Assembly: GCF_011065895.1 (NCBI RefSeq)
Contig: NZ_JAALCR010000013.1
Location: forward strand, 1-64,000
Direction: 5' to 3'
DNA from: Paludisphaera rhizosphaerae
Lineage (GTDB): Bacteria; Planctomycetota; Planctomycetia; Isosphaerales; Isosphaeraceae
Length of the DNA stretch: 64,000 nucleotides
In this document: positions 1-64,000 of the stretch, in pieces
Numbering within the stretch: position 1 is the stretch's first letter
Layout of the letters: the number at the start of each line of letters is the position of its first letter
Notes under the pieces: generated by a model
Database searches by the model: none
What the model was told of the DNA's origin: nothing
What the model saw: the letters and a program-made list of their open reading frames with translations, nothing else
Translations under genes and position numbers: made by a program

Positions 1-89
1 ACGTTTTGATCGCCGCCGCCGGAAAAGCGTTGGAGCTTGCGAGAGGCTTCCAATCGCCCCTGCGATGGCGGACTCGCTCGAACTCGCCC

Positions 90-1067
90 TCACCTCTGCG
101 ACGTCTGGACCTGCGCCGGCTGGCGAGAAGTCGAGTCGGCCAGCGTGCGAAAGGCCGACTCAATCTTGCGGGCTTCGGCGAGGTTCGCGGCGTCCTTCGT
201 CGCGAGCCGTCCTGGCTCCAGAGGCAGGGTCCGCTCAACGCCAGCCGGGACATCGATCATCGCGAACGACCACGAAACGGGAATCCCGGCGAAGGACTTC
301 GCCTTCACGTCCAGCGGACTGTCGACGACCGCAGGGGCAGCAAGTTCGCGGACGAGCATCGGTCCGTCGCCGTCCCTCAACTTGCACGCGAAGAGTTGCA
401 CGCGTCCCGAATCGGGGTCGACCAGAACGGCGTACATCACCTCGACCGTCTGATGCTCGGTTCCGACGACACAGGTCGTCGGAGTTCGGACGATGGCGAA
501 CGTGGGCGTCGCCCCCGCGAGGGTCGCCCTGCCTAGCTCGCGCGAGCCCGCGGCAAGGATGATCCGCTCCTTGGTCGACCACTCGCCCGAAAGCTGGCCG
601 ACGTTCGTCGACTCCACGATCACGTCGCCGCCCTCGCTCTCACCTCCAACGACTGGAGCAGCCAGCCCGACTCCGATCCTTCGCAGGCTGTAGACTCCCG
701 CGTTCGCATCCCGGCCGACGTCTGCCAGGATCGATAACCTTATCCGCTTGGCCGTGACGTGCGCGGCTTCGGAGACCGTCCCCAGATCGCCCGAGGTCAA
801 AACGGGAATCGACTTGAGGACGAGTTGAGACCATCCCGTCGGCATCCGGTCCGTGTGGAAAACCGTCCCCGCCGACAGACGCTCCAGTCGAGGCAAGCTG
901 GCCGCTGAGGCGGCATTTGCGGCCGGTTGGATTTCGCCTCGCTCTCGCTCCCCAGCGCCAAACGACGCGAACGCCAGCACGACGAGCGTCGACCACCAGC
1001 GAAAACGGGAAGACGCGACCAATCCCCAGATCACAAGCAAACCTCTCAGGACCAAATCCGGAACCAC
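90..1067 (-). CDS. Hypothetical secreted or membrane-anchored protein
   Basis: No family is recognised. The N-terminus has a hydrophobic stretch (about residues 8-45, two hydrophobic runs around a basic FRWWS patch) that looks like a signal peptide or anchor; the rest is soluble and beta-rich in character with no catalytic motif. The first codon is GTG. A second GTG at 1034, preceded by a purine-rich AGAGG, would give a more normal signal peptide and may be the true start. The gene stands alone on the minus strand. Codon use is typical of neighbouring genes, which supports it being real. Confidence 0.6.
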   Translation of the reverse strand: MVPDLVLRGLLVIWGLVASSRFRWWSTLVVLAFASFGAGERERGEIQPAANAASAASLPRLERLSAGTVFHTDRMPTGWSQLVLKSIPVLTSGDLGTVSEAAHVTAKRIRLSILADVGRDANAGVYSLRRIGVGLAAPVVGGESEGGDVIVESTNVGQLSGEWSTKERIILAAGSRELGRATLAGATPTFAIVRTPTTCVVGTEHQTVEVMYAVLVDPDSGRVQLFACKLRDGDGPMLVRELAAPAVVDSPLDVKAKSFAGIPVSWSFAMIDVPAGVERTLPLEPGRLATKDAANLAEARKIESAFRTLADSTSRQPAQVQTSQR

Positions 1068-1679
1068 CGGCTGTGCCGCCGCCGGATCATTTTAACCATT
1101 CTATCCAAACTCTCGCCATCTCTTCGATCCGGTGAAGTCAAACCTCAACACGTCACCGACGACGAGGCCATGGAAGGCCTTCCCCACGAGGATCGTGAAG
1201 GCGAGCGGAAGCACGATTGTAGGAGTCCGGAGTGAATTCGTTCCACCCAGTTTCCTGGAGACGTTCAAGGAGCGACCTATCGGGGGGAGATCTGGCGACG
1301 GCTATCTCGAAAAACGACCGACCGTTCAGCCCGCCGTCCGAAGCCTCCGCAGAAATCGCGATTTGGTCGTACCATCAGGATAGAGATGCGGACTCTCGGT
1401 CGTTCCTTGAGAATTCGGTCGCATGACGTGAGCCGACGGAGATTGCGCGGGAGGATTTCAGAGCGGCGCCGGCATAGCTTCTCGCCGAACGAAGCCACAC
1501 GAGACAACGACTCAACTCCAACTTCCCCAAGCTTTTATTTCCATCAAGGCGGCATCTGAACGCTGACGAAGGAAGCCAATTCAAACCCGATTCCGGCTCA
1601 GAGTCGGAAAACGCGACGACCCCAGCGGGAGCGCCGGGGTCGACGTGGGTCGGTGGTGGAATGGGAGCGGTTGGATCGA
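1068..1679. other. Intergenic region, no gene seen
   Basis: About 600 bases between two minus-strand genes. The short open frames here overlap each other on both strands, lack ribosome-binding sites and have no recognisable protein character. The only structure I see is the hairpin at 1617-1642 near the end of the next gene. Confidence 0.6.
1617..1642 (-). terminator. GC-rich hairpin, probable terminator of the deiodinase-like gene
   Basis: An 11-bp stem with one mismatch (CGACCCCAGCG paired with CGCCGGGGTCG) and a four-base loop lies about 40 bases past the stop codon of the upstream minus-strand gene. There is no strong T-run after it. Confidence 0.5.
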
Positions 1680-2882
1680 TCAGTTCGTCGTGGCGCTGGC
1701 ATGCCCGCCGACGGAGGAGGCTTCGTCCTGGAGGAGGAGGATCAGCGATTGCTCCAGCTCGGCCGGCTTGAAACCGAAGGGGCCGCGGGCGTTCTTGAAG
1801 GCGATCTTCCCCGACTTGTCGAGGAGGTAGAACCGACCGGGCATTCCGCTGTAACGGGCCCCGACGGCGTCGTCGATCGTGTCGACGAGCATGGGGAACC
1901 CCAGGCTGAGGAGCTTCCCGCAGCGCTGGGCGACCTCGGCCCGTTCCTCATAGGTCGTCGGCTGGGCCGTCGACACGCCGACGAGGTCGTTGGACTGCAT
2001 CCGCCAGCCGTCGCTGGGATGGGCCTCGCGGACGTAGACCATGACGAAGTCGGCCCGGTCGCCGTAGCGTCGGTGGAGCTTCTCGAAGTTGCCGGCCATG
2101 CTCCGGAATGGGCCGCAGGTGAAGTTGCCGAAGATCAGGACGATCGGCCTGGGGCCGACCAGCTTCGACAGCGTCAACTCGCCCTTGCCGTCGGCCGTTT
2201 TCAGAGTGAAGTCCGGGGCTGACTCGTCGAGCTTCGGACCGCTCTGAAGCGAGCCGATCTCCTGCCGGAACAGACCGCGGATCAACTGCTCCTTCGTCGG
2301 TCGGTCGCCGGGGCCCATCGAGCCCGAGGGGGTCGGCAGGACGCGTTCCAGGTCCATCCGCGAGAGGAACCCTGCGCCCTCGGGGTCGGCCGCCTTGAAG
2401 AACCTCTCGACCTCCTCCCGGACGACCTTGCCGTCGCCGTCGCGATCAAGTCGAGAGAAGAGCATCGAGCCGGGAGAGGGGGAATACGCCTTCGAGAAAT
2501 CGAAGTCGGCCGCGGTCAGGGCCTCATCGTGGTCGCGGTCGAGACGGGCGAAGGACTCATCGTCGCCGGGGTATTCCTTGCGAGCGATCCTGCCGTCGCC
2601 GTCGCGGTCGAACCGGCTTCGGACGGCGTCCCAGCCGTAGCGGGTCTGGGTGGTCGACGTTCGGAACCAGCCGTTCGTGGAACCCATCGGCTCATCGTTG
2701 AGGATGGCCGTGTACATGTCGAGCCATTCGGGACGGTCGGGCCAGGCGTCGCGCAGAGCCTGCCAGCTTGCGTCGGGCTTGCCGGCCTCGGCGGGCTTCA
2801 ATGGCTCATCGGCGACGGCCGGAAGGGCGACGGCCAGGCCGAGCGTGAAAGCCGCCGCGGAAAGAGAGAAGCGTGTGAGCAT
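1680..2882 (-). CDS. Secreted EF-hand protein with iodothyronine-deiodinase-like (thioredoxin-fold) domain
   Basis: 400 residues. A signal peptide (about 1-24, ending AVADE) is followed by EF-hand loops at about 92-103 (DRDGDGRIARKE), 115-126 and 146-157, with a degenerate fourth near 166-177. From about 215 a redoxin-fold domain begins. Its active-site region GNFTCGPF (Cys256) and the segment YVREAHPSDGW (283-293) closely resemble iodothyronine deiodinases (PF00837), in which the active residue is usually selenocysteine in a CTUPPF context. Here the codon is TGC, so it is a plain Cys. The family shows a thioredoxin-like fold; the substrate is unknown and iodothyronine is not implied. The EF-hands suggest calcium-dependent folding or activity outside the cytoplasm. 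Confidence 0.85.
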   Translation of the reverse strand: MLTRFSLSAAAFTLGLAVALPAVADEPLKPAEAGKPDASWQALRDAWPDRPEWLDMYTAILNDEPMGSTNGWFRTSTTQTRYGWDAVRSRFDRDGDGRIARKEYPGDDESFARLDRDHDEALTAADFDFSKAYSPSPGSMLFSRLDRDGDGKVVREEVERFFKAADPEGAGFLSRMDLERVLPTPSGSMGPGDRPTKEQLIRGLFRQEIGSLQSGPKLDESAPDFTLKTADGKGELTLSKLVGPRPIVLIFGNFTCGPFRSMAGNFEKLHRRYGDRADFVMVYVREAHPSDGWRMQSNDLVGVSTAQPTTYEERAEVAQRCGKLLSLGFPMLVDTIDDAVGARYSGMPGRFYLLDKSGKIAFKNARGPFGFKPAELEQSLILLLQDEASSVGGHASATTN

Positions 2883-2943
2883 GAGCGTTCATCCAGGCAG
2901 GAGATGACGCCGAGCCCGAGGAGGCCCGGCGATGGAGATCCAC

Positions 2944-3336
2944 TTATCTCATCATGTCGCGGAAGACGGTGACCGCTGGACTGGTGGTGACAAGGTATCG
3001 AGCGTCTCGTTCCACCTTCTTCCCCCTGGCGTTGAGGGTCAGCTTGACGCGGACGTCGAGGTTCGCGTCGGCCGGCTTGCCGTCGTCGACGTGGTAGTCG
3101 AGCAGCCTGGCGCCGGAGGTCCATTCCATGTCCTGAGCGACGATCGGAGGCGACGAGGACTGGAGCGAGTCGATCGACTTCCCCTCTTTCCAGGCGTCGA
3201 GCGTCGCCTTGAGGGCGACCATCGCACGATCGGGGTCGACCGGGTGGGCGACACCTGTGGAACAACCCGTCATCGACGCCCCAACCAGGACGGCGACGAT
3301 GACGAGCAGGGAGCCGTGAAGAGAACGGAGCGGCAT
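2944..3336 (-). CDS. Hypothetical lipoprotein
   Basis: 130 residues with a clear lipoprotein signal: a hydrophobic core followed by the lipobox MTGC, so Cys25 is the likely lipidated residue. The mature part is small and mixed-charge with no motif I recognise. It lies 15 bases downstream of the DUF1559 gene on the same strand and is probably cotranscribed with it; small lipoproteins next to DUF1559 genes are common in planctomycetes. Confidence 0.75.
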   Translation of the reverse strand: MPLRSLHGSLLVIVAVLVGASMTGCSTGVAHPVDPDRAMVALKATLDAWKEGKSIDSLQSSSPPIVAQDMEWTSGARLLDYHVDDGKPADANLDVRVKLTLNARGKKVERDARYLVTTSPAVTVFRDMMR

Positions 3337-3351
3337 CGGTCGTCCTCCGAA

Positions 3352-4311
3352 TCAGTAGGCGTCGCTGCTGATGACCTCGCCCCCAGCGATCGTCCCCAGG
3401 GCGCTCCAGGTCGGCAGGCTGACGGTGTTCTTGATGAATCTGACCGATCCGTCGGCCAGCAGCAGGTTGACTCCGCCGGAATGGAAGCTGCTCGGCGGCA
3501 TCACGGCGCGGTTCGTGACGAAGAACCCACAGGAACGGCCGTTCGGCGGGTTGATGTGCTGGAAGATGTGCTGACCCGTCAGCCAAGGAGCCCCCATGAA
3601 GAGCGGGAACTGGTTGGACAGGTTGTTGATGTCGACGGCCTGGCACATGTTGTAGGCGTCGGTGACGGTCGTCGGCGCGAGGGGGGAGAAGAAGACGTCG
3701 GCCACCGGGCTGATCACCGCGTTGTTCCCGTCCGCGAGCACGCGCTCCGAGAACATGCCGGTGTTCGAGAGGCCGTCGGTCACGCTGGCGACCGTCTTGG
3801 ACGTATTCCCGTGGAAGAGGCCGCTGGGTTCGGGAAGACCTGCGTTGCCGGCGACCGCCTCCTGCCAGACGATGCCGCTTCCCATGTCCGCCATGTAGTT
3901 CGTCTGACCGCCCAGCGAGGGGAGGGGGTTGCTCTTGTCCGACGGGCAGACGAAACCCGAGACCACAGTGAATCGGGCCGTCTGATTCGTCGCATCGTCG
4001 TACTTCATCACGAAGTTGATCGAGTTGAAGGCTGCGTTCTGCTCCAGCTGCGGCAGGATCATGCTGAGGGCAGAAAGCCCCGTGGCGCCGAACACCATGT
4101 TCGCCCCGGGGAAGGCTCCGCGGGCTTCGTGGTAGTTGTGGAGGGCCAGGCCGATCTGTTTGAGATTGTTGACGCATTGCACCCGCCGAGCGGCCTCGCG
4201 GGCCGCCTGCACGGCGGGAAGGAGGAGAGCGATCAGAACCGCGATGATGGCGATGACCACCAGCAGCTCGATGAGGGTGAAGCCGCGACCGCGACGAGGG
4301 AGGTTCGTCAT
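3352..4311 (-). CDS. DUF1559 family prepilin-like protein
   Basis: 319 residues. The N-terminus carries a type IV prepilin/pseudopilin signal: basic RRGRG, then GFTLIELL (10-17) with the conserved Glu at +5 and a long hydrophobic helix to about residue 35. The C-terminal region contains FHSGGVNLLLADGSVRF, the 'H-X9-DG' signature of the planctomycete-specific DUF1559 family (PF07596). The protein is expected to be processed by a prepilin peptidase and to sit at the cell envelope. Its function is not established; planctomycete genomes carry dozens of paralogues. Confidence 0.93.
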   Translation of the reverse strand: MTNLPRRGRGFTLIELLVVIAIIAVLIALLLPAVQAAREAARRVQCVNNLKQIGLALHNYHEARGAFPGANMVFGATGLSALSMILPQLEQNAAFNSINFVMKYDDATNQTARFTVVSGFVCPSDKSNPLPSLGGQTNYMADMGSGIVWQEAVAGNAGLPEPSGLFHGNTSKTVASVTDGLSNTGMFSERVLADGNNAVISPVADVFFSPLAPTTVTDAYNMCQAVDINNLSNQFPLFMGAPWLTGQHIFQHINPPNGRSCGFFVTNRAVMPPSSFHSGGVNLLLADGSVRFIKNTVSLPTWSALGTIAGGEVISSDAY

Positions 4312-4661
4312 GACTGCGATCCTGTGAAAGCGACGTGATGGGGATAACGAATCGCCAGCGAAAGACAGTGAACGAATCGAGGTGGAGGACCGCTCGTCGA
4401 ACGACGAACGGCCTCGTCTTCAAGATGAGCCGGGTGAATTGACCGCGACGGCGTGGTCAGCCGTCCGGCGACGGTCGTGCTTCGTCGCCGGAAGGCTGGG
4501 TCCGCAGACCACGCCGGCGCGGTCAGCCCGCCCGAGCCCCTCTCGGAATCATCACTCTCGCCTGGCGGCGTCTGTCGAGAGGCCGTCGCGCAGGAGCGCT
4601 CAGACACAACCGACGTCGCGCATGGACGACCGCCAAGGATCGAAGCTGAATTCAGCCGCGA
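4312..4661. other. Intergenic region dominated by a nested hairpin
   Basis: This 350-base gap separates a small secreted-protein gene from the DUF1559 gene, both on the minus strand. No convincing coding frame is present. It contains the large inverted-repeat structure at 4441-4524, described separately. Confidence 0.6.
4441..4524. repeat. Nested inverted repeat (large imperfect hairpin)
   Basis: Outer arms 4441-4458 and 4507-4524 are reverse complements over 18 bases with one mismatch. Inside them, 4465-4473 and 4483-4491 form a perfect 9-bp stem with a 9-base loop, and 4459-4462/4494-4497 add four more pairs across a small internal loop. On the minus strand this lies between the stop of the gene at 4662 and the start of the DUF1559 gene, so it could be a terminator or part of a 5' leader. 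No T-run follows it. Confidence 0.6.
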
Positions 4662-5075
4662 TCAGGAGGCGCGTGGAGGGCGCTCAAGAGCCGCGCCGAC
4701 GGGCGTCGGCGATCGGAGCGGCTCATCCCAGGGAGTGACCCTGAAACCGGCGGAGGGGGGAGCGACGACGATCCGTGGGAGGCACCCGTCGTTTCTCACG
4801 GTCGCAACGACCATGACAACTGGAGCATCGGCCGCAGGGGCTTTGGACCGGCATCGAGGCCCGTTGCAAGGGCGGGACGGAGTGTTCCAGGTCTGAGTCG
4901 CTGACTCGTCGGCGACCTGCAAGACCTGGAGCGTGACGAGCGACTTCGACGTGCTTCTCGCCGGGTGCGAACAACCAGCCCGGGCTTCGGGCCCGGCTGT
5001 CGCGCAGACGACCAGGAGCGCCAGGACTGGCGCAAGTCGTCCGATCGAGTTTCCCCGGACTTGCAACATCGTCAT
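4662..5075 (-). CDS. Hypothetical small secreted protein
   Basis: 137 residues with an N-terminal signal peptide (hydrophobic LAPVLALLVVCATAG, predicted cleavage after ARA). The mature protein has several cysteines (AGCSHPA, RPCNGPRC, NDGC), suggesting disulfides outside the cytoplasm. No family is recognised. Two other frames are open across the same bases, so the call rests on the signal peptide and cysteine pattern and is only moderately sure. Confidence 0.55.
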   Translation of the reverse strand: MTMLQVRGNSIGRLAPVLALLVVCATAGPEARAGCSHPARSTSKSLVTLQVLQVADESATQTWNTPSRPCNGPRCRSKAPAADAPVVMVVATVRNDGCLPRIVVAPPSAGFRVTPWDEPLRSPTPVGAALERPPRAS

Positions 5076-5200
5076 GATCAGGTCGAAACCGCACGAGGCC
5101 TGTTGGGCCGAGAACGCAGTGTGAAGGGCGTGCCTCTCAATCTATCCCCGCGCCAACGACTGTCAACGAATTTCCCTTTCAAAGGTTCAGAAAACGAACA

Positions 5201-5227
5201 TCGCCGCGGAGGAATCCCTCGCGGCGA
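5201..5227 (-). terminator. Probable aspS terminator hairpin
   Basis: TCGCCGCG (5201-5208) pairs perfectly with CGCGGCGA (5220-5227) about 40 bases past the aspS stop. Read on the minus strand the hairpin is followed by TGTTCGTTTTCTG, a moderately T-rich tail. Confidence 0.6.
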
Positions 5228-5267
5228 CGTTCGTGAAGTTCAGATCCGGCTCGGAACGAGTCCGATA

Positions 5268-7028
5268 TCAGGAGGACTTGATGTGAAGCTCCTTGAGCTG
5301 CCTCGGCGAGACGGTCCCCGGCGCGCCGGTCATCAGGTCGGTCCCCTTGGCCGTCTTGGGGAAGGCGATGCAGTCGCGAATGTTGGTCAGGCCGGCGTAG
5401 AGCATGACCAGACGGTCGTAGCCAAAGGCGATGCCGCCATGCGGCGGCGCCCCGTTGCGGAGGGCGCTCAGGAGGAAGCCGAACTTCTCCTCGGCCTCCT
5501 CGGGCGAGAGCCCCAGCAGGGCGAAGATCTTCGACTGGATGGCCGGATCATGGCAGCGGATGGTGCCGCCCGCTCCTTCCTCGCCGTTGATGACCAGGTC
5601 ATACGCCTGGGCGCGGACCTTGGAGGGGTCCGTGTCCAGGAGCGGCAGGTCCTCGGCCAGCGGCATCGTGAACGGGTGGTGCTCGGCGACGTACCGGTTT
5701 TCCTCGGCGTCCCAGGCCAGCAGCGGGAAGCGGATGACCCACGAGTAATGGAAGCTCTTCGGGTCGTAGAGCTTCAATTCGGCCGCCAGTCGGGCGCGAA
5801 GATTGGAGAGCGCCTGACTGGTGACGGCCTGGGTGTCGGCGACGATCAGGATCAGGTCGCCGGCCTTGGCGTCGAACCGCTCACGAAGCTGAGCCTGGAC
5901 CTCGGGCTTGAAGAACTTGGCCGTGGGACCCGCGAGCGTCTCGGCCTCGACCTTGAGCCAGACCAGGCCCTTCGCACCGAAGCTGCCGGCGAACTCGGTG
6001 AGCCCGTCCAGATCCTTGCGGCTGTACTTCTCCCCCGCGCCGGGGGCGCAGAGGCCTCGGATGCGGTTGCCGGCTTCCTTCGCCATCTGGAAGACGCGGA
6101 ACTCGGTCTGCTCGGCGATGTCGGCGAGGTCCTTCAGCTCCAGGTCGTAGCGGAGGTCCGGCCGGTCGCTGCCGTAACGCTCCATCACGTCGTGATACTC
6201 GTAGCGTGGGAGCGGAATCGGCAGGTCCTGGCCGCCGAACTCCTTCGCCATGGCCGCGATCAGGCCCTCCATCGCGGTCATGACGTCCTGGTCTTCGACG
6301 AAGGACATCTCGATGTCGAGCTGCGTGAACTCGGGCTGCCGGGTGGCGCGAAGGTCCTCGTCACGGAAGCAGCGGGCGATCTGAAAGTAGCGGTCGAAAC
6401 CCGAGACCATCAGCAACTGCTTGTAGAGCTGCGGCGACTGCGGCAGCGCGTAGAAGTGGCCCTCGTGGACGCGGCTGGGGACGAGGAAGTCGCGGGCGCC
6501 CTCCGGCGTGCTCCGACCAAGAACGGGGGTCTCCACCTCAAGGAAGCCCAGGTCGGAGAGGACCCGACGCATCGTCTGGCCGATCTGGTGCCGCATCACG
6601 AAGACGCGCTGGAGGTCCGGCCGGCGAAGGTCCAGGAAGCGGTACTTGAGCCGCAGCTCCTCGTTCGGCTCGGGCCCGTTGATCTCGAAGGGAGGGGTCG
6701 GCGAGGCGTTGTAGACGACCAGCTCGACGGCGCGAACCTCAACCTCGCCTGTCTTGAGCTTGGGGTTTTCCTTGCCGGCGAGTCGGGGCGCGACCTTGCC
6801 GCGGATGCCGACCACGTACTCGTTACGGAGTTCGCGCGCCTGGGCCTGGAGGTCGGCCCCAGCCTCGGGCTCGAAGACGACCTGGGTGACGCCGAAGCGG
6901 TCGCGGAGGTCGATGAACACCAGGCCGCCGAAGTCGCGCCAGGCGTCGACCCATCCGTTGAGCGCGACGGTCTCGCCGACCTGGGCCTTGGTCAATTCTC
7001 CGCAAGTGTGCGTCCGTTTCAGCAGCAT
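5268..7028 (-). CDS. aspS: Aspartyl-tRNA synthetase
   Basis: 586 residues, the usual bacterial AspRS length. It charges tRNA-Asp (or tRNA-Asp/Asn if non-discriminating) in the cytoplasm. The N-terminal OB-fold anticodon-binding domain (NGWVDAWRDFGGLVFIDLRD, about 24-43) is followed by class II motif 1 (ETPVLGRSTPEGARDF, from about 166), motif 2 (FRDEDLRATRQPEFTQLD, 221-238) and motif 3 (GIAFGYDRLVML, 532-543), with the bacterial GAD insertion in between. It starts with ATG and is transcribed apart from aroA. I did not see whether a separate asparaginyl enzyme or GatCAB exists, so discrimination is undecided. Confidence 0.98.
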   Translation of the reverse strand: MLLKRTHTCGELTKAQVGETVALNGWVDAWRDFGGLVFIDLRDRFGVTQVVFEPEAGADLQAQARELRNEYVVGIRGKVAPRLAGKENPKLKTGEVEVRAVELVVYNASPTPPFEINGPEPNEELRLKYRFLDLRRPDLQRVFVMRHQIGQTMRRVLSDLGFLEVETPVLGRSTPEGARDFLVPSRVHEGHFYALPQSPQLYKQLLMVSGFDRYFQIARCFRDEDLRATRQPEFTQLDIEMSFVEDQDVMTAMEGLIAAMAKEFGGQDLPIPLPRYEYHDVMERYGSDRPDLRYDLELKDLADIAEQTEFRVFQMAKEAGNRIRGLCAPGAGEKYSRKDLDGLTEFAGSFGAKGLVWLKVEAETLAGPTAKFFKPEVQAQLRERFDAKAGDLILIVADTQAVTSQALSNLRARLAAELKLYDPKSFHYSWVIRFPLLAWDAEENRYVAEHHPFTMPLAEDLPLLDTDPSKVRAQAYDLVINGEEGAGGTIRCHDPAIQSKIFALLGLSPEEAEEKFGFLLSALRNGAPPHGGIAFGYDRLVMLYAGLTNIRDCIAFPKTAKGTDLMTGAPGTVSPRQLKELHIKSS

Positions 7029-7150
7029 GGTCCGTCCGCCGGCCTGTCGTCGCCGTAAAATGGTTCGCCGACCAGGCTTGAGACGCCCCAGAAGCGTTTC
7101 GGCCCGGCCGTGGTCAAGTGGTTCACGATACCCCCCCAGGAATCAGAGCG

Positions 7151-8464
7151 TCAAGCCGTCGGACCGGTTCGGACCCGGACCGCAGCCAGGTCGTCCCAGT
7201 AGTTGGGGTAGGTCTTGGCGACGCACCCCGGATCCTGGATCACGACCCCGGGGATCTTCAGCCCGGCCAGCGCGAAGGACATGGCCATCCGGTGGTCGTC
7301 GTAGGTCTTGATCGAGGCCGGCGTCAGGGCGTCCGGAGCAGGGGGGATGATGAGGAGACCGTCGGGCTGTTCGTCGACCACCGCCCCCAGCTTGCGGAGT
7401 TCCGCGGCGAGAGCGGCGATCCGGTCGGTCTCCTTGTGGCGGATGTGGCCGACGTTCCGAATCCGGGTCAGCCCGTCCGCGAAGAGGGCCACCACCGCCA
7501 GGGTCATCACGGTGTCGCTGATGGCGTTCATGTCGACGTCGACCGACCGCAGCGGGCCGCCGGTCACGGTGGTCCGATGACTCTCTCTCTCGACCTTGCA
7601 GCCCATGTGCTCCAGCACGTCGACGAACTGCATGTCCCCCTGGACGCTCGACGAGCCCAGGCCCTCGACGGTCACCGAGCCGCCGGTGATCGCGGCCAGG
7701 GCGAAGAAGTAGCTCGCGGCCGAGGCGTCCGGCTCGATGGGATAGTTCCGGCCGTCGTATCGACCGGGCTTGAGGATGAACCGCCTGTACTTGCGGTTCT
7801 CGGCCTCGTAGCCGAACTCGCGCATGACCGCGAGCGTCATCTCGACGTAGGGCTTCGAGACGAGCGTGCCCTCGACCTCGACCACCGTCTCTTCGCGGGC
7901 GTAAGGAACGGCCATCAGCAGCCCGCTGAGGAACTGGCTGGAGACGTCGCCACGGACGAAGGCGAAACCGCCGTCGAGACCGTCGGCCGTCACCAGGACC
8001 GGCGGGCAGCCCGTCTCAAGCTCGCTCTTGGTGAATGCGCCCAGCCCGTTGAGAGCCTGGAGCAGATCCTCCACCGGCCGCTGACGCATCCGAGGCGTGC
8101 CGTCGACGCGGTACTTCCCCTTGCCGACCGTCAGAGCCGCCGTGAGGAACCGGAGCGTGGTCCCCGAGTTGGCGACGTACATGTCGGCTTCGGCGGCGGG
8201 GAATCGGCCGCTGCAACCAGAGACGCGGATCGTCGAGGACGCGACATCGTGCTCGACTCCCACGCCCAGTTTCTTGAGGGCGTCGACCATCACTCGGGTG
8301 TCTTCGCTGTCGAGAGCCCCCGTGAGGACGCTCTCGCCCTTGGCGAGGGCGGCGACGATGAGGGCTCGGTTGGTCAGGCTCTTGGAGCCGGGAACGCGCA
8401 CGGAAGCAACCGGCGCGGGGCCGGACCAGGGATCGATGGTCAGTTCAGCGGGGTAGTCGGGCAT
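7151..8464 (-). CDS. aroA: 3-phosphoshikimate 1-carboxyvinyltransferase (EPSP synthase)
   Basis: 437 residues. The enzyme transfers enolpyruvyl from PEP to shikimate-3-phosphate, the sixth step of the shikimate pathway. Visible family signatures are PGSKSLTNRALI (25-36) and NSGTTLRFL (99-107), with DHRMAMSFALAGL near the C-terminus. The frame stays open to 8812, but the family start fits the ATG at 8464 (MPDYPAELTI), because the upstream extension overlaps the DUF167 gene and has no family character. It follows the DUF167 gene by 14 bases and probably shares its transcript. Confidence 0.97.
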   Translation of the reverse strand: MPDYPAELTIDPWSGPAPVASVRVPGSKSLTNRALIVAALAKGESVLTGALDSEDTRVMVDALKKLGVGVEHDVASSTIRVSGCSGRFPAAEADMYVANSGTTLRFLTAALTVGKGKYRVDGTPRMRQRPVEDLLQALNGLGAFTKSELETGCPPVLVTADGLDGGFAFVRGDVSSQFLSGLLMAVPYAREETVVEVEGTLVSKPYVEMTLAVMREFGYEAENRKYRRFILKPGRYDGRNYPIEPDASAASYFFALAAITGGSVTVEGLGSSSVQGDMQFVDVLEHMGCKVERESHRTTVTGGPLRSVDVDMNAISDTVMTLAVVALFADGLTRIRNVGHIRHKETDRIAALAAELRKLGAVVDEQPDGLLIIPPAPDALTPASIKTYDDHRMAMSFALAGLKIPGVVIQDPGCVAKTYPNYWDDLAAVRVRTGPTA

Positions 8465-8478
8465 CGTTCTCTCGGTCG

Positions 8479-8796
8479 TCAGTCGTTCGAAGGCTTGGGT
8501 TCGGGCATGGCCGCGGCGATCAGTCGGCCGGCTTCCTCGGGCGACAGGCCGGCGAGGAGAATCCGCTTGCGGCGAGCGGTCTCGCCGGAGATCAAGGAGA
8601 GTTGCGAGGGCTTCAATCCAAGGGCTTTCGCGAGCACGTCCAGGATCGCGGCGTTGGCCTTCCCCTTGTCCGGCGGGGCGGTCACGGCGACTCGAAGGGC
8701 TCCAGCGTGCTCGCCGACCAGGCCGCTGCGACGCGCCGCGGGCTGTGCGTGGACGTACAGCAGGGCCCCCTCCTTGCTCGGCGTCAACTCGATCAC
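8479..8796 (-). CDS. DUF167 (YggU-family) protein
   Basis: 105 residues. The family core is visible: VHAQPAARRSGLVG, then LRVAVTAPPDKGKANAAILDVLAKALG and a GETARRKRILL segment, matching UPF0235/DUF167. Members are small cytoplasmic proteins of unknown function, very often next to yggS/yggT-type genes. Its ATG overlaps the stop of the yggS-like gene by four bases (8793-8796), so the two are translationally coupled. Confidence 0.9.
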   Translation of the reverse strand: MIELTPSKEGALLYVHAQPAARRSGLVGEHAGALRVAVTAPPDKGKANAAILDVLAKALGLKPSQLSLISGETARRKRILLAGLSPEEAGRLIAAAMPEPKPSND

Positions 8797-9494
8797 GGTT
8801 CGGCTCCCTCAAACAGAGCGGAGCCCACGCGGACGAGCGTCGCCCCCTCCTCGACGGCCGCCTCGAAGTCGTTGGACATGCCCATGGAGAGGTGCGGCAG
8901 CGGCCGGCCCGTCAGCCGGGCCAGGGAATCGCGGATGGCTCGGAGTCGGACGAACGAGGGGCGGGCGGTTTCGGCGTCGGTCCCCCAGGCGGCCATCGTC
9001 ATGAGGCCGACGACCTTGATCCGTGTGCAAGCGGCGATTGCCTGGGAATCGTCCAGAATCGAGGCGTCCTTCCAGCCGTGCTTCGCCTCCTCGTGAGAGG
9101 TGTTGACCTGAAGGCAGACCTCCGGCGGGTTGGCGGACTCGGCCGCCAGTTCATCGAGGGTCTGTAGGAGCTTCAACGAGTCGACGGCGTGGATCATCCG
9201 GACCATCGGAAATGTGCGCCGGGCCTTATTGCCCTGGAGGTGGCCGATCAGGTGCCAGCGAATTGGCATCGGGGAGTCGGAGAGAGCGTCAACCTTCTCC
9301 CAGAGCTCCTGGGGATAGTTCTCGCCCAGGTCGCGGGCGCCAGCCTCCAGTAAAGGACGGACGAGTTCGACCGGTCGCTTCTTGGTTACGGCCACGAGCG
9401 TGACGGTCGAGGGATCTCGGCCGGCGCGACGGGCGGCGGCGACGATCCTATCCTGGACTGAGGCGAGGTTCTCGCGGATGCGATCGGTATTCAT
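8793..9494 (-). CDS. YggS/PLPBP-family pyridoxal phosphate homeostasis protein
   Basis: 233 residues from ATG at 9494, the usual length for this single-domain, alanine-racemase-fold family. The PLP lysine sits in LVAVTKKRP (about residue 38). Other family marks are GENYPQELWEK, WHLIGHLQGNKAR, HAVDSLKL, CLQVNTSHEEAKHG, GLMTMA and SMGMSNDFEAAVEEGATLVRVGSALF. It binds and buffers PLP and affects amino-acid and vitamin B6 balance; no enzymatic reaction is established. The frame is open upstream to 9710, but that part has no family similarity. Confidence 0.95.
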   Translation of the reverse strand: MNTDRIRENLASVQDRIVAAARRAGRDPSTVTLVAVTKKRPVELVRPLLEAGARDLGENYPQELWEKVDALSDSPMPIRWHLIGHLQGNKARRTFPMVRMIHAVDSLKLLQTLDELAAESANPPEVCLQVNTSHEEAKHGWKDASILDDSQAIAACTRIKVVGLMTMAAWGTDAETARPSFVRLRAIRDSLARLTGRPLPHLSMGMSNDFEAAVEEGATLVRVGSALFEGAEP

Positions 9495-9590
9495 AGCAGG
9501 GTGACGCGGTCGGCCGCGTCGGTTATTCTCGGTCGGATCGGGTCGTCTTGGAAATCGGCCCGCGCAGTTTGGGACCGAGGCGACCTGTCG

Positions 9591-9812
9591 ATGAAGCCGC
9601 TTCTCATCATAACCGGAATCCTGTCGGCGGTCCTGATCACGGTTCAGGCGGTGCTCGGCCTGCTCATCCGGAGCGGCGGCAGCCCCCGACTCGTGACCAG
9701 CCATTTCCACACCGGGATGCTGACCGCCGTCGTGGTTCTGACCTACATCGTGCTCTCCCTCAACGCCATCCTCTCACAGCCTCGGCCGATCGACCGCGGC
9801 CCCGCCGACTGA
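9591..9812 (+). CDS. Small two-helix membrane protein
   Basis: 73 residues starting MKPLLIITGIL. Two hydrophobic helices (about 3-23 and 44-62) are separated by a short polar loop containing HFHTGM. No family is assigned. The upstream in-frame ATG at 9501 would add a 30-residue hydrophilic leader; the internal start is preferred because it begins directly at the membrane segment. The gene diverges from the yggS-type gene and converges with the one at 9814 with only one base between stops. Confidence 0.6.
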   Translation: MKPLLIITGILSAVLITVQAVLGLLIRSGGSPRLVTSHFHTGMLTAVVVLTYIVLSLNAILSQPRPIDRGPAD

Positions 9813-9813
9813 A

Positions 9814-11034
9814 TCAGGCGAGAGTCACGATGGGCTCAATGTCCCCTTCGGGAATCGCGAATCGACCGACCGCGAATCGGGCCGTCGTCGTGAAGCCCAG
9901 GAACGACCTCCGCGCCGCCGCGCCGAGGCTGCGGTAGATCACGAACGAATCGCCGCGTCCCCAACTCACGCGAGAAGCCCACGCGACGTCCGGCGAGCAG
10001 GCGGCGCCTCGCTCCGCGACGGTCAATGGCTTCCAAGCGAGGGCTTTTCGAGCCCGTTGGGCGTCCCACGAGATGAGCATCACCATCAAGGCTCTCCCGC
10101 CCCGCGACCTCTGGGCCAGGGAGATCCGACGTGTCGCCGGGTCGAACTCGAGCCGGGCGCCGCTAAGGGCCGCCAACTGAGTGACCTTGGCGCCAGGCCG
10201 CTTCCGGAGGCTCAGGCTGCCCAGGTCCGGGATCGACTCGACCGACAGCGGCGCGGGGACGTCCACGTGGGTCTCCCAAACCTCGTCCGGCGCGAGGCCT
10301 TCGACCTGGTCGGCCAGAATCGCCATTCGACGGCCTCGGAGCAGCAAGACGAGTCGCGTGACCTGGCGGCCTCCCGAGCGGAATGTCCACTCCGCGACAT
10401 CCGCGGCTGAATTGGTCCCCCAGGCGGTCGGTTTGGGCGTGGACTCCGGCGAGGGCGCCGACCAGATGGGCCCAAACCAGGGAACGCCCGCGCCGAAGAG
10501 TTCAAACCGAGTTCCGGCGTCGGCCTGTCGCTGGTCGAAAACCAGGAAGTCCCCCCGAGGAGTCCAGTCGGCCCGGAGAACGCCCAGGACGCGATCCGTG
10601 CTCGACCAGGCGGGCAGGGGAGGGGGGACCGGTTCCGCGTCCCGACCCGGCAGCCACCAGGAAAGCACACGGTCGATGTCGGGCCGAGCGATCGCGGTGG
10701 AGACCCGCTTCCAATAGGCCCGGGGAGCCGTCTCGGCCGGAACGATTGCTTGCCGGCCGTCGGGCCGGGAGAACCGCATGAGCATGCGAACGAGGTCGGC
10801 CGCTCGCTCGTCGACGGCCTCCGGCCATCCAGGACGGACCCCACGCGCCTGCGCGATCCGTTCGATGGCGACGGGCCAGACTTCGAGTGGAATTTCGACA
10901 GGTGCTCCGGAAGCGTCCAACTCGCGGGACAGCCAACGCTCCAGCGGCGAGGAATCACCGCGCTTCTCCCAGACGTCGAGCGCCCTCTGGAGGCTGGCCG
11001 GAGTTTCCTGAGGAGCCATTAATTCATCGTTCAT
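9814..11034 (-). CDS. Hypothetical protein of 406 residues
   Basis: No signal peptide and no catalytic motif that I recognise. The N-terminal 100 residues look helical; the C-terminal two-thirds is beta-rich with many Trp and Arg residues (for example WTPRGDFLVFDQRQ and RLVLLLRGRRMAILADQVEG). The second half has a general resemblance to the beta-sandwich of heparinase-like proteins, but this is weak. The frame is long, starts with ATG and has neighbour-like codon use, so the gene is likely real. It diverges from the RNA-repeat region. Confidence 0.7.
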   Translation of the reverse strand: MNDELMAPQETPASLQRALDVWEKRGDSSPLERWLSRELDASGAPVEIPLEVWPVAIERIAQARGVRPGWPEAVDERAADLVRMLMRFSRPDGRQAIVPAETAPRAYWKRVSTAIARPDIDRVLSWWLPGRDAEPVPPPLPAWSSTDRVLGVLRADWTPRGDFLVFDQRQADAGTRFELFGAGVPWFGPIWSAPSPESTPKPTAWGTNSAADVAEWTFRSGGRQVTRLVLLLRGRRMAILADQVEGLAPDEVWETHVDVPAPLSVESIPDLGSLSLRKRPGAKVTQLAALSGARLEFDPATRRISLAQRSRGGRALMVMLISWDAQRARKALAWKPLTVAERGAACSPDVAWASRVSWGRGDSFVIYRSLGAAARRSFLGFTTTARFAVGRFAIPEGDIEPIVTLA

Positions 11035-11598
11035 AACGGCCGTCCAAACGTCCTGTGCGGCCTGCGACCGCGCCTGGATCCGACGTACTCACACACCGGA
11101 AATTCGATCGTTGAAAGCTGCTGTTTATCTCTTCGGCAGAGCCTGCTCGGATCCTGTGCACCAGTGGGTCTCGGGAAGATGAAGTTTTGTTGGATCAGCC
11201 CTCGGAGGGGGCCTCCACGGGGATGCTCCCAAAAAAATTCGCTGGACGTAAGTTTTTGGAGCGTCAGGAAATCGGAATGGCAGCATGGGTGACGGCCCGG
11301 AATCTTGAGGCTGGCGTTTGGGTTCTGGCACCGGCTTTGCTTTATCCTCCTGGCGTCGAAACGAGAAACAAAACGACGACCAAAGTCGAGACGATTCCCA
11401 AGGTTACACCAAGACGGAGACAGGCCTGAACGGCCTCCCATACTTACAAGAAGCCACCCCACTGGCGACGATCGTCTCTGACGATTGCCCCGCCAAAGGG
11501 CGAGCGGGATGCCTCGCACGACCCCCCGCTCGCCCTTTCTCACACGAACGGTTCCGATCCCTGACCGGCACGAAAGGCGGGGAGACGTTGAGCCGAAG
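11035..11598. other. Non-coding stretch before the hairpin array
   Basis: No credible protein-coding frame. An imperfect inverted repeat lies at 11225-11262 (GCTCC-C-AAAAA paired with TTTTTGGAGC), and a strong perfect hairpin is at 11495-11538. A promoter for the downstream RNA-like array could lie here but I could not identify one with confidence. Confidence 0.5.
11495..11538 (+). repeat. Perfect 14-bp hairpin upstream of the array
   Basis: AAAGGGCGAGCGGG (11495-11508) is exactly complementary to CCCGCTCGCCCTTT (11525-11538), with a 16-base loop. It lies about 65 bases before the first array unit. It may be the 5' element of the same RNA or an independent terminator. Confidence 0.65.
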
Positions 11599-11604
11599 CG
11601 AGCC

Positions 11605-11680
11605 AACCGGTTTGTGGATGCGGTTCTTCATGGCCGAGGGAGAGGCGGCCACGGCGTACTGACTCTGCAACCGGTTTTTA
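11605..11680 (+). ncRNA. Array unit 1
   Basis: AACCGG 11605-11610; stem 11631-11636/11646-11651; loop AGGGAGAGG 11637-11645; closing CCGGTTTTT 11671-11679. Between units 1 and 2 another hairpin forms from GGCTC-CGACCC (11686-11696) and GGGTTG (11701-11706) plus GAGCC (11709-11713). Confidence 0.7.
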
Positions 11681-11723
11681 CACCCGGCTCCGACCCCAAA
11701 GGGTTGTCGAGCCAGTTCGAGAC

Positions 11724-11795
11724 AACCGGCGGTGGATGCGGTTCTTCATGGCCGAGGGAGAGGCGGCCACGGTGAACCAAACCGCTGTCCGGTTT
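11724..11795 (+). ncRNA. Array unit 2
   Basis: AACCGG 11724-11729; stem 11749-11754/11764-11769 around the same loop; closing CCGGTTT 11789-11795. It is followed by a small hairpin CGAATCAC-GGGA-GTGGTTCG at about 11811-11830. Confidence 0.7.
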
Positions 11796-11845
11796 ACTAC
11801 AACGGTTCCGAATCACGGGAGTGGTTCGTCGAGCCCATCTGAGCC

Positions 11846-11921
11846 AACCGGTTTGTGGATGCGGTTCTTCATGGCCGAGGGAGAGGCGGCCACGGCGTAC
11901 TGACTCTGCAACCGGTTTTTA
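11846..11921 (+). ncRNA. Array unit 3
   Basis: Copy of unit 1: AACCGG 11846-11851; stem 11872-11877/11887-11892; loop 11878-11886; closing CCGGTTTTT 11912-11920. Confidence 0.7.
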
Positions 11922-11964
11922 CACCCGGCTCCGACCCCAAAGGGTTGTTGAGCCAGTCCGAGAC

Positions 11965-12036
11965 AACCGGCGGTGGATGCGGTTCTTCATGGCCGAGGGA
12001 GAGGCGGCCACGGTGAACCAAACCGCTGTCCGGTTT
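11965..12036 (+). ncRNA. Array unit 4
   Basis: Copy of unit 2: AACCGG 11965-11970; stem 11990-11995/12005-12010; closing CCGGTTT 12030-12036. The trailing hairpin here is CGAATCGC-TGAAT-GCGATTCG (about 12052-12072). Compared with the one after unit 2, an A-T pair has become G-C, which keeps the pairing. Confidence 0.7.
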
Positions 12037-12087
12037 ACTACAACGGTTCCGAATCGCTGAATGCGATTCGTCGAGCCCGCCCAAGCC

Positions 12088-12162
12088 AACCGGCAGTCGG
12101 TCTGGATGTTTGCGACCGAGGGAGAGGCGGTCGCAAGGATCACGAACGCTGTCCGGTTTTTT
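12088..12162 (+). ncRNA. Array unit 5
   Basis: AACCGG 12088-12093; 9-bp stem TTGCGACCG (12110-12118)/CGGTCGCAA (12128-12136); loop AGGGAGAGG 12119-12127; closing CCGGTTTTTT from 12153. A GCCGCC/GGCGGC hairpin follows near 12169-12186. Confidence 0.75.
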
Positions 12163-12194
12163 ACAAGGCCGCCGAACCCGGCGGCACACAAGCT

Positions 12195-12272
12195 AACCGG
12201 TCTGTTGATCCGGAATTTTCACGACCGAGGGAGAGGCGGTCGTGAGAGTTCCAGTCGACGGCCGGTTTTTTA
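12195..12272 (+). ncRNA. Array unit 6
   Basis: AACCGG 12195-12200; 9-bp stem TCACGACCG (12219-12227)/CGGTCGTGA (12237-12245); loop AGGGAGAGG 12228-12236; closing GCCGGTTTTTT from 12261. This last T-run would make a plausible 3' end for the whole transcript. Confidence 0.75.
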
Positions 12273-12420
12273 TTTCGAAGCCGGCCTGCCTCGGCAGCCC
12301 ACCTGAATCGCCGCATCCCGGCTGCTATCCCTTGCAGCCGGCTCTGCTTAGAATAAAGGCCTTCCGCGTCGGCGGCGACGCATGGGAAGACCTCACCAGG
12401 ACCTCGCACCGAGGAGTGGG

Positions 12421-14832
12421 ATGAACGTGGAAGAGCGCTTCGGCCGACGACTGGCGGCATGGATCGTATTTGGGGTGATGGGCTTCGCGGCATGCGGAGG
12501 CGTCGCCAACGCATATCAGCTTTCCGAACCGACGGTCGAGGCGGCCGCTGAACTCGGCTTCGACGCCAATCGGCTGGAGCGAGTGGGGGCGGCGGTGAAG
12601 AAGGCCGTCGATGCGGGGAGTATTCCCGGCGCCGTCGTGCTCGTCGGTCGCAACGGAGGCATTGCGTACGCCAAGGCTTTCGGCAATCGAGCCTCGGAGC
12701 CGGCCGTCGAGCCGATGACGCTCGACACGCTGTTCGACATGGCCTCGCTCACCAAGCCGATCGCGACCGCCACGTCGGTCATGGCTCTCATCGAGGAAGG
12801 CAAGATCCGCCCCAGCGATCCGATCGTGAAGTATTTCCCCGAACTCGACAATCACGGGAAGGGCCGCATCACCGTCGAGCACTTGCTCCGGCATCGCGGA
12901 GGTCTCATCCCCGACAATTCGATCAGCGACTACAAGGATGGCCCGGACGCGGCCTGGAAGAAGATCGCCGAGCTTCAGCCGGTCGCGCGGCCGGGGGCGA
13001 AGTTCATCTATTCGGACGTTGGCTTCATCATCCTGGGCAAGCTCGTCGAGAAGGTTTCGGGCAAGCCATTGTACGTCTTTGCCGCGGAGCGCGTCTTTGG
13101 GCCGACCGGGATGACGGACGCCCACTTCCGTCCTTTGGCCGGCGACGCCTCGAAATGGCCCGCCGTCGCTCGAATCGCCCCCACTGAGAAAGAAGGCGAC
13201 GCCTTCCTCCGCGGCGTCGTCCACGACCCGCGCTCGCGGGCGCTCGGCGGCGTGGCAGGTCACGCGGGCCTCTTCGCCACGGCTGCCGACCTGGCCAACT
13301 ACGCTCAGATGCTGCTCTATGACGGCGTCGCACCCAACGGCGACCGCGTCCTGAGCCCACTGACCGTCCGGCTGATGACGGACCCGGCCGACACCCCGTC
13401 GAACGAGCGTCGAGGACTCGGGTGGGACGTCGCCACCAGTTACAGCAGCCCGCGCGGCGAACTGTTCGGCACGACCGGCTTCGGCCACACCGGATTCACC
13501 GGCACAAGCATCTGGATCGATCCGGAAACGCAAACCTACGTCATCCTGCTGACGAGCCGGCTGCACCCGAAGGGTGGCGGATCGCCGATCTCCCTGCGTC
13601 GCGACGTGGCCACGCTCACGGCTGCCGCCCTCGCCGACCCGCCGGTGTACGACGCCACCTCGAATGAGCCCGTTACCGCCGCGACTCCGCCGGCCACGGT
13701 CAAGTGCGGGATCGACGTCCTGGCAGCCCACGGGTTCGACGCCCTCAAGGGGAAGCGGGTCGGTCTGGTGACGAACCATACCGGTCGCTCCGCCGACGGT
13801 CGCTCGACGATCGACGTCCTCTTCGCGGCCCCCGACGTCAAACTCGTCAAACTCTTTAGCCCCGAGCACGGCCTGCGCGGGTTGCTCGACCACGAGAAAA
13901 TCACGAGCGGCGTCGACGAGAAGACCAATCTTCCCGTCGTCAGTCTGTACGAAGGCAAGAAGCGAAAGCCGCAGGATGAAGACCTGAAGGACCTCGACGT
14001 CCTCGTTTACGACATCCAGGACATCGGCGTCCGCTACTACACGTACATCTCCACGCTCGGCCTGGTGCTCGAGGCCGCCAAGGCCAACGGGAAGCAGGTC
14101 GTGGTGCTCGATCGTCCCAACCCGATCGGCGGCGTCGCCTTCGGCGGGCCGGTCCGGGACGAAGGGGAGGGGACGTTCGTCGCCTATCACACCATCCCGA
14201 TCCGCCACGGCATGACCGTCGGAGAGATGGCCAAGCTCTACAACGCCGAGCGCAAGATCGGCGCCGAGCTGACGGTCATCCCCTGCGAAGGCTGGACGCG
14301 CGACGCGCTCTACGACCAGACCGGCCTGCTTTGGGTGAATCCCTCTCCGAACATGCGCAGCCTTACCGAAGCCCTGCTCTACCCGGGCGTCGGTTGGCTC
14401 GAAGGGACGAACCTGGCGACCGGCCGCGGCACCGACACGCCCTTTGAGCGAGTCGGCGCTCCCTGGATCAAGCCCATCGAATGGGCCCGCTCGCTCATGG
14501 CCATGAACCTGCCGGGCGTCGCGTTCACGCCGGTCGAGTTCACTCCGACCGAACGGCAGTATTCCGGCGAGAAGTGCGGCGGCGTCTACATCCAGATCAC
14601 CGACCGCACAGCGTTCGAGCCGATCCGCCTGGGCCTGGCCCTCGCCTTGACGCTCCGACGCGACTACAAGGAGCAATGGAAGCCCGAGCGCATGCCGACG
14701 CTCCTCACCAGCAAGGCCACCTACGACGCAATCCTCGCCTCCAAGAGCATCGAGGAGATCGAGGCTCTCTGGGTGCAGGGCCTTTCCGACTTCGAGTCGG
14801 TCCGGAAGCAGTATTTGATCTATCCGGAGTGA
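12421..14832 (+). CDS. Serine hydrolase (AmiE/beta-lactamase-like) fused to NamZ/DUF1343 exo-muramidase
   Basis: 803 residues. A signal peptide (about 1-31) precedes a class C beta-lactamase-fold serine hydrolase (about 45-405) with SLTK (Ser109/Lys112), YSD (197-199) and an HTGFTG motif (356-361) in the KTG position. A second domain from about 428 to the end matches DUF1343/NamZ: VGLVTNHTGR, FSPEHGLRG, DIQDIGVRYYTYI, LDRPNPIGG, WVNPSPNMRS and YPGVGWLEGTNLATGRGT. In Bacillus subtilis the separate enzymes AmiE (YbbE) and NamZ (YbbC) work with NagZ in murein recycling; here the first two activities appear joined. The substrate remains inferred. The ATG at 12421 is chosen because GAGGAG precedes it. 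A GC hairpin at about 14857-14879, inside the convergent neighbour, may end the transcript. Confidence 0.9.
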   Translation: MNVEERFGRRLAAWIVFGVMGFAACGGVANAYQLSEPTVEAAAELGFDANRLERVGAAVKKAVDAGSIPGAVVLVGRNGGIAYAKAFGNRASEPAVEPMTLDTLFDMASLTKPIATATSVMALIEEGKIRPSDPIVKYFPELDNHGKGRITVEHLLRHRGGLIPDNSISDYKDGPDAAWKKIAELQPVARPGAKFIYSDVGFIILGKLVEKVSGKPLYVFAAERVFGPTGMTDAHFRPLAGDASKWPAVARIAPTEKEGDAFLRGVVHDPRSRALGGVAGHAGLFATAADLANYAQMLLYDGVAPNGDRVLSPLTVRLMTDPADTPSNERRGLGWDVATSYSSPRGELFGTTGFGHTGFTGTSIWIDPETQTYVILLTSRLHPKGGGSPISLRRDVATLTAAALADPPVYDATSNEPVTAATPPATVKCGIDVLAAHGFDALKGKRVGLVTNHTGRSADGRSTIDVLFAAPDVKLVKLFSPEHGLRGLLDHEKITSGVDEKTNLPVVSLYEGKKRKPQDEDLKDLDVLVYDIQDIGVRYYTYISTLGLVLEAAKANGKQVVVLDRPNPIGGVAFGGPVRDEGEGTFVAYHTIPIRHGMTVGEMAKLYNAERKIGAELTVIPCEGWTRDALYDQTGLLWVNPSPNMRSLTEALLYPGVGWLEGTNLATGRGTDTPFERVGAPWIKPIEWARSLMAMNLPGVAFTPVEFTPTERQYSGEKCGGVYIQITDRTAFEPIRLGLALALTLRRDYKEQWKPERMPTLLTSKATYDAILASKSIEEIEALWVQGLSDFESVRKQYLIYPE

Positions 14833-14841
14833 TCGGATCGG

Positions 14842-15585
14842 TCAGACGGGGAACCGCGCGCCCGGAGTGATCGGGCGCGGGTCCTTCGAGGGGTCGGGCG
14901 CCCGGTACTCGTCGCGAACCCAGCCTCGAAACCTCGACGGCTCGTGCTCCAGCCCCTGGGCTTTCAGCCAGGCGGCGTATTCATCGATCGGTTCGTGCAG
15001 ATGTTGCGGACCGAGGATCGGGAAATGGCCGTGGAGGACCGTGAACCCCTCCATCGCCTTTTCCGGAGGCAGGCCGAGAACGTACAGGTTGTAGACGACG
15101 GTCGCCAACCCTGTCCGGTCCGCGCCGGCTCGGCAGTGGATCAGCAGGGGGGGAGGCGCGGAGGCGAGCGCGTCGATCAGGAACAGCAACTCACGCCGCG
15201 ACGGCCGCCGCACGGCGCTGAGGGGCAAGTCGTAGAAGTCCACGCCTCCGGCTCGAGCGTTGCGGACCTCGTCCACATACCAGGACTCGGCCGGCGTCCC
15301 ACCTCGCAGATTGAGGATCGACGCGAGGTGATGCTCGCGGATCATCTCGGGCAAACGCGTCGTCGGCTGAGACGATCGATACGCGCGGCCCGTGGCGATC
15401 ACCCCGAAATTCTGGGTGAGATAGGGCCGCAACGCCAGCGGCGCAACCACGAGGATCACGGCCGCTCCCAGTAATCGGGCCGCAATCTTCAGTCGATGCC
15501 GCAAAGGTCGACGCTTGTACGCGTCGCTATCCGTCGAAACCAGGGGACGAAGACGTCGCCCTCTGGCGATGAGTCGGGTCATCAA
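14842..15585 (-). CDS. Membrane-anchored tyrosine/dual-specificity phosphatase-like protein
   Basis: 247 residues. One transmembrane helix (about 34-52) follows a basic N-terminus, so the catalytic domain probably lies outside the cytoplasm. The CX5R signature HCRAGADRTG has nucleophile Cys151 and Arg157, and LNLRGGTPAESWYVDE matches the upstream region of bacterial Tyr-phosphatase-like proteins. The enzyme would remove phosphate from phosphotyrosine, another phosphoresidue or a phospholipid; the substrate is unknown. It is convergent with the NamZ fusion gene and downstream of the OPX gene, where tyrosine phosphatases often modulate polysaccharide export, but no tyrosine kinase is nearby. 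Confidence 0.85.
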   Translation of the reverse strand: MMTRLIARGRRLRPLVSTDSDAYKRRPLRHRLKIAARLLGAAVILVVAPLALRPYLTQNFGVIATGRAYRSSQPTTRLPEMIREHHLASILNLRGGTPAESWYVDEVRNARAGGVDFYDLPLSAVRRPSRRELLFLIDALASAPPPLLIHCRAGADRTGLATVVYNLYVLGLPPEKAMEGFTVLHGHFPILGPQHLHEPIDEYAAWLKAQGLEHEPSRFRGWVRDEYRAPDPSKDPRPITPGARFPV

Positions 15586-15712
15586 GCCGGCGCTCCTTGC
15601 CTCAGGTGGGCGAACCGCGCGGCCATCATGAGCCGGCGCGGCCGCTTGGTCAATCCAACTTGGTCCCGACGGCGGGCGGACGTTTCCCGCCGATTCGCCC
15701 TCGAATACGAAG

Positions 15713-15752
15713 AGCCGGCCCGACCACGGGCGATGCCCAAGTCGGACCGGCT
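15713..15752 (-). terminator. Hairpin after the OPX gene
   Basis: AGCCGGCCCGA (15713-15723) pairs with TCGGACCGGCT (15742-15752) with one mismatch, and a GGGC/GCCC mini-stem sits in the loop. It lies 36 bases past the OPX stop on the minus strand. No T-run follows, so terminator function is inferred. Confidence 0.5.
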
Positions 15753-15787
15753 CATCTGTTCGACGGAATCATCTCAGGATCAGCAGA

Positions 15788-16696
15788 TCAACGAGCCCCA
15801 GGCTGGGTCAGCAGCGAGTTGCTGGTTGCGCTGCTGGAGCTGCTCGACCCCGCGTTGATTCCGGCGGACGAGTACTGAATGCTGCGAATCGTGAACGAAG
15901 TCTGGAGCATTGAGTTGATGACCGTCTGGAATGGAGCGGCGAGACGGTCCAGGAAGATCGTCGTGCGGACGATCGGATCGCGATAGACGATGATGCGGTC
16001 GCCGGGCATAAGCTGGTAGTTGGTGGTGGGGTCGCCGCCGCTGGTGATGGCCGCGAGATTCACAGGCAGCAACTGTTCGCAGCATGCACCCGGAGGTGCG
16101 GGGCGGACCAGCCGAATGTTCTGGGGGGCGGCGGTCGGCATCAGGCCGCCGGCGTACTGGATGGCGTCGAGCACCGTCTCGTTGCCGGTGATCGGCAGCT
16201 TGCCAGGGGCGCCGACGTCGCCCAGGACGTAGTAATTCTTGCTGTTATAGGCCGTGACGTCGACGAAGACGCGGTCGGTGTCGCGTGGCTCGACGGGCTT
16301 CGGCTGCTGCGTCTTGGGATCTTCTTCCCAGAGGCCGAGCAGGTCGTCGGTGAGGTACTTTCGCAGGTGAAGGACGATCTTTTCCTTCACCTCGGACGTC
16401 GTCAAACCGGCGACATAGACCTCGCCGTAGAAGCCCAGACTGATTTTGCCGTCAGGCCGAACGAGTCGCTCGCCCGAGATCGGCCGACCTTCCAACGCGT
16501 CGAGAACCTCGACGAGGATCAGGTCGGGCGGCTCGATGATGTATTCGGGCATCGAGACTTTTTTGAATTCCGACGGGATGTTGCTGTTGGCGATCGCCTC
16601 TTCGGGCGTCTTCACCGTCTGGCAGCCGCAAGCGGCGCAGGCGGTCAGCAGCATCACCACCCAGCCGGCCCGGCGGATACTCCCTGTGCGTTCCAT
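15788..16696 (-). CDS. Polysaccharide export (OPX/Wza-type) lipoprotein
   Basis: 302 residues. The lipoprotein signal has lipobox LTAC (Cys20). The Poly_export domain follows: YIIEPPDLILVEVLDALEGRPISGERLVRPDGKISLGFYGEV with VTAYNSKNYYVLGDVGAPGKLPITGNETVLDAIQYAGG, a SLBB-like segment, and the final MPGDRIIVYRDP. Such proteins form the periplasmic/outer-membrane channel for exopolysaccharide. The C-terminus is a Ser-rich low-complexity tail (SSSSSSATSN). A near-ideal GGAGGAGAAGG lies just upstream of the ATG. No other polysaccharide genes are adjacent, so it appears as a solitary export gene, as often seen in planctomycetes. Confidence 0.93.
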   Translation of the reverse strand: MERTGSIRRAGWVVMLLTACAACGCQTVKTPEEAIANSNIPSEFKKVSMPEYIIEPPDLILVEVLDALEGRPISGERLVRPDGKISLGFYGEVYVAGLTTSEVKEKIVLHLRKYLTDDLLGLWEEDPKTQQPKPVEPRDTDRVFVDVTAYNSKNYYVLGDVGAPGKLPITGNETVLDAIQYAGGLMPTAAPQNIRLVRPAPPGACCEQLLPVNLAAITSGGDPTTNYQLMPGDRIIVYRDPIVRTTIFLDRLAAPFQTVINSMLQTSFTIRSIQYSSAGINAGSSSSSSATSNSLLTQPGAR

Positions 16697-16932
16697 GCCT
16701 TCTCCTCCCGGCGTTCCGAGACCGGCTCGGCGGAGACCCCGGCTCCTGATTCGACCCGAGCGGCCGTCGCGATCCTTCGCGGCGTCCCCCGCTCGGCGGG
16801 TCTCCTGTCCCTATCTCCTTCGGCGGCCCGCGTCCCGGATCCCACTTCGATCACCCCAGGACCGGCCTTGACACGACTTAAAATCGGCATATTCCCCCGT
16901 CCGCTCAAATCGAAACGGGAGGGATTCCGTCG

Positions 16933-17406
16933 TTAGCGCACGCCTTCCGGAAAAAACCCGGCTGGGCGGTTGTAGAAATTGCGGGTCGTCGTTCGGCCGA
17001 CCGGGGTTGAGACCTTCGGGGGAGTCTCCCTGCCGGAGCGGTTGAAATAAACCGAAGCCTGGCCTCCCGGCGCCCGCAGCGTCGCCCTTCTCGAGCCGGC
17101 CTGGCCCTGCGACGCCTGGGCCTTGGCGTCGACCGCCCCGCGCACCCCGCTGAACCGGCCGGAGCCGATCCCCGTGAACTGCTGGGCTGAGGAGACGGCC
17201 GACACCCCCGCCTGGCTCCTCGTCAACGGCACAGCGGTCCCAGACAGCATCTGCGCCGCCAGCGGATCCACCGCCATCACCTGGCCCGACGGATTGAACA
17301 TCAGCGTCGGAGCCGTCGACTGCTGCGCCTGGGCAGTCCCCCCCGCAACAGCCGCCAACACCACCGCCGCGGCCATCCTTGCGACGCCTCGACAACCGTA
17401 AACCAT
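16933..17406 (-). CDS. Hypothetical secreted protein
   Basis: 157 residues with a clear signal peptide (AAAVVLAAVAGGTAQAQ). The mature part is rich in Ser, Gln, Gly and Ala and ends with NFYNRPAGFFPEGVR; it looks disordered and contains no known motif. It lies about 240 bases upstream of the OPX gene on the same strand and may share its transcript. Function unknown. Confidence 0.6.
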   Translation of the reverse strand: MVYGCRGVARMAAAVVLAAVAGGTAQAQQSTAPTLMFNPSGQVMAVDPLAAQMLSGTAVPLTRSQAGVSAVSSAQQFTGIGSGRFSGVRGAVDAKAQASQGQAGSRRATLRAPGGQASVYFNRSGRETPPKVSTPVGRTTTRNFYNRPAGFFPEGVR

Positions 17407-17726
17407 GAGTCGCCTGGCCTTTCTTGGATCGGGAAAGACTCGTCATCGATCTCTTGACCCCTAGATCGGCCCGCCGCTTCCCCTCGTTTCAATCATTCGC
17501 ACGCGAACGACCCCAAATCTCGGAACGTCCGTCAAGACCCCTGAATCCCAAATCTCCGTCAATTGCGTAAAACACGGAACCTACGCCTGCTTCCCAGTTT
17601 ATCTACAGGTCCCCGAGCCCCAGGCCCGATCGTAGGGCAAGAGCCGTGACGGCGGCGTCGCGTTGGGACGGCCTCCCCCAGGAGTTCCGGAGGCGGAGCG
17701 TGCAACCCGATCGGACGAGGCAAGGA
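17407..17726. other. Divergent intergenic region
   Basis: 320 bases between two divergently transcribed secreted-protein genes. It must hold both promoters, but no pair of promoter boxes is convincing by eye, and no repeat or RNA structure stands out. Confidence 0.5.
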
Positions 17727-18560
17727 ATGCACACGAATTCGTGGAGAAGGCGGCTGGGGACGTTGCTGCTGGCGACGGTGGCAGGCATGGTCCTGGCAGA
17801 ATCCGCTCAGGCTCAGCAGATGGGGCTGTTCCCCCTGCACCCGATCAAGCGTAAGCGGGTGCCCTGTGACCAGGAAGATCCGGTCTACCGGATCTACAAG
17901 GACCAGTATTTCGGCTACCATCCGACCCTCTGGCGCCGCTTCCCCAGCGGCTGGGGCGCCCCCAGCCCCGAGGCTCCGAACAAGGAGCAAAACTACAAGG
18001 AGATCCCGCTCCTGAAGCCCGATTGGGCTTCGGACATGGAGCCGGGAGCCGAAGAGGGCGGCCAGCCGGGAGCAGCCCCGGCTCAGCCGAACGCCGCGAG
18101 GCCGAATCTTCCCCCCGCCCCCCCCGTGGACGACCGCAGCCCCTTCGAGATGGACGACAAGCCCGGCGCGGCGCCTCGGCAGGAGACGCCGCCGCGGCAG
18201 GAGCCTGCGCCTCGGCTCCCGAACGTCCCCGCGGCACCGGATGCGGAGAAGTCGCCGTTCGACCTTCCCGCCGCTCCCCGCGCCAGCAACACGAGGCCGC
18301 CGGAGCTCTCCTCGCCGACGGGTCCGTCCGCTTCTCGAACCGGCCGCGCCCGACGTTCGAGCGAGGTCGACGCGGCTGAGGCGGGTGGTCCGCTGCTCGC
18401 GATGCCGGACACCAGCCTTGACGACGCCTACCGCGCTCCCGAGCTGGGAGCGCCCATGGAAGCCGGCGCCGAGGTCCCCCAGCGCGTCCAGCAGGCGCCG
18501 CGACGCAGCCGTCTGGCATCCGTGATGGACAACCTCGGCTGGAACGTCAGCCGTCGCTGA
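17727..18560 (+). CDS. Hypothetical proline-rich secreted protein
   Basis: 277 residues. The signal peptide RRRLGTLLLATVAGMVLAESAQAQQ is followed by a conserved-looking block (GLFPLHPIKRKRVPCDQEDPVYR, then YFGYHPTLWRRFPSGWG) and a long Pro/Ala/Glu-rich, probably disordered tail. Proteins with this YHPT-WRRFPSGWG block recur in planctomycetes, but I know of no assigned function. The frame is open from 17646; the ATG at 17727 is chosen because a purine-rich GAGGCAAGGA precedes it and the signal peptide begins there. Confidence 0.75.
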   Translation: MHTNSWRRRLGTLLLATVAGMVLAESAQAQQMGLFPLHPIKRKRVPCDQEDPVYRIYKDQYFGYHPTLWRRFPSGWGAPSPEAPNKEQNYKEIPLLKPDWASDMEPGAEEGGQPGAAPAQPNAARPNLPPAPPVDDRSPFEMDDKPGAAPRQETPPRQEPAPRLPNVPAAPDAEKSPFDLPAAPRASNTRPPELSSPTGPSASRTGRARRSSEVDAAEAGGPLLAMPDTSLDDAYRAPELGAPMEAGAEVPQRVQQAPRRSRLASVMDNLGWNVSRR

Positions 18561-18660
18561 GACTCGGGATTCCAGGCCGATCCCCTGGCGGGGTGGCAGG
18601 CGGGGTCGTCACAATCGAGGTGAGTCTCGAACGCGCCCCGCTCCTGCTGAGATCCTCGGT

Positions 18661-20181
18661 ATGCGATCCCCTCAGCCCGCTTGGACACTCCCGGCCGTCG
18701 CGGCCGCCGCTTTTGCGGCCGTGGCGGCCTTCGTCGTCGTCGCGACGGCCGGCAACCGCCTCGGCGACTGGCGGCCGGGTCTTCTCATCGCGCTTGGGCT
18801 CGTGGTGGCTGGCGCTCTGGCCGGTCTGGTCTACGCCTGGCGCCGGCGCCCTGTTCCTCAGCCTGAAGAAGAAGCCGCCCCTAACCCCGCCGCTCTGGCC
18901 GAAGCCGCCCGCCAGCAGGCCGATCGAGCCCGTGAGCATATCGAAAAGATCCGGGACGCTCGACGTCGCGAAGAGCTGCGCGGCGAGTTATCGCGAATCG
19001 AGGAACAGCGAAACGCGGAGATGGACGTCGTCGTCTTCGGCACTGTCTCCGCAGGTAAGACTTCCCTGATCAATGCGCTGATCGGCCGCGAGGTCGGGGA
19101 GACCGGCGCGGTGATGGGAACGACCCGACAGGGCGAGAATCACGTCTACACGCTCCAAGGGGTTGAGGGAACGCTCCGACTCATCGATACACCGGGTATA
19201 TCGGAAGCGGGCCTCGGCGGTACCGACCGAGAGAGTGAGGCTCGCCGACTGGCTGAACGCGCCGATCTGCTCCTCTTCGTCGTCGACCACGACCTGATCC
19301 GCCGCGAGTACGCCGTTCTCACTGAACTGGCCCGCCTGGGCAAGCGGTCGATCGTGGTGCTGAACAAGAAGGACCGATTCCCCGAAGCCGACGTCGCGGC
19401 GATACTCGCCAAGCTGAGAGAGAGGCTCGACGGCGTCGTCAAACCGCGGGACGTTGTGGCGATCGCCGCTGCTCCGCGCCCGATGCCTGTTCGCGTCGTC
19501 GCCGCCGACGGAACGTCGGAAACGGTTTACGAGATTCAAGAGCCCGATATCCAACCTCTTCGCGACGGCGTCGCCCGCGTGCTGTCGAACGAGGGAAACC
19601 TTCTCAGGGTGGCGAACCTTCTGATCAAGACCACGCTTCTGGGCCGGGAGGCCGAGTCGACACTCGACGCCGAACGTCGGCTCAAGAGCGAAGAGTTGAT
19701 CGACCACTACCAGTGGGTGACAGCCGCCAAGGTCTTTGCCAACCCAGTCCCCGCGCTGAACCTCGTTCAGGGTGCAGCCGTGCAACTGGACCTGATCGCC
19801 GACCTCGCCCGCGTGTACGACCTGAATCCGTCGCCGGGACAGATGCGGGCCCTGGCGGCTCGGCTGGGGCAGGGGATGCTCAAGGTGGGACTCGTCGAGG
19901 CCGCGTCGTCGGTCGTCGCCGGCGTGTTCAAGCGGACGCCCACGACCTTCCTGGCCGCCGGCGCAGTCCAGGCTGTGACAATGGCCTATCTCTCTCGCAT
20001 CGCCGGCAAGACTCTTTCGGACTACTTTCGGAACGGCGAGAACTGGGGGCCCGAAGGCGTGGAAGGCGCTCTCCTTCGCCAGTTCGAGGCCAACAGCCGG
20101 GCTGAGTTCCTCCAGGATTTCGCCGGTCAGGCCCTTGATCGGTTTCTGACCAAGGCGCGGCTCAAATCGGCTTCGGCATGA
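18661..20181 (+). CDS. Membrane-associated Era-like GTPase with DUF697-type C-terminus
   Basis: 506 residues. Two N-terminal transmembrane helices (about 8-30 and 40-60) precede a coiled-coil-like charged helix (75-120) and a G domain with P-loop GTVSAGKT (127-134), DTPG (176-179) and NKKD (235-238). The C-terminal third, with hydrophobic helices, resembles the DUF697 module of YcjF-like proteins. It probably couples GTP hydrolysis to a membrane or stress process; no specific partner is evident. The stop is 13 bases before the next gene, a paralogue. Confidence 0.85.
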   Translation: MRSPQPAWTLPAVAAAAFAAVAAFVVVATAGNRLGDWRPGLLIALGLVVAGALAGLVYAWRRRPVPQPEEEAAPNPAALAEAARQQADRAREHIEKIRDARRREELRGELSRIEEQRNAEMDVVVFGTVSAGKTSLINALIGREVGETGAVMGTTRQGENHVYTLQGVEGTLRLIDTPGISEAGLGGTDRESEARRLAERADLLLFVVDHDLIRREYAVLTELARLGKRSIVVLNKKDRFPEADVAAILAKLRERLDGVVKPRDVVAIAAAPRPMPVRVVAADGTSETVYEIQEPDIQPLRDGVARVLSNEGNLLRVANLLIKTTLLGREAESTLDAERRLKSEELIDHYQWVTAAKVFANPVPALNLVQGAAVQLDLIADLARVYDLNPSPGQMRALAARLGQGMLKVGLVEAASSVVAGVFKRTPTTFLAAGAVQAVTMAYLSRIAGKTLSDYFRNGENWGPEGVEGALLRQFEANSRAEFLQDFAGQALDRFLTKARLKSASA

Positions 20182-20194
20182 CGGCGGAGAGACG

Positions 20195-21628
20195 ATGACG
20201 ACCCCAGGGAAACTCGACGGCTCGCCGACTCCCGCCGACGCGAAGGCGGCGCTCGATGCTCTGGAACGCGCGGCGAAGGCGGCCGAAGCCGAGGGCGAGC
20301 CGGACGCCGTCGAACGGGCTCGGGACAGCCTGAAGGCCACGCTTGACGCTCTGAAGCTCACGCCCGAGGAAGAAAAGGCGATGGGCCCGGAGGTCGCCCG
20401 GCTTCGCGAGTTGGCTCGCAAGCTCGATGAGACGACCGTCGAGATCGTTGCGTTCGGAATGGTCAGCCGGGGCAAGTCGTCGGTCCTCAACGCCTTGCTC
20501 GGCCGCGACGTGTTCGAAGTCGGCGCGACCCACGGAACGACGATCCGTCGCGGCTCACACGAATGGGCCGAGGCCGAGCCCGACGGGCTTCCGGACGCCC
20601 GGCTGATCCTGGTCGACACGCCCGGAATCGACGAGGTCGGCGGCGAGGTTCGCGAGATTCAGGCCCGCGACGCCGCCCGTCGCGCAGACCTGATCCTGTT
20701 CATCGTTTCGGGCGATATGCAGCGGATCGAAATCGACGCTCTGGCCGAGCTTCACAAGCATCGCAAGCCGATCATTCTGGTCTTCAACCAGGTCGATAAA
20801 TATCCCGACGCCGACCGCGAGGCGATCCACGCCAAGCTGGAGGACGACCGCGTTAAAGGTCACGTCCGTCCCGAGGACGTCGTCCTCTGCGCTGCGAGGC
20901 CCGATCCCGTTCCCATCAAGATCCGCACGCCCGACGGCAAGTCTCGGATCGAGTGGGAACGTCCCGCGCCGCTGATCGAACCGCTCAAGGCCCGGATCCT
21001 CGACGTTCTCGAACGGGAGGGGAAGGCCCTTGTCGCACTGAATACCCTGCTGACGGCGGGTGATCTGCACGCCGAGATCCTGGATCGCAAGGTCCGAATT
21101 CGCGAGGAAGCCGCGAATCGCGTGATCTGGAACTACGCCCTCATGAAGGGGGCGGCCGTGGCGCTGAATCCAATCCCGGTCGCCGACCTGGCTGGCGGGG
21201 CGGCCGTCGATGTGGCGATGATCCTGGCGCTGAGCAAGGTCTACGGCATTCCGCTGACCCGCCCGGCCGCGATCCGTCTGGTACGCGACATGACGATCGC
21301 CATGGGGGCGACCGGACTGGTCCAGGTGGCGACACGGTTGATTGGCAGCGGCGTGAAGGCCTCGCTCGCCGGAGCGACGGTGATGACTGGCGGACTCGCC
21401 GCTCCACTGACGGCGCTGGGGTATGGGGCGATTGGACTGACGATGGCCGCCACGGCCGCCTCAGCATCGTACGTAATCGGGCATGCGGCCGGCGCCTATC
21501 TGAAGCAGGGAGGCCAGTGGGGGCCGCACGGCGTCAAAACGGTCGTGCAGCAGATCCTCGCCCAGTCCAAGACCGACTCGATTGTTGACCGCCTTCGCGA
21601 CGAGTTGAAGTCGCAGATCAAGCCATGA
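20195..21628 (+). CDS. Second Era-like GTPase with DUF697-type C-terminus
   Basis: 477 residues, a paralogue of the preceding protein but without its N-terminal membrane helices. A helical N-terminus (about 12-80) leads to the G domain: P-loop GMVSRGKS (88-95), DTPG (141-144) and NQVD (198-201). The DUF697-like C-terminus is more complete, with Gly/Ala-rich hydrophobic helices (about 310-440). Both GTPases share a QWGPHGV/NWGPEGV motif near the end. The gene overlaps the next start by ATGA (21625-21628), indicating translational coupling. Function unknown; a soluble/membrane GTPase pair may act as a heterodimer (inference). Confidence 0.85.
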   Translation: MTTPGKLDGSPTPADAKAALDALERAAKAAEAEGEPDAVERARDSLKATLDALKLTPEEEKAMGPEVARLRELARKLDETTVEIVAFGMVSRGKSSVLNALLGRDVFEVGATHGTTIRRGSHEWAEAEPDGLPDARLILVDTPGIDEVGGEVREIQARDAARRADLILFIVSGDMQRIEIDALAELHKHRKPIILVFNQVDKYPDADREAIHAKLEDDRVKGHVRPEDVVLCAARPDPVPIKIRTPDGKSRIEWERPAPLIEPLKARILDVLEREGKALVALNTLLTAGDLHAEILDRKVRIREEAANRVIWNYALMKGAAVALNPIPVADLAGGAAVDVAMILALSKVYGIPLTRPAAIRLVRDMTIAMGATGLVQVATRLIGSGVKASLAGATVMTGGLAAPLTALGYGAIGLTMAATAASASYVIGHAAGAYLKQGGQWGPHGVKTVVQQILAQSKTDSIVDRLRDELKSQIKP

Positions 21629-22641
21629 GCCCTCGATCTCGAAAAGCCCTCGTCGCGACGGCTGTCATTGCGGTCGCACTTGCCGTCGTGGCCTTTGAGG
21701 TCGTCGCGACCCGACCCGTCCGCGGGGCCGTCCGTGCGTTCTTTGAACTCATCGCGATCGCCAACAGAGACGACGACCAACGAATCGAGGCGGCCCGCCC
21801 CTACTTCTCGTCCCGCTACCTGGCGTCTCATCCGATCCAGCCCGCCGAGGAAGGGGGGCTCGTCGGCCTCCCGCGTTCGATCCACCGGAACTTCCAGGCC
21901 TGGCGACAGGGCGACGAGGTCTGGATCTGCCCCTCGAACCGCGTCGGGTCGGTTTTCCGACTCGTCGAGGAAGGCGGCAGATGGCGGTTCGACGGCCTCG
22001 TGGGCTTGCTCCAAAGCGGCAACGTCCTCATCCCGGCCGACGAGCCACCGGACTCCCCCTCCCAATCAAGGAACCACGCCATGAATCGCTGGCTCGCCGT
22101 GCTTTCGGTCCTCTCGGTGATCGGGCTCCTCCCCACGACCTCCGCGCAGCAGGCCGCCCCCGCGCGTGAGATCCGCAACGGCTCGCTTTCGGCCGATGAC
22201 CTGGCCGAGTTCCTCGGCGTCGGTGCGTGGGTCTTCGAGTATGAGGGGGGCCGGCCGAAGTGCCTGCTTGAAATCGAAGAGGAAGGTCAGAAAACCGTCA
22301 GTAAGAAGGAAGTTCTCGCCGTCGACGAACCCAACCATGGGCCGGAAGCTCGCCGAGGGAAAATCCTGCTCTTCATGCGGCGGGCCGACGTCCAGCTTCG
22401 GATTCACTCTGAAGCCTCGCGCGGAGGCGCCGGCATGGCCTTGCCGCCCGACGCCCTCTGGTGGGGTTGGAAGGCGTTCAGCGGATCAACGACCCGCCTG
22501 GAGAAGCCGGTCGCTCCCAAGCCCGGCGAGCCAGTCGTCCTTCTGCGTCATGAGATGATCGAAACCGGAGAGGGCGTCGCCGACCCCAAGCACCCGCGCA
22601 AGGTCGTGATGACGCTCAAACTGACGGTCGAATCCGACTGA
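21625..22641 (+). CDS. Hypothetical protein with an internal signal peptide (possible fusion of two genes)
   Basis: 338 residues in one frame. It begins with a membrane helix (about 8-28) and a soluble segment (RAFFELIAIANRDDDQ, VWICPSNRVGSVFRLVEEGG). At residue 153 (base 22081) a fresh Met begins MNRWLAVLSVLSVIGLL, a typical signal peptide ending SAQQA, followed by a second soluble domain. An AAGGA lies ten bases upstream of this internal ATG. Two explanations fit: two genes whose separating stop was lost by mutation or assembly error, or a membrane protein with a second translocated domain plus internal start. Neither half has a known family. Confidence 0.7.
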   Translation: MSPRSRKALVATAVIAVALAVVAFEVVATRPVRGAVRAFFELIAIANRDDDQRIEAARPYFSSRYLASHPIQPAEEGGLVGLPRSIHRNFQAWRQGDEVWICPSNRVGSVFRLVEEGGRWRFDGLVGLLQSGNVLIPADEPPDSPSQSRNHAMNRWLAVLSVLSVIGLLPTTSAQQAAPAREIRNGSLSADDLAEFLGVGAWVFEYEGGRPKCLLEIEEEGQKTVSKKEVLAVDEPNHGPEARRGKILLFMRRADVQLRIHSEASRGGAGMALPPDALWWGWKAFSGSTTRLEKPVAPKPGEPVVLLRHEMIETGEGVADPKHPRKVVMTLKLTVESD

Positions 22642-22655
22642 GGGATGAAGGCCTC

Positions 22656-23528
22656 TCAGGGTTCGGGCGGAGGCTGATCCTCCGGGTCCGTCTGCGACTC
22701 GACCCACGACTGGAGGTCCTCCGGCGGGATCTCGTCGTTGAAGGTCCGTTCGGGGGTTCCTCGGCGGTGGGGGAAGGCTAGGAAGTTCAACATCTGGTAG
22801 ACCCACCGCAGCAGCGAGATCAAGAACATCGCCCCGAGCACGACCATTGACCAGAAGAGGACCCGGTTCGACTCCTCGGCCGGTGCGTCGGTAGGACGCC
22901 GATCCCAGCCGATCTTGCCGATCAGCACGGGCGCTCCGCGCGCGGTATCACCCGCCTGGTACTTCATGACCTTCAGGAAGTAGCCGTTGAAGACGACCCG
23001 CTCGTTCACGTCGATCCCGATTGGGAAGCCTTCGGGAGCTTCCTCGAAAACGCAGTCGTAAGGGTATCTCCGCGCGTCGGGCGTGACGATCCAGGCCTCA
23101 TAGAGCCATCCAGACTTGCTGAGCTTGGACTCAAACCGGACGACGCGAAGCGCCGCCCCTTGGATATGCACGGGGACGCCGCGATACAGTTCAGGACGCT
23201 CCCAGAGGTGGGTCAGGAAGACGTCGCGGCGCGCTTCGGCGGCGAGTTCCGCCGGAGTCTGCGGTCGGGCCTTTTCCAGCAGGTAGGCGTAAGCGGCGTT
23301 GTCTCGGAAGGTCATCGCCGTTCGGTCGGTCACCGTTTCGAAGACCTCGGACGAATCGGGCTGGATCGCAGCCGGAGCGGGACCGGCGCGAAGCGGCGGC
23401 TCTGCGGGAGGGGCGACGGGGCGGTGATAAGCGTAATACAACGCGCCCCAACCGGCAACAGTCAGAGCTGCCAGCAGCGCCAGCCGAGGAAGCTCCGACC
23501 CGTGGAAGAACGGGCTCGGTCGGTTCAT
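22656..23528 (-). CDS. Hypothetical membrane protein of the ExbB/ExbD operon
   Basis: 290 residues. Transmembrane helices at about 16-34 and 223-243 enclose a periplasmic domain of about 190 residues (YRGVPVHIQGAALRVVRFE, then YPYDCVFEEAPEGFPIGIDV), with a short cytoplasmic tail rich in Glu and Pro. It starts six bases after the stop of the second ExbD gene and so is almost certainly part of that operon. It could be an accessory of the motor complex. No family recognised. Confidence 0.75.
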   Translation of the reverse strand: MNRPSPFFHGSELPRLALLAALTVAGWGALYYAYHRPVAPPAEPPLRAGPAPAAIQPDSSEVFETVTDRTAMTFRDNAAYAYLLEKARPQTPAELAAEARRDVFLTHLWERPELYRGVPVHIQGAALRVVRFESKLSKSGWLYEAWIVTPDARRYPYDCVFEEAPEGFPIGIDVNERVVFNGYFLKVMKYQAGDTARGAPVLIGKIGWDRRPTDAPAEESNRVLFWSMVVLGAMFLISLLRWVYQMLNFLAFPHRRGTPERTFNDEIPPEDLQSWVESQTDPEDQPPPEP

Positions 23529-23534
23529 GAGTCG

Positions 23535-24038
23535 TCAGCCTCCGTCGCCCTTCAACTCGTCGAAACTCAGCTTCGGCTCCTTCTTCGCCCGGATGAAGGC
23601 CTCGGTGAAGGCGTCGATGATCGACATCAATTCGGCGTAGCGGAGATTCGGGTCGATCTTGATGAGGGTTTGATCGAAAGGCGCGTCGGGGTCGAGGAGG
23701 TGGCGGTCCAGTTCCTTCGCGAGCGAGGCCGGGTCATTGGAAACGTCCATATCGGCGATGCTGATCTGGGCGAGTCGACCGGCGTCGTCCGCCTGGAGAA
23801 CGACGGGGAGCGTCCGCAACGTAGCGGGGAGGTCGTTGGATGCCGCCGCTTCGGTCGGGGCGGCGGCCATGGCCGTCGCCGGCTGAGGCGGAAGCAGGTT
23901 CATCACGAACTGCCCCTCAACCGGCGCTGCGCGATACGTCAGGACGAAGAACGTCAGAAGCTGGAACGCCATGTCGAGCATCGGCGCGACGGGCACGTCC
24001 GGCCCTTCCATATCCGACTTCTTCCTGCGACGAACCAC
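23535..24038 (-). CDS. ExbD/TolR-family protein (second copy)
   Basis: 167 residues. A basic cytoplasmic tip (MVRRRKKSDM) leads into the single transmembrane helix (about 20-37, VAPMLDMAFQLLTFFVLTY), whose Asp22 is the conserved proton-carrying residue. A Pro/Ala-rich linker and a C-terminal periplasmic domain follow. Such proteins combine with an ExbB/TolQ ring to turn proton flux into force across the envelope. The gene lies between the other ExbD gene (50-base gap) and the membrane protein (6-base gap). Confidence 0.9.
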   Translation of the reverse strand: MVRRRKKSDMEGPDVPVAPMLDMAFQLLTFFVLTYRAAPVEGQFVMNLLPPQPATAMAAAPTEAAASNDLPATLRTLPVVLQADDAGRLAQISIADMDVSNDPASLAKELDRHLLDPDAPFDQTLIKIDPNLRYAELMSIIDAFTEAFIRAKKEPKLSFDELKGDGG

Positions 24039-24088
24039 GGCCCGCCCCCCTCGATCGAATGTGAGAACGCGAATCGACGTCGTCGCGA

Positions 24089-24568
24089 TCAGCTGCGAAT
24101 CATCGCCTTGAGGGCGAACTTTCGGAAGCCCTGCGACTGACAGGCCTTGATGATCCCGAGCACCGAGCCGAAGTTCGTTTCCTTGTCGGCCCGCAGAATG
24201 ATGGTCGTGGGAAGCGTCCCGGTCTCCGCGTCGAACTTGACGCCGGACGCCTTCAAGCCCAGCTTCACCAGGTCTGCCTGATGGCGGATCGTCTGGACGG
24301 CCTCGTCGATCCCCTGGGCGTGCTCACCCTGGAGCAAGCGTCCCTCGGAGTCGATGTTCAGGACGAGACGGTCCTCGGCGATCCGTGTGTCGTCCTCGAC
24401 GGGCCGGGCCGAGCCGGCGTCCGGGAGGTTCACGCGCTGGTCGTAGTTGTCACTGGCGAAGTTGATCACCAGCATGAAGAACGTGATGAGCTGAAAGACG
24501 ATGTCCAGGAGCGGCGTGAGGTTGGGCTCCGCCTTCATGGACGTCTTCGAATTGACGCTCCCGCTCAT
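24089..24568 (-). CDS. ExbD/TolR-family protein (first copy)
   Basis: 159 residues. Short cytoplasmic N-terminus, one transmembrane helix (about 18-38, PNLTPLLDIVFQLITFFMLV) with the conserved Asp22, and a periplasmic domain ending in IILRADKETNFGSVLGIIKAC, a region typical of ExbD/TolR. It is 60 bases downstream of the ExbB-type gene. Two different ExbD subunits next to one ExbB suggest a heteromeric stator or two alternative partners. Confidence 0.93.
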   Translation of the reverse strand: MSGSVNSKTSMKAEPNLTPLLDIVFQLITFFMLVINFASDNYDQRVNLPDAGSARPVEDDTRIAEDRLVLNIDSEGRLLQGEHAQGIDEAVQTIRHQADLVKLGLKASGVKFDAETGTLPTTIILRADKETNFGSVLGIIKACQSQGFRKFALKAMIRS

Positions 24569-24628
24569 CGTGGCGAATCTCCCGGATCCTGCCTTCGTTC
24601 AGGCCGCCTCGGACCGTTCTCAGCCGGC

Positions 24629-25534
24629 TCAGGCGGTCGGCTGCTTGGAAGGAGCCTTGGCCGCTGCGACCAACGAGTTGATCGTGCGATCGGCGACGCG
24701 ATTGGCCTCAATGGTCATCTGGGAGACGCGGTTGCGGAAGAAGGCGAAGAAGAAGATCGCCGGAACGGCGAGCGTGATCCCCTCAAGCGTGATGAAAAGG
24801 GCGGTTGAGATGCCCGCGGCCACCTTGTCGGGCCTCGGCTGTGCGCCGGCGGCGGTGGCGATCTCCTTGAAGCTCTCGATCATGCCCCAGACCGTTCCGA
24901 CCAGCCCGATCATCGGGCCGAGCGTTCCGATCGTCGCCAGGTAGCTGATCTTCATCTCCAGCTCGGTGACGATCTCGTCCGAGGTCGCCGCCATCGCCTC
25001 CTTGGCCTCGGCCCGCCCATTGGGGAGGTTGGCGATCCCAGCGCGCACAAGACGAGCCAGGAACGAGTCGTTATCGCGGCAGATGTCATAGGCTTCCTGG
25101 AACTTCTTCTCCTTGATCGCCGTCTCCAGCTTCTCCACCAGGGCCGGCGGGACGGCCTCGCTCACCCGGTATTCGATAAACAACCGAATCACCAGGGCCG
25201 TGAAGTAGACCGAGAGGAACACAAGGAGAACGCCGATCGGACCCGAAGCCCGGATCGCCCACTGGAGCATGTTCTCCGGAGTCGCGGGCGTGGCCCCCTC
25301 GGCGGGGGTTGCGGCTCCGCCGGCGTTTGCCGGCTCCGCGGCGGGGGCGGCCGCGGGGGCCTCCTCAGGCGCGGCGGCCGGAGCCTCGGCGGCCGGCGGC
25401 GGGGCTTCCTTGGCCATATCCTGGGCCATGGATTGCGTGGCGCCTCCCGCCGCAAACCAGACCAATAAAGCCGCCGCTGCCGAGAACGCCAGCCAAGACC
25501 CGCTCGATCGGCGCGATCCCCGTCTCAGACGCAT
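24629..25534 (-). CDS. MotA/TolQ/ExbB proton channel family protein with signal peptide
   Basis: 301 residues from ATG at 25534, which has GAGGGGGCG just upstream. Unusually for the family, the N-terminus looks like a cleavable signal (WLAFSAAAALLVWFAAGG) and is followed by a Pro/Ala-rich periplasmic stretch of about 45 residues. The core comprises TM1 (about 95-115), a cytoplasmic loop with AYDICRDNDSFLARLVRAG, and the family hallmark SYLATIGTLGPMIGLVGTVWGMIESF followed by the last helix. It would form the proton-channel ring of an Exb/Tol-like motor. TonB or TolA partners are not in this window. Confidence 0.93.
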   Translation of the reverse strand: MRLRRGSRRSSGSWLAFSAAAALLVWFAAGGATQSMAQDMAKEAPPPAAEAPAAAPEEAPAAAPAAEPANAGGAATPAEGATPATPENMLQWAIRASGPIGVLLVFLSVYFTALVIRLFIEYRVSEAVPPALVEKLETAIKEKKFQEAYDICRDNDSFLARLVRAGIANLPNGRAEAKEAMAATSDEIVTELEMKISYLATIGTLGPMIGLVGTVWGMIESFKEIATAAGAQPRPDKVAAGISTALFITLEGITLAVPAIFFFAFFRNRVSQMTIEANRVADRTINSLVAAAKAPSKQPTA

Positions 25535-25808
25535 GTGACGCCCCCTCGTCCGACCAGCCCAGGAACGCTGGATCCGTGATGTGACCTCGACAGAACGACT
25601 CGACCCGTGATTCACTATCCGACGCCCGACAAGGCCTGTCAATCCGCTGGAATTCGGACTGCCCACGCCGATCCGGGCGCTGGAGAATCCGATGGCGACG
25701 CCCCAGTCCATCGGTCCCCCGCCTAAACCTACAACATTCGAGACGCCCGAGATCGTCTGACGTGTCGCGCCGGATCAAGTTTCGTTCAGATCGCACCGGG
25801 GACGTTCC

Positions 25809-26402
25809 ATGTCGCGAGCCGCTTTGTCCGAGTTGATCCTGGCCAGCACCTCGACTTATCGACGGGCGCTGGTGGAGCGATTGGGGCTCCGATTCCGCTG
25901 TGAGGCGCCTCCGTTCGACGAAGCGGCCTTTCCCCGCGAGGGTCTCTCGCCCCGAGCGCTGGCGGAAGCCCTGGCGCGCGGGAAGGCGGAGAGCGTGTTC
26001 AACGCAAGCTCGAATGCCGTGGTAATCGGCTCCGACCAGTTGGTCTCATTCCAGGGACGTGTCTTTGGCAAGCCAGGAACGGCGGCGGGCGCCGTGGAGC
26101 AACTGGCCGTGATGTCGGGCAAAGCCCACGAACTGATCACGGCCATGGTGGTGATCGCCCCTGAAAGGCGCTTCGAACACACCGACGTCACGCGTCTGAC
26201 GATGCGCACGCTGGACCGCCCTGCGATCGAGCGATACGTCGAACGCGACCGCCCCCTCGACTGCGCCGGCAGCTACAAGCTGGAGCAGGGGGGCGTGACG
26301 CTGTTCGATCGAATCGAGAGCGAGGATCAGACGGCGATCACCGGCTTGCCGTTGCTGGCGTTGACGCGGATCCTCGCCGAGTTGGGATTCAACGTCCCTT
26401 GA
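25809..26402 (+). CDS. Maf-family nucleotide pyrophosphatase
   Basis: 197 residues. The N-terminal signature LASTSTYRRALVERLGL (11-27) and GSDQLV with the catalytic-region Asp76 identify Maf/HAM1-like nucleoside triphosphate pyrophosphatases; the STSTYRR form is closer to the YceF (7-methyl-GTP) subgroup than to dTTP/UTP Maf. The enzyme would hydrolyse non-canonical nucleotides to monophosphates in the cytoplasm. CAGSYKLEQGGVTLF matches the C-terminal family block. Convergent with the receiver-domain gene, 12 bases away. Confidence 0.92.
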   Translation: MSRAALSELILASTSTYRRALVERLGLRFRCEAPPFDEAAFPREGLSPRALAEALARGKAESVFNASSNAVVIGSDQLVSFQGRVFGKPGTAAGAVEQLAVMSGKAHELITAMVVIAPERRFEHTDVTRLTMRTLDRPAIERYVERDRPLDCAGSYKLEQGGVTLFDRIESEDQTAITGLPLLALTRILAELGFNVP

Positions 26403-26414
26403 AACGAGAGCCGC

Positions 26415-26825
26415 TCAGGGCTCGTCGTCGTACCCGCCGGAGGTGCGGGGCGCCAGGCCGAGAACCTTGTCGATGGATCGGACGAGCTTCTCCATCGCGA
26501 ACGGCTTGCGAATGTAATCGCGGACGCCCAGCATCTCGGCGTAGGCGCGGTGGCGGCTCCCCTCGTTGCCGGTGATCATGATGGTGGGGATCAGCCCGCC
26601 GGGGCGGCTGCGAAGCTTCTCAAGAACGAGGAAGCCGCTCTTCTTCGGCATCATCATGTCGAGGATGATGAGATCCGGGTTCTCGCGCTCGGCCACCATC
26701 AGCCCGGAGTTTCCGTCCCGAGCGACGAGGATCCGGAAGCCCCGGTTCTCCAGGATCGTGCGCATCGATTCAACGATCTCGTGGTCGTCGTCAACGAGCA
26801 GAATAGTCCGATGTTGTGGAGTCAT
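26415..26825 (-). CDS. Stand-alone response-regulator receiver protein
   Basis: 136 residues from ATG at 26825. A single REC domain: acidic DDD (12-14), phosphoacceptor Asp56 in LIILDMMMPKKSG, Thr85 in IMITG and Lys107 in IRKPF. No output domain, so it acts as a CheY/Spo0F-like phosphotransfer or protein-interaction module. No histidine kinase is adjacent. The frame is open upstream to 26957 but that extension is not REC-like. Confidence 0.93.
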   Translation of the reverse strand: MTPQHRTILLVDDDHEIVESMRTILENRGFRILVARDGNSGLMVAERENPDLIILDMMMPKKSGFLVLEKLRSRPGGLIPTIMITGNEGSRHRAYAEMLGVRDYIRKPFAMEKLVRSIDKVLGLAPRTSGGYDDEP

Positions 26826-27024
26826 GGCGTTGCTTTCTAGGCCCCGTCGGCGGGGCGCGCGAGAGTTCCGGCGATGCGCTTCGTCAGTCAGTCTATCCCC
26901 CGTTCCGGGCTCGGGCAAGTAGCCGAGTCGCCCGGCGACGGGCTCATGTTGGAGCATGGCCCCAACGGCGTCGCGGCCGAGCCACGACGTTCAGGCGCCC
27001 TCTTCTCAGGCGGAGGGGCGCGAG

Positions 27025-27042
27025 ATCATAATAAAGTATGAT
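27025..27042 (+). promoter_or_regulatory. AT-rich inverted repeat upstream of the lipoprotein gene
   Basis: ATCATA-N6-TATGAT is a perfect 6-bp inverted repeat in an AT-rich patch 78 bases before the next ATG. In such a GC-rich genome this may mark an operator or promoter. No protein is implicated. Confidence 0.3.
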
Positions 27043-27119
27043 TTCGGTCGGTCGGAGCAGCAACGGTTGCTGAGCCGTCGGTTGGCGATCGAGAATGCGA
27101 TCGGCGAGGGCGAAACGCC

Positions 27120-28190
27120 ATGAGATCACGAAACGCCTGGCTGTACAGCCTCGGACTATCCGGGGTTCTGGCCTTCGGACTGACGGGATGCGGCGGCGGC
27201 GACGTGCCCGACCCCAGTGCGGACGAGGCGGCGGCGACCGAAGAGGGCGGTGAAGCGCCGATCGAGCCAGCCGCTCCTGCCCCGGCCGGCGAAGCGCCCA
27301 GCCCTGAAGTGGCCGCCGCTCCAGCCGCACCAGCCGCGCCTGAAGCTCCCGCCGCTCCCGGGGCCCCGGCCGTCGCTTCGGCGGAGTCGGCCCCAGCGCC
27401 GACTGCTCCTCAGCCTGACGCACCGAAGTCCGAAGCCGTCCCCGTCGGCAAGTCGGACACGGCCGAGATGCTCGCTCTGGCGACAGGCGCGCCTCCCGCT
27501 CCCGCAGGAGCGAATGCTCCAAGCCCGGCGACTGGTTCCACTCCCGGCGGCCCCGCCCCGAGGCCGGGCGGTGCGCCGGGGGCGCCCGGTGAACGGGATG
27601 ATCCTTCGCTGGCGTTCAACGCCGGCGCCCAGCCTGCACCTGGAGCCGGCCCTGGTGCCGCCCCCGGCGCAGGCGAGATCGCACCGCCCCGTGATCTCGG
27701 GGCCGGACCCGCGCCTGGTGGTGCGGAAGGAATGGGGGGGAGCGATCTGGCCGGCGGCGTCGGCGGCAACACCCCCAACGAGCCGGGCGATACGAACAGC
27801 CCCCACGGCGCGGTTAAAGCGTTTCTCTACGCACTCGAACATAAAGATCGAGACCGCCTCGCCGAAGCCACAGCGCTCCGAGCGAACAGCGACGAGGGCG
27901 GCAAGTATCGGGAACTGTTCTCCCGAATCATCGACAGCAGCATCTCCGACTCCGAGCTCGACGATTTGTCCACGAAGCTCCAGGGCTTCAAGGACACAGG
28001 CAGGAGCAACCAGATCAAGAGCACGGGGCGGGAAGGCGTGACGATCCAGAAGCAGTTGAAGGACGGCACAATCCTTCAGCGGACGGTCACGGTGCGCCGT
28101 GAGAAGAAGGGCTGGGGGGTGCTCGACATCAGCAACCAGTTGGAGTTCGACAGACCTCAGATGTCCAAGATGCCCAACCGGAGGCGTTGA
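27120..28190 (+). CDS. Hypothetical lipoprotein with Pro/Ala-rich linker
   Basis: 356 residues. The lipobox LTGC gives lipidated Cys24. Residues about 30-225 are almost entirely Ala, Pro, Gly and Glu and probably form a flexible spacer. The C-terminal 120 residues are a folded domain (AVKAFLYALEHKDRDRLAEA, then GREGVTIQKQLKDGTILQRTVTVRREKKGWGVLDI), reminiscent of NTF2-like or DUF4878-type lipoproteins, though this is a loose match. A terminator follows at 28266-28305. Confidence 0.8.
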   Translation: MRSRNAWLYSLGLSGVLAFGLTGCGGGDVPDPSADEAAATEEGGEAPIEPAAPAPAGEAPSPEVAAAPAAPAAPEAPAAPGAPAVASAESAPAPTAPQPDAPKSEAVPVGKSDTAEMLALATGAPPAPAGANAPSPATGSTPGGPAPRPGGAPGAPGERDDPSLAFNAGAQPAPGAGPGAAPGAGEIAPPRDLGAGPAPGGAEGMGGSDLAGGVGGNTPNEPGDTNSPHGAVKAFLYALEHKDRDRLAEATALRANSDEGGKYRELFSRIIDSSISDSELDDLSTKLQGFKDTGRSNQIKSTGREGVTIQKQLKDGTILQRTVTVRREKKGWGVLDISNQLEFDRPQMSKMPNRRR

Positions 28191-28265
28191 GACTTCGCCC
28201 CAGGACTGGGTCGTCGAATGTAGATCTTTCTGCAATTCGGCCCATCGACTTCATGTAAAATCTGC

Positions 28266-28305
28266 ACGGCCCGCGTCGAAATTCTCGGCGCAGGGCCGTT
28301 TTTTC
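28266..28305 (+). terminator. Intrinsic terminator of the lipoprotein gene
   Basis: ACGGCCC (28266-28272) pairs with GGGCCGT (28293-28299), followed by TTTTT. It is about 75 bases past the stop codon. Confidence 0.75.
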
Positions 28306-28478
28306 ATCAAGTTTTCGACTTGAACCGACGGGGGATCCCCCCGAATCGGCTCCACCGGTGACTTTGGTACGGCGAGTGCTCTAAGACAGGCCGCAATCTT
28401 CGCCGATTCACTTCATTCGATCGAATTCGCCCATCTCCGACGACCCGAAACAGGAACCAAGGAAGGAGCCTGTCAGGC

Positions 28479-28796
28479 ATGTCCCTCGTCCATTTCAACT
28501 CCGGCGGCGTGTTCGAGATGTTCGTGATGTTCTTTCAGACCTTCGGGGTCGCGTCGCTCTTTCTGAATCGCCTGACACCTCACCACTCCTACTGGGCCAA
28601 CGTGGGGCGGGTGGGCGTCATTCTCGCCCTGCTCGGGCTGGGCATTTCGGGGGCTCTCTGCGGCCGGCACGATTCCGAGTTCGCCCTCTTCGCTGGAGGA
28701 ACCATGACGCTCCTCCTGATCGGCATGACGGTCGGCAACGGCGCGATCGATGCGGTTGATGCGACCAACAGCCTCGCCGACGCCGAGGCGGCCTGA
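28479..28796 (+). CDS. Hypothetical small membrane protein
   Basis: 105 residues with three probable hydrophobic helices (about 12-30, 42-60 and 68-90). No family recognised. An AAGGAGCC lies ten bases before the ATG, and the gene is followed by a good terminator, so it appears to be a single-gene unit. Confidence 0.7.
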   Translation: MSLVHFNSGGVFEMFVMFFQTFGVASLFLNRLTPHHSYWANVGRVGVILALLGLGISGALCGRHDSEFALFAGGTMTLLLIGMTVGNGAIDAVDATNSLADAEAA

Positions 28797-29183
28797 TCGC
28801 GGGGAATTTTCCGCGACCCAAAGCAATTCATATCAACGACTTTCGTTTCACGGGGCCATCAGGTCCCGTTTTTTTTTGGGCGGTCATTTGACGGCCCCGG
28901 AAGCGTGGTTCATAGTTCGGGCGAATCAGTTTCCGGATCGTCGGGCTGGCGTTCCGCATCGACCCCCACCTCGATTCACACCTCTGTCTCGCCGGCCCAG
29001 CGATTGATCTGGTCGAAGCGTCTCTCGTGCTTCCTCGGGGCTTTCCCGAACCATCGCCGAGAGCCTGCGACGCAGGTCGACCGTCACGCACAAAGGATTG
29101 TTCCCCGACCCGAACGGACGCCCCGCTCGCCGTTCGCCACACAAGGTCGAGTCGGATCCATGCGGGAGAAGGACTTGCCCAAA
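28797..29183. other. Intergenic region with terminator
   Basis: Beyond the terminator at 28850-28877, this stretch shows no gene. The open frame from 28905 continues into the BON gene, but the part before 29184 has no protein character. Confidence 0.5.
28850..28877 (+). terminator. Intrinsic terminator
   Basis: ACGGGGCC (28850-28857) pairs with GGTCCCGT (28862-28869) with one G-T wobble and a tight loop, followed by a run of nine T. It is a textbook terminator for the gene ending at 28796. Confidence 0.9.
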
Positions 29184-29942
29184 ATGGTTGGACTGAAACG
29201 GATTTCAACCGTGATCGGTCTCATGGCCGTGACGGCCCCGATGGCGATGGGTCAGGCCACGACGAATCCGAACCAGGTCGTCGCCGACTCCGTGGCCGGC
29301 GCGCTGCGGGCCAGCCGGACGCTGGCCTCGACGCGGATCGAGATCGAGGCCCAGGGGGGCATGGTGACCCTTTCCGGGGTCGCCGCCAACGCCGACCTCA
29401 AGAGTGAAGCGATCGCCCGCGTCCAGCGGGTCGCCGGAGTCACCGGCGTCGTCGACCAGATCACGGTCAGCGACGCGTCGGTCCGCCCGGCCCAGTACGT
29501 CCCGCAGGTCGCCATGGGTGGCCATCTCGGCCACGGCGGCGCGGTCGGCGGCGCTCCGATCGGGCTCGACGGCACGACGGGCGGGGTTGTCTCCGGCCCG
29601 ATGGCTGGCGGCATGGTCTCTGGCCCCGTCACCGACGGCGGCCCGCTCCCCGAAGGTCCTTCCGGTGGCGCCGGCGGCGGCGCCGGTGCGATGCAGGGCC
29701 CGCCGAACTACGCCTGGCCCAGCTACGCCCCCGCCGGGAACTTCTCGGCCGTCGGCTACCCGACCGCCTACCCCTGGCAGGCCTGGCCGAACATCGGCCC
29801 CTTCTATCCCTACCCGGAAGTCCCCCTCGACTGGCGGGCGGTCACCCTCCGCTGGGACGACGGCATCTGGTGGCTCGACTTCAAGAAGCACTACACCCGG
29901 CCGTTCTTCACCCCGTATCCGTTCGGCATCTTCGCCTACTGA
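29184..29942 (+). CDS. Secreted BON-domain protein
   Basis: 252 residues from ATG at 29184, preceded by GAGAAGG. Signal peptide (about 1-24, ending AMGQA), then a BON domain (about 33-97: VADSVAGALRAS, IEIEAQGGMVTLSGVAANADLKSEAIARVQRVAGVTGVVDQI). BON domains are thought to bind phospholipid or other envelope components. A Gly/Pro-rich low-complexity segment (105-180) follows, then an aromatic-rich end (YAWPSYAP, WPNIGPFYPYPEVPLDWR, DDGIWWLDFKKHY). It is probably an envelope protein. The frame is open to 28905, but the internal start begins exactly at the signal peptide. Confidence 0.85.
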   Translation: MVGLKRISTVIGLMAVTAPMAMGQATTNPNQVVADSVAGALRASRTLASTRIEIEAQGGMVTLSGVAANADLKSEAIARVQRVAGVTGVVDQITVSDASVRPAQYVPQVAMGGHLGHGGAVGGAPIGLDGTTGGVVSGPMAGGMVSGPVTDGGPLPEGPSGGAGGGAGAMQGPPNYAWPSYAPAGNFSAVGYPTAYPWQAWPNIGPFYPYPEVPLDWRAVTLRWDDGIWWLDFKKHYTRPFFTPYPFGIFAY

Positions 29943-29973
29943 TCCGGCCTGACGAGCGAGCGGTCTGACTTCC

Positions 29974-30009
29974 ACGGCCGACCGGGTCCTTCCCGGTCGG
30001 CCGTCTTTT
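29974..30009 (+). terminator. Intrinsic terminator of the BON gene
   Basis: ACGGCCGACCGGG (29974-29986) pairs perfectly over 13 bp with CCCGGTCGGCCGT (29992-30004), with a five-base loop and a CTTTTT tail. It lies between convergent genes and may serve both. Confidence 0.92.
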
Positions 30010-30032
30010 TGCGCGCTCAGCTCTTCTGAGAC

Positions 30033-33000
30033 TCACGGGTGAGCCGCCGCAGCCGGCCGAGGTGCCCTGGGACGAGACGGAGCTGCGGGAGCGACTGAAG
30101 TCGATGGGGCCGGCTCGAGACCCAGCAGGTTCCGGCGGATGAAATCGTGCTGGAGCTTGGCGTAGTGGCCGCTCATGATCCCGTGCCGCGAGCCCGGGTA
30201 AATCATCAGCTCGAAATCCTTGTTCGACCTCTGAAGCTCCTCGACGAACCGCATCGTGTTTCGCACCGAGACGTTGTCGTCGACCTCGCCGTGGACGATC
30301 AGCAGCTTGCCGTGAAGGTTTCTCGCGGCCTCGACCACCGACGACTTCTTGTAGCCCTCGGGGTTGTCCTGCGGGAGCCCCATCAGGCGTTCGGTGTAGA
30401 TCGAGTCGTAGTCGTGCCAGTCCGTCACAGGCGCTCCGGCGATGCCGCAGGAGAAGAGGTCGGAGTGGGTCATGGCGTAGGCCGTCATGTAACCGCCGTA
30501 GCTGTGGCCGGTCATGCCGATCCTCGAGCCATCCACGTAGGGCTTTTGCTTGAGCCAGGCGAGGGCGTCCTTGATGTCCTCCAACTCCTGAACTCCGAGC
30601 TGTTTGTACGCCGTGAAGGCCGAAACCTGTCCCTTGCCGCTGGCCGGTCGCGGGTCGACGCGGAAAACGATAATCCCCTCGGACGCCAGCGCCTGGTCGT
30701 TGATGCGTCCAGCGGCCCAGACGTCGTTGACGACCGGCGTGTGCGGACCGCCGTACGTCGTGAACCAGACGGGGTGTTTGACCGTCGCGTCCATGTCGGC
30801 GGGAAGCGTTAACTCGCCCTCCAGGATGAATCCGTCGCGGGCAGGAATCTTCACCCGCTCCCGAGGCCCGAAGCGGAAGTCCTTGATCTTGTGGACCGGA
30901 TTCGAGTCCACCGTCCGGACCGTAGAGCCGTCGGACGCAGTCAGCCGCACTCGGGACGGCGTCGTCAGGTCGGACCAGGTCGAGATAAAGTACCGCCCAT
31001 TCGGGCTGTGGGTCGTCTGGTAGCTACCCGTCCCCGACGTGATCCGCTCGACTGACTCTCCGGGCTTCACCCGGTAGAGTTGCGTCGACATCGGGGCGTC
31101 CTTCGTGCCGAGGAAGACAACCTCGCCCGTCTTGGCGTCAAAGTGCTGGATCGACCGGACTTCCCACTCGCCCTCCGTCAATCTTCCCTGGGGCGAGCCG
31201 TCGGCCGCATAGCGATAGAGGTGCGGCCAGCCGTCGCGGCTGCTGAGCCAGAGGAATGAGCCGTCCTCCAGGAACGACGGGGCGGTCGGCGAGAATATCC
31301 AGGCCTTGGTCTGATCGCGGAAGAGGACGTGAGGCTTGGAACCGTCGACTGGAACGTCCAGGAGGTCGAGCCAGGTCTGCACGCGGTCCTGTACGCAGGC
31401 CAGAGCCGACTTTGAATCGGGACGCCAGAACAGGGCGCTGATGAGAAACGCGTTGGAAGAGTACTCGGACAGATCAGCCCACTGGACGGGTCCCCCTGCG
31501 GCGGACACGATGCCGAGCCGCACCTTGGGGTTGGGCTCGCCCGAGCGCGGATAGCGGTTGACCTCGACCGTTCGCTTCGACGAGTCCTCGTCATGGAGCA
31601 TGGTCAGAGTCGGCACCTCGGCGTCGTCGAACTCCAGGAACGCGATGCGCTGCGAATCCGGGCTCCACCAGTAGGCCGACCACGAGCGGTCGAAGATCTC
31701 CTCGAAATAGACCCAATCCGCGCGGGCGTGGCGAAGATCGTCCTTACCTCCCGTCGTCAGGGCCCGATCAACCGGATTGTCGACGTCGACGACGTGCAGG
31801 TCGTAGTTCCGCACGAACGACACGCGCTTGCCGTCCGGACTGAACTGGGGATCGGTCTCGTCGCCGGGGTCGTTGGTCAGGCGGACTCCCTTCGTCCCGT
31901 CGAGCGCGACGTAGTAGAGGTCGTGCTCATGCTCGAACAGCAGAGCCTTCTTGCCCGCGTCGAACTTCGTCGCCCCCGACGAGCGAGCGAATCGCCCGCC
32001 GCCGCCTCCGCTGCCTCCCGACGCCAGACGTCGAGCCAGCCCCGGCAGGGCCTTGGCGTCGAGGCCCTGGATCCGCTTGAGCGACTCCAGGATCTTGTCC
32101 GAGTTGAGGAACGGCTCGGCGCGACCCGTGAGAGCTTCGATTTTCAGAGGGCCGTTCTCGCCGGCCCTCAACCAGTGTTCGTCATCGAGCCATTCGACGG
32201 AGACCGGCGATCCGGAGAAGCCGAAGGCCCCGCCTTCGACGACCCCCCGGTCGTCGAAGCGGATCGTCTTGGGCGGCGTCCTCTCGCTGGCGAGGTTGTC
32301 GGCGGCGGTCGTCAGCAGGGGAGTGGACTTCAAGAGGCGGACGACGGGGAAATCGGCTCCGGCTGCGACCCCTGCGAACTTCCGCCAGGTCGCCAGGCCG
32401 TCCTCAGAACGAGGCTCCAGCAAGTAGGCCGCCAGCGCGCCGAGGGGTTGAGCGTCCTTCACCACGAGAGTGCCGGCGGCGATCCGCCGGGTCTCGGTGC
32501 GCGGCGTCACCATCAACGAGGTTACGTCCTGGCGGTCCCAGCCGCGGGTCTCGGCTCGCTCGACCTCGTCCACGCGATACGCCTCGACCTCAAGGTCCAG
32601 ATCCTCGCGCAGCTCCTGAACGTCGATCCCATGGCGTTGAAGGAGGGCGACGGCCTCCGACTGGTCGGGAGGTAACAGGTAGGCGAACGGGCGGACGACC
32701 GATTCGGTGGTCTCGAAGTCGACCAGCACCTCGGCGGGGTAATCCTTCGGCTCATCAGTGGCGACGCGACGGCCGTCCTGCTCCTTCTCGACGAAGCCCT
32801 GGATCGGCTCCGCCCCCTTGAGCGCCCGGGGCTTCGTCCGCAACGCGACGCGACGCGGCTCCGCTGGGGTGGTCTCCTGCGCGGAGGAACGGGCGGCGTC
32901 GAGGAGCTTCTTGATTTCGTCCTTCTGGCTCGACGCGTATTTGAGGCACTCGCGGACGAAGTCGCGGGTGGCCAGAACGCGCGTTTTGTACGGTGCGTAT

Positions 33001-33875
33001 GAGTAGGCCTCCGACAGAATCCCGATTCGATTGCGAAGCCCGACGTAGTTGGTGCCGAACCGCCCCAGGGCGGGGAAGCTCTCCCAACGGGCGTGATCTC
33101 CGCCGAAGGAACCATAGTAGTAGACCTGCTGTCCGGTCGCCTTCTCGTAGGACTCGGTCAGCGCGGGGAACATCTTCGTCCGAGCGAAATCGATCAGCGA
33201 GGGATCGCCGGCCGGAACGCGAGGGCCTTCATAAGTGATCGTGTAGCGGTGGTGCGAACCGTTCGTCGTGTGGGTGTCGATGAACAGGTGCGGATTCCAC
33301 TCGTTGAAGAACTGAACGAGAGCGCGAGTCTCAGGGGCTTCCAGCTTGATGAAGTCGCGGTTGAGGTCCAGGCTGCGGGCGTTCCCCCGCGTTCCCATCC
33401 CTTCCTCGGGCCCGACCTGACCGGGGCGGTTGTCCTTCGACATCCGGTCGTTGCCGTCCGGGTTGTAGATCGGGGCGAAAACGACGATCAGATTCTTGAG
33501 CAACTCGGGATGAGGCTCGGCGATCAGTTCGCGGGCGAGCATCGGCAGGGCTTCCTTGCCGCAGACCTCGCCGCCGTGGATGTCGCCGATCGCCAGGACG
33601 ACCAGCTTGCCGGAGCGAGCGGCCTCGGCCGCGTTCACGACGGGAGGGTCGGCCAGGATCAGCAAGGGGAGGGATCGTCCCTCCTCGGTTCGGCCCAACT
33701 CGGAGAAGCGAGCGATCGGCGACTTCGCGGCAAGCTTCCGGCAGAGGGCGACGACGTCCTCGTGCCGGGCAGTCGCTTTGTAGTCGCTTTTCTCAGCGAC
33801 CGTCGCGAGTTCATCAACCGGATTGACGGGAGCCTGAGCCGTCAGGGCGAACAGCAAGACCGACGTGACGAGCAT
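30033..33875 (-). CDS. Fused M14 metallocarboxypeptidase and S9 prolyl-oligopeptidase/DPP4-like peptidase
   Basis: 1,280 residues. A short signal peptide (about 1-15) leads to an M14 zinc carboxypeptidase domain (about 30-320) with HGGE (His100, Glu103), His202 in DTHTT and a candidate catalytic Glu289 in GILSEA. A bridging domain (about 340-630) ends in a Gly-rich linker. Then comes a beta-propeller (about 645-1000; repeats such as FSPDGKRVSF and WSPDSQRIAF) and an alpha/beta-hydrolase domain with GHSYGG (Ser1125), Asp1199/1200 in EVDDN and His1231 in SRHG, as in S9 dipeptidyl peptidases. Both active sites look intact. The C-terminus is a Pro/Ala-rich tail. A secreted bifunctional exopeptidase for peptide scavenging is the inference. 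Confidence 0.9.
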   Translation of the reverse strand: MLVTSVLLFALTAQAPVNPVDELATVAEKSDYKATARHEDVVALCRKLAAKSPIARFSELGRTEEGRSLPLLILADPPVVNAAEAARSGKLVVLAIGDIHGGEVCGKEALPMLARELIAEPHPELLKNLIVVFAPIYNPDGNDRMSKDNRPGQVGPEEGMGTRGNARSLDLNRDFIKLEAPETRALVQFFNEWNPHLFIDTHTTNGSHHRYTITYEGPRVPAGDPSLIDFARTKMFPALTESYEKATGQQVYYYGSFGGDHARWESFPALGRFGTNYVGLRNRIGILSEAYSYAPYKTRVLATRDFVRECLKYASSQKDEIKKLLDAARSSAQETTPAEPRRVALRTKPRALKGAEPIQGFVEKEQDGRRVATDEPKDYPAEVLVDFETTESVVRPFAYLLPPDQSEAVALLQRHGIDVQELREDLDLEVEAYRVDEVERAETRGWDRQDVTSLMVTPRTETRRIAAGTLVVKDAQPLGALAAYLLEPRSEDGLATWRKFAGVAAGADFPVVRLLKSTPLLTTAADNLASERTPPKTIRFDDRGVVEGGAFGFSGSPVSVEWLDDEHWLRAGENGPLKIEALTGRAEPFLNSDKILESLKRIQGLDAKALPGLARRLASGGSGGGGGRFARSSGATKFDAGKKALLFEHEHDLYYVALDGTKGVRLTNDPGDETDPQFSPDGKRVSFVRNYDLHVVDVDNPVDRALTTGGKDDLRHARADWVYFEEIFDRSWSAYWWSPDSQRIAFLEFDDAEVPTLTMLHDEDSSKRTVEVNRYPRSGEPNPKVRLGIVSAAGGPVQWADLSEYSSNAFLISALFWRPDSKSALACVQDRVQTWLDLLDVPVDGSKPHVLFRDQTKAWIFSPTAPSFLEDGSFLWLSSRDGWPHLYRYAADGSPQGRLTEGEWEVRSIQHFDAKTGEVVFLGTKDAPMSTQLYRVKPGESVERITSGTGSYQTTHSPNGRYFISTWSDLTTPSRVRLTASDGSTVRTVDSNPVHKIKDFRFGPRERVKIPARDGFILEGELTLPADMDATVKHPVWFTTYGGPHTPVVNDVWAAGRINDQALASEGIIVFRVDPRPASGKGQVSAFTAYKQLGVQELEDIKDALAWLKQKPYVDGSRIGMTGHSYGGYMTAYAMTHSDLFSCGIAGAPVTDWHDYDSIYTERLMGLPQDNPEGYKKSSVVEAARNLHGKLLIVHGEVDDNVSVRNTMRFVEELQRSNKDFELMIYPGSRHGIMSGHYAKLQHDFIRRNLLGLEPAPSTSVAPAAPSRPRAPRPAAAAHP

Positions 33876-34256
33876 CGCCGCGTGTTCCTCTTCGAGTTGG
33901 TGCGAATCATGGAAGCGAGTCGAGAGAGGCTCTTGGGAGAGGAGGGCCGGGAGCGGACGAGAGGACGTGCAAACCGTCCGGCGCCGGTCGCCCCACGCTC
34001 TTCTGCCCTGAAGGGGCGGTCGCCTGGATCATGTGGAGCGATGATCCTGGAGCCGGTCGAAAGTCGTCGGAGCTTGAAAGCGTCTCAGACGCTGGACCGC
34101 AAGAACACGCCGGTTGCTTGCAGATCCGACGACCTTCGCCCGATTCTTCGGGCCGCCGTCTCCGAACAGGAGTTGGGGGCCCGAAGGAATCCGGCCTGGC
34201 CGCACTCGATGGTTCGACGCGGCCTCTTTCTCAAGCAGGTGACCGGCGAGCGGGTC
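33876..34256. other. Intergenic region, no gene seen
   Basis: 381 bases upstream of the peptidase gene. A long plus-strand frame crosses it but is the antisense shadow of the peptidase and of the acidic-protein gene. The region must contain the peptidase promoter; no clear boxes or repeats are visible. Confidence 0.5.
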
Positions 34257-34802
34257 TCACTCGTCGTCGTCGCCGCTGTCGTCGTCGTCGTCGACTTCGA
34301 CCTCGGGCTCATCATCGTCCTCGATTTCCTCGTCCTCCTCGACGGCCGCCACAACGGCCTTGGCCGGCTTAGCGGCCGACTTGGCACGGGACGGGGCGAC
34401 CTCGGTCCGGGGGATGGAGGCGCCGATGCCGGGAGCGTCGGCGGGCATCTCTTCCTTGGACCGCTGGACGAAGTGGGTGCCCTTCCCCTTGGCCGTCAGT
34501 TCGGCCGCGCGGGCTTCAGCGGCTTCCTTCTGGTTGTATTCGAAGGTTCCGACAGCCTTGTAGGCGTCGTTCATGACGACCCAAACGACCTTCATGCGGG
34601 CGGCCGGTTTGGGGGCGCGGGCGGACTTGGCCTTGGACTTCGTCGGAGCCTTGGCCTTCTTCTTGGGACGTCGTGTAGAAACCTCATCGTCGTCGTCGTC
34701 GAGTTCAACGACGTCTTCGGTTTCGTCCTCCATCGGGTCGAGAGGCTCAGCCGCCTCGCTCTGACGTCGCAGTTCCAGTCGATTCAGCGGTTTCCCAGCC
34801 AT
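34257..34802 (-). CDS. Hypothetical protein with acidic and basic low-complexity ends
   Basis: 181 residues. An acidic run (ELDDDDDE) is followed by a Lys/Ala-rich stretch (KKKAKAPTKSKAKSARAPKP), a compact middle block of about 55 residues (MKVVWVVMNDAYKAVGTFEYNQ, then RAAELTAKGKGTHFVQ) and a strongly acidic C-terminus (EVDDDDDSGDDDE). The folded middle block argues for a real gene. The charged tails suggest binding to nucleic acids or to basic proteins, but nothing more can be said. Confidence 0.65.
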   Translation of the reverse strand: MAGKPLNRLELRRQSEAAEPLDPMEDETEDVVELDDDDDEVSTRRPKKKAKAPTKSKAKSARAPKPAARMKVVWVVMNDAYKAVGTFEYNQKEAAEARAAELTAKGKGTHFVQRSKEEMPADAPGIGASIPRTEVAPSRAKSAAKPAKAVVAAVEEDEEIEDDDEPEVEVDDDDDSGDDDE

Positions 34803-35305
34803 GAAACCGTCCCTCGGGTCTCGGAAGAAGGAGCAACAAGGCGTCGCCTTGCGGAGAGTCTTGCAACCCTTGCCGGGCCTTCCCGGCGGGGCGCATACGA
34901 TCCCTCAGCTTACTCCAACGCACGAGTTTCCGACAAGCCGGAGGCCTGAGAGGGGTTCTGGAGAGCAGTTCGCGCAGGCTTTTCAAGAGCAGGAGCGGCC
35001 TTCTGGAAGGGCTTTGAAAAAATGTAAAAGCCGTCCGTCGCGAGTGCCGACGCGATTTCGACTTATGGGCTTTTTCGCTCTTGCCGGGATCCGAACGACG
35101 GGATAGAAACTGCCCCAGAACGGGGCCTGAAAGGGCCCGAGTCCGCCAGGGAGATCGCCTTGAAAGCCGAAGTCCGCCTATCATACTTGATCGTACGAAT
35201 GGGGGCCTCGGCATTGATCTTCTTCGGAATCGTCGGTCGCCGTGAGGCTCGCAGAATCGGTCCGTTCGCCGAGAGGCGGCGGAGCGTTGGAGGAGTTCTC
35301 GCGCA
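34803..35305. other. Intergenic region, no gene seen
   Basis: About 500 bases between the divergent acidic-protein gene and ispE. Open frames on both strands overlap one another without ribosome-binding sites. A GC-rich GGGGCC/GGGCCC pairing occurs near 35120-35136, but no clear terminator or promoter is seen. Confidence 0.5.
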
Positions 35306-36184
35306 ATGATCGTCCGTCCGATCGCCGGAGGCGTGGAAGTCCTCGCGCCGGCGAAGCTGAACCTGTTCCTGGAGGTGCCGAGGCGAAGGTCCGACGGCTA
35401 CCATGAGGTGGAATCGCTGATGGCGGCCGTCGACATGTTCGACGAGCTGACCTTCCGCGAGGACGAAGGTGGGGCGATCGCGCTGGAGTGCGACGACCCG
35501 AGCCTCCCGGTCGACGGCCGGAACCTGGTGGTGCGAGCGGCTGAGCTTCTGAAGTCGGAAACAGGCTGCGCGAAGGGTGCGCGGATCTCCTTGAAAAAGG
35601 TGATCCCAGCCCAGGCGGGCCTGGCCGGCGGGTCGAGCGACGCAGCGGCGACGCTGGCGGCGTTGGACCGCCTCTGGGATCTGAGGACGCCCAAGGAACG
35701 ACTCGCCGAGTTGGCGGGGCGGGTCGGCAGCGACGTGGCTTTCTTCCTGGACGGTCCGATCGCGGTCTGCCGCGGCCGGGGCGAGCTTGTGGAAGCCGTG
35801 TCCCTGACGTCCCCCCTCTCATTCGTGCTGGTCGCTCCGCGCGTCGGCCTGAGCACGGCCGACGTGTACCGTCGTCTGACGCCGCCGCGAGAGCCCCGAG
35901 CGATCCAGCCGGTCCTCGACGCGCTGGCCCTGAAGAGCCCCGAAGATCTGGGACGGAGCCTGTTCAACCGGCTCCAGCCCGTCGCCGAATCGATCTGTCC
36001 GGAGCTCGTCGCCGTGCGAGACGCTCTGGCGGGATTGAGCCCGCTGTTGTGCGGGTCCCTGATGAGTGGCAGTGGTTCAGCCTATTTTGGGATCGCCCGC
36101 GATCCCGCCGCGGCGGACCGCGTCGCGGAAGCCCTCAAGCCGCTCGGACTAGGATTGGTCCGGGTCGTGACCTGCGGCCCCTGA
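35306..36184 (+). CDS. ispE: 4-diphosphocytidyl-2-C-methyl-D-erythritol kinase
   Basis: 292 residues, the standard length. It phosphorylates CDP-methylerythritol in the MEP route to isoprenoids. Visible are the substrate-binding start [10 protein letters not shown] (15-24, Lys17), GYHEVESLM, the GHMP-kinase P-loop [16 protein letters not shown] (102-117, Asp112) and the C-terminal [15 protein letters not shown] lies ten bases before the ATG. It is followed by spoVG, the same neighbour order as in Bacillus and many other bacteria. Confidence 0.97.
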
Positions 36185-36215
36185 GCAGAGAACGCCTCGT
36201 AAAGGAGTACCGGCT

Positions 36216-36851
36216 GTGGAGATCACCGAAGTTCGCATCAAGCTCATGGAAGACAACTCGGGGAGCAACGAGCGGCTGCAGGCTTTCTGCAGCATCACGT
36301 TCGACGACATGTTCGTCATCCGCGACCTGAAGATCATCGAAGGGGCCAAGGGCTTCTTCGTGGCCATGCCTTCCCGCAAGCTGACTGACCGCTGCCACAA
36401 CTGCGGCACCAAGAACCACCTGCGGAGCCGATTCTGCAATCAGTGCGGATGTCGGCTCGACGAGAACCGCGCTCTGCGCGACGCCGATGGGCGCGCCAAG
36501 CTCCACGCCGACATCGCCCACCCGATCAACTCGACCTGCCGCGAGAAGATCCAGGCCGCCGTGCTCGCCTCGTACGCCGAGGAACTCGAGCGGGCCAAGA
36601 TGCCGGGCTACGTGTCGCGGTACGACGACTACGAGACCGACGACTTCGAGATGCCGTACGAAATCCACGGCCCGGCCGTGCACGCCGCCCCCGAGCCGCC
36701 GCTCCGTCGGAGCCCGCTCCGCGGCCACACGCAGCACGCTCGCGGCGGTCAGTCGATCCTCCGCGGCCCTCACGTCTCCCAGCGGAAAGAATCGTCCGAG
36801 GGGAGCATGACGTCCGACCAGCGGGAATCCTCGTTCGGCAACGGCATCTGA
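36216..36851 (+). CDS. spoVG: SpoVG-family protein with inserted zinc ribbon
   Basis: 211 residues; typical SpoVG is about 85-100. The start is GTG with AAAGGAG eight bases upstream. Residues 1-55 ([48 protein letters not shown]) and about 99-115 ([15 protein letters not shown]) are the SpoVG fold. Between them, at 60-81, sits a CXXC-X10-CXXC zinc-ribbon (Cys60, 63, 74, 77, with an extra Cys79). After about residue 130 comes a charged, Tyr/Asp-rich and then Arg-rich tail that is probably disordered. SpoVG proteins bind DNA or RNA and regulate expression; the insertion should alter binding. A terminator follows. Confidence 0.93.
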
Positions 36852-36873
36852 GCCGCTGACTCGATCCAATCAG

Positions 36874-36921
36874 GGCCCGACGCGCAGCCTCTCAGAGGTC
36901 TGCACGTCGGGCCTTTTTTTT
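36874..36921 (+). terminator. Intrinsic terminator of ispE-spoVG
   Basis: GGCCCGACG (36874-36882) pairs perfectly with CGTCGGGCC (36905-36913), followed by eight T. It is about 22 bases past the spoVG stop. Confidence 0.92.
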
Positions 36922-37015
36922 GCGCCGACGGTGGCGTCGTCCCAACGCCAGGGCCCATAATAGGTCTGGAACGACATACGTACGAGACGCCGGATCGTAC
37001 CCGGGAGCCCTCCCC

Positions 37016-37951
37016 ATGGCGAATGACGCGGCCGCCGATCCCCTCGTGGAAGATGCGCCTCCGGGATCGCCGACGCCGTCTGGGAAGCGTCCCCTGATCG
37101 GGCGTTTCACGAGGCGCTTCCTCTTGATGGCGGGACTAACGTTCGTGGGCTTCTTCGCCTCCCTTTACGCGCTCCAGGGGAGCATGATCTTCCCGGGCTC
37201 CTCGACCCAGGGCCGACCCGAATCCGTCGTCCGCGCCGCGCCCGACGAGGAGTTGCTGCGGCTCCCATCGCCGGGCGGCGAGATCGTCGCCCTCTTCGCG
37301 CCGGCGCAGTCGCCCGCGGGTGCTCCCTTGTCCGACGCGGCCGACCGCCCCGCGCTCGTCTTTTTCTACGGCAATGCGATGTGCCTCGCCTACTCGGTCC
37401 CCGAGGTCGATCGTTTCCGGCGGCTGGGGATCAACGTGATCGTCCCCGACTATCTCGGCTACGGCATGAGCGGCGGCAAGGCCTCTGAGGTCGGTTGCCG
37501 CCAGGCGGCGGAGGCCTGCTACGCTTTCCTGAAGTCGCGGAAATTCCCGGCCGGACGCATCTTCGTCGGCGGCTGGTCGCTGGGCGGGGCGGTCGCGATC
37601 GACCTGGCCTCCCGAGAGGAAGTCGGCGGGCTCTTCGCGTTCAGCACCTTCACAAGCACTCGCGACATGGCCCGGACGTTCTTCCCGATCGCACCTCCCG
37701 CCGGCTTCTTCAAGGACAAGTTCGAGAGCCTCGAGAAGATCGCCGCGATCAAGTGCCCCATCCTCCTGGGACACGGTCGTCGAGACCCGCTCGTCCCGTT
37801 CGCGATGTTCGAACGCCTCTCCGCCGCCTGCTCGAATCCTCCGGCGAAGCTCGTCCTCGATCGGGCCGAGCATAACGACTTCCTCGACCTCGGCGGAGGG
37901 GCTCTCGACCGAGCCGTGACGGATCTCGTTTCGAAGCCCAAGCCCCGGTAG
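37016..37951 (+). CDS. Membrane-anchored alpha/beta hydrolase
   Basis: 311 residues. An N-terminal transmembrane helix (about 33-52) anchors an alpha/beta hydrolase domain: oxyanion region FYGNAM (117-122), nucleophile elbow GWSLGG with Ser188, Asp257 in GRRDPLVP and His286 in AEHNDF form the triad. It resembles the bem46/YfhR subgroup of the family. Substrate unknown. The ATG at 37016 begins a short Pro-rich cytoplasmic tail; the frame is open upstream to 36920 but that part overlaps the spoVG terminator. Confidence 0.88.
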   Translation: MANDAAADPLVEDAPPGSPTPSGKRPLIGRFTRRFLLMAGLTFVGFFASLYALQGSMIFPGSSTQGRPESVVRAAPDEELLRLPSPGGEIVALFAPAQSPAGAPLSDAADRPALVFFYGNAMCLAYSVPEVDRFRRLGINVIVPDYLGYGMSGGKASEVGCRQAAEACYAFLKSRKFPAGRIFVGGWSLGGAVAIDLASREEVGGLFAFSTFTSTRDMARTFFPIAPPAGFFKDKFESLEKIAAIKCPILLGHGRRDPLVPFAMFERLSAACSNPPAKLVLDRAEHNDFLDLGGGALDRAVTDLVSKPKPR

Positions 37952-38018
37952 GGCGTGCGTATCCAGGAGGTTGCCCCTGCGCCGTTCACGCGGCTTCTGA
38001 TTCAGACGGAGCCCGTCG

Positions 38019-38594
38019 ATGGAAGACTCCGACGAGGACGTGACGCGGATCCTCGAGAAGATCCACGAGGGCGACTCGGACGCACGTCAACGACTGGTCG
38101 AGCGCGTCTACCGTGAATTTCGCGAGATGGCCGCCCAACTGATGCGGGGCGAGCGCGCCGGCCACACGCTTCAACCCACCGCCCTGGTGAATGAGGCGAT
38201 GGTGCGCATGCTGGGCGACGAGGTGATCGACCGCGCCGCCGACCGCCGTCTGCTGTTCGCCAGCGTCGCCAACGTCATGCGTCAGGTGCTCGTCGATCAC
38301 GCCCGGAAGCGTCGCACCCAGAAGCGCGGGGGAGGACGCACCCGCCTCGCGCTGGACGCGGTTCTCGAGTCGTTCGAGGATCGAAACATCGACGTCCTGT
38401 CCCTCCACGAAGCCCTTCAGAGGCTGTCCGAGTTCAGCCCCCGGCAGAGCGAGGTGGTCTCGCTTCGATTCTTCGGGGGTTTGACGATGCCGGAAATCGC
38501 CCAGGAACTGGGTTGCTCGTTGAGCACCGTCGAGGCCGACTTCCGCACGGCTCGCGCCTGGCTGCACGCCGAACTGGCGAGGGAGCCGCGGTGA
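38019..38594 (+). CDS. ECF-type RNA polymerase sigma factor
   Basis: 191 residues of the planctomycete-rich PF07638 (Sigma70_ECF) type. Region 2 covers about 8-90 (YREFREMAAQLMRGERAGHTLQPTALVNEA, FASVANVMRQVLVDHARKRR), region 4 about 130-185 (LSEFSPRQSEVVSLRFFGGLTMPEIAQELGCSLSTVEADF) with the HTH. No anti-sigma gene is adjacent; instead the stop overlaps the GTG start of an FHA/Ser-Thr kinase gene, which suggests control of the sigma factor by phosphorylation, as proposed for other planctomycete sigma/kinase pairs. Confidence 0.95.
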   Translation: MEDSDEDVTRILEKIHEGDSDARQRLVERVYREFREMAAQLMRGERAGHTLQPTALVNEAMVRMLGDEVIDRAADRRLLFASVANVMRQVLVDHARKRRTQKRGGGRTRLALDAVLESFEDRNIDVLSLHEALQRLSEFSPRQSEVVSLRFFGGLTMPEIAQELGCSLSTVEADFRTARAWLHAELAREPR

Positions 38595-40006
38595 CGCCGG
38601 AGCTCTGGCGTCTGATCGAGGCTCGCTTCCAGGAAGCTCTCGCCTTGGAGGGAACCGCCCGCATCGAGTTCCTGCACGACCTCCGACGCGATTCCCCCGA
38701 TGCAGCGGATGAGGTTGAGCGGCTCCTGGAGCACGATCGAGCTGCCTCGGCGGACTGGTGCGACTTGCTGCCGCCAAACTCTGGCCGGCCAGAGACGGCA
38801 TTATCCGTGACCCTTCGGGTCCTCGACGGCCCCCACGCCGGCGAGTCGTTTACGTTCCACGGGCATGACACATTCGTGGTAGGCCGATCGCGAAAATCCT
38901 CCTTCCGATTGCCGGAGGCGGATATGACGCTTTCACGCTTTCAGTTCCTGATTGAGGTCAATCCCCCGATCTGCCGCCTGGTCGACATGGCCAGCACCAA
39001 CGGCACGCGCGTCAACGGCCGTCGCGTCGACGTTGCCGAGTTGGATGACGGCGATGTGGTCCGGGGCGGGCGTACGAGCTTCGGCGTCTCCATCAACCGG
39101 GGTGGAAACTCGTCCTTTATCCCGCTCCCTCCTCATTCCGACGCCGCGCCGGCCTCGCCGACCCAGGACGAATTCCCCGCCGTACCGGGATTTCGGCTTG
39201 AGCGGTTGCTGGGAGAGGGAGCGACGGGGGCCGTCTATCTCGGCCGCGACGTTTTAGGAGAGGCAGCGGCGGTCAAACTCATCTCGCCGGCTGCGCTCGG
39301 GGCCCCAGGGGCCGTCGCACGATTTCTCCGCGAGGCGACCATTCTCAGGCGACTGGAACATCCGGGCATCGTCGGCTACAGAGCGATCGGCAAAGCAGGA
39401 AGCCAGCTCTACTTCGCCATGGAATACGTCGATGGTTCGGATGCGACGTCTCTGGTCGATCGCCAGGGGCCGCTGAATCCTCGCGAAGCCGTGAGGTTGA
39501 TGACGCCGATCCTTGACGCTCTGACCTACGCCCACTCGGTCGGCTTCGTCCATCGCGACGTCAAACCGTCGAATGTCCTTGTCGGTTGGTGTCATGGCGA
39601 GGAGGTGGTAAAGCTCGCTGATTTCGGGCTGAGCCGGATCTACCAGGAGTCGACTCTTTGCGGCCTGACGATGACTGGCTGCGGCGGCGGCACGACCGGG
39701 TTCACTCCTCCCGAACAGGTCGTCGATCTGCGCTCGGCGGGGACTCACTCCGATCAATACGCGGCCGCGGCGACTCTCTACTACCTTCTCACCGGGACCA
39801 CCATCCACGACTATCCCGCGACGATCCAGGGTCGACTTCGCAAGATCCTGAACGAGGACGCGGTTCCGTTGCGCTCCCGACGCGAGGACGCGCCGGTTGC
39901 TCTCGCTTCGGTCGTCGATCGCGCGCTCTCCCGCGAGCCGACCGACCGTTATCCAAGCGTCACGGCTTTCCGCGAGGCTCTCGTCGAGCATTGTGGCGAC
40001 GGGTGA
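38591..40006 (+). CDS. FHA-domain Ser/Thr protein kinase coupled to the sigma factor
   Basis: 471 residues. The GTG start overlaps the sigma-factor stop by four bases (GTGA), so translation is coupled. The first 50 residues (LWRLIEARFQEALALEGTAR) form the helical head common on planctomycete ECF-linked kinases. An FHA domain (about 75-168; VVGRSRKSSFRL, STNGTRVNG) precedes the kinase domain: Gly loop GEGATGAVYLG (208-218), Lys229, HRDVKPSN (321-328, Asp323) and DFG (344-346). There is no transmembrane helix, so it is cytoplasmic. It could phosphorylate the sigma factor; that is inference. Confidence 0.93.
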   Translation: MTPELWRLIEARFQEALALEGTARIEFLHDLRRDSPDAADEVERLLEHDRAASADWCDLLPPNSGRPETALSVTLRVLDGPHAGESFTFHGHDTFVVGRSRKSSFRLPEADMTLSRFQFLIEVNPPICRLVDMASTNGTRVNGRRVDVAELDDGDVVRGGRTSFGVSINRGGNSSFIPLPPHSDAAPASPTQDEFPAVPGFRLERLLGEGATGAVYLGRDVLGEAAAVKLISPAALGAPGAVARFLREATILRRLEHPGIVGYRAIGKAGSQLYFAMEYVDGSDATSLVDRQGPLNPREAVRLMTPILDALTYAHSVGFVHRDVKPSNVLVGWCHGEEVVKLADFGLSRIYQESTLCGLTMTGCGGGTTGFTPPEQVVDLRSAGTHSDQYAAAATLYYLLTGTTIHDYPATIQGRLRKILNEDAVPLRSRREDAPVALASVVDRALSREPTDRYPSVTAFREALVEHCGDG

Positions 40007-40018
40007 CCAGTCCATCGA

Positions 40019-41245
40019 TCAGGCGGCGGGCTTCTGCAATCGTGCGAGACGAAGAGCCGGCGGAGGGGCGACGCCCCAATGTGAGGGGCTCGTCATTCCG
40101 GTGCTCGTTCCTCGGGACGAGGCCGCTGAGTCCATCGCTCGGCGATCGCAGTAATTCCGAAACCGACGCAGGAAAGAGAGAGTCTCGAAGTCGGCGAAGC
40201 CCGCCGCTCCGAGCCCCCGAAGCGCCCACTGATCAGCGGCGAACTCCTCGTTCTCCGGGTGCGGCGACCCCACCTTGGCCGCCGACTCGTCCACGTCGTC
40301 TCCAGCCGGGAGGCCGTGCCCCAGGTCGATGTGCGCGATCTCATGTCCGATGACGAACGCCAACTCAGCCTCGTCCGCGACCAGCGAGAACAGGCCGCGA
40401 GTCAGATAGACGTATCCGCCGGAATGTGAGAACGCGTCGACTCCTTCCGAGTCGAGAATGATGAACCGGTAATCGCCGTTCTTTCGGGCGCAGTTCTTGA
40501 GCGAGGCCTCGGCCGCTTCCGCCACGCGGGCGGCGAGTTGGGGATCCTCAACCGCTCGGCGGCCCTTCATGAATCGCTCATGAATGAGACGCCCACGAGT
40601 CGCCTCGTCCATGACGACCGGCGTTTTCTCAGGAGCCGCGACCGTCGACTCCACGTCCTCCTCGATCGAGACCGGTTCCGGAGTGCTTGGAGTGTCGCGA
40701 ACGGCTCCAGAGTTCGGCGGAATCGGCTCGGACTTGTCGACGGTCGAAGCCGGACGCGTCAACGGGAGCGACATCGAAGCGATTCCCAGCAATCCGACGG
40801 CCGCCAGTAGAGTTAGGCCAGCAATCCGACGTCCCCGCGAGAGACCCACCTGGCTCGCCTTCGCAGCATTCGGAGCAGGCGTCGACGTTCCCGGAGCGTT
40901 GTCGTTGTTCGGGAAGAGACCGCGAAGCCGCCGCGCTTCGATCCAGGAAGGAAGCCCTTCCCGCCAGACGAGATCCATCGGCTGGATCATCCGGGCCGTC
41001 GCCAGCGATCGGAGCTGCTGGTCGGAGACGGGCCCGTAGGTTCGTCCCTGGTGTTGGTACGACCATTTGGGCTTCGTTGCGAAGAGCCCCTGGATTCGCT
41101 TGGCCTTCACCCAGCGTCGAGAGCCCTGTTTCCTGACGAGGTCGTCGGGCTTCAGAACGCCGTCTCTCGCCAATCGCCGAAGCTGGGATGAATCGACCGG
41201 AGCCTCTGCCTTCGACTGGGTCGAGTAGTGCCATCGCCTGCTCAT
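40019..41245 (-). CDS. GYF_2-domain membrane protein with M48 metallopeptidase domain
   Basis: 408 residues from ATG at 41245, which has GGGGGGA upstream. Two GYF_2 domains (about 6-55 and 61-111, the second with WSYQHQGRTYGPVSDQQLRSL) are followed by a single transmembrane helix (about 141-162) and a Pro/Ser-rich linker. The C-terminal half is an M48-type zinc peptidase: HEIAH (301-305) supplies two zinc ligands and the catalytic Glu302, and EFAAD (334-338) the third ligand. GYF_2 domains bind proline-rich peptides, so here they may choose substrates or partners. The frame is open to 41716, but that extension is antisense to the neighbouring gene. Confidence 0.88.
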   Translation of the reverse strand: MSRRWHYSTQSKAEAPVDSSQLRRLARDGVLKPDDLVRKQGSRRWVKAKRIQGLFATKPKWSYQHQGRTYGPVSDQQLRSLATARMIQPMDLVWREGLPSWIEARRLRGLFPNNDNAPGTSTPAPNAAKASQVGLSRGRRIAGLTLLAAVGLLGIASMSLPLTRPASTVDKSEPIPPNSGAVRDTPSTPEPVSIEEDVESTVAAPEKTPVVMDEATRGRLIHERFMKGRRAVEDPQLAARVAEAAEASLKNCARKNGDYRFIILDSEGVDAFSHSGGYVYLTRGLFSLVADEAELAFVIGHEIAHIDLGHGLPAGDDVDESAAKVGSPHPENEEFAADQWALRGLGAAGFADFETLSFLRRFRNYCDRRAMDSAASSRGTSTGMTSPSHWGVAPPPALRLARLQKPAA

Positions 41246-41300
41246 CGGTTGTCCCCCCAATATCAGCCGGGTTCCAGGGAGCGGTCTTCGACGAATCAGA

Positions 41301-42329
41301 TCACTTGCCGTCGGCGGAGCTGGCGACCCTGAGGGTGGACCGATCCCCCTGCACGGCGAGTCCTCTCGCTTCCCGAAGCATCCTGAGCTGGGACGCCAGG
41401 AGCGGGTGCAGGGTGTTATACAGTTCGCGTTCGGAATCGGACGCGGCCGGGCTGAAAAGGAGCTTCGACCGCCGCATGAAGTCGACGAGTTCGCCGACGG
41501 TCGTCCCGCCGTAGTTGAGCATGTCCGCCAGAATCCGCTCAGCGCGGGCGTTGCGGAGGCACTTTGCGTGGGCCTCAAGGCCCCGGATGAACTCGCGAGC
41601 TGCGATGACGTCGGCCTTGTCGCGATCTGGGGCGATCCAGTCCAACCGGACGGTGAAGGACCGCAGGGCCTCCTCGATTTTCGCGACCGAATCGGCTCGA
41701 AGGTCGCCACGTCCAACGGCCTCGAAGGCGTTGGCCACCGCCCGACGGTAGAGCGAGCAAGCGTCGTCGAATCCAGGCTCCCGGAGAATCAACGGCCACT
41801 CGCCTCGTGCGAGAATCCGAGCACGCGAGATCACCAGGCCTTCGCTGGGCAAGGCAAGAGGGGCCCGGACGAAGGTTCCGCCCGGCACGGGGACGTTCAA
41901 CGCGGTGATATCGCTGTAGGAAGGCCCCGCCTTTTCGGCCAGTTCCTTCACCAGAGCGTTCAGGGCGTCGCCATTGGCGACGTCACTGAGGTTTGGGTTC
42001 TCAAGCCGCCGCGTCTGGTTCGCGGATACTGCACGGCCCGCCCGCTCAGTCGCGCGGTGAAGCAGGTCGCGATGGCGGAGACTCGACTCGCGAGTCTGCA
42101 TCTCCAACGCGTAGCTCTGCCGCATGAGGGTGTCGGTCAAGATGGAGTGGGCCGTGGCCGTGTTGAGGTTGAAACGGCCCGCACCGTCCAGGAATCGGCC
42201 CTCGCCGCGGAGCACGTCGCCCGCAAAGGTCGCTCCTGGGAACAACACCTCTGTTTGAGCCCACGCTTCCCGCGAGGCGAGCACCACGGCGACCGACAGG
42301 CAGGCGAGCTTTCCAATGTATCGCAACAT
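41301..42329 (-). CDS. Hypothetical secreted protein
   Basis: 342 residues with a signal peptide (GKLACLSVAVVLASREAWAQ). The mature protein looks largely alpha-helical (for example SLRHRDLLHRATERAGRAVSAN and AAREFIRGLEAHAKCLRNARAERI) with no enzyme motif. It is 55 bases upstream of the GYF/M48 gene on the same strand, so the two may be cotranscribed; a periplasmic partner or substrate of that protease is possible but unproven. Confidence 0.75.
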   Translation of the reverse strand: MLRYIGKLACLSVAVVLASREAWAQTEVLFPGATFAGDVLRGEGRFLDGAGRFNLNTATAHSILTDTLMRQSYALEMQTRESSLRHRDLLHRATERAGRAVSANQTRRLENPNLSDVANGDALNALVKELAEKAGPSYSDITALNVPVPGGTFVRAPLALPSEGLVISRARILARGEWPLILREPGFDDACSLYRRAVANAFEAVGRGDLRADSVAKIEEALRSFTVRLDWIAPDRDKADVIAAREFIRGLEAHAKCLRNARAERILADMLNYGGTTVGELVDFMRRSKLLFSPAASDSERELYNTLHPLLASQLRMLREARGLAVQGDRSTLRVASSADGK

Positions 42330-42508
42330 CTCAGGTTCCCCCCAGCGGATCGGTCGCTCGGACCGATCCTTGTCCCGATTTTGGAGGCGACCTTTCGCCC
42401 CCCAACGTCGGAACTTGCGCGAACGCCGGAGGAAACCCTTGGCAAAATGCGAAAAAAATCTCTCGCGGGCGTAGCTTCCGCCCTAACCGATTATCCTATC
42501 GAAGGTTA

Positions 42509-43294
42509 TCAGCGAAGCGACTCAACCGCGCCACGGAAGACCTTCAGGCCGTGACCCTCTCGGCCGAGCTTGTCGCCAAGGCGGGTCCAGCGGGGGTGGT
42601 GCAGGGGAGAGACGAAGCGTTCGGGGTGCGGCATGAGGCCGAAGATCCGGCCGGTGGGGTCGCAGACGCCTGCGGCGGCGAGCGGTGAGCCATTGGGATT
42701 GGCGGGGTAGTCCTGGGTGGGCCGCCCCTCGGCGTCGGCGTACTTCAGGACGATCCGGCCGGAGTCGTCAAGGGCCTGGAGTTCGCTGGGGTCGGCCAGC
42801 AGGAAGCGCCCCTCTCCGTGCGCGACGGGGAGATCCAGCGGTTCGGAGAACGATACGAACGGCGAGACCCCCGGCCGAGGGAGCAACGTCACCCAGCGAG
42901 CCTCAAACCGGGCCGATACGTTATGAGCAAGCGTGGCCGGCGAGGAAGCCTTCCCGTCTCCGCCGCCCGGGAGCAGCCCGCAACGGACGAGGACCTGAAA
43001 GCCGTTGCAGATCCCCAGAATCAGACCGCCGCGATCATGGAATCGGCGCAGGGCGTCGCCCAATCCGCGCGCGAGATGCGTGGCGAGGATCCGGCCGGCG
43101 CCGAGGTCGTCGCCGTAGGAGAACCCGCCGGGGATGGTCAGGATCTGAAACAGGTCAAGGACGTGGGGCTCTTCGAGCAACCGGCCGACGTGCCAGGTCT
43201 CGGGCCGGGCGCCGGCTAGGCTCCAGGCGGCGGCCGTCTCCTCGTCGCAGTTCGTTCCCGGCGCCCGCAGCACGATCACGCGAGGCGTGGCCAT
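42509..43294 (-). CDS. purQ: Phosphoribosylformylglycinamidine synthase, glutaminase subunit PurQ
   Basis: 261 residues. Class I glutamine amidotransferase that feeds ammonia to PurL in purine biosynthesis. Cys96 in GICNGFQVL and the pair His223/Glu225 in MPHPERF form the catalytic triad; the start RVIVLRAPGTNCDEET and the IPGGFSYGDDLGAG loop are PurQ-specific. It lies downstream of the NYN gene and purL on the same strand. Confidence 0.97.
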   Translation of the reverse strand: MATPRVIVLRAPGTNCDEETAAAWSLAGARPETWHVGRLLEEPHVLDLFQILTIPGGFSYGDDLGAGRILATHLARGLGDALRRFHDRGGLILGICNGFQVLVRCGLLPGGGDGKASSPATLAHNVSARFEARWVTLLPRPGVSPFVSFSEPLDLPVAHGEGRFLLADPSELQALDDSGRIVLKYADAEGRPTQDYPANPNGSPLAAAGVCDPTGRIFGLMPHPERFVSPLHHPRWTRLGDKLGREGHGLKVFRGAVESLR

Positions 43295-43352
43295 AACGAT
43301 CTAGGTCCCTTTTCAGGCAGGATGCAATGCGTTCCGCCGCAGCGCGGCCGAC

Positions 43353-44195
43353 TCAGAACGAAGATTCAGAGGCGCCGAAAGACGACGCTGACTGGTAGTC
43401 GCCCACGTCGGCCGCGCGGTAGGCGAGGCTTCGCCGGAGCAACTCGGACTCATACACCTGGACGACGAAGTCGGCCGCGATCTTCAGCCGGGACGAGGCC
43501 CCCTTGGCGGGAAAGTCGGCCGGCGACCCCTTGCGGAACTCGGCCACTCCGACGTGCTTGGAGCGGCTTTTGACGTAGTTGATTCCCGGAATCCCGTCGG
43601 CGTCGCCCGAGATCAGAAGGGCGATGTCGTAGGTGTCCTGAAGCGCCACCATATCCACCGCCAAACTGGTGTCGAGCCCCTTCTCGTTGACCGTATGGTT
43701 CAAGAGGTCGACCTTCCAGTGCCCTTCCTGGCGGATCTCGACGAAGTCGGTGGCTGACTGGACGCCGTGGTAGAATCGCTTCTTACGCTCCAGAGCCCGC
43801 CGCTTGCCCTCGTACCACTCGCGCGTCTCAGCGAAGCAGACGTTCCAGGCCTCTTCCAGGCGGCGATCCAGCGGAAGGTCCGGATTACGGCGGGCGGCGT
43901 CCTCGATGTAGGCGTCGCGGAGGCGGGGATTGACCTCGAACCGGGCGCGGAGACGAGCTTCCGCCTTGGGATCGTTAAGGTCCCACTCGTCCATCTTGCC
44001 TACGACGTACCAGTAGATCCGCGAGTGTTGCGCCGTGGGCCAGTTGGACCCCTCGGCGAAGGTGCGCCCCCAGAAGTGGACGCTCTGTTCGAAGACGTGG
44101 CGATAGAACGACCCGTAATCGTCCACTCGCAGGTTCAGATGCTTCAATACGCCGTCCAGATTGGACCCATCAACGAACGTGACAAACCTTAACAT
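43353..44195 (-). CDS. NYN (PIN-like) domain protein
   Basis: 280 residues. The N-terminus FVDGSNLDG (7-15) and the acidic positions Asp163, Asp175, Asp181 and SGDAD (196-200) form the metal-binding set of NYN/LabA-like PIN nucleases; LISGDADGIPGINYVKSRSKHVGV is characteristic. The family is predicted to cleave RNA. It lies in the same direction between purL (95-base gap) and purQ (58-base gap), an unusual position, and may be cotranscribed with both. Function in this cell unknown. Confidence 0.9.
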   Translation of the reverse strand: MLRFVTFVDGSNLDGVLKHLNLRVDDYGSFYRHVFEQSVHFWGRTFAEGSNWPTAQHSRIYWYVVGKMDEWDLNDPKAEARLRARFEVNPRLRDAYIEDAARRNPDLPLDRRLEEAWNVCFAETREWYEGKRRALERKKRFYHGVQSATDFVEIRQEGHWKVDLLNHTVNEKGLDTSLAVDMVALQDTYDIALLISGDADGIPGINYVKSRSKHVGVAEFRKGSPADFPAKGASSRLKIAADFVVQVYESELLRRSLAYRAADVGDYQSASSFGASESSF

Positions 44196-44290
44196 GGTGG
44201 GACTCTCCCGCTTTTACCACCGAGGCCATATCGATCATCTCATCCATAACCATGCGCCCGCGGACGGTCGCTCCATGACGATCTTTTGAC

Positions 44291-47164
44291 TTACCAATCC
44301 AGAGGGCGGCGCCAGGCGTCTTCCAACTCGTCCAGCGATGCGTCGACGACGCGCTCGCCGGCGACGCCCTCGATCACCAACCGCGCCGCCTCGCCCGCTT
44401 CCGCCGCCTTCGTCACGCCCAGTCGAGCATAGGGGAGCCCTTCCAGGACGCCGGCGAAGTCCGACAGTAAGTCGGGCTCAACCTCGACCAGAAACCGCGA
44501 GGGCGTCTCCGAGAAGAGAATCGCCGCGTCGGAGCCGGCGGCGGAATCGCAGGGCACGTCCTTCAGCGAGATCGATGCGCCGATCCGGCCGGCGAAGGCG
44601 GACTCGGCCACCGCAACGGCCAGGCCTCCCTCGCTGAGGTCGTGGCAGCTTCGGATCAGTCCTCGAGCGATCGCCCGGTGAACGGCTCGGAACGTCGCGA
44701 GTCCAGCCGCCGGGTCGACGACAGGAACCGAGCCTCCTTCGAGCCCACACGTCTCGGCCCAGAGAGACCCGCCGAACTCCGCCCGCGTCGTCCCGACCAG
44801 AACGATCAGGTTCCCGGGCGCCTTGAAATCCATCGTCACGCAACGGTGGACGTCGGGGATCTGACCGATCGCGCTGATGAGCAGCGTGGGGGGGATCGCC
44901 AGGCTCTCACCCTCGTGCGAGTATTCGTTGTACAGACTGTCCTTGCCGGAGATGAACGGCGTCTTATAGGCCAACGCCATCTCCCGACAGGCCTGCGCGG
45001 CGCGGACGAGAGATCCGAGGGTCTCGGGCCGCTCTGGATTCCCCCAGCAGAAGTTGTCGAGCAGGGCGATGCGGTCGGGGTCCGCACCGACGGCCACGCA
45101 GTTTCGCACGGCCTCGTCGATGACGCAGGCGGCCATGGCGTACGCGTCGAGCCGTCCGTAACGGGGGTTGATCCCGCACGAGACCGCAAGACCCCGGTGC
45201 GAGCCGAGGACCGGCAGGATCACCGAGGCGTCGCCCGGTCCCCGCTCGTGTTCGCCTACAAGCGGCTTGACCACCGTCCGAGCCTGGACCTCGTGGTCGT
45301 ACTGACGGACGATCCATTCCTTGCTGCAAACGTCCCAGTGGCTCAGAATCTTGAGCAAATCGGCCGTGAAGTCGCCGGAGGGCGGAGTCTCGATCGGCCG
45401 AGCAGGAGACGGAGTGTACGTCGCGGAACGGACGACGTCCGGCCGACCCTCGTGGAGGAAGTCCATCGAGAGGTCGCCAACCACCTGGCCATGATAGCGG
45501 AGCGTCAACCGGCCGCTGTCGACGAACTCGCCGAGATCGGTGGCCTCGACGCCCTCCATCGAGCAGAGGTCTCGGAATTCTTCCCAACTCTCCGGCGGGA
45601 CGGCCAGGACCATGCGCTCCTGGGCCTCGGAGATCCAGATTTCGGTGTAGGAAAGCCCCTGATACTTCAGCGGCGCGTTTTCCAGATCGACGACGGCTCC
45701 GGACTCGGCGCCCATCTCGCCCACGGCTGAGCTGAACCCGCCGGCGCCGCAGTCGGTGATCGCGCGGAAGAGGCCGCGGTCGCGGGCCTGGACGATCACG
45801 TCCAGCACCATCTTCTCCGTGATCGCGTCGCCGATCTGCACTGAGCCGCCGGAGACGGATTCGCTCTCGCTGGTCAGTTCGACCGAGGAGAAGGTCGCGC
45901 CGTGGATGCCGTCCCGGCCGGTCCGGCCGCCGATCGCCACGATCCGATCTCCGGGCTCAACGCTCTTGAACGCCTTCCCGCGCGGAATTACGCCCACGGT
46001 CCCGCAGAAGACGAGAGGGTTGCCCAGATAGGCCGGGTCGACGACGAGGGCTCCGTTGACGGTGGGGATCCCCATCCGGTTGCCATAATCCCGAACGCCC
46101 GCGACGACCCCCTTGAGCACCCGTTTGGGGTGGAGGACTCCCGCCGGGAGTTGGTCGGGCGGCAGGTTCGGCGGAGCGACGCAAAAGACGTCGGTGTTGC
46201 AGATCGGCTTGGAGCCCAGGCCGGTGCCGAGCGCGTCGCGGATCACGCCGCCGATACCCGTGTTGGATCCGCCGTAGGGGTCGATGGCCGACGGGTGGTT
46301 GTGGGTCTCAACCTTGAAGCAGACGTCGAAATCGTCGTCGAACCGGACGACGCCGGCGTTGTCGGAGAAGACGCTGACAAGCCAGTCGAGCCCCAATTCC
46401 TGGGTGGCGGAGAAGATCGTCCGCTTCAGGAGGTTGGGGATCGGGGTGCCGTCGAAATCGATCCGGCCTCGGAGCGTTTTGTGCGAGCAGTGCTCGCTCC
46501 AGGTCTGGGCCAGGGTCTCCAGCTCGCAGTCGGTGGGGTCGCGGCCGAGGTCGCGGAAATGCGCCTGGATCGTCTTCATCTCGGCCAGGCTGAGCGAGAG
46601 CTGGCCTTCCTTGCTGGTCTTCAGCAGCTCCGCGTCGTCCATCTCGCGGATCGGGACGACGATCAGGGCGAATTGGTAAGGCTTGCCCTGGCCGAGGTGG
46701 TCCAGGCTCATCGGACCGACGACGGCCTGCTCAACGGCGTCGTTGGCAAGGACGCGCTGGATGAGACGAGGCAGCAGGTCGGCCGGGCCTTCGATTCGAT
46801 AGCTGCGGACGCTTCGGGCGCCGTCGACGGAGTATCCCAGATCTCGAAGCAGCGCCAGCGCGCTCTCGGCCTCGGGATCCGTGACGCCAGGCTTTGGGAA
46901 GACGTGGATCAGGGCGTCCCCGACCGCTCCCGAGGCGGCAGGGCAGGATTCCACGCGGAACTTCTCGACGACAGGGTCGACCAGCACACGACGGGCGGCG
47001 TCGCTCACGTCGTCGGCGGAAAGCCCTCCCTCAACGAGGAAGCCGCGGCTGGCGGCGACCTTCCAGGGGCCGGGGAGTCCGGATTCCACCGCCTCCTGGG
47101 CGATGCGAAGGCCGGTCGAGTCGGGTTGCCCGGGGGCGGGTTCGATGTCGAGGTGCCAGAGCAT
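44291..47164 (-). CDS. purL: Phosphoribosylformylglycinamidine synthase PurL with N-terminal PurS-like region
   Basis: 957 residues from ATG at 47164 (MLWHLDIEP). It makes formylglycinamidine ribonucleotide, using ammonia from PurQ. About 160 N-terminal residues precede the usual small-PurL start. They include IHVFPKPGVTDPEAESALALLRDLGYSVDGARSVRSYRIEG (from 86), which closely resembles PurS, and residues 15-75 look like a second, more diverged copy. From about 185 the PurL core follows: TWSEHCSHKT, VCFKVETHNHPSAIDPYGG, GDRIVAIGGRTGRDGIHGATFSS, SGKDSLYNEY and CHDLSEGGLAVAVAE. The glutaminase domain is absent, consistent with separate purQ. No free purS is seen here. Confidence 0.96.
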   Translation of the reverse strand: MLWHLDIEPAPGQPDSTGLRIAQEAVESGLPGPWKVAASRGFLVEGGLSADDVSDAARRVLVDPVVEKFRVESCPAASGAVGDALIHVFPKPGVTDPEAESALALLRDLGYSVDGARSVRSYRIEGPADLLPRLIQRVLANDAVEQAVVGPMSLDHLGQGKPYQFALIVVPIREMDDAELLKTSKEGQLSLSLAEMKTIQAHFRDLGRDPTDCELETLAQTWSEHCSHKTLRGRIDFDGTPIPNLLKRTIFSATQELGLDWLVSVFSDNAGVVRFDDDFDVCFKVETHNHPSAIDPYGGSNTGIGGVIRDALGTGLGSKPICNTDVFCVAPPNLPPDQLPAGVLHPKRVLKGVVAGVRDYGNRMGIPTVNGALVVDPAYLGNPLVFCGTVGVIPRGKAFKSVEPGDRIVAIGGRTGRDGIHGATFSSVELTSESESVSGGSVQIGDAITEKMVLDVIVQARDRGLFRAITDCGAGGFSSAVGEMGAESGAVVDLENAPLKYQGLSYTEIWISEAQERMVLAVPPESWEEFRDLCSMEGVEATDLGEFVDSGRLTLRYHGQVVGDLSMDFLHEGRPDVVRSATYTPSPARPIETPPSGDFTADLLKILSHWDVCSKEWIVRQYDHEVQARTVVKPLVGEHERGPGDASVILPVLGSHRGLAVSCGINPRYGRLDAYAMAACVIDEAVRNCVAVGADPDRIALLDNFCWGNPERPETLGSLVRAAQACREMALAYKTPFISGKDSLYNEYSHEGESLAIPPTLLISAIGQIPDVHRCVTMDFKAPGNLIVLVGTTRAEFGGSLWAETCGLEGGSVPVVDPAAGLATFRAVHRAIARGLIRSCHDLSEGGLAVAVAESAFAGRIGASISLKDVPCDSAAGSDAAILFSETPSRFLVEVEPDLLSDFAGVLEGLPYARLGVTKAAEAGEAARLVIEGVAGERVVDASLDELEDAWRRPLDW

Positions 47165-47259
47165 GTTCGATGTCAACGCCAGAGGGGGATTTCGAAGGTC
47201 GACAAGTGAAACGGCGACGAATTCGTCGGGGAGTCGGGCGGCCGATCGGTTGGTGCGGA

Positions 47260-48123
47260 TCAGACGCTGGGGGGCTGCTGGGCTTCGAACGACGCGCGGC
47301 GCGATCGAGCGTCGCTCCACCATCGGCGGATGGCTTCCTCGTCATCGTTCATCAGGGCGTACTTGAGAGCGGCGAGGCGGTCCTGAAGCTTGCCGACGGC
47401 GTTCATCAAGGGGCCGCGGTTCTCGCGGAAGATGGCCGTCCAGAGTTCGGTGTCGGCGCCGGCCACTCGGGTGCAGTCGCGGAAGGCGCCGGCAGCCAGC
47501 GGATGCCAGTCGGCCGGGACGGCGCCAGCAAGTGCGGCGGCCAGGGCGTGGGGCAGGTGGCTGGTAAAGGCCACCACCTCGTCATGCTCGGCCGGTCCCA
47601 TCTCGACGATCCGGCAGCCCAGCCCCGACCAGAACGTGCGGGCGCGGCGAAGACGACCGGGAGGCGTTCGGGTCGTCGGCGTCAGCACGCAGACGCGATC
47701 GCGGTAAAGGTCGGCTCGAGCGAAGGCGGCTCCAGAACGCTCGGAGCCGGCCAGGGGATGGGCGGCGACGAACATCCCGGCGGCGCGAGGGCTCTTCTCG
47801 ACGGCTTCCACGATCGCCCGCTTGGTACTGCCGGCGTCCGTGACAAGGGCTTCCGGTGGTGCTGAGTCCGCGGCCCGCCGGACATCCTCGGCCACACGGC
47901 CGACGGGCGTGCAGACGACGACGACGTCGGCCTCGGCGACCCCCCGAGCCAGGTCGGTCGTCGCTCGGTCGATCGCGCCTCGCTCGCGGGCGACTTCCAG
48001 GCTTGCGAGATCCCGGCCGACGCCGACGACCTCCTTCGCGAGTCCCCGAGCACGGAGCGCCATCCCGATCGACCCGCCGATCAGCCCTACGCCCACGACG
48101 GCAACCGTCCCCAAGCCTTCCAA
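47260..48123 (-). CDS. tyrA: Prephenate dehydrogenase
   Basis: 287 residues. NAD(P)-binding GVGLIGGSIGMALR (10-23) opens a Rossmann domain; CTPVGRV, TDAGSTKRAIVEAVE and AAHPLAGSERSG are prephenate-dehydrogenase blocks, and the helical C-terminal domain contains AFTSHLPHALAAALAG and AFRDCTRVAGAD. It converts prephenate to 4-hydroxyphenylpyruvate in tyrosine biosynthesis. No ACT or chorismate-mutase domain is attached. It precedes purL by 95 bases on the same strand; aroA lies elsewhere in the window. Confidence 0.94.
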   Translation of the reverse strand: MEGLGTVAVVGVGLIGGSIGMALRARGLAKEVVGVGRDLASLEVARERGAIDRATTDLARGVAEADVVVVCTPVGRVAEDVRRAADSAPPEALVTDAGSTKRAIVEAVEKSPRAAGMFVAAHPLAGSERSGAAFARADLYRDRVCVLTPTTRTPPGRLRRARTFWSGLGCRIVEMGPAEHDEVVAFTSHLPHALAAALAGAVPADWHPLAAGAFRDCTRVAGADTELWTAIFRENRGPLMNAVGKLQDRLAALKYALMNDDEEAIRRWWSDARSRRASFEAQQPPSV

Positions 48124-48276
48124 GAGTCCACGCCCTCAGCGTTGTTGCAATCCTTAGATCACCACGTCGTTACGACCAGAAGCAAAGCTGTGAACTTCCG
48201 CCGACTTCGCGGCCTCTTCATCTTAACGACGCCATGAGACCGCGACGAGACCGATCCGCACGATCCGAGGGCGCTC

Positions 48277-49617
48277 TCAGGGATGTACGGTCGGCATCAA
48301 CGCCTGAAGCGCGTCTCCCATCGCCTGGGCGGATTTCCAACGATCCTTGGGTTGTTTCTGGAGGGCCTTCATGAGAATCCGCTCCAACTCCTCGGGAGCG
48401 TCGGGCCGAAACGCGCGAAGCGGGATCGGCGGGGCCTCCAGAATCAGCTCATACGAATTGGCCTGGCGGGGGTTGAAGCCGAAATACGGGTACTCATTGG
48501 CCAGGAGATAGTAGAGCGTGGCGCCGGCGCTGTAGATGTCGGCCGGTTCCTTCACGTCGCGGAACTCGCGAATGTGGTCAGGGGAGAGGAACCCAGTCGA
48601 GCCGCCGACCTCTCCCTGCCTGGTCATGCTGGAGAAGAGGTTGCCTTCCGCGAAGCTCTTGGCGAGACCAAAGTCCGAAAGCTTGACGCGAGGTCGGTGA
48701 GTCGGCCCCATCACCAGGAGATTCGACGGCTTGACGTCCCGATGGACGTATCCCTTGGAATGGGCGTACGCCAGTGCGGAGAGCAGTTGCCGACCGATTT
48801 GCACGACCGTCGAAACCGGCAACGGCCGATACTGCCGCGACCACTCCAGTGCGTTCTTACCGTCGACGTATTCCATGACCAGTTGGAAGACGCCGTCCAG
48901 CTCGAACAGGTCGTAGAACGCGACAATCCCCGGATGGCCCTGGCCCGCGGGGGTGAGAAGATTCTTGAGGACGTGGATCTCGCGACGGAAATACTTCAAC
49001 GCCTTTTCATCGGCCGAAGCGTTCGTCAGCAACATCTTAACGGCGACTCGGCGACCCGTGGAGAGCTGCGTGGCCCGGTAGACTTCGCCCATCCCTCCCT
49101 CGCCGATCAGTTCTTCGATGAGGAAGTCAGGGTGCGTTTCGGGGAACTGACGTCGTCGATTGCGGCAGTTCAGGCAGAGATCGGCGTCCGAAGGGTGGAC
49201 GTTCAGCGGGACTGCGAAGCCAGTCGACTCGTCGGAGTGCGAATCCCCTGGGGCCGGGGACGAGATCCGCGCCCCACAGCCCAGGCAAGTTCGACTCAAA
49301 ACGGACTCCCCGCCTGAGGAGCCGTGGACCATCACGTGGAACTCGCTCTGGCCGGCGACGATTTCATCCCCTTCGCGAAGCGTGACTCGCTCGACGTGCA
49401 GGCCGTTGACCTTGGTGCCGTTGGTGCTTCCCAGGTCGACGAGTTGGTAGGCGGGTCCGCTGCGTTCGATCCGGAAGTGCTCGCGGGAAAGAAGCAGGTC
49501 TCTCGTCATGGGGAGAGCCGCGCGCGAGGAACGACCGACGATCATCGGCTCGGTCCCCTCGATTCGACGTTCCTCGCCGATGTGCGGCCCTGAGGTCACT
49601 CGCAACACCAAATCCAT
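48277..49617 (-). CDS. FHA / zinc-ribbon-like / Ser-Thr protein kinase
   Basis: 446 residues. An N-terminal FHA domain (about 3-97; IVGRSSRAALPM, STNGTKVNG) is followed by two CXXC pairs (Cys111/114 and Cys148/151) that could bind zinc, then a kinase domain: Gly loop GEGGMGEVYRA (172-182), Lys194, HRDVKPSN (292-299, Asp294), DFG (315-317) and the APE-equivalent FLSPD. No membrane helix, so cytoplasmic. Unlike the kinase at 38591 it stands alone without a sigma factor. Substrates unknown. Confidence 0.93.
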   Translation of the reverse strand: MDLVLRVTSGPHIGEERRIEGTEPMIVGRSSRAALPMTRDLLLSREHFRIERSGPAYQLVDLGSTNGTKVNGLHVERVTLREGDEIVAGQSEFHVMVHGSSGGESVLSRTCLGCGARISSPAPGDSHSDESTGFAVPLNVHPSDADLCLNCRNRRRQFPETHPDFLIEELIGEGGMGEVYRATQLSTGRRVAVKMLLTNASADEKALKYFRREIHVLKNLLTPAGQGHPGIVAFYDLFELDGVFQLVMEYVDGKNALEWSRQYRPLPVSTVVQIGRQLLSALAYAHSKGYVHRDVKPSNLLVMGPTHRPRVKLSDFGLAKSFAEGNLFSSMTRQGEVGGSTGFLSPDHIREFRDVKEPADIYSAGATLYYLLANEYPYFGFNPRQANSYELILEAPPIPLRAFRPDAPEELERILMKALQKQPKDRWKSAQAMGDALQALMPTVHP

Positions 49618-49730
49618 GCGGGTCTCCGCAACGCTCCCGTCACGATGCAGTCTTACATGGAGAATTGTAGCAAGGGCGCCAACCCCGATGAAACGGATTG
49701 GGCGCGGAGAGGCCGCACGGAGACGAAGGA

Positions 49731-51404
49731 TCAGGAGACCGGCTGCCGATTCGCCAGTTCGCGAAGCGCGCGGAGGTCGACCTTGCCGGTCCCGGTGATC
49801 GGGATCTCCTCGACAGCGACGAAATCTCGGACCGACGGAATCCAGAGTCGCGGAACGCCGGCGGCGATCAAGCGGCGGTGGATCTCGTCGGGAGTCGCCC
49901 CCAGTTCGGTGTACAGGATGCAGAGCCGCTCACCATGCTTCGGGTCGGGGATCGACGTGACGGCCACCTGTTGTTCGTCGACGCCCGCAGCCGCCATCAC
50001 GGCCGACTCGACCCCGAGGTGGGGAACCATCTCGCCGGCGATCTTGGAGAACCGGCTGATCCGATCCGTGATCGTCAGGAAGCCGTCCTCGTCGACGAAG
50101 CCGAGGTCGCCGGTGGCGTACCAGCCGTCCTTCAGAACTTTCGCCGTCGCCTCCGGCTTGCCGAGATAGCCGGCCATGACCTGCGGGCCCTTGATGCAGA
50201 TCAGCCCCGTCGCGCCCCGAGGAAGGTCCTCGTTCGTGGTCGGGTCCACAGTCTTGACCAGGGTTCCGGGAACAGGAAGCCCAACGGTCCCGGGCCTGTT
50301 CGCATAAACGGTCCGACCGTCCGGAAGGACCTTGGACGAAGGGACGTTCACCGAGACCACCGGCGAAAGTTCGGTCGTGCCGTAGCCCTGCATCGGCTCG
50401 ATGTTCAAGACGTCCTTGATCTCGCGATAGCACTCGTCCTTGAGCTTCTCAGCGCCCAGGATCAGGTGCTTGACCGTCTTGAACTGCTCGGGCCGACAGG
50501 CCTTCAGGTACATCCGCGCGAACGACGGGGTGCCGGCCACGAGCGTGACGGAGTGCTCCTCGCAGAGCTTGCCGATCGCCTTGGCGTCGACCGGGTTGAA
50601 GTGGTAGACGACCGTTTTGCCGAGCACCAGCGCCGTCCACAGGCCGATCGTGTAGCCGAACGAATGGAAGAAGGGAAGGATCCCCAGGATCACCTCGCGG
50701 TCGTCCAACTCGATCTGTTCGTGCACCTGGAGGACGTTGCTGAGGATGTTCCGATTCGTGAGCATCACCCCCTTGGGCTCGCCGGTCGACCCCGAGGTGA
50801 AGATGACCGTGGCGAGATCGTCCAGACCTCGGTTCTTCAGCCCCGGGAAGAAGCTGGAGAGCAGGGCCGTGGGGACGGCCTTGGCTACGAAAGCGGCCCA
50901 GAGCTTGTCAGAGGTCCGCACCCTCGCTGGGACGTCTTCCAGCATCAGCAGTTCGGCGGACGGCCGAATGTGGCATTTCTCCAGGACCCGGCCCGAAGTG
51001 ATCACCCGCTTGATGCCGCACTGCTCGACGGCCGAGTCGACCATCGCCTGATTGGTCGTGTAGTTCAGGTTGACCGGGACCTTCCCCAGCAGGGCGATCG
51101 CCAGATTGGCTACCGCGGAGGGGACCATCGGCGGAAGCATCAGGCCGACGAATTCCTCGTCTCCAAGTTCGCGGGCCAGCACACGGCTCAACGCGGCCGC
51201 CCGAAGGAGCGTTTCGCCGCAGGTGAGCTTGGCGCCAGTACTGTCACGCATCGCCAGCCGACCGGGATTTCGCCGTACCTGGTCAACAAACGCGTGCAAA
51301 AGCGTACGCCAGGCCGTCGGCAGGGGAGAAAGCGGCCTGACAAAGCCATGGCTCTCGCCGGCCTTGGCGGAGCGATCTTCGGCGACCGTCTCGTCAGCGT
51401 TCAT
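49731..51404 (-). CDS. AMP-dependent acyl-CoA/acyl-ACP synthetase-like ligase
   Basis: 557 residues of the adenylate-forming family. P-loop-like TSGSTGEPKGVML (203-215), GILPFFHSFGYTIGLW, MQGYGTTELSP, YATGDLGFVDEDGFL and the C-terminal ITGTGKVD with its catalytic Lys are all present. The overall pattern is closest to the acyl-ACP synthetase half of Aas-type enzymes, which activate fatty acids for phospholipid repair, but there is no acyltransferase domain here. The exact acyl substrate is not resolved. Confidence 0.9.
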   Translation of the reverse strand: MNADETVAEDRSAKAGESHGFVRPLSPLPTAWRTLLHAFVDQVRRNPGRLAMRDSTGAKLTCGETLLRAAALSRVLARELGDEEFVGLMLPPMVPSAVANLAIALLGKVPVNLNYTTNQAMVDSAVEQCGIKRVITSGRVLEKCHIRPSAELLMLEDVPARVRTSDKLWAAFVAKAVPTALLSSFFPGLKNRGLDDLATVIFTSGSTGEPKGVMLTNRNILSNVLQVHEQIELDDREVILGILPFFHSFGYTIGLWTALVLGKTVVYHFNPVDAKAIGKLCEEHSVTLVAGTPSFARMYLKACRPEQFKTVKHLILGAEKLKDECYREIKDVLNIEPMQGYGTTELSPVVSVNVPSSKVLPDGRTVYANRPGTVGLPVPGTLVKTVDPTTNEDLPRGATGLICIKGPQVMAGYLGKPEATAKVLKDGWYATGDLGFVDEDGFLTITDRISRFSKIAGEMVPHLGVESAVMAAAGVDEQQVAVTSIPDPKHGERLCILYTELGATPDEIHRRLIAAGVPRLWIPSVRDFVAVEEIPITGTGKVDLRALRELANRQPVS

Positions 51405-51729
51405 ATCGGAACTCCCGAAACGGCCTCTAACATGCCCAAGGAACCTTACTTGGGACGAATCGACGGGACCGTCACTTTACGCGAACGGGAGAATCGCGGC
51501 AACCTCGCCCTGGGGCGAAACTCGCATGGATCCATCACGCGCGGGTCGCAACCTCGGTCAGGTCGACTTCGCTTCGTCGACGGCTTCCTGGTGAGAGAGC
51601 CGCCTGGAAAGCCGGTCACGGCTGACGACGACTCTGTAACCCGTTACAATGGCGAAGTCCAAAGCCGCCGGGTCGTCAATCCCACCGATGCGTTCGTCTC
51701 CTGTTCGAGGTCGTGGCGAGGAGTGATCG
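51405..51729. other. Divergent intergenic region
   Basis: 325 bases between the ligase gene and the cytochrome/DUF1549 gene. No coding frame is credible. A candidate promoter with an overlapping inverted repeat lies at 51622-51650. Confidence 0.5.
51622..51650 (+). promoter_or_regulatory. Candidate promoter with operator-like inverted repeat
   Basis: CTGACG (51622-51627) and TACAAT (51645-51650) are spaced by 17 bases, as in sigma70-type promoters. The -10 box overlaps the inverted repeat TGTAAC-CC-GTTACA (51635-51648). The arrangement would suit repression of the downstream operon, about 80 bases before its start codon. Confidence 0.45.
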
Positions 51730-54700
51730 ATGACTTGGCGCTCAGCTATCAGAGCGACTGCGGCCCTCCTGGTCTTCTCGGCTCCCCTCGCGCGGGCTGA
51801 AGAGAACACGCCTGTCAGCGGTTCCGTCCGGTTCAACCGGGACGTTCGAGGCATCCTCTCGGACAAGTGTTTCCAATGTCACGGCCCCGACGAATCCCAG
51901 CGCAAGGGGAAACTGCGGCTCGACTCGTTCAAGTTCGCGACGGTCCCCGCGAACGGCGGCGATCCGGCCGTCCTGCCCGGCAAACCTGACGACAGCGAGT
52001 TGATCCGGCGGATCACCTCGGACGATCCCGAGGAAGTGATGCCCCCTCGGAAGACCGGCAAGCCGGTGACGCCCGAGGAGGTGAAAGTCCTTCGCTCGTG
52101 GATCGCCGGAGGGGCCGAGTACGAGGGCCATTGGGCGTTCATCCCTCCCGAACGCCCGGCCGCGCCCGAGGTCGCTTTCCCCGGCTGGGTCCGGAACCCG
52201 ATCGACGCGTGGATTTTGAAGCGGTTGGAGCGAGACAGACTGACGCCCTCGCCCGAAGCCGACAGGACCACCCTGATCCGCCGCCTGACGCTCGATCTCA
52301 CCGGCCTGCCGCCGACGATCGCCGAGGTCGACGCCTTCCTCGCCGACGATCGCGCCGACGCTTACGACCGCCTCGTCGACCGCCTTCTCGACTCTCCCCA
52401 TTATGGCGAGCGCTGGGGACGCGTCTGGCTCGACGCCGCCCGCTACGCCGACTCCGACGGTTACGAGAAGGACAAGCCTCGCACCGTCCATTTCTACCGG
52501 GACTGGGTCGTCTCCGCCCTCAACCGCGACCTCCCCTACGACGAGTTCATTACGGAACAGATCGCCGGCGACCTGCTGCCGAACCCCAGCCAGGACCAGG
52601 TCGTCGCGACTGGCTTCTTGCGGAACTCGATGATCAACGAGGAAGGGGGCATCGATCCCGAGCAGTTTCGCGTCGAGGCGATGTTCGATCGGATGGACGC
52701 GATCGGCAAGGCGATCCTTGGCCTGACCATCCAGTGCGCCCAGTGCCACACCCACAAGTACGACCCCATCCAGCAGGTCGACTACTACCGGATGATGGCC
52801 TTCCTCAACAACGTGGACGAGGCCGCCGTCGCCGTTTACACGCCCGAGGAATTGAGGACCCGAAACAAGATCCTCAAAGGGATCGTCGCGATCGAGGACG
52901 AAATCCGTCGCGAGACGCCCGACTGGGCCGATCGTCAGCGCTCCTGGGAGGAGTCCGTCCGAGAGCCAGGTCCATCCTGGAAGATCGTCCGAACCGACGT
53001 CGATCAGAACAACGGCACCGGCCAGAAACACACGCTGATGCCGGACGGCTCGCTGCTGGCCTCGGGTTACGCCCCCACGATCCACGACGACAGCTTCACG
53101 GCCCTGGAACCCGTCCCCTCGGTCGCGGCCGTTCGGCTGGAGATGCTCAACGACCCCGCACTGCCGCTGTCGGGACCGGGCCGATCCACCAAGGGGCTGT
53201 TCGGGCTGACCGAGTTCCACCTCTTCACCGCCCCCGCCGACCGGCCCAACGAGAGGAAAGAAGTCGCCATCGCCCGAGCGACGGCCGACGTGAATCCGCC
53301 CGAAACCCTGCTCGCGGCAATCTTCGACGACAAGAAGGGCCGACGCCGCGTCACGGGCCCGATCGACTTCGCCATCGACCGGAAGGTCGAGACGGCCTGG
53401 GGGATCGACGTCGGGCCGGGGCGTCGCAACGTTCCGCGCAAGGCTGTCTTCGTCCTGGACAAGCCGGTGTCGTTCCCGGCCGGAGTGATCCTGACGTTCC
53501 GTCTCGACCAGCACCACGGCGGCTGGAACAGCGACGACAACCAGAACAACAACCTCGGCCGGTTTCGGTTCTCCATCACCGACGCTCCGGACGCCACGGC
53601 CGACCCGATACCCGCGCGGGTTCGTGAAGCCCTGGCGGTCCCATCCGAAAAAAGGACTCCCGAGCAAGCCGCCGCCGTCTTCAGCGCCTTCCGAACGTCC
53701 GTTCCCGAATGGAAGGACGCCAACGATCGGATCGAGGCGCTCTGGAAAGAGCATCCGGAGGGGGCGTCTCAGCTCGTTTTGCGGGATCGCGAGCGGGTGA
53801 CGCATCGGCTGGAGCGTGGAGACTTCCTCAAACCGGCGGAGACCGTCTCACCCGGCTTGCCGACCTTCCTTAATCCTCCGCCCCAGGTAGACGGCCCCTC
53901 GTCGCGTTTGACGCTCGCGAGATGGCTCGTCGACCGCAAGGCGCCCACGACGGCTCGCTCAATCGTGAACCGAGTTTGGCAGGCGTACTTCGGAACGGGC
54001 CTCACAGCGACGAGCGAGGATCTGGGCTCCCAGTGCGAGCCGCCGTCGCATCCGGAGCTGCTCGACTGGCTGGCCGTCGAGTTCATGGATCGCGGCTGGA
54101 GCTTGAAGACGCTGCATCGCCTCATCGTGGAATCGAGCACCTATCGGCAATCCTCACGGACGACCTCGGAGTTGACCGCGAAGGATCCGTTCAACCGTCT
54201 GCTCGCCCGCGGCGCCCGAGTCCGCGCCGACGCCGAGGTCGTCCGCGACGTGACGCTCGCGGCCGGCGGGCTGCTCGACCCGACCATTGGCGGGCCGAGC
54301 ATCACTCCTCCCGCGCCGGCTTTCCTGTTCCAGCCTCCCGCCAGTTACGGCCCGAAGCCCTGGCCGGAGACCACCGGTTCGGCGAAATACCGGAGGGCTC
54401 TCTACACGTTCCGGTTCCGGTCGATCCCGTACCCGATCCTCCAGGCGTTTGACGCCCCCAACGCCGACTTCGCCTGCGTTCGCCGCAGCCGGTCGAACAC
54501 GCCGCTCCAGGCCCTCGCCCTGTTGAACGAGCCCGTTTCGCTCGACGCCGCGCGGTCGCTGGCCGCGATCACCCTGAAGGACGGGGGAGCAAACGATGAG
54601 GAGCGGATCGTCTACGCGTTTCGTCGCTGCCTCGCCCGCAAACCCACCGCCGCCGAACAGAAGGTGCTGACCGACCTCCTGCACAAGCAGGCCGAGCGGT

Positions 54701-54828
54701 TCACCGCCGACGCGGCCGACGCCGCGAAGCTCTCGGGCGGAGCGTCGGCTTCACCGGTCGAGCACGCGAGTTGGACGGTCCTCGCCCGCGTGCTGCTGAA
54801 CCTCGACGAGACGATCACCAAGGAATGA
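51730..54828 (+). CDS. Planctomycete cytochrome c/DUF1549/DUF1553 protein
   Basis: 1,032 residues. Signal peptide (about 1-23), then a planctomycete-type cytochrome c motif CFQCH (47-51) in the PSCyt1 domain (about 35-120). DUF1549 (PSCyt2) spans about 155-350 and contains a second CXXCH, CAQCH, near 336-340. A beta-rich middle region with [11 protein letters not shown] is followed by DUF1553 (PSD1, about 725-1000; [32 protein letters not shown] and [13 protein letters not shown]). Hundreds of such proteins occur in planctomycetes, almost always next to a DUF1501 gene, and are thought to act on complex substrates, but no activity is established. The partner gene follows after 16 bases. Confidence 0.96.
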
Positions 54829-54844
54829 GCCCGGAGTTCCGACC

Positions 54845-56281
54845 ATGAATTGCCAGGACCGTCTCCTCCGCGGCCACAATCCTCTGGATGTCTCACGCCG
54901 CTGGTTCCTCGGCCAGTGCGGCGTTGGGCTGGGCGCGATGGCGCTCCGCGAGTTGATCGCCGCCGACGCCACAGCGGGCTCGCCGGCCGCCTTCGACCCG
55001 ATGGCTGTGAAGGCTCCCCACTTCGCACCCAGGGCGAAGCGGGTGATCTTCCTGTTCATGGCGGGCGGCCCGTCGCATCTGGAGTTGTTCGACAACAAGC
55101 CGCAACTGGCGAAATTCGACGGCACTCTGCCGCCCGCCGAATTACTCAAGGGCTATCGTGCGGCGTTCATCAATCCCGACGCGAAGTTGCTCGGCCCCAA
55201 GTTCAAATTCGCCAGGCACGGAGCTTCTGGGATCGAGGTCTCGGAACTCCTGCCGCATACGGCCGGAGTGGTCGACGATCTGACGGTGATCAAGGGGATG
55301 TCGACCGACGCCTTCAACCACGCTCCGGGTCAGATCATGATGAGCACGGGCTCGATGATCTTCGGCCGGCCGAGCCTTGGGGCCTGGACCTGTTACGGAC
55401 TGGGGAGCGAGTCGAAGGACCTGCCCGGCTTCGTCGTCTTCAGCACCGGCAAGAAGGGGCCGAGCGGCGGAAACTCCAACTGGGGAAGCGGCTTCCTGCC
55501 GACAGTCTATCAGGGCGTCCAGTTCCGCACCGGCGGCGATCCGGTCCTCTATCTCTCGAACCCCGAAGGCGTCGACCAGCGGATTCAGCGCGACTCGCTG
55601 GACGCGATCCACGCGCTCGACGACCAGCGGCTGCAAGCGATGGGCGACCCCGAGATCGCCACCCGGATCAACTCTTACGAGACGGCCTTCCGGATGCAGA
55701 TGACGGCTCCCGACGTCATGGACGTCTCGCGAGAGCCGCAGCACATCCTCGACATGTACGGCGTCGAGCCTGGTAAGGGCTCATTCGGAGGCACCTGCCT
55801 GCTGGCCCGCCGCCTGCTGGAACGCGGCGTTCGGTTCGTGGAGATCTTCCACGAAGCCTGGGACCAGCACGGCAACCTCACCGCCGATTTGAAGCGCAAC
55901 TGCGCCGAGACCGACAAGGCGTCGGCCGCGCTGATCCGCGACCTCAAACAGCGCGGGATGCTGGACGACACGCTGGTGATCTGGGGCGGCGAGTTCGGCC
56001 GGACGCCCATGGTGCAGGGGGGCTCGGACGGACGGGACCACCACCCCAACGCCTTCAGCATGTGGATGGCCGGCGGCGGTGCGAAACCCGGAATCGCCCA
56101 CGGCGAAAGCGACGATCTGGGCTTCTCCGTGGCCCGGGACAAGGTCCACGTCCACGACCTGAACGCAACGATCCTGCATTTACTCGGCTTCGACCACACG
56201 CGGTTGACCTACCGCTTCCAGGGTCGCGACTTCCGCCTGACGGACGTCCACGGCCGAGTCGTCAACGAACTGATCGCCTAG
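54845..56281 (+). CDS. DUF1501 family protein with Tat-type signal
   Basis: 478 residues. A twin-arginine-like signal ([18 protein letters not shown], 17-34) suggests export in folded form. The rest matches DUF1501, related to the alkaline-phosphatase/sulfatase fold: [62 protein letters not shown] and the end [27 protein letters not shown]. The conserved Asp, Glu and His residues could bind metal. It is co-encoded with the DUF1549/1553 protein. Its 3' end overlaps the convergent TPR gene by 20 bases. Confidence 0.96.
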
Positions 56282-57002
56282 CCAGCTTGGCGACGTTCTC
56301 GCGAACCGCCGCGGCGCGAGCCTCGGCGGCTCTCGCTTCCTGGCCACGGCCAAGGCGGTCGAGAACCTGAGCCCGCGCGTCCAGAGCCACCGCCAGATCG
56401 GCGCTGTCCGGGTTGGCGTTCTCGTGAATTCGGATCGCACGGAGATAGTGGGAATCCGCCAATGCCAGGTCGCCGGCGCGAGCCTCGGCGTCCGCAAGTT
56501 CCTTGATCGTCAGCGCAAGCCGTGGCGAACCCGCGCCGACGTTCTTCTCCTCGATTTTCATCGCGCGCGTGAAGAGCGGAACCGACTCGGCGTCCTTCTG
56601 TAACTCGCGTTCGATGACTGCCAGCAGATAGACCGCATCAAAGAGGACGTCGTCGCGGGTTCTGGGATCATGCTCGCGAGCCTCGATCACCCATTTCGCC
56701 AACGGCTCAGCCTGCGCGAACTTCTTCTGGGCGCAAAGAACTCGGGCCAGGTCGTGATAGCTTCGCGCCGTCACGCCGAGATGGTTCTTCTGATACGGAC
56801 TGATGGATTCGATCGCCTTCGAGAAGCGGAATTCCGCGAGTTCGTATTCGCCCCGACGGAAAGCCGACCAGCCGATGTCGTGATAATGCGACATGTCGAA
56901 GAGCGCCTGCTGCTCGACCAGTTCGTCGCCCCCAGCGAGGACGGGCGTTACGACGGTGAAGGCGGCGACGAGCAGGATTGACGGCAGATGTTTCGCGTTC
57001 AT
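56262..57002 (-). CDS. Secreted TPR-repeat protein
   Basis: 246 residues. Signal peptide ([20 protein letters not shown]) followed by about four tetratricopeptide-like helical repeats ([91 protein letters not shown]). It would act as a protein-interaction scaffold outside the cytoplasm. Its last codons overlap the end of the convergent DUF1501 gene. Confidence 0.85.
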
Positions 57003-57412
57003 CGATCACACTCGGTCGGCGGATTTTGATCGGATCACTTCTGATACATCGTATGGGATCAGCGCCGCAGGGGCGTGTTCCTTTCCGAATATTTCGCGAG
57101 CGGTCCTCGTCCGACGCTGACCGATGGACGGACGTCGGCCCTGCGAGGGCGGAGCTGCCCGTCTGGGAGAGTCTGCTGTCAGGTTGTGCTCGAGGCGATT
57201 CATCACGTCGATCAAGAGCAGGGTGCCGTCGGCCTTGTCCGAGGCGGACCGTGGTGGTCGGCGTTGGAGTCGGACATGATCGCTCTCCGGGAGAGGGTCA
57301 GAGGCACGCTCGTCGAGCGACCGGGGATTGCGGCAAGCGATGTGCCGCCCCAAGATGGGAACCTCGATACCCGCCGAGGGCGGGGAGCCAGGAGACGACC
57401 AGGACGGTTCTG
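57003..57412. other. Divergent intergenic region
   Basis: 410 bases between the TPR gene and the permease gene. The frame of the permease is open through it, but the translation is Arg/Gly-rich without helices, unlike the protein itself. No repeats or promoter boxes stand out. Confidence 0.5.
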
Positions 57413-58792
57413 ATGCTGCAACGTCGCTTACGCCTGCTCCAGGCGGTCAGTCTGAACATGTCGATGATGGTCGGGGTCGGCCCGTTCATCACGATTCCGG
57501 CCATTCTCGCCTCGATGGGCGGTCCCCAGGCGATGCTCGGATGGATTCTCGGCGCCCTTGTGGCCCTGGCGGACGGACTTGTCTGGTGCGAGCTGGCCTC
57601 CGCTTTTCCGGGCTCGGGGGGGACCTACCACTTTTTCGACGCCGCCTATGGAGAGTCGCAGAAGGGGAGGGCGTTGAAGTTCCTCTTCGTCTGGCAGTTC
57701 CTCTTCAGCGCCCCGCTGGAGGTCGCCAGTGGGGCTCTCGGCCTGGCGCAGTACGCCGCTTTCTTCTTTCCGTCGCTCCATGAGCCGGCCTGGAACTGGG
57801 GGGCGATCGTGCCGGGCGTGGACTCCGCCGTCCCCTGGTTCAACCTCCTTGGCGTGGCCGTGATGGGCCTGGTGACGTTCCTGGCGTATCGCAGGATCGA
57901 GGTCGCCGGTCGGCTCCTGGTCGTGCTCTGGATTGGGATGCTGATCACGGTCGGCTGGGTGATCGCGGTCGGGCTCTCGCACTTCGACGCCGGTTTGGCC
58001 TTCTCGTTCCCTGAACGCGCCTTCGACCTGACTCAGGCCAACGCCCTGGGCCTGGGCGCGGCTCTGGCCATCGCGATGTACGACTTCCTGGGCTACTACC
58101 AGATCTGCTACATGGGCGACGAGGTGGAGGAGCCGTCGCGGACCATCCCCCGCGCGATCCTGATCTCGGTGCTGGCGATCGCCGCGATCTACCTGACGAT
58201 GAACATCAGCATTCTGGGCGTGCTCCCCTGGCAGGAGGCCATGGAATCGAAGCACGTCGCCAGCGACATGATGCAGCGGGTTTTGGGGTCGAAAGCGGCC
58301 GGCTTGCTGACGCTGATGATCATCTGGACGGCTTTGGCGTCGACGTTCGCCGCGACCCTGGGTTACAGTCGAGTACCGTACGCCTCCGCGAAGGCCGGGC
58401 ATTTCCCCCGGTTCTTCGCCGCGACCCACCCGAAGGGGGATTTCCCCCATCGCTCGCTGATACTGCTGGGCGTCCTCGGGATGCTCGCCTGCCTGGCGGA
58501 TCTCACGACCGTCATCACGGCGTTGTTGACCTCGCGGATCTTGATCCAGTTCGTCGGCCAGATCGTCACGGTTTTCTGGATTCGCAGCCGGCCTGAAATC
58601 ATGGCTCGGCTGAGATTTCGGATGCCGCTGTTTCCGATCCCCGCCGCCGTGGCGTTCGTGGGCTGGATGTACGTCTTCGCAACCGCCGCGCCGGTCGTGA
58701 AGGCCTACGGGTTGTGGACCCTGGCGCTGGGGATCCTCGTCTTCCAGGCGTGGGATCGATTTCATCCCACCGAGTCCGAAGCAACGTCCTGA
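57413..58792 (+). CDS. APC-family amino acid permease
   Basis: 459 residues from ATG at 57413, which has AGGACGG upstream. About 12 transmembrane helices. The first carries the substrate-binding signature GVGPFITIPAILASMGGPQAMLGWILGALVALADGLVWCELASAFPGSGGTYHF typical of APC transporters, and DEVEEPSRTIPRAI matches the loop after helix 6. Expected to import or exchange amino acids. Substrate unknown. The CLC gene follows after 20 bases and is probably cotranscribed. Confidence 0.93.
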   Translation: MLQRRLRLLQAVSLNMSMMVGVGPFITIPAILASMGGPQAMLGWILGALVALADGLVWCELASAFPGSGGTYHFFDAAYGESQKGRALKFLFVWQFLFSAPLEVASGALGLAQYAAFFFPSLHEPAWNWGAIVPGVDSAVPWFNLLGVAVMGLVTFLAYRRIEVAGRLLVVLWIGMLITVGWVIAVGLSHFDAGLAFSFPERAFDLTQANALGLGAALAIAMYDFLGYYQICYMGDEVEEPSRTIPRAILISVLAIAAIYLTMNISILGVLPWQEAMESKHVASDMMQRVLGSKAAGLLTLMIIWTALASTFAATLGYSRVPYASAKAGHFPRFFAATHPKGDFPHRSLILLGVLGMLACLADLTTVITALLTSRILIQFVGQIVTVFWIRSRPEIMARLRFRMPLFPIPAAVAFVGWMYVFATAAPVVKAYGLWTLALGILVFQAWDRFHPTESEATS

Positions 58793-58812
58793 GCACAGGA
58801 GAAGGAACCCGC

Positions 58813-60738
58813 ATGACGGAGCCCGCAGCAGCAGCAAGCCGTCCCTCCGCTTCCTCGACGTTGACCGCCGCGATGCGGAGGCTCGCAGCTCTCTGGGCGA
58901 CTCCCGGCGTCGGAAGGGCGGGGATTTGCAGCCCGCTGGTCGGGGTGGTTGCGGGGCTGGGGGCGGTCGTCTTTCTGCTGTCGCTCCAGTTCATGTATCA
59001 GCACGTCCTGCTCGGCCTGATGCACTTCGCGCTTCCCCCGACGTTGGAAGGGGAGAAGCACGCCGTCGCCTATCCCTGGCCCTGGTGGATGGTGGTTCTG
59101 ATCCCGACGCTCGGCGGCCTCTTCTCGGGGTGGCTGGTCTTCACGTTCGCCCCGGAGGCCGAAGGGCATGGGACCGACGCGATGATCCGTTCCTTCCACA
59201 AGGGAGGCGGGTGGATCCGGACCCGAGTCCCTTTCATCAAGACGGTCGCCTCGATCGTCACCATCGGAACGGGCGGCTCCGCCGGACAGGAAGGTCCGAT
59301 CGCACAGATCGGTGCGGGATTCGGGTCGTACCTGGCCCGAGTGCTTCGGCTCCCGGCCTCGGAACGGCGAATCCTGATGCTCGCCGGGGCGGCCGGCGGC
59401 GTTGGGGCGATCTTTCGGGCGCCGCTGGGCGGGGCCCTCTTCGCTGGAGAGGTCCTGTACTCGTCGACGGCCTTTGAATCGGCGGCGTTGCTGCCGTGCC
59501 TGGCGAGCGCCATCGTGGCCTATTCCACGTTCGCCCTGTTCGTCACGCCGCACCCGGTCTTCGCCATGCCGGCTCTGACCTTCCAGGGGCTGACCGACTT
59601 GCCCCTGTACGTGGGGCTGACGTTCCTCTGCACGGCCGTGGGCTGGCTCTACACCCGGACTTTTTACGGAGCCCGCGACCACTTCTTCCACAAGCTGCCG
59701 ATCCCGCGCAAGCTCAAGCCGGCCCTCGGCGGGGCCATGCTCGGGTTCCTGGCGCTGGCGTTTCCGCAGGTCATGGCCGGCGGCTACGGCTGGGTGCAAT
59801 GGGGCGCGATCGGCGAACCGTCCGATCTCCTGTCCTCGGGCGAGTCCGCCTTCGTCCCCAACATGTCGGCGTGGCTGTTGCTGGCGGTGGCCCTGGCGAA
59901 AATCGTGGCCACAAGCTTCACGATTAGTTCGGGGGGAAGCGGCGGCGTGTTCGGGCCGTCGATGCTGATCGGCGGCATGCTCGGAGGCGCCTACGGTCAG
60001 GCGCTCCACGGGTTGGGTTTCGGCGAGGCGATTCCCCCCTCAGCCTTCGTGCTGGTTGGGATGGGCGGGTTCTTCGCGGGGGTTTCCAAGACGCCCCTCA
60101 CTTCAATCGTCATGGTCAGCGAAATGACCGGCTCTTATAGCCTTTTGGTCCCGTTGATGCTGGCCTGCGGCCTGAACGTGGCCCTTTCGCGGCGCTGGAC
60201 GATGTACGAGGAACAGGTCGCCACGCCGATCGACAGCCCGGCGCACCAGGGAGACTTCGTCGTCGACGTCCTCTCCAGCTTGAAGGTCGGAGCAGCCGGC
60301 GTGCGGACGGTGGGGATCGTACCCATCCCCGCGGCGCTCCCATTCGAACAACTCGTGCACAAGGTCGCCCGGTCGTCCGAGGGGCTCTTCCCCGTCGTCG
60401 ACGCCAAGGGACGCCTGATCGGGGTCTTCACCCTTCGCGACCTTCGCCTGGCCCTCCTGGGGTCCGAATCCTGGGGGCCGCTCGTGATCGCCGACGACCT
60501 GGCCACACGGCCGGTGACGACCGTGACGGTCCACGACGACCTCCACACGGCGCTCCGGAGAATGACCGAGTTGAATACGGATGAGATCCCCGTCGTCGAA
60601 CCGGACGATCCGACGAAGCTCGTGGGCTTGCTCTCCCGGCGCTCCCTGACGTCGTCCTACACGACGCTCATCGAGTCGCTCCGGGCCGGGTCGGCCCATT
60701 CCGGAGCGCCGACCGCCGACGGCCACCCTGCGGCTTGA
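58813..60738 (+). CDS. CLC-type anion channel/transporter with two CBS domains
   Basis: 641 residues from ATG at 58813 (AGGAGAAGG upstream). A CLC membrane domain (about 35-470) is followed by paired CBS domains (about 490-625). The anion pathway motifs are GHGTD (119-122 region, in place of GSGIP), GQEGP (158-162) with gating Glu160, and SGGSGGVFGPS. At the position of the internal proton glutamate of E. coli ClcA (EE in that protein) I read EV (Glu213-Val214). The CBS pair could sense nucleotides. Transport of chloride is likely; channel versus exchanger is discussed in the findings. Confidence 0.92.
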   Translation: MTEPAAAASRPSASSTLTAAMRRLAALWATPGVGRAGICSPLVGVVAGLGAVVFLLSLQFMYQHVLLGLMHFALPPTLEGEKHAVAYPWPWWMVVLIPTLGGLFSGWLVFTFAPEAEGHGTDAMIRSFHKGGGWIRTRVPFIKTVASIVTIGTGGSAGQEGPIAQIGAGFGSYLARVLRLPASERRILMLAGAAGGVGAIFRAPLGGALFAGEVLYSSTAFESAALLPCLASAIVAYSTFALFVTPHPVFAMPALTFQGLTDLPLYVGLTFLCTAVGWLYTRTFYGARDHFFHKLPIPRKLKPALGGAMLGFLALAFPQVMAGGYGWVQWGAIGEPSDLLSSGESAFVPNMSAWLLLAVALAKIVATSFTISSGGSGGVFGPSMLIGGMLGGAYGQALHGLGFGEAIPPSAFVLVGMGGFFAGVSKTPLTSIVMVSEMTGSYSLLVPLMLACGLNVALSRRWTMYEEQVATPIDSPAHQGDFVVDVLSSLKVGAAGVRTVGIVPIPAALPFEQLVHKVARSSEGLFPVVDAKGRLIGVFTLRDLRLALLGSESWGPLVIADDLATRPVTTVTVHDDLHTALRRMTELNTDEIPVVEPDDPTKLVGLLSRRSLTSSYTTLIESLRAGSAHSGAPTADGHPAA

Positions 60739-60739
60739 C

Positions 60740-60768
60740 TTGCAAGAATCTGGTGAAGCCGATAGAAT
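60740..60768 (+). promoter_or_regulatory. Sigma70-type promoter for the small basic protein gene
   Basis: TTGCAA (60740-60745) and TAGAAT (60763-60768) are separated by exactly 17 bases. The -35 box begins directly after the CLC stop codon and the start codon is about 60 bases downstream. This gives the small gene its own promoter. Confidence 0.55.
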
Positions 60769-60829
60769 CATTGGTTCAAAATCCCGGAAGCGATAGAACG
60801 GGACGGCAAACGCAGTTGGAGTCGATCGA

Positions 60830-61027
60830 ATGTCTCTGGACAAGAGTCTCAAGAAGGCGAGCGGGCTGTCCCGTCAGCGAAACGTGTTGACCCGCCCTGA
60901 GCGTCTGGCGCTGCTGCAGGAAGACGATAAGTGGTCGCCCACCTACGGCGTCTACAACCTGCCCAAGACGAAGTCGCGGCGGCTGGCGCCCGGCCAGTCC
61001 GGGCCGAAGCGTCCCGGGACCAAGTGA
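60830..61027 (+). CDS. PVC-type small basic protein
   Basis: 65 residues starting MSLDKSLKKASGLSRQRNVLTRPERLALLQEDDKW. This sequence matches what I recall of the 'small basic protein' family (TIGR04137-like) shared by planctomycetes, verrucomicrobia and chlamydiae and proposed as a signature of the PVC group. The C-terminus is Lys/Arg/Pro-rich (PKTKSRRLAPGQSGPKRP). A nucleic-acid or ribosome association is plausible from its charge; it is not demonstrated here. It has its own promoter and terminator. Confidence 0.85.
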   Translation: MSLDKSLKKASGLSRQRNVLTRPERLALLQEDDKWSPTYGVYNLPKTKSRRLAPGQSGPKRPGTK

Positions 61028-61065
61028 GCGGAAGCTTCTTCCCGCTTTCATCGGTATCCTCGACG

Positions 61066-61095
61066 ATCCCCGGCCTTCTGGTCGGGGATTTCGCT
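61066..61095 (+). terminator. Terminator-like hairpin after the small basic protein gene
   Basis: ATCCCCGGCC (61066-61075) pairs with GGTCGGGGAT (61080-61089) over 10 bp with one wobble and a TTCT loop; the tail is TTCGCTT. Confidence 0.7.
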
Positions 61096-61131
61096 TGAAT
61101 CGACGCCCTCTCCCCGAGGTTCCCGCCCGCG

Positions 61132-61989
61132 ATGACTATGTTCGTCATCATCTCGCTCTACTGCGCGCTGGTGGTGGGCGTCAGCTTGCTCGGGGGAATG
61201 GCGCCTCTGGCCCTCGTGCTGACGCACACCCGGCTTCAGATCTATCTGAGCTTCTCAGCCGGCAGCATGCTGGGAGCGGCCTTCTTCCACATGCTTCCCG
61301 AGTCGGTCGAGATGGGCGGCGCGGGGACGGTCCGCTGGGCTTCGCTCGGGCTGCTCGTGCTCTTCCTGCTGGAGCGATTCTTCTCGTTTCACCAGCATGA
61401 GCCCGCGGAGCCGATCCCGCACGCTCAGCACGATCACGATCACGAGCACGTCCACGATCACAAGCACGATCATGGTCATCACAGCGACCCTGAACCGCTC
61501 GTCGCTCCGACCCTCTCCTGGGGTACGGCGACTTTCGGTCTGGCGGTTCATTCGCTGGTCGGCGGCGTGGCACTGGCGAGCGCCGTCGCGGCCGACTACA
61601 AGGAACAAGGGCGGATCGGCGGCATGGCCTGGGGGGTCTTTCTGGCCACGGTCCTTCACAAACCGGCCGATGCGATGACGGTCGTCTCCCTGATGATTCG
61701 CGCCGGCGTACCGGCTCGGTTGGCCCACCTGGTGAATCTCGGCTTCGCTCTGATGATCCCGATGGGCGCCGCTCTTTTCTTCCTGGGCGTCGACCGTTTG
61801 GACCCCGGCCACGCCGAGGCGCTGACCGCAGTCGCGCTCTCGTTTTCCGCCGGGACGTTCCTCTGCATTTCGCTCAGCGACCTGCTTCCCGAGCTTCAAT
61901 TCCACTCTCATGACCGTCTGAAGCTCTCGATCGCGTTGCTCGCAGGCTTCTTTCTGATGGCGGGGACCTCGGGCTTCGAGGCTCCCTGA
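61132..61989 (+). CDS. ZIP-family metal transporter with His-rich loop
   Basis: 285 residues, about eight transmembrane helices. A cytoplasmic loop at 88-118 is packed with His and Asp (HDHDHEHVHDHKHDHGHH), a metal-binding tract typical of ZIP proteins. The intramembrane site is visible as HSLVGG (140-145) and HKPADA (176-181), corresponding to the HNxxxG/HKxPxx motifs. It would import zinc or another divalent cation. It follows the small basic protein gene beyond a terminator and so probably has its own promoter. Confidence 0.92.
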   Translation: MTMFVIISLYCALVVGVSLLGGMAPLALVLTHTRLQIYLSFSAGSMLGAAFFHMLPESVEMGGAGTVRWASLGLLVLFLLERFFSFHQHEPAEPIPHAQHDHDHEHVHDHKHDHGHHSDPEPLVAPTLSWGTATFGLAVHSLVGGVALASAVAADYKEQGRIGGMAWGVFLATVLHKPADAMTVVSLMIRAGVPARLAHLVNLGFALMIPMGAALFFLGVDRLDPGHAEALTAVALSFSAGTFLCISLSDLLPELQFHSHDRLKLSIALLAGFFLMAGTSGFEAP

Positions 61990-62155
61990 CACTCCACCAC
62001 GCGAGCGCGTTGATCACCCTGCGCGACTCCCTGCGCTTCGGATCACGGGCCGAAACGATCCATTTCGGTTTCGTCCTTGTCAGATTGGAGCCGTCGTCCG
62101 TACCCTGAAGTGGGGGAGTCGACGACGACCGCTGGCATACCAAGGAGTACCACCC

Positions 62156-64000
62156 GTGGACGCTCGATGGACACCGAGGCGAGGTCTCTTTCTGGCCTTT
62201 GCGCTCTCCGCGGTCACAGCTCTCGCGAGCGCGGCGGATGAACCTGTTCCTCCCGATGTTACGGCGAAACTGGGTCGGCTTCAGGGCCTCGACGGATCGT
62301 CCCTGGACCCAACGCCCGCTCCGTCGGGTGCGACCGTGCTGGTTTTCTATTCGACCGAATGCCCGATCGCCAATGCCGTATGGCCCACGCTCAACAAGCT
62401 TTGCGAAGACTACCCCACGCCCCGCGTGAAGTGGTTCGCCGTCTGCGTCGACCCGGACACGAGCCTGGACGAGTTGGCGACCCACGCCAAGGAATTCGGC
62501 CTAAAGGGTACTGTCGCCGTCGACCGAACCGGTCGCCAGGCCCGCCGACTCGGGGCGACCGTCACTCCCGAGGCGTTCGTCGTCGACGGCCGCGGCCGAC
62601 TCCGCTACCAGGGGCGGATCGACGACCAGTTCGCCGCGCGTGGGATCCGCAATGCCTCTCCGGGCGAAGGGAATTTGCGACCCGCCTTGACCGCCGTCCT
62701 TTCCGGCGCCGAGGTTAAAACGCCGTCCAGCAAACCCGTGGGCTGCCCACTCCCCGAGGTCGCCACGCCGACCTACACGAAAGACGTCGCCGCGATCCTC
62801 CAGAACAACTGCCGGGAATGCCATCGCAAGGACCAACTCGGCCCGTTCGCCCTCGATACCTACGAGCAGGCCCGCAAGCGGGCCGATGATCTGGCCGACG
62901 TGGTCGCCGATCGCAGGATGCCCCCCTGGAAGGCTGCGCCAGGCGTTGGGCCGAAGTTCCAGCACGATCGCTCGCTGTCGCCCATCGAGGTCGAGACCAT
63001 CGCCGCCTGGGCCGAGGCCGACGCTCCCGAAGGCGACCCGAAGGACCTCCCCGCCCCTCGAATCTTCCCGGAGGATTGGGCCATCGAAGGCGGTCCCGAC
63101 CTCGTCCTCGATATCGGGACCGACTTCCCGATTCCGGCTTCGGGGCCGGACGTCTATCGCTGCTTCGTCATCAAGACGAACCTGCCGCAGGACGTCTACG
63201 TCAACGGCATCGAGTACAAGGCTGGCAACCCCCGCGTCGTCCATCACGTTTTGGGCTATGTGGACGTCTCCGGCGAGGCCCGCAAACTCGACGAGAAAGA
63301 GGAGGGGCCCGGTTACACCAATTTCTCAGGGCCGGGAGTCGAGGTGAACGGCGACCTCGGCGGCTGGGCCCCAGGCGCATTCCCGAGCATTCTGGCCGAC
63401 GGCGTCGGCCGGTCCTTGCCGAAAGGGGCCGACGTCATCCTCCAGGTGCACTATCACCCAGACGGCAAGCCCGAGACCGACCGCACCCGCATCGCCCTCA
63501 AGTTCGCCCGCAAGCCCGTCCACCAGACGCTCCACTGGAACGGGGCCTTCGGTTGGAACCTGGATCTGCCCCCGGGAGAGTCCAACATCGAGGTTCGTGG
63601 CAAGTGGACGGTCCCTGTCGACGTCGAGGCCCGCGCCGTCGCACCGCACATGCACCTGCTGGGGAAGAACATGCACATGTTCGCCACATTCCCGGACGGT
63701 CGCACTCAGGATCTCATCCGGATCGACGATTGGGATTTCAACTGGCAGACCCAGTACTTCTTCGAGGAGCCGGTCGATCTTCCGAAGGGCTCGATCGTTC
63801 AGGTCGTCGCCCATTTCGACAACTCGTCGTCGAACCCCCGCAATCCCAACGCCGCCAAGCCCCAGCGCGTGAAGTGGGGCGAGGCGACCACCGACGAAAT
63901 GTGCATCGGCTTCATCGCCGTCACGAAGAAGGGGCAGGACCTGACAAAGGCTGGCGAGAAGGACGACCTCACGGAGATCTTCAACAACCAGCGCAAGGAG
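62156..64000 (+). CDS. Redoxin / cytochrome c / copper-dependent monooxygenase-like protein (partial)
   Basis: The frame starts at GTG 62156, with AAGGAG nine bases upstream, and runs without a stop to the window end (615 codons, 3' end missing). Signal peptide (about 9-26), then a thioredoxin-fold redoxin domain (about 35-185) with Cys69 in FYSTECP. A cytochrome-c-like segment has CRECH (219-223). From about 310 the region resembles copper type II ascorbate-dependent monooxygenase (PHM-like) domains: His363/His364 in VVHHVLGY, His432/His434 in VHYHPDGK, and His498/His500 followed by MHM in APHMHLLGKNMHM as likely copper ligands. Similar multi-domain proteins occur in planctomycetes and acidobacteria; the substrate is unknown. 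Confidence 0.88.
   Translation, partial: MDARWTPRRGLFLAFALSAVTALASAADEPVPPDVTAKLGRLQGLDGSSLDPTPAPSGATVLVFYSTECPIANAVWPTLNKLCEDYPTPRVKWFAVCVDPDTSLDELATHAKEFGLKGTVAVDRTGRQARRLGATVTPEAFVVDGRGRLRYQGRIDDQFAARGIRNASPGEGNLRPALTAVLSGAEVKTPSSKPVGCPLPEVATPTYTKDVAAILQNNCRECHRKDQLGPFALDTYEQARKRADDLADVVADRRMPPWKAAPGVGPKFQHDRSLSPIEVETIAAWAEADAPEGDPKDLPAPRIFPEDWAIEGGPDLVLDIGTDFPIPASGPDVYRCFVIKTNLPQDVYVNGIEYKAGNPRVVHHVLGYVDVSGEARKLDEKEEGPGYTNFSGPGVEVNGDLGGWAPGAFPSILADGVGRSLPKGADVILQVHYHPDGKPETDRTRIALKFARKPVHQTLHWNGAFGWNLDLPPGESNIEVRGKWTVPVDVEARAVAPHMHLLGKNMHMFATFPDGRTQDLIRIDDWDFNWQTQYFFEEPVDLPKGSIVQVVAHFDNSSSNPRNPNAAKPQRVKWGEATTDEMCIGFIAVTKKGQDLTKAGEKDDLTEIFNNQRKE

Follow-up and report, generated by a model that had tools for sequence, protein, structure and literature searches.

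A candidate sigma-54-dependent structured non-coding RNA with a constant terminator loop in Paludisphaera rhizosphaerae and other Planctomycetia

Small RNAs that depend on sigma-54 for their transcription include GlmY/GlmZ, Qrr, CrcZ and NrsZ. In Helicobacter pylori, an Hfq-free bacterium, the terminator loop of the small RNA RepG acts as a seed. CsrA-family proteins bind the motif ANGGA, in which the A is conserved (available text of PMC7366521 and PMC7652899). The CsrA hairpins obtained by SELEX mostly have four or fewer contiguous pairs, and added loop bases can reduce the affinity of RsmE (available text of PMC7652899). The gene csrA (COG1551) is enriched in Planctomycetia, according to the available part of a sigma-54 regulon study (PMC12316311). 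Very little was found on small regulatory RNAs of planctomycetes in the literature searched; the table of one review (PMC9029176) gives a figure of 8 for the whole PVC group, taken here as small regulatory RNAs. In the present analysis csrA was found in 99 of 99 genomes, with 2-17 matches each, and Hfq was matched in none of the 99.

The locus described here lies in a window of 64,000 nucleotides (the whole stretch of DNA analysed) from P. rhizosphaerae, contig NZ_JAALCR010000013.1, and contains an array of hairpins. Judged from sequence comparison, this array looks like the 3' part of a conserved, previously undescribed non-coding RNA gene. The literature searched (open-access, with many journals missing) held no description of this RNA.

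The hairpin array and the predicted RNA gene

Six hairpin units with the common loop NGGGAGAGG are located on the plus strand between positions 11601 and 12272. Each has the layout AACCGG ... AGGGAGAGG ... CCGGTTT, and for all six a single long hairpin is predicted, reaching from AACCGG to CCGGTT around the nine-base loop N-GGGAGAGG. The units occupy positions 11601-11682, 11720-11799, 11842-11923, 11961-12040, 12084-12163 and 12191-12272, and GGGAGAGG is found in them at 11638-11645, 11756-11763, 11879-11886, 11997-12004, 12120-12127 and 12229-12236, respectively. Fold z-scores against shuffled sequences range from -1.89 to -5.95. The stablest unit is the sixth (-45.7 kcal/mol, z -5.95), which carries a U-tract at 12266-12271 and is the predicted terminator. 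A 15-mer spanning the loop has six copies in the array and one elsewhere in the genome (reversed control: none), and the covariance model finds one locus in this genome. The sole other genomic CCGAGGGAGAGGCGG (L001, G000:C12:67187-67201, minus strand) is intergenic by eye and has no covariance-model match.

A 229-nt block is present twice, as units 1-2 and again as units 3-4; the copies lie 241 nt apart and share 97% identity. The duplication is recent, and the array thus holds four distinct units, not six. Among the window units two-sided changes were found at 6 of 22 predicted pairs, together with six broken cells, which amounts to moderate covariation only. An earlier note on this DNA had reported six hairpins with one loop and covarying stems. 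The six units were all recovered, and the stems do covary, but the statement that every change is matched on the other arm was too strong. Long T-runs after CCGGTTT, also reported there, exist in units 1, 3, 5 and 6 (five or six T), whereas units 2 and 4 have just three. Two spacer hairpins are predicted, 3' of unit 2 (11809-11828) and 3' of unit 4 (12050-12070), and the fold prediction agrees with the compensatory A-U to G-C change noted between them. Successive units are 118, 123, 118, 123 and 109 nt apart; coding is unlikely because 118 and 109 are indivisible by three, in line with the earlier finding of no convincing frame. The extent of 11599-12272 was drawn too narrowly: the array is real, but the feature is larger, and the promoter and 5' hairpins at 11326-11538 had been missed.

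Intergenic stretches from 17 syntenic loci showed both a -24/-12 motif and a strongly conserved block. In the window the predicted sigma-54 promoter, TGGCACCGGCTTTGC, is at 11326-11340 (plus strand). The predicted transcript of about 0.92 kb would extend from about 11352, as estimated from the -12 spacing, to 12272, as estimated from the U-tract. Its 5' part contains hairpin A (11464-11494), with an outer GGCG/CGCC and a variable inner stem in an alignment of 34 loci, and hairpin B (11495-11538), a perfect inverted repeat with arms at 11495-11508 and 11525-11538 and the loop ATGCCTCGCACGACCC at 11509-11524. In 40 copies of hairpin B (38 distinct, those from G016 and G023 being the L076 and L073 loci), all 12 loop-proximal pairs always form and nine show two-sided changes, in a pairing register picked to maximise pairing. 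Since the search pattern included loop B, the constancy of that loop is no independent result. A variant of loop B is present in L131 and L133. In L137 the B module is doubled, with two tandem hairpins whose stems have diverged around the same loop, CCTCGCACGACCC.

The promoter pattern TGGC[AG][CT]N5[TC][TC]GC occurs in 32 of 34 distinct core loci, 149-206 nt 5' of loop B; the remaining two have relaxed forms, found by eye for L073 (in L186, the same locus) and by matrix for L081 (in L141, the same locus). A matrix was trained on the 32 matched sites and applied with the criterion that no more than 5 of 100 shuffles match the best site. It detects a site in 37 of 40 loci of family f3, which we guess to be Gemmataceae (in 25 of the 40 the best site is equalled by one shuffle or none). 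For Isosphaeraceae (f1, the family of the window) the figure is 11 of 12 non-training loci, five of 17 (L125, L126, L129, L130 and L135) having been excluded as the same loci as training loci. The best sites of 28 of the 40 f3 loci start about 24-40 nt 5' of the hairpin match, so that the hairpin is nearly the whole predicted RNA there; such an RNA would be roughly 60-80 nt long, with leader, hairpin and U-tract. Close to the hairpin, GGCGAGAG is present in 20 of the 40 f3 loci. A leader sequence GGCGAGAGCC, possibly a mini-hairpin with a GAGA tetraloop, lies by the predicted RNA 5' end in f3 loci such as L146, L151, L163, L147 and L182. Further upstream in the window, at 11132-11148 (plus strand), a weak enhancer-like inverted repeat (TTCGGC..TGC) may be an activator site. 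The pattern TT[CG][GAT]GC N5-7 TGC[CA][CT] occurs in 18 of 32 loci, 161-205 nt 5' of the -24 box, and at most once per shuffled set (200 sets), but it was chosen post hoc (6 of 32 loci before the spacer was widened) and the window copy is one base off.

The divergent neighbour gene (9814-11034, minus strand) encodes a protein of 406 aa and serves as a synteny anchor; it is not part of the RNA. Of 38 Isosphaeraceae loci, the window locus among them, 27 have a homologue in divergent orientation to the RNA (17 of the 20 other first-set loci and 9 of 17 in the second set); these homologues are 27-57% identical to the window protein and much less constant than the loop. The protein has no Pfam, NCBIfam or PDB match, and no homologue was found in 40 f3 loci. 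Other divergent neighbours are shared there: one gene in 12 genomes (ten f3, two f8), whose L168 copy matches hexapeptide transferase, and another in 12 f3 genomes, whose L155 copy matches FTR, formylmethanofuran-tetrahydromethanopterin formyltransferase. Downstream, at 12382-14832 (plus strand), an 816-aa frame combines a beta-lactamase-fold domain with a NamZ exo-N-acetylmuramidase (NamZ_N, NamZ_C). Five of 21 loci have a homologue of it; these five include the window and belong to one genus. None of 60 second-set loci has one, with a few contigs ending nearby. The downstream gene being rarely shared, the RNA appears tied to its own promoter rather than to that gene.

Relatives, stem covariation and loop constancy

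A first covariance model, built from the six window units, matched 27 of 99 genomes, its own included. A second model, built from 25 diverse hairpins, was run against 397 genomes of the class (E 0.01 or better) and matched 85 of them, own genome included: 39 of 45 f1 genomes, 43 f3, two f8 and one f5. The model search of planctomycete genomes that had been proposed earlier has thus returned homologues. Paludisphaera soli, Aquisphaera insulae and Tautonia sociabilis are among the carriers. Six f1 genomes have no model match. Three of them (G016, G023 and G042) carry the core and a GGGAGAGG hairpin, and in two incomplete ones neither core nor hairpin was found. The sixth, G015 (L187; 81% complete), has promoter and core, no GGGAGAGG hairpin within the 260 nt read, and a GC-rich terminator-like inverted repeat there instead. 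A draw of 392 genomes from the phylum, with f3 content unstated, gave two matches at E 1e-4, both Isosphaeraceae.

Rfam was searched as well, CsrB/Rsm models included. The window has no gathering match, nor have 34 other loci (of which L033 and L145 overlap) save for a tRNA elsewhere in L142. With the threshold relaxed, a single hit at chance level appeared in positions 10950-12450 (E 0.8; it scored 19.2 bits, and the gathering score is 80).

Of 582 cells in the 25 diverse hairpins, 93.6% are paired, versus 73.4% in shuffled alignments, and two-sided changes are seen at 15 of the 16 inner pairs. The choice of pairs was made on this very alignment, which biases these counts towards structure, though hardly to such a degree. 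None of 500 shuffles scored as high on any of five covariation measures, and sliding the partner register in the 25 hairpins lowered pairing to 23.5-45.9%. Hairpin pairs include 58 G-U against 8 A-C, which assigns the structure to the plus-strand RNA. The earlier description of the array as a candidate new structured RNA is therefore well supported, by presence in 85 of 397 genomes, strong covariation, G-U strand asymmetry, the lack of an Rfam gathering match and the predicted sigma-54 promoter.

A scan with a core pattern that made no use of the hairpin covered one genome per species in 84,980 species and yielded 28 stretches, all planctomycete. The scan was blind to the hairpin and is thus a fair test of loop constancy. 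GGGAGAGG lies 3' of the core in all 28; with G042, which has it, and G015, which does not, the count is 29 of 30 distinct loci. It is present in 34 of 34 core loci and starts 97-126 nt 3' of the start of CCTCGCACG. The loop of an intrinsic terminator is expected to be free to vary, and here it is kept in 29 of the 30 core-found loci. One degenerate unit with CGGAGAGG was seen in G003. The base preceding GGGAGAGG is free: in 124 distinct hairpins, which were gathered by the exact 8-mer and so are uninformative on its constancy, f1 has A 41, T 20, G 10 and C 3 of 74, and f3 has A in 22 of 47.

One hairpin is the norm among the relatives, which the six-unit picture of the earlier note had overlooked. 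Core loci have one hairpin in 24 of 34 cases; L081 and L086 have two. In the Aquisphaera genus, L047 and L048 have four each and the third genome, L049, has one. The six Paludisphaera-genus genomes have three to seven each, and several f3 loci also encode two-hairpin RNAs. As in intrinsic terminators, a stable hairpin is followed by a U-tract: the longest T-run close to the 3' arm of last or single copies averages 5.9 (range 2-9, n=34). Within arrays the mean is 5.6 for last copies (n=10) and 3.9 for inner copies (n=32; p 0.0017). The longest run replaced an earlier T-count measure, by which last and inner copies within arrays differed at p 0.29, and at p 0.0002 with single copies included. 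The arrays would present a regulatory RNA in the course of gaining sites through tandem duplication of its own terminator.

Proposed mode of action and alternatives

In the reading preferred here, an activator would turn on the predicted sigma-54 promoter at 11326-11340, and RNA polymerase would transcribe hairpins A and B and then at least one terminator-type hairpin, stopping at the last. The working element would be the apical loop N-GGGAGAGG, presented by a long stem of indifferent sequence, and each loop would give a partner in trans a single site to bind. With tandem duplication, as in the six units of the window, a transcript would gain more such sites. The likeliest mode of action would be titration, as a decoy, of a regulator that binds this GA-rich motif, with a CsrA-family protein as the leading, unproven candidate. 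The sequences themselves show the structure, the constant loop, the promoter motif, the synteny and the changes in copy number; transcription, trans action, titration and the identity of the partner are inferred from them. That the locus specifies a sigma-54-driven structured non-coding RNA is highly probable. Conservation of the loop on variable stems suggests recognition in trans, and action in trans through the loop is considered probable. Whether the loop titrates a protein rather than pairs as antisense is evenly balanced, and the entire proposal, a sigma-54-activated trans-acting regulatory RNA working by loop titration with multiplied sites, is given an even chance, the identity of the partner left aside.

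A CsrB-like sponge had been suggested in the earlier note, along with a look for csrA in the genome. The genome has ten csrA matches, nine of them above the cut-off, so a CsrA protein is available as in CsrB/Rsm systems, and the sponge idea itself comes out with evidence on both sides. For it speak csrA in all genomes searched beside the missing Hfq match, the tandem loops, and a csrA paralog for which a relaxed pattern places a sigma-54-type site 87-94 nt 5' of the start in 8 of 8 recognised orthologs (six of the Paludisphaera genus and two of the Aquisphaera genus; 12 of 20 regions gave no pattern-recognised csrA). The leaders of these eight orthologs have GGGAG at the ribosome-binding site in eight cases and GGGAGAG there in four. 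For the canonical csrA paralog, none of 40 leaders shows GGGAGAG, and 2 of 20 f1 cases have a sigma-54-like site. Among the own-genome csrA loci (L062-L069) a sigma-54-like site is upstream of three of eight by the relaxed pattern; the csrA protein pattern misses some genes (L064, L069). The presence of the RNA in f3, where FliW, another CsrA antagonist, was matched in none of 14 genomes, was also counted in favour, as was the csrA enrichment in Planctomycetia reported in PMC12316311.

Against a CsrA-type partner, the A of ANGGA is not conserved in the family (f1 41 of 74, f3 22 of 47), yet it is present in all six window units. GGA is not over-represented, with 245 observed versus 258 expected in 32 RNAs and 17 versus 19.2 in the window, while ANGGA counts 75 versus 53 in the 32 RNAs (mononucleotide shuffles throughout). 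All eight loop bases are kept, though GGA is the main requirement of CsrA. The number of csrA genes does not track the RNA: 17 f2 genomes have 9-17 csrA matches, and f2 is absent from the 85 hairpin genomes. FliW is found in 41 of 45 f1 genomes, and f2 has neither FliW nor the RNA; both were counted against. CsrB/Rsm RNAs have several loop GGA motifs each, as do the six window loops, whereas 24 of 34 core loci have one loop, a poor fit to titration. G015, with promoter and core yet no GGGAGAGG hairpin in the stretch read, also speaks against the preferred reading. With their long stems and nine-base loops, these hairpins contrast with the SELEX hairpins in the available text of PMC7652899. A CsrA-type protein is therefore named as partner tentatively only.

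The strongest alternative is an antisense small RNA in which GGGAGAGG is an 8-nt seed for CCUCUCCC in target mRNAs and tandem copies increase the dose. Such a seed fits the loop about as well as CsrA-type binding does: eight bases are kept in 29 of the 30 loop-blind loci and the adjacent base is free, as a full-length seed predicts. The lack of an Hfq match in the 99 genomes and the f3 RNAs with a single hairpin agree with it as well. A crude search for seed targets found no conserved one; counts of CCTCTCCC before ATG (forward plus reverse/control) were 144/52, 239/80 and 53/8 in genomes with the RNA versus 59/14 and 41/26 without it, which is no contrast. Antisense pairing is rated as somewhat unlikely.

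Another, undescribed sequence-specific RNA-binding protein, not CsrA, might instead be titrated or recruited by the loop. A loop of unchanging size with eight constant purines, set on stems that vary and multiplied in several lineages, would suit such a protein, but no candidate is at hand: the linked 406-aa protein is without homologue in the 40 f3 loci, where the divergent neighbours found are FTR or hexapeptide transferase. This explanation is thought improbable.

The titration reading has also to be set against a repeated attenuator, the other idea of the earlier note, by which the array would be a cis-acting attenuator or terminator cassette for the beta-lactamase/NamZ fusion at 12382-14832. 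A U-tract does follow several units, and the last array copies have the longer T-runs, although last and inner copies were not separated by the first T-count measure. The restriction of the downstream homologue to five loci of one genus, against a far wider occurrence of the RNA and the upstream gene, disfavours the idea, and a constant loop is unnecessary for termination; it is regarded as very improbable. A REP/MITE-like mobile or selfish repeat, or a DNA element of some other kind with no function as RNA, would explain tandem repeats and the recent 229-nt duplication, but can practically be dismissed given the single locus in the own genome, synteny across genera, G-U bias of one strand and sigma-54-type promoters 5' of the hairpins.

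Some further candidates were dropped. A kissing interaction between loop B (CCUC..CCC) and GGGAGAGG was set aside, since the f3 loci and L127, L134 and L138-L140 (Isosphaeraceae) have the hairpin loop and no recognisable loop B. Coding, integron attC sites and mobile repeats were dismissed on spacing, strand bias and synteny.

Comparison with known systems

CsrB/CsrC and RsmX/Y/Z are likewise non-coding RNAs with GGA-containing hairpin loops, and their number of sites varies by lineage. The present RNA differs in its nine-nt loop that is constant over eight bases, in that the A of ANGGA is not kept and GGA is not enriched, and in its predicted sigma-54 promoter, the single site in most relatives and the absence of an Rfam match. 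By the features tested, it is outside the CsrB/Rsm family. The Rhodopirellula-1 motif, listed in a table of PMC2864571, is also a structured RNA candidate with members in Planctomycetes.

By prediction, the RNA works like a sigma-54-dependent regulatory RNA, with a predicted -24/-12 promoter 5' of a predicted non-coding transcript. It shares this promoter type, and possibly an upstream activator site, with GlmY/GlmZ, Qrr, CrcZ and NrsZ, from which it differs in lacking an Rfam relation and an Hfq match and in the terminator loop as its proposed working element. RepG is likewise a small RNA from a bacterium lacking Hfq, with the terminator loop as possible active seed; the loop here differs in being purine-rich, constant and multiplied, and no conserved target was found for it. 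Conserved and countable, the RNA offers something concrete to study: sigma-54 is its predicted switch, and eight bases form its predicted active site. It could, as a tentative view going beyond the locus itself, act as a riboregulator in two or more Planctomycetia families without recognisable Hfq, in which sigma-54 is the switch, the terminator loop GGGAGAGG the active site, the partner novel among small RNA systems and the dose set by duplication of the terminator.
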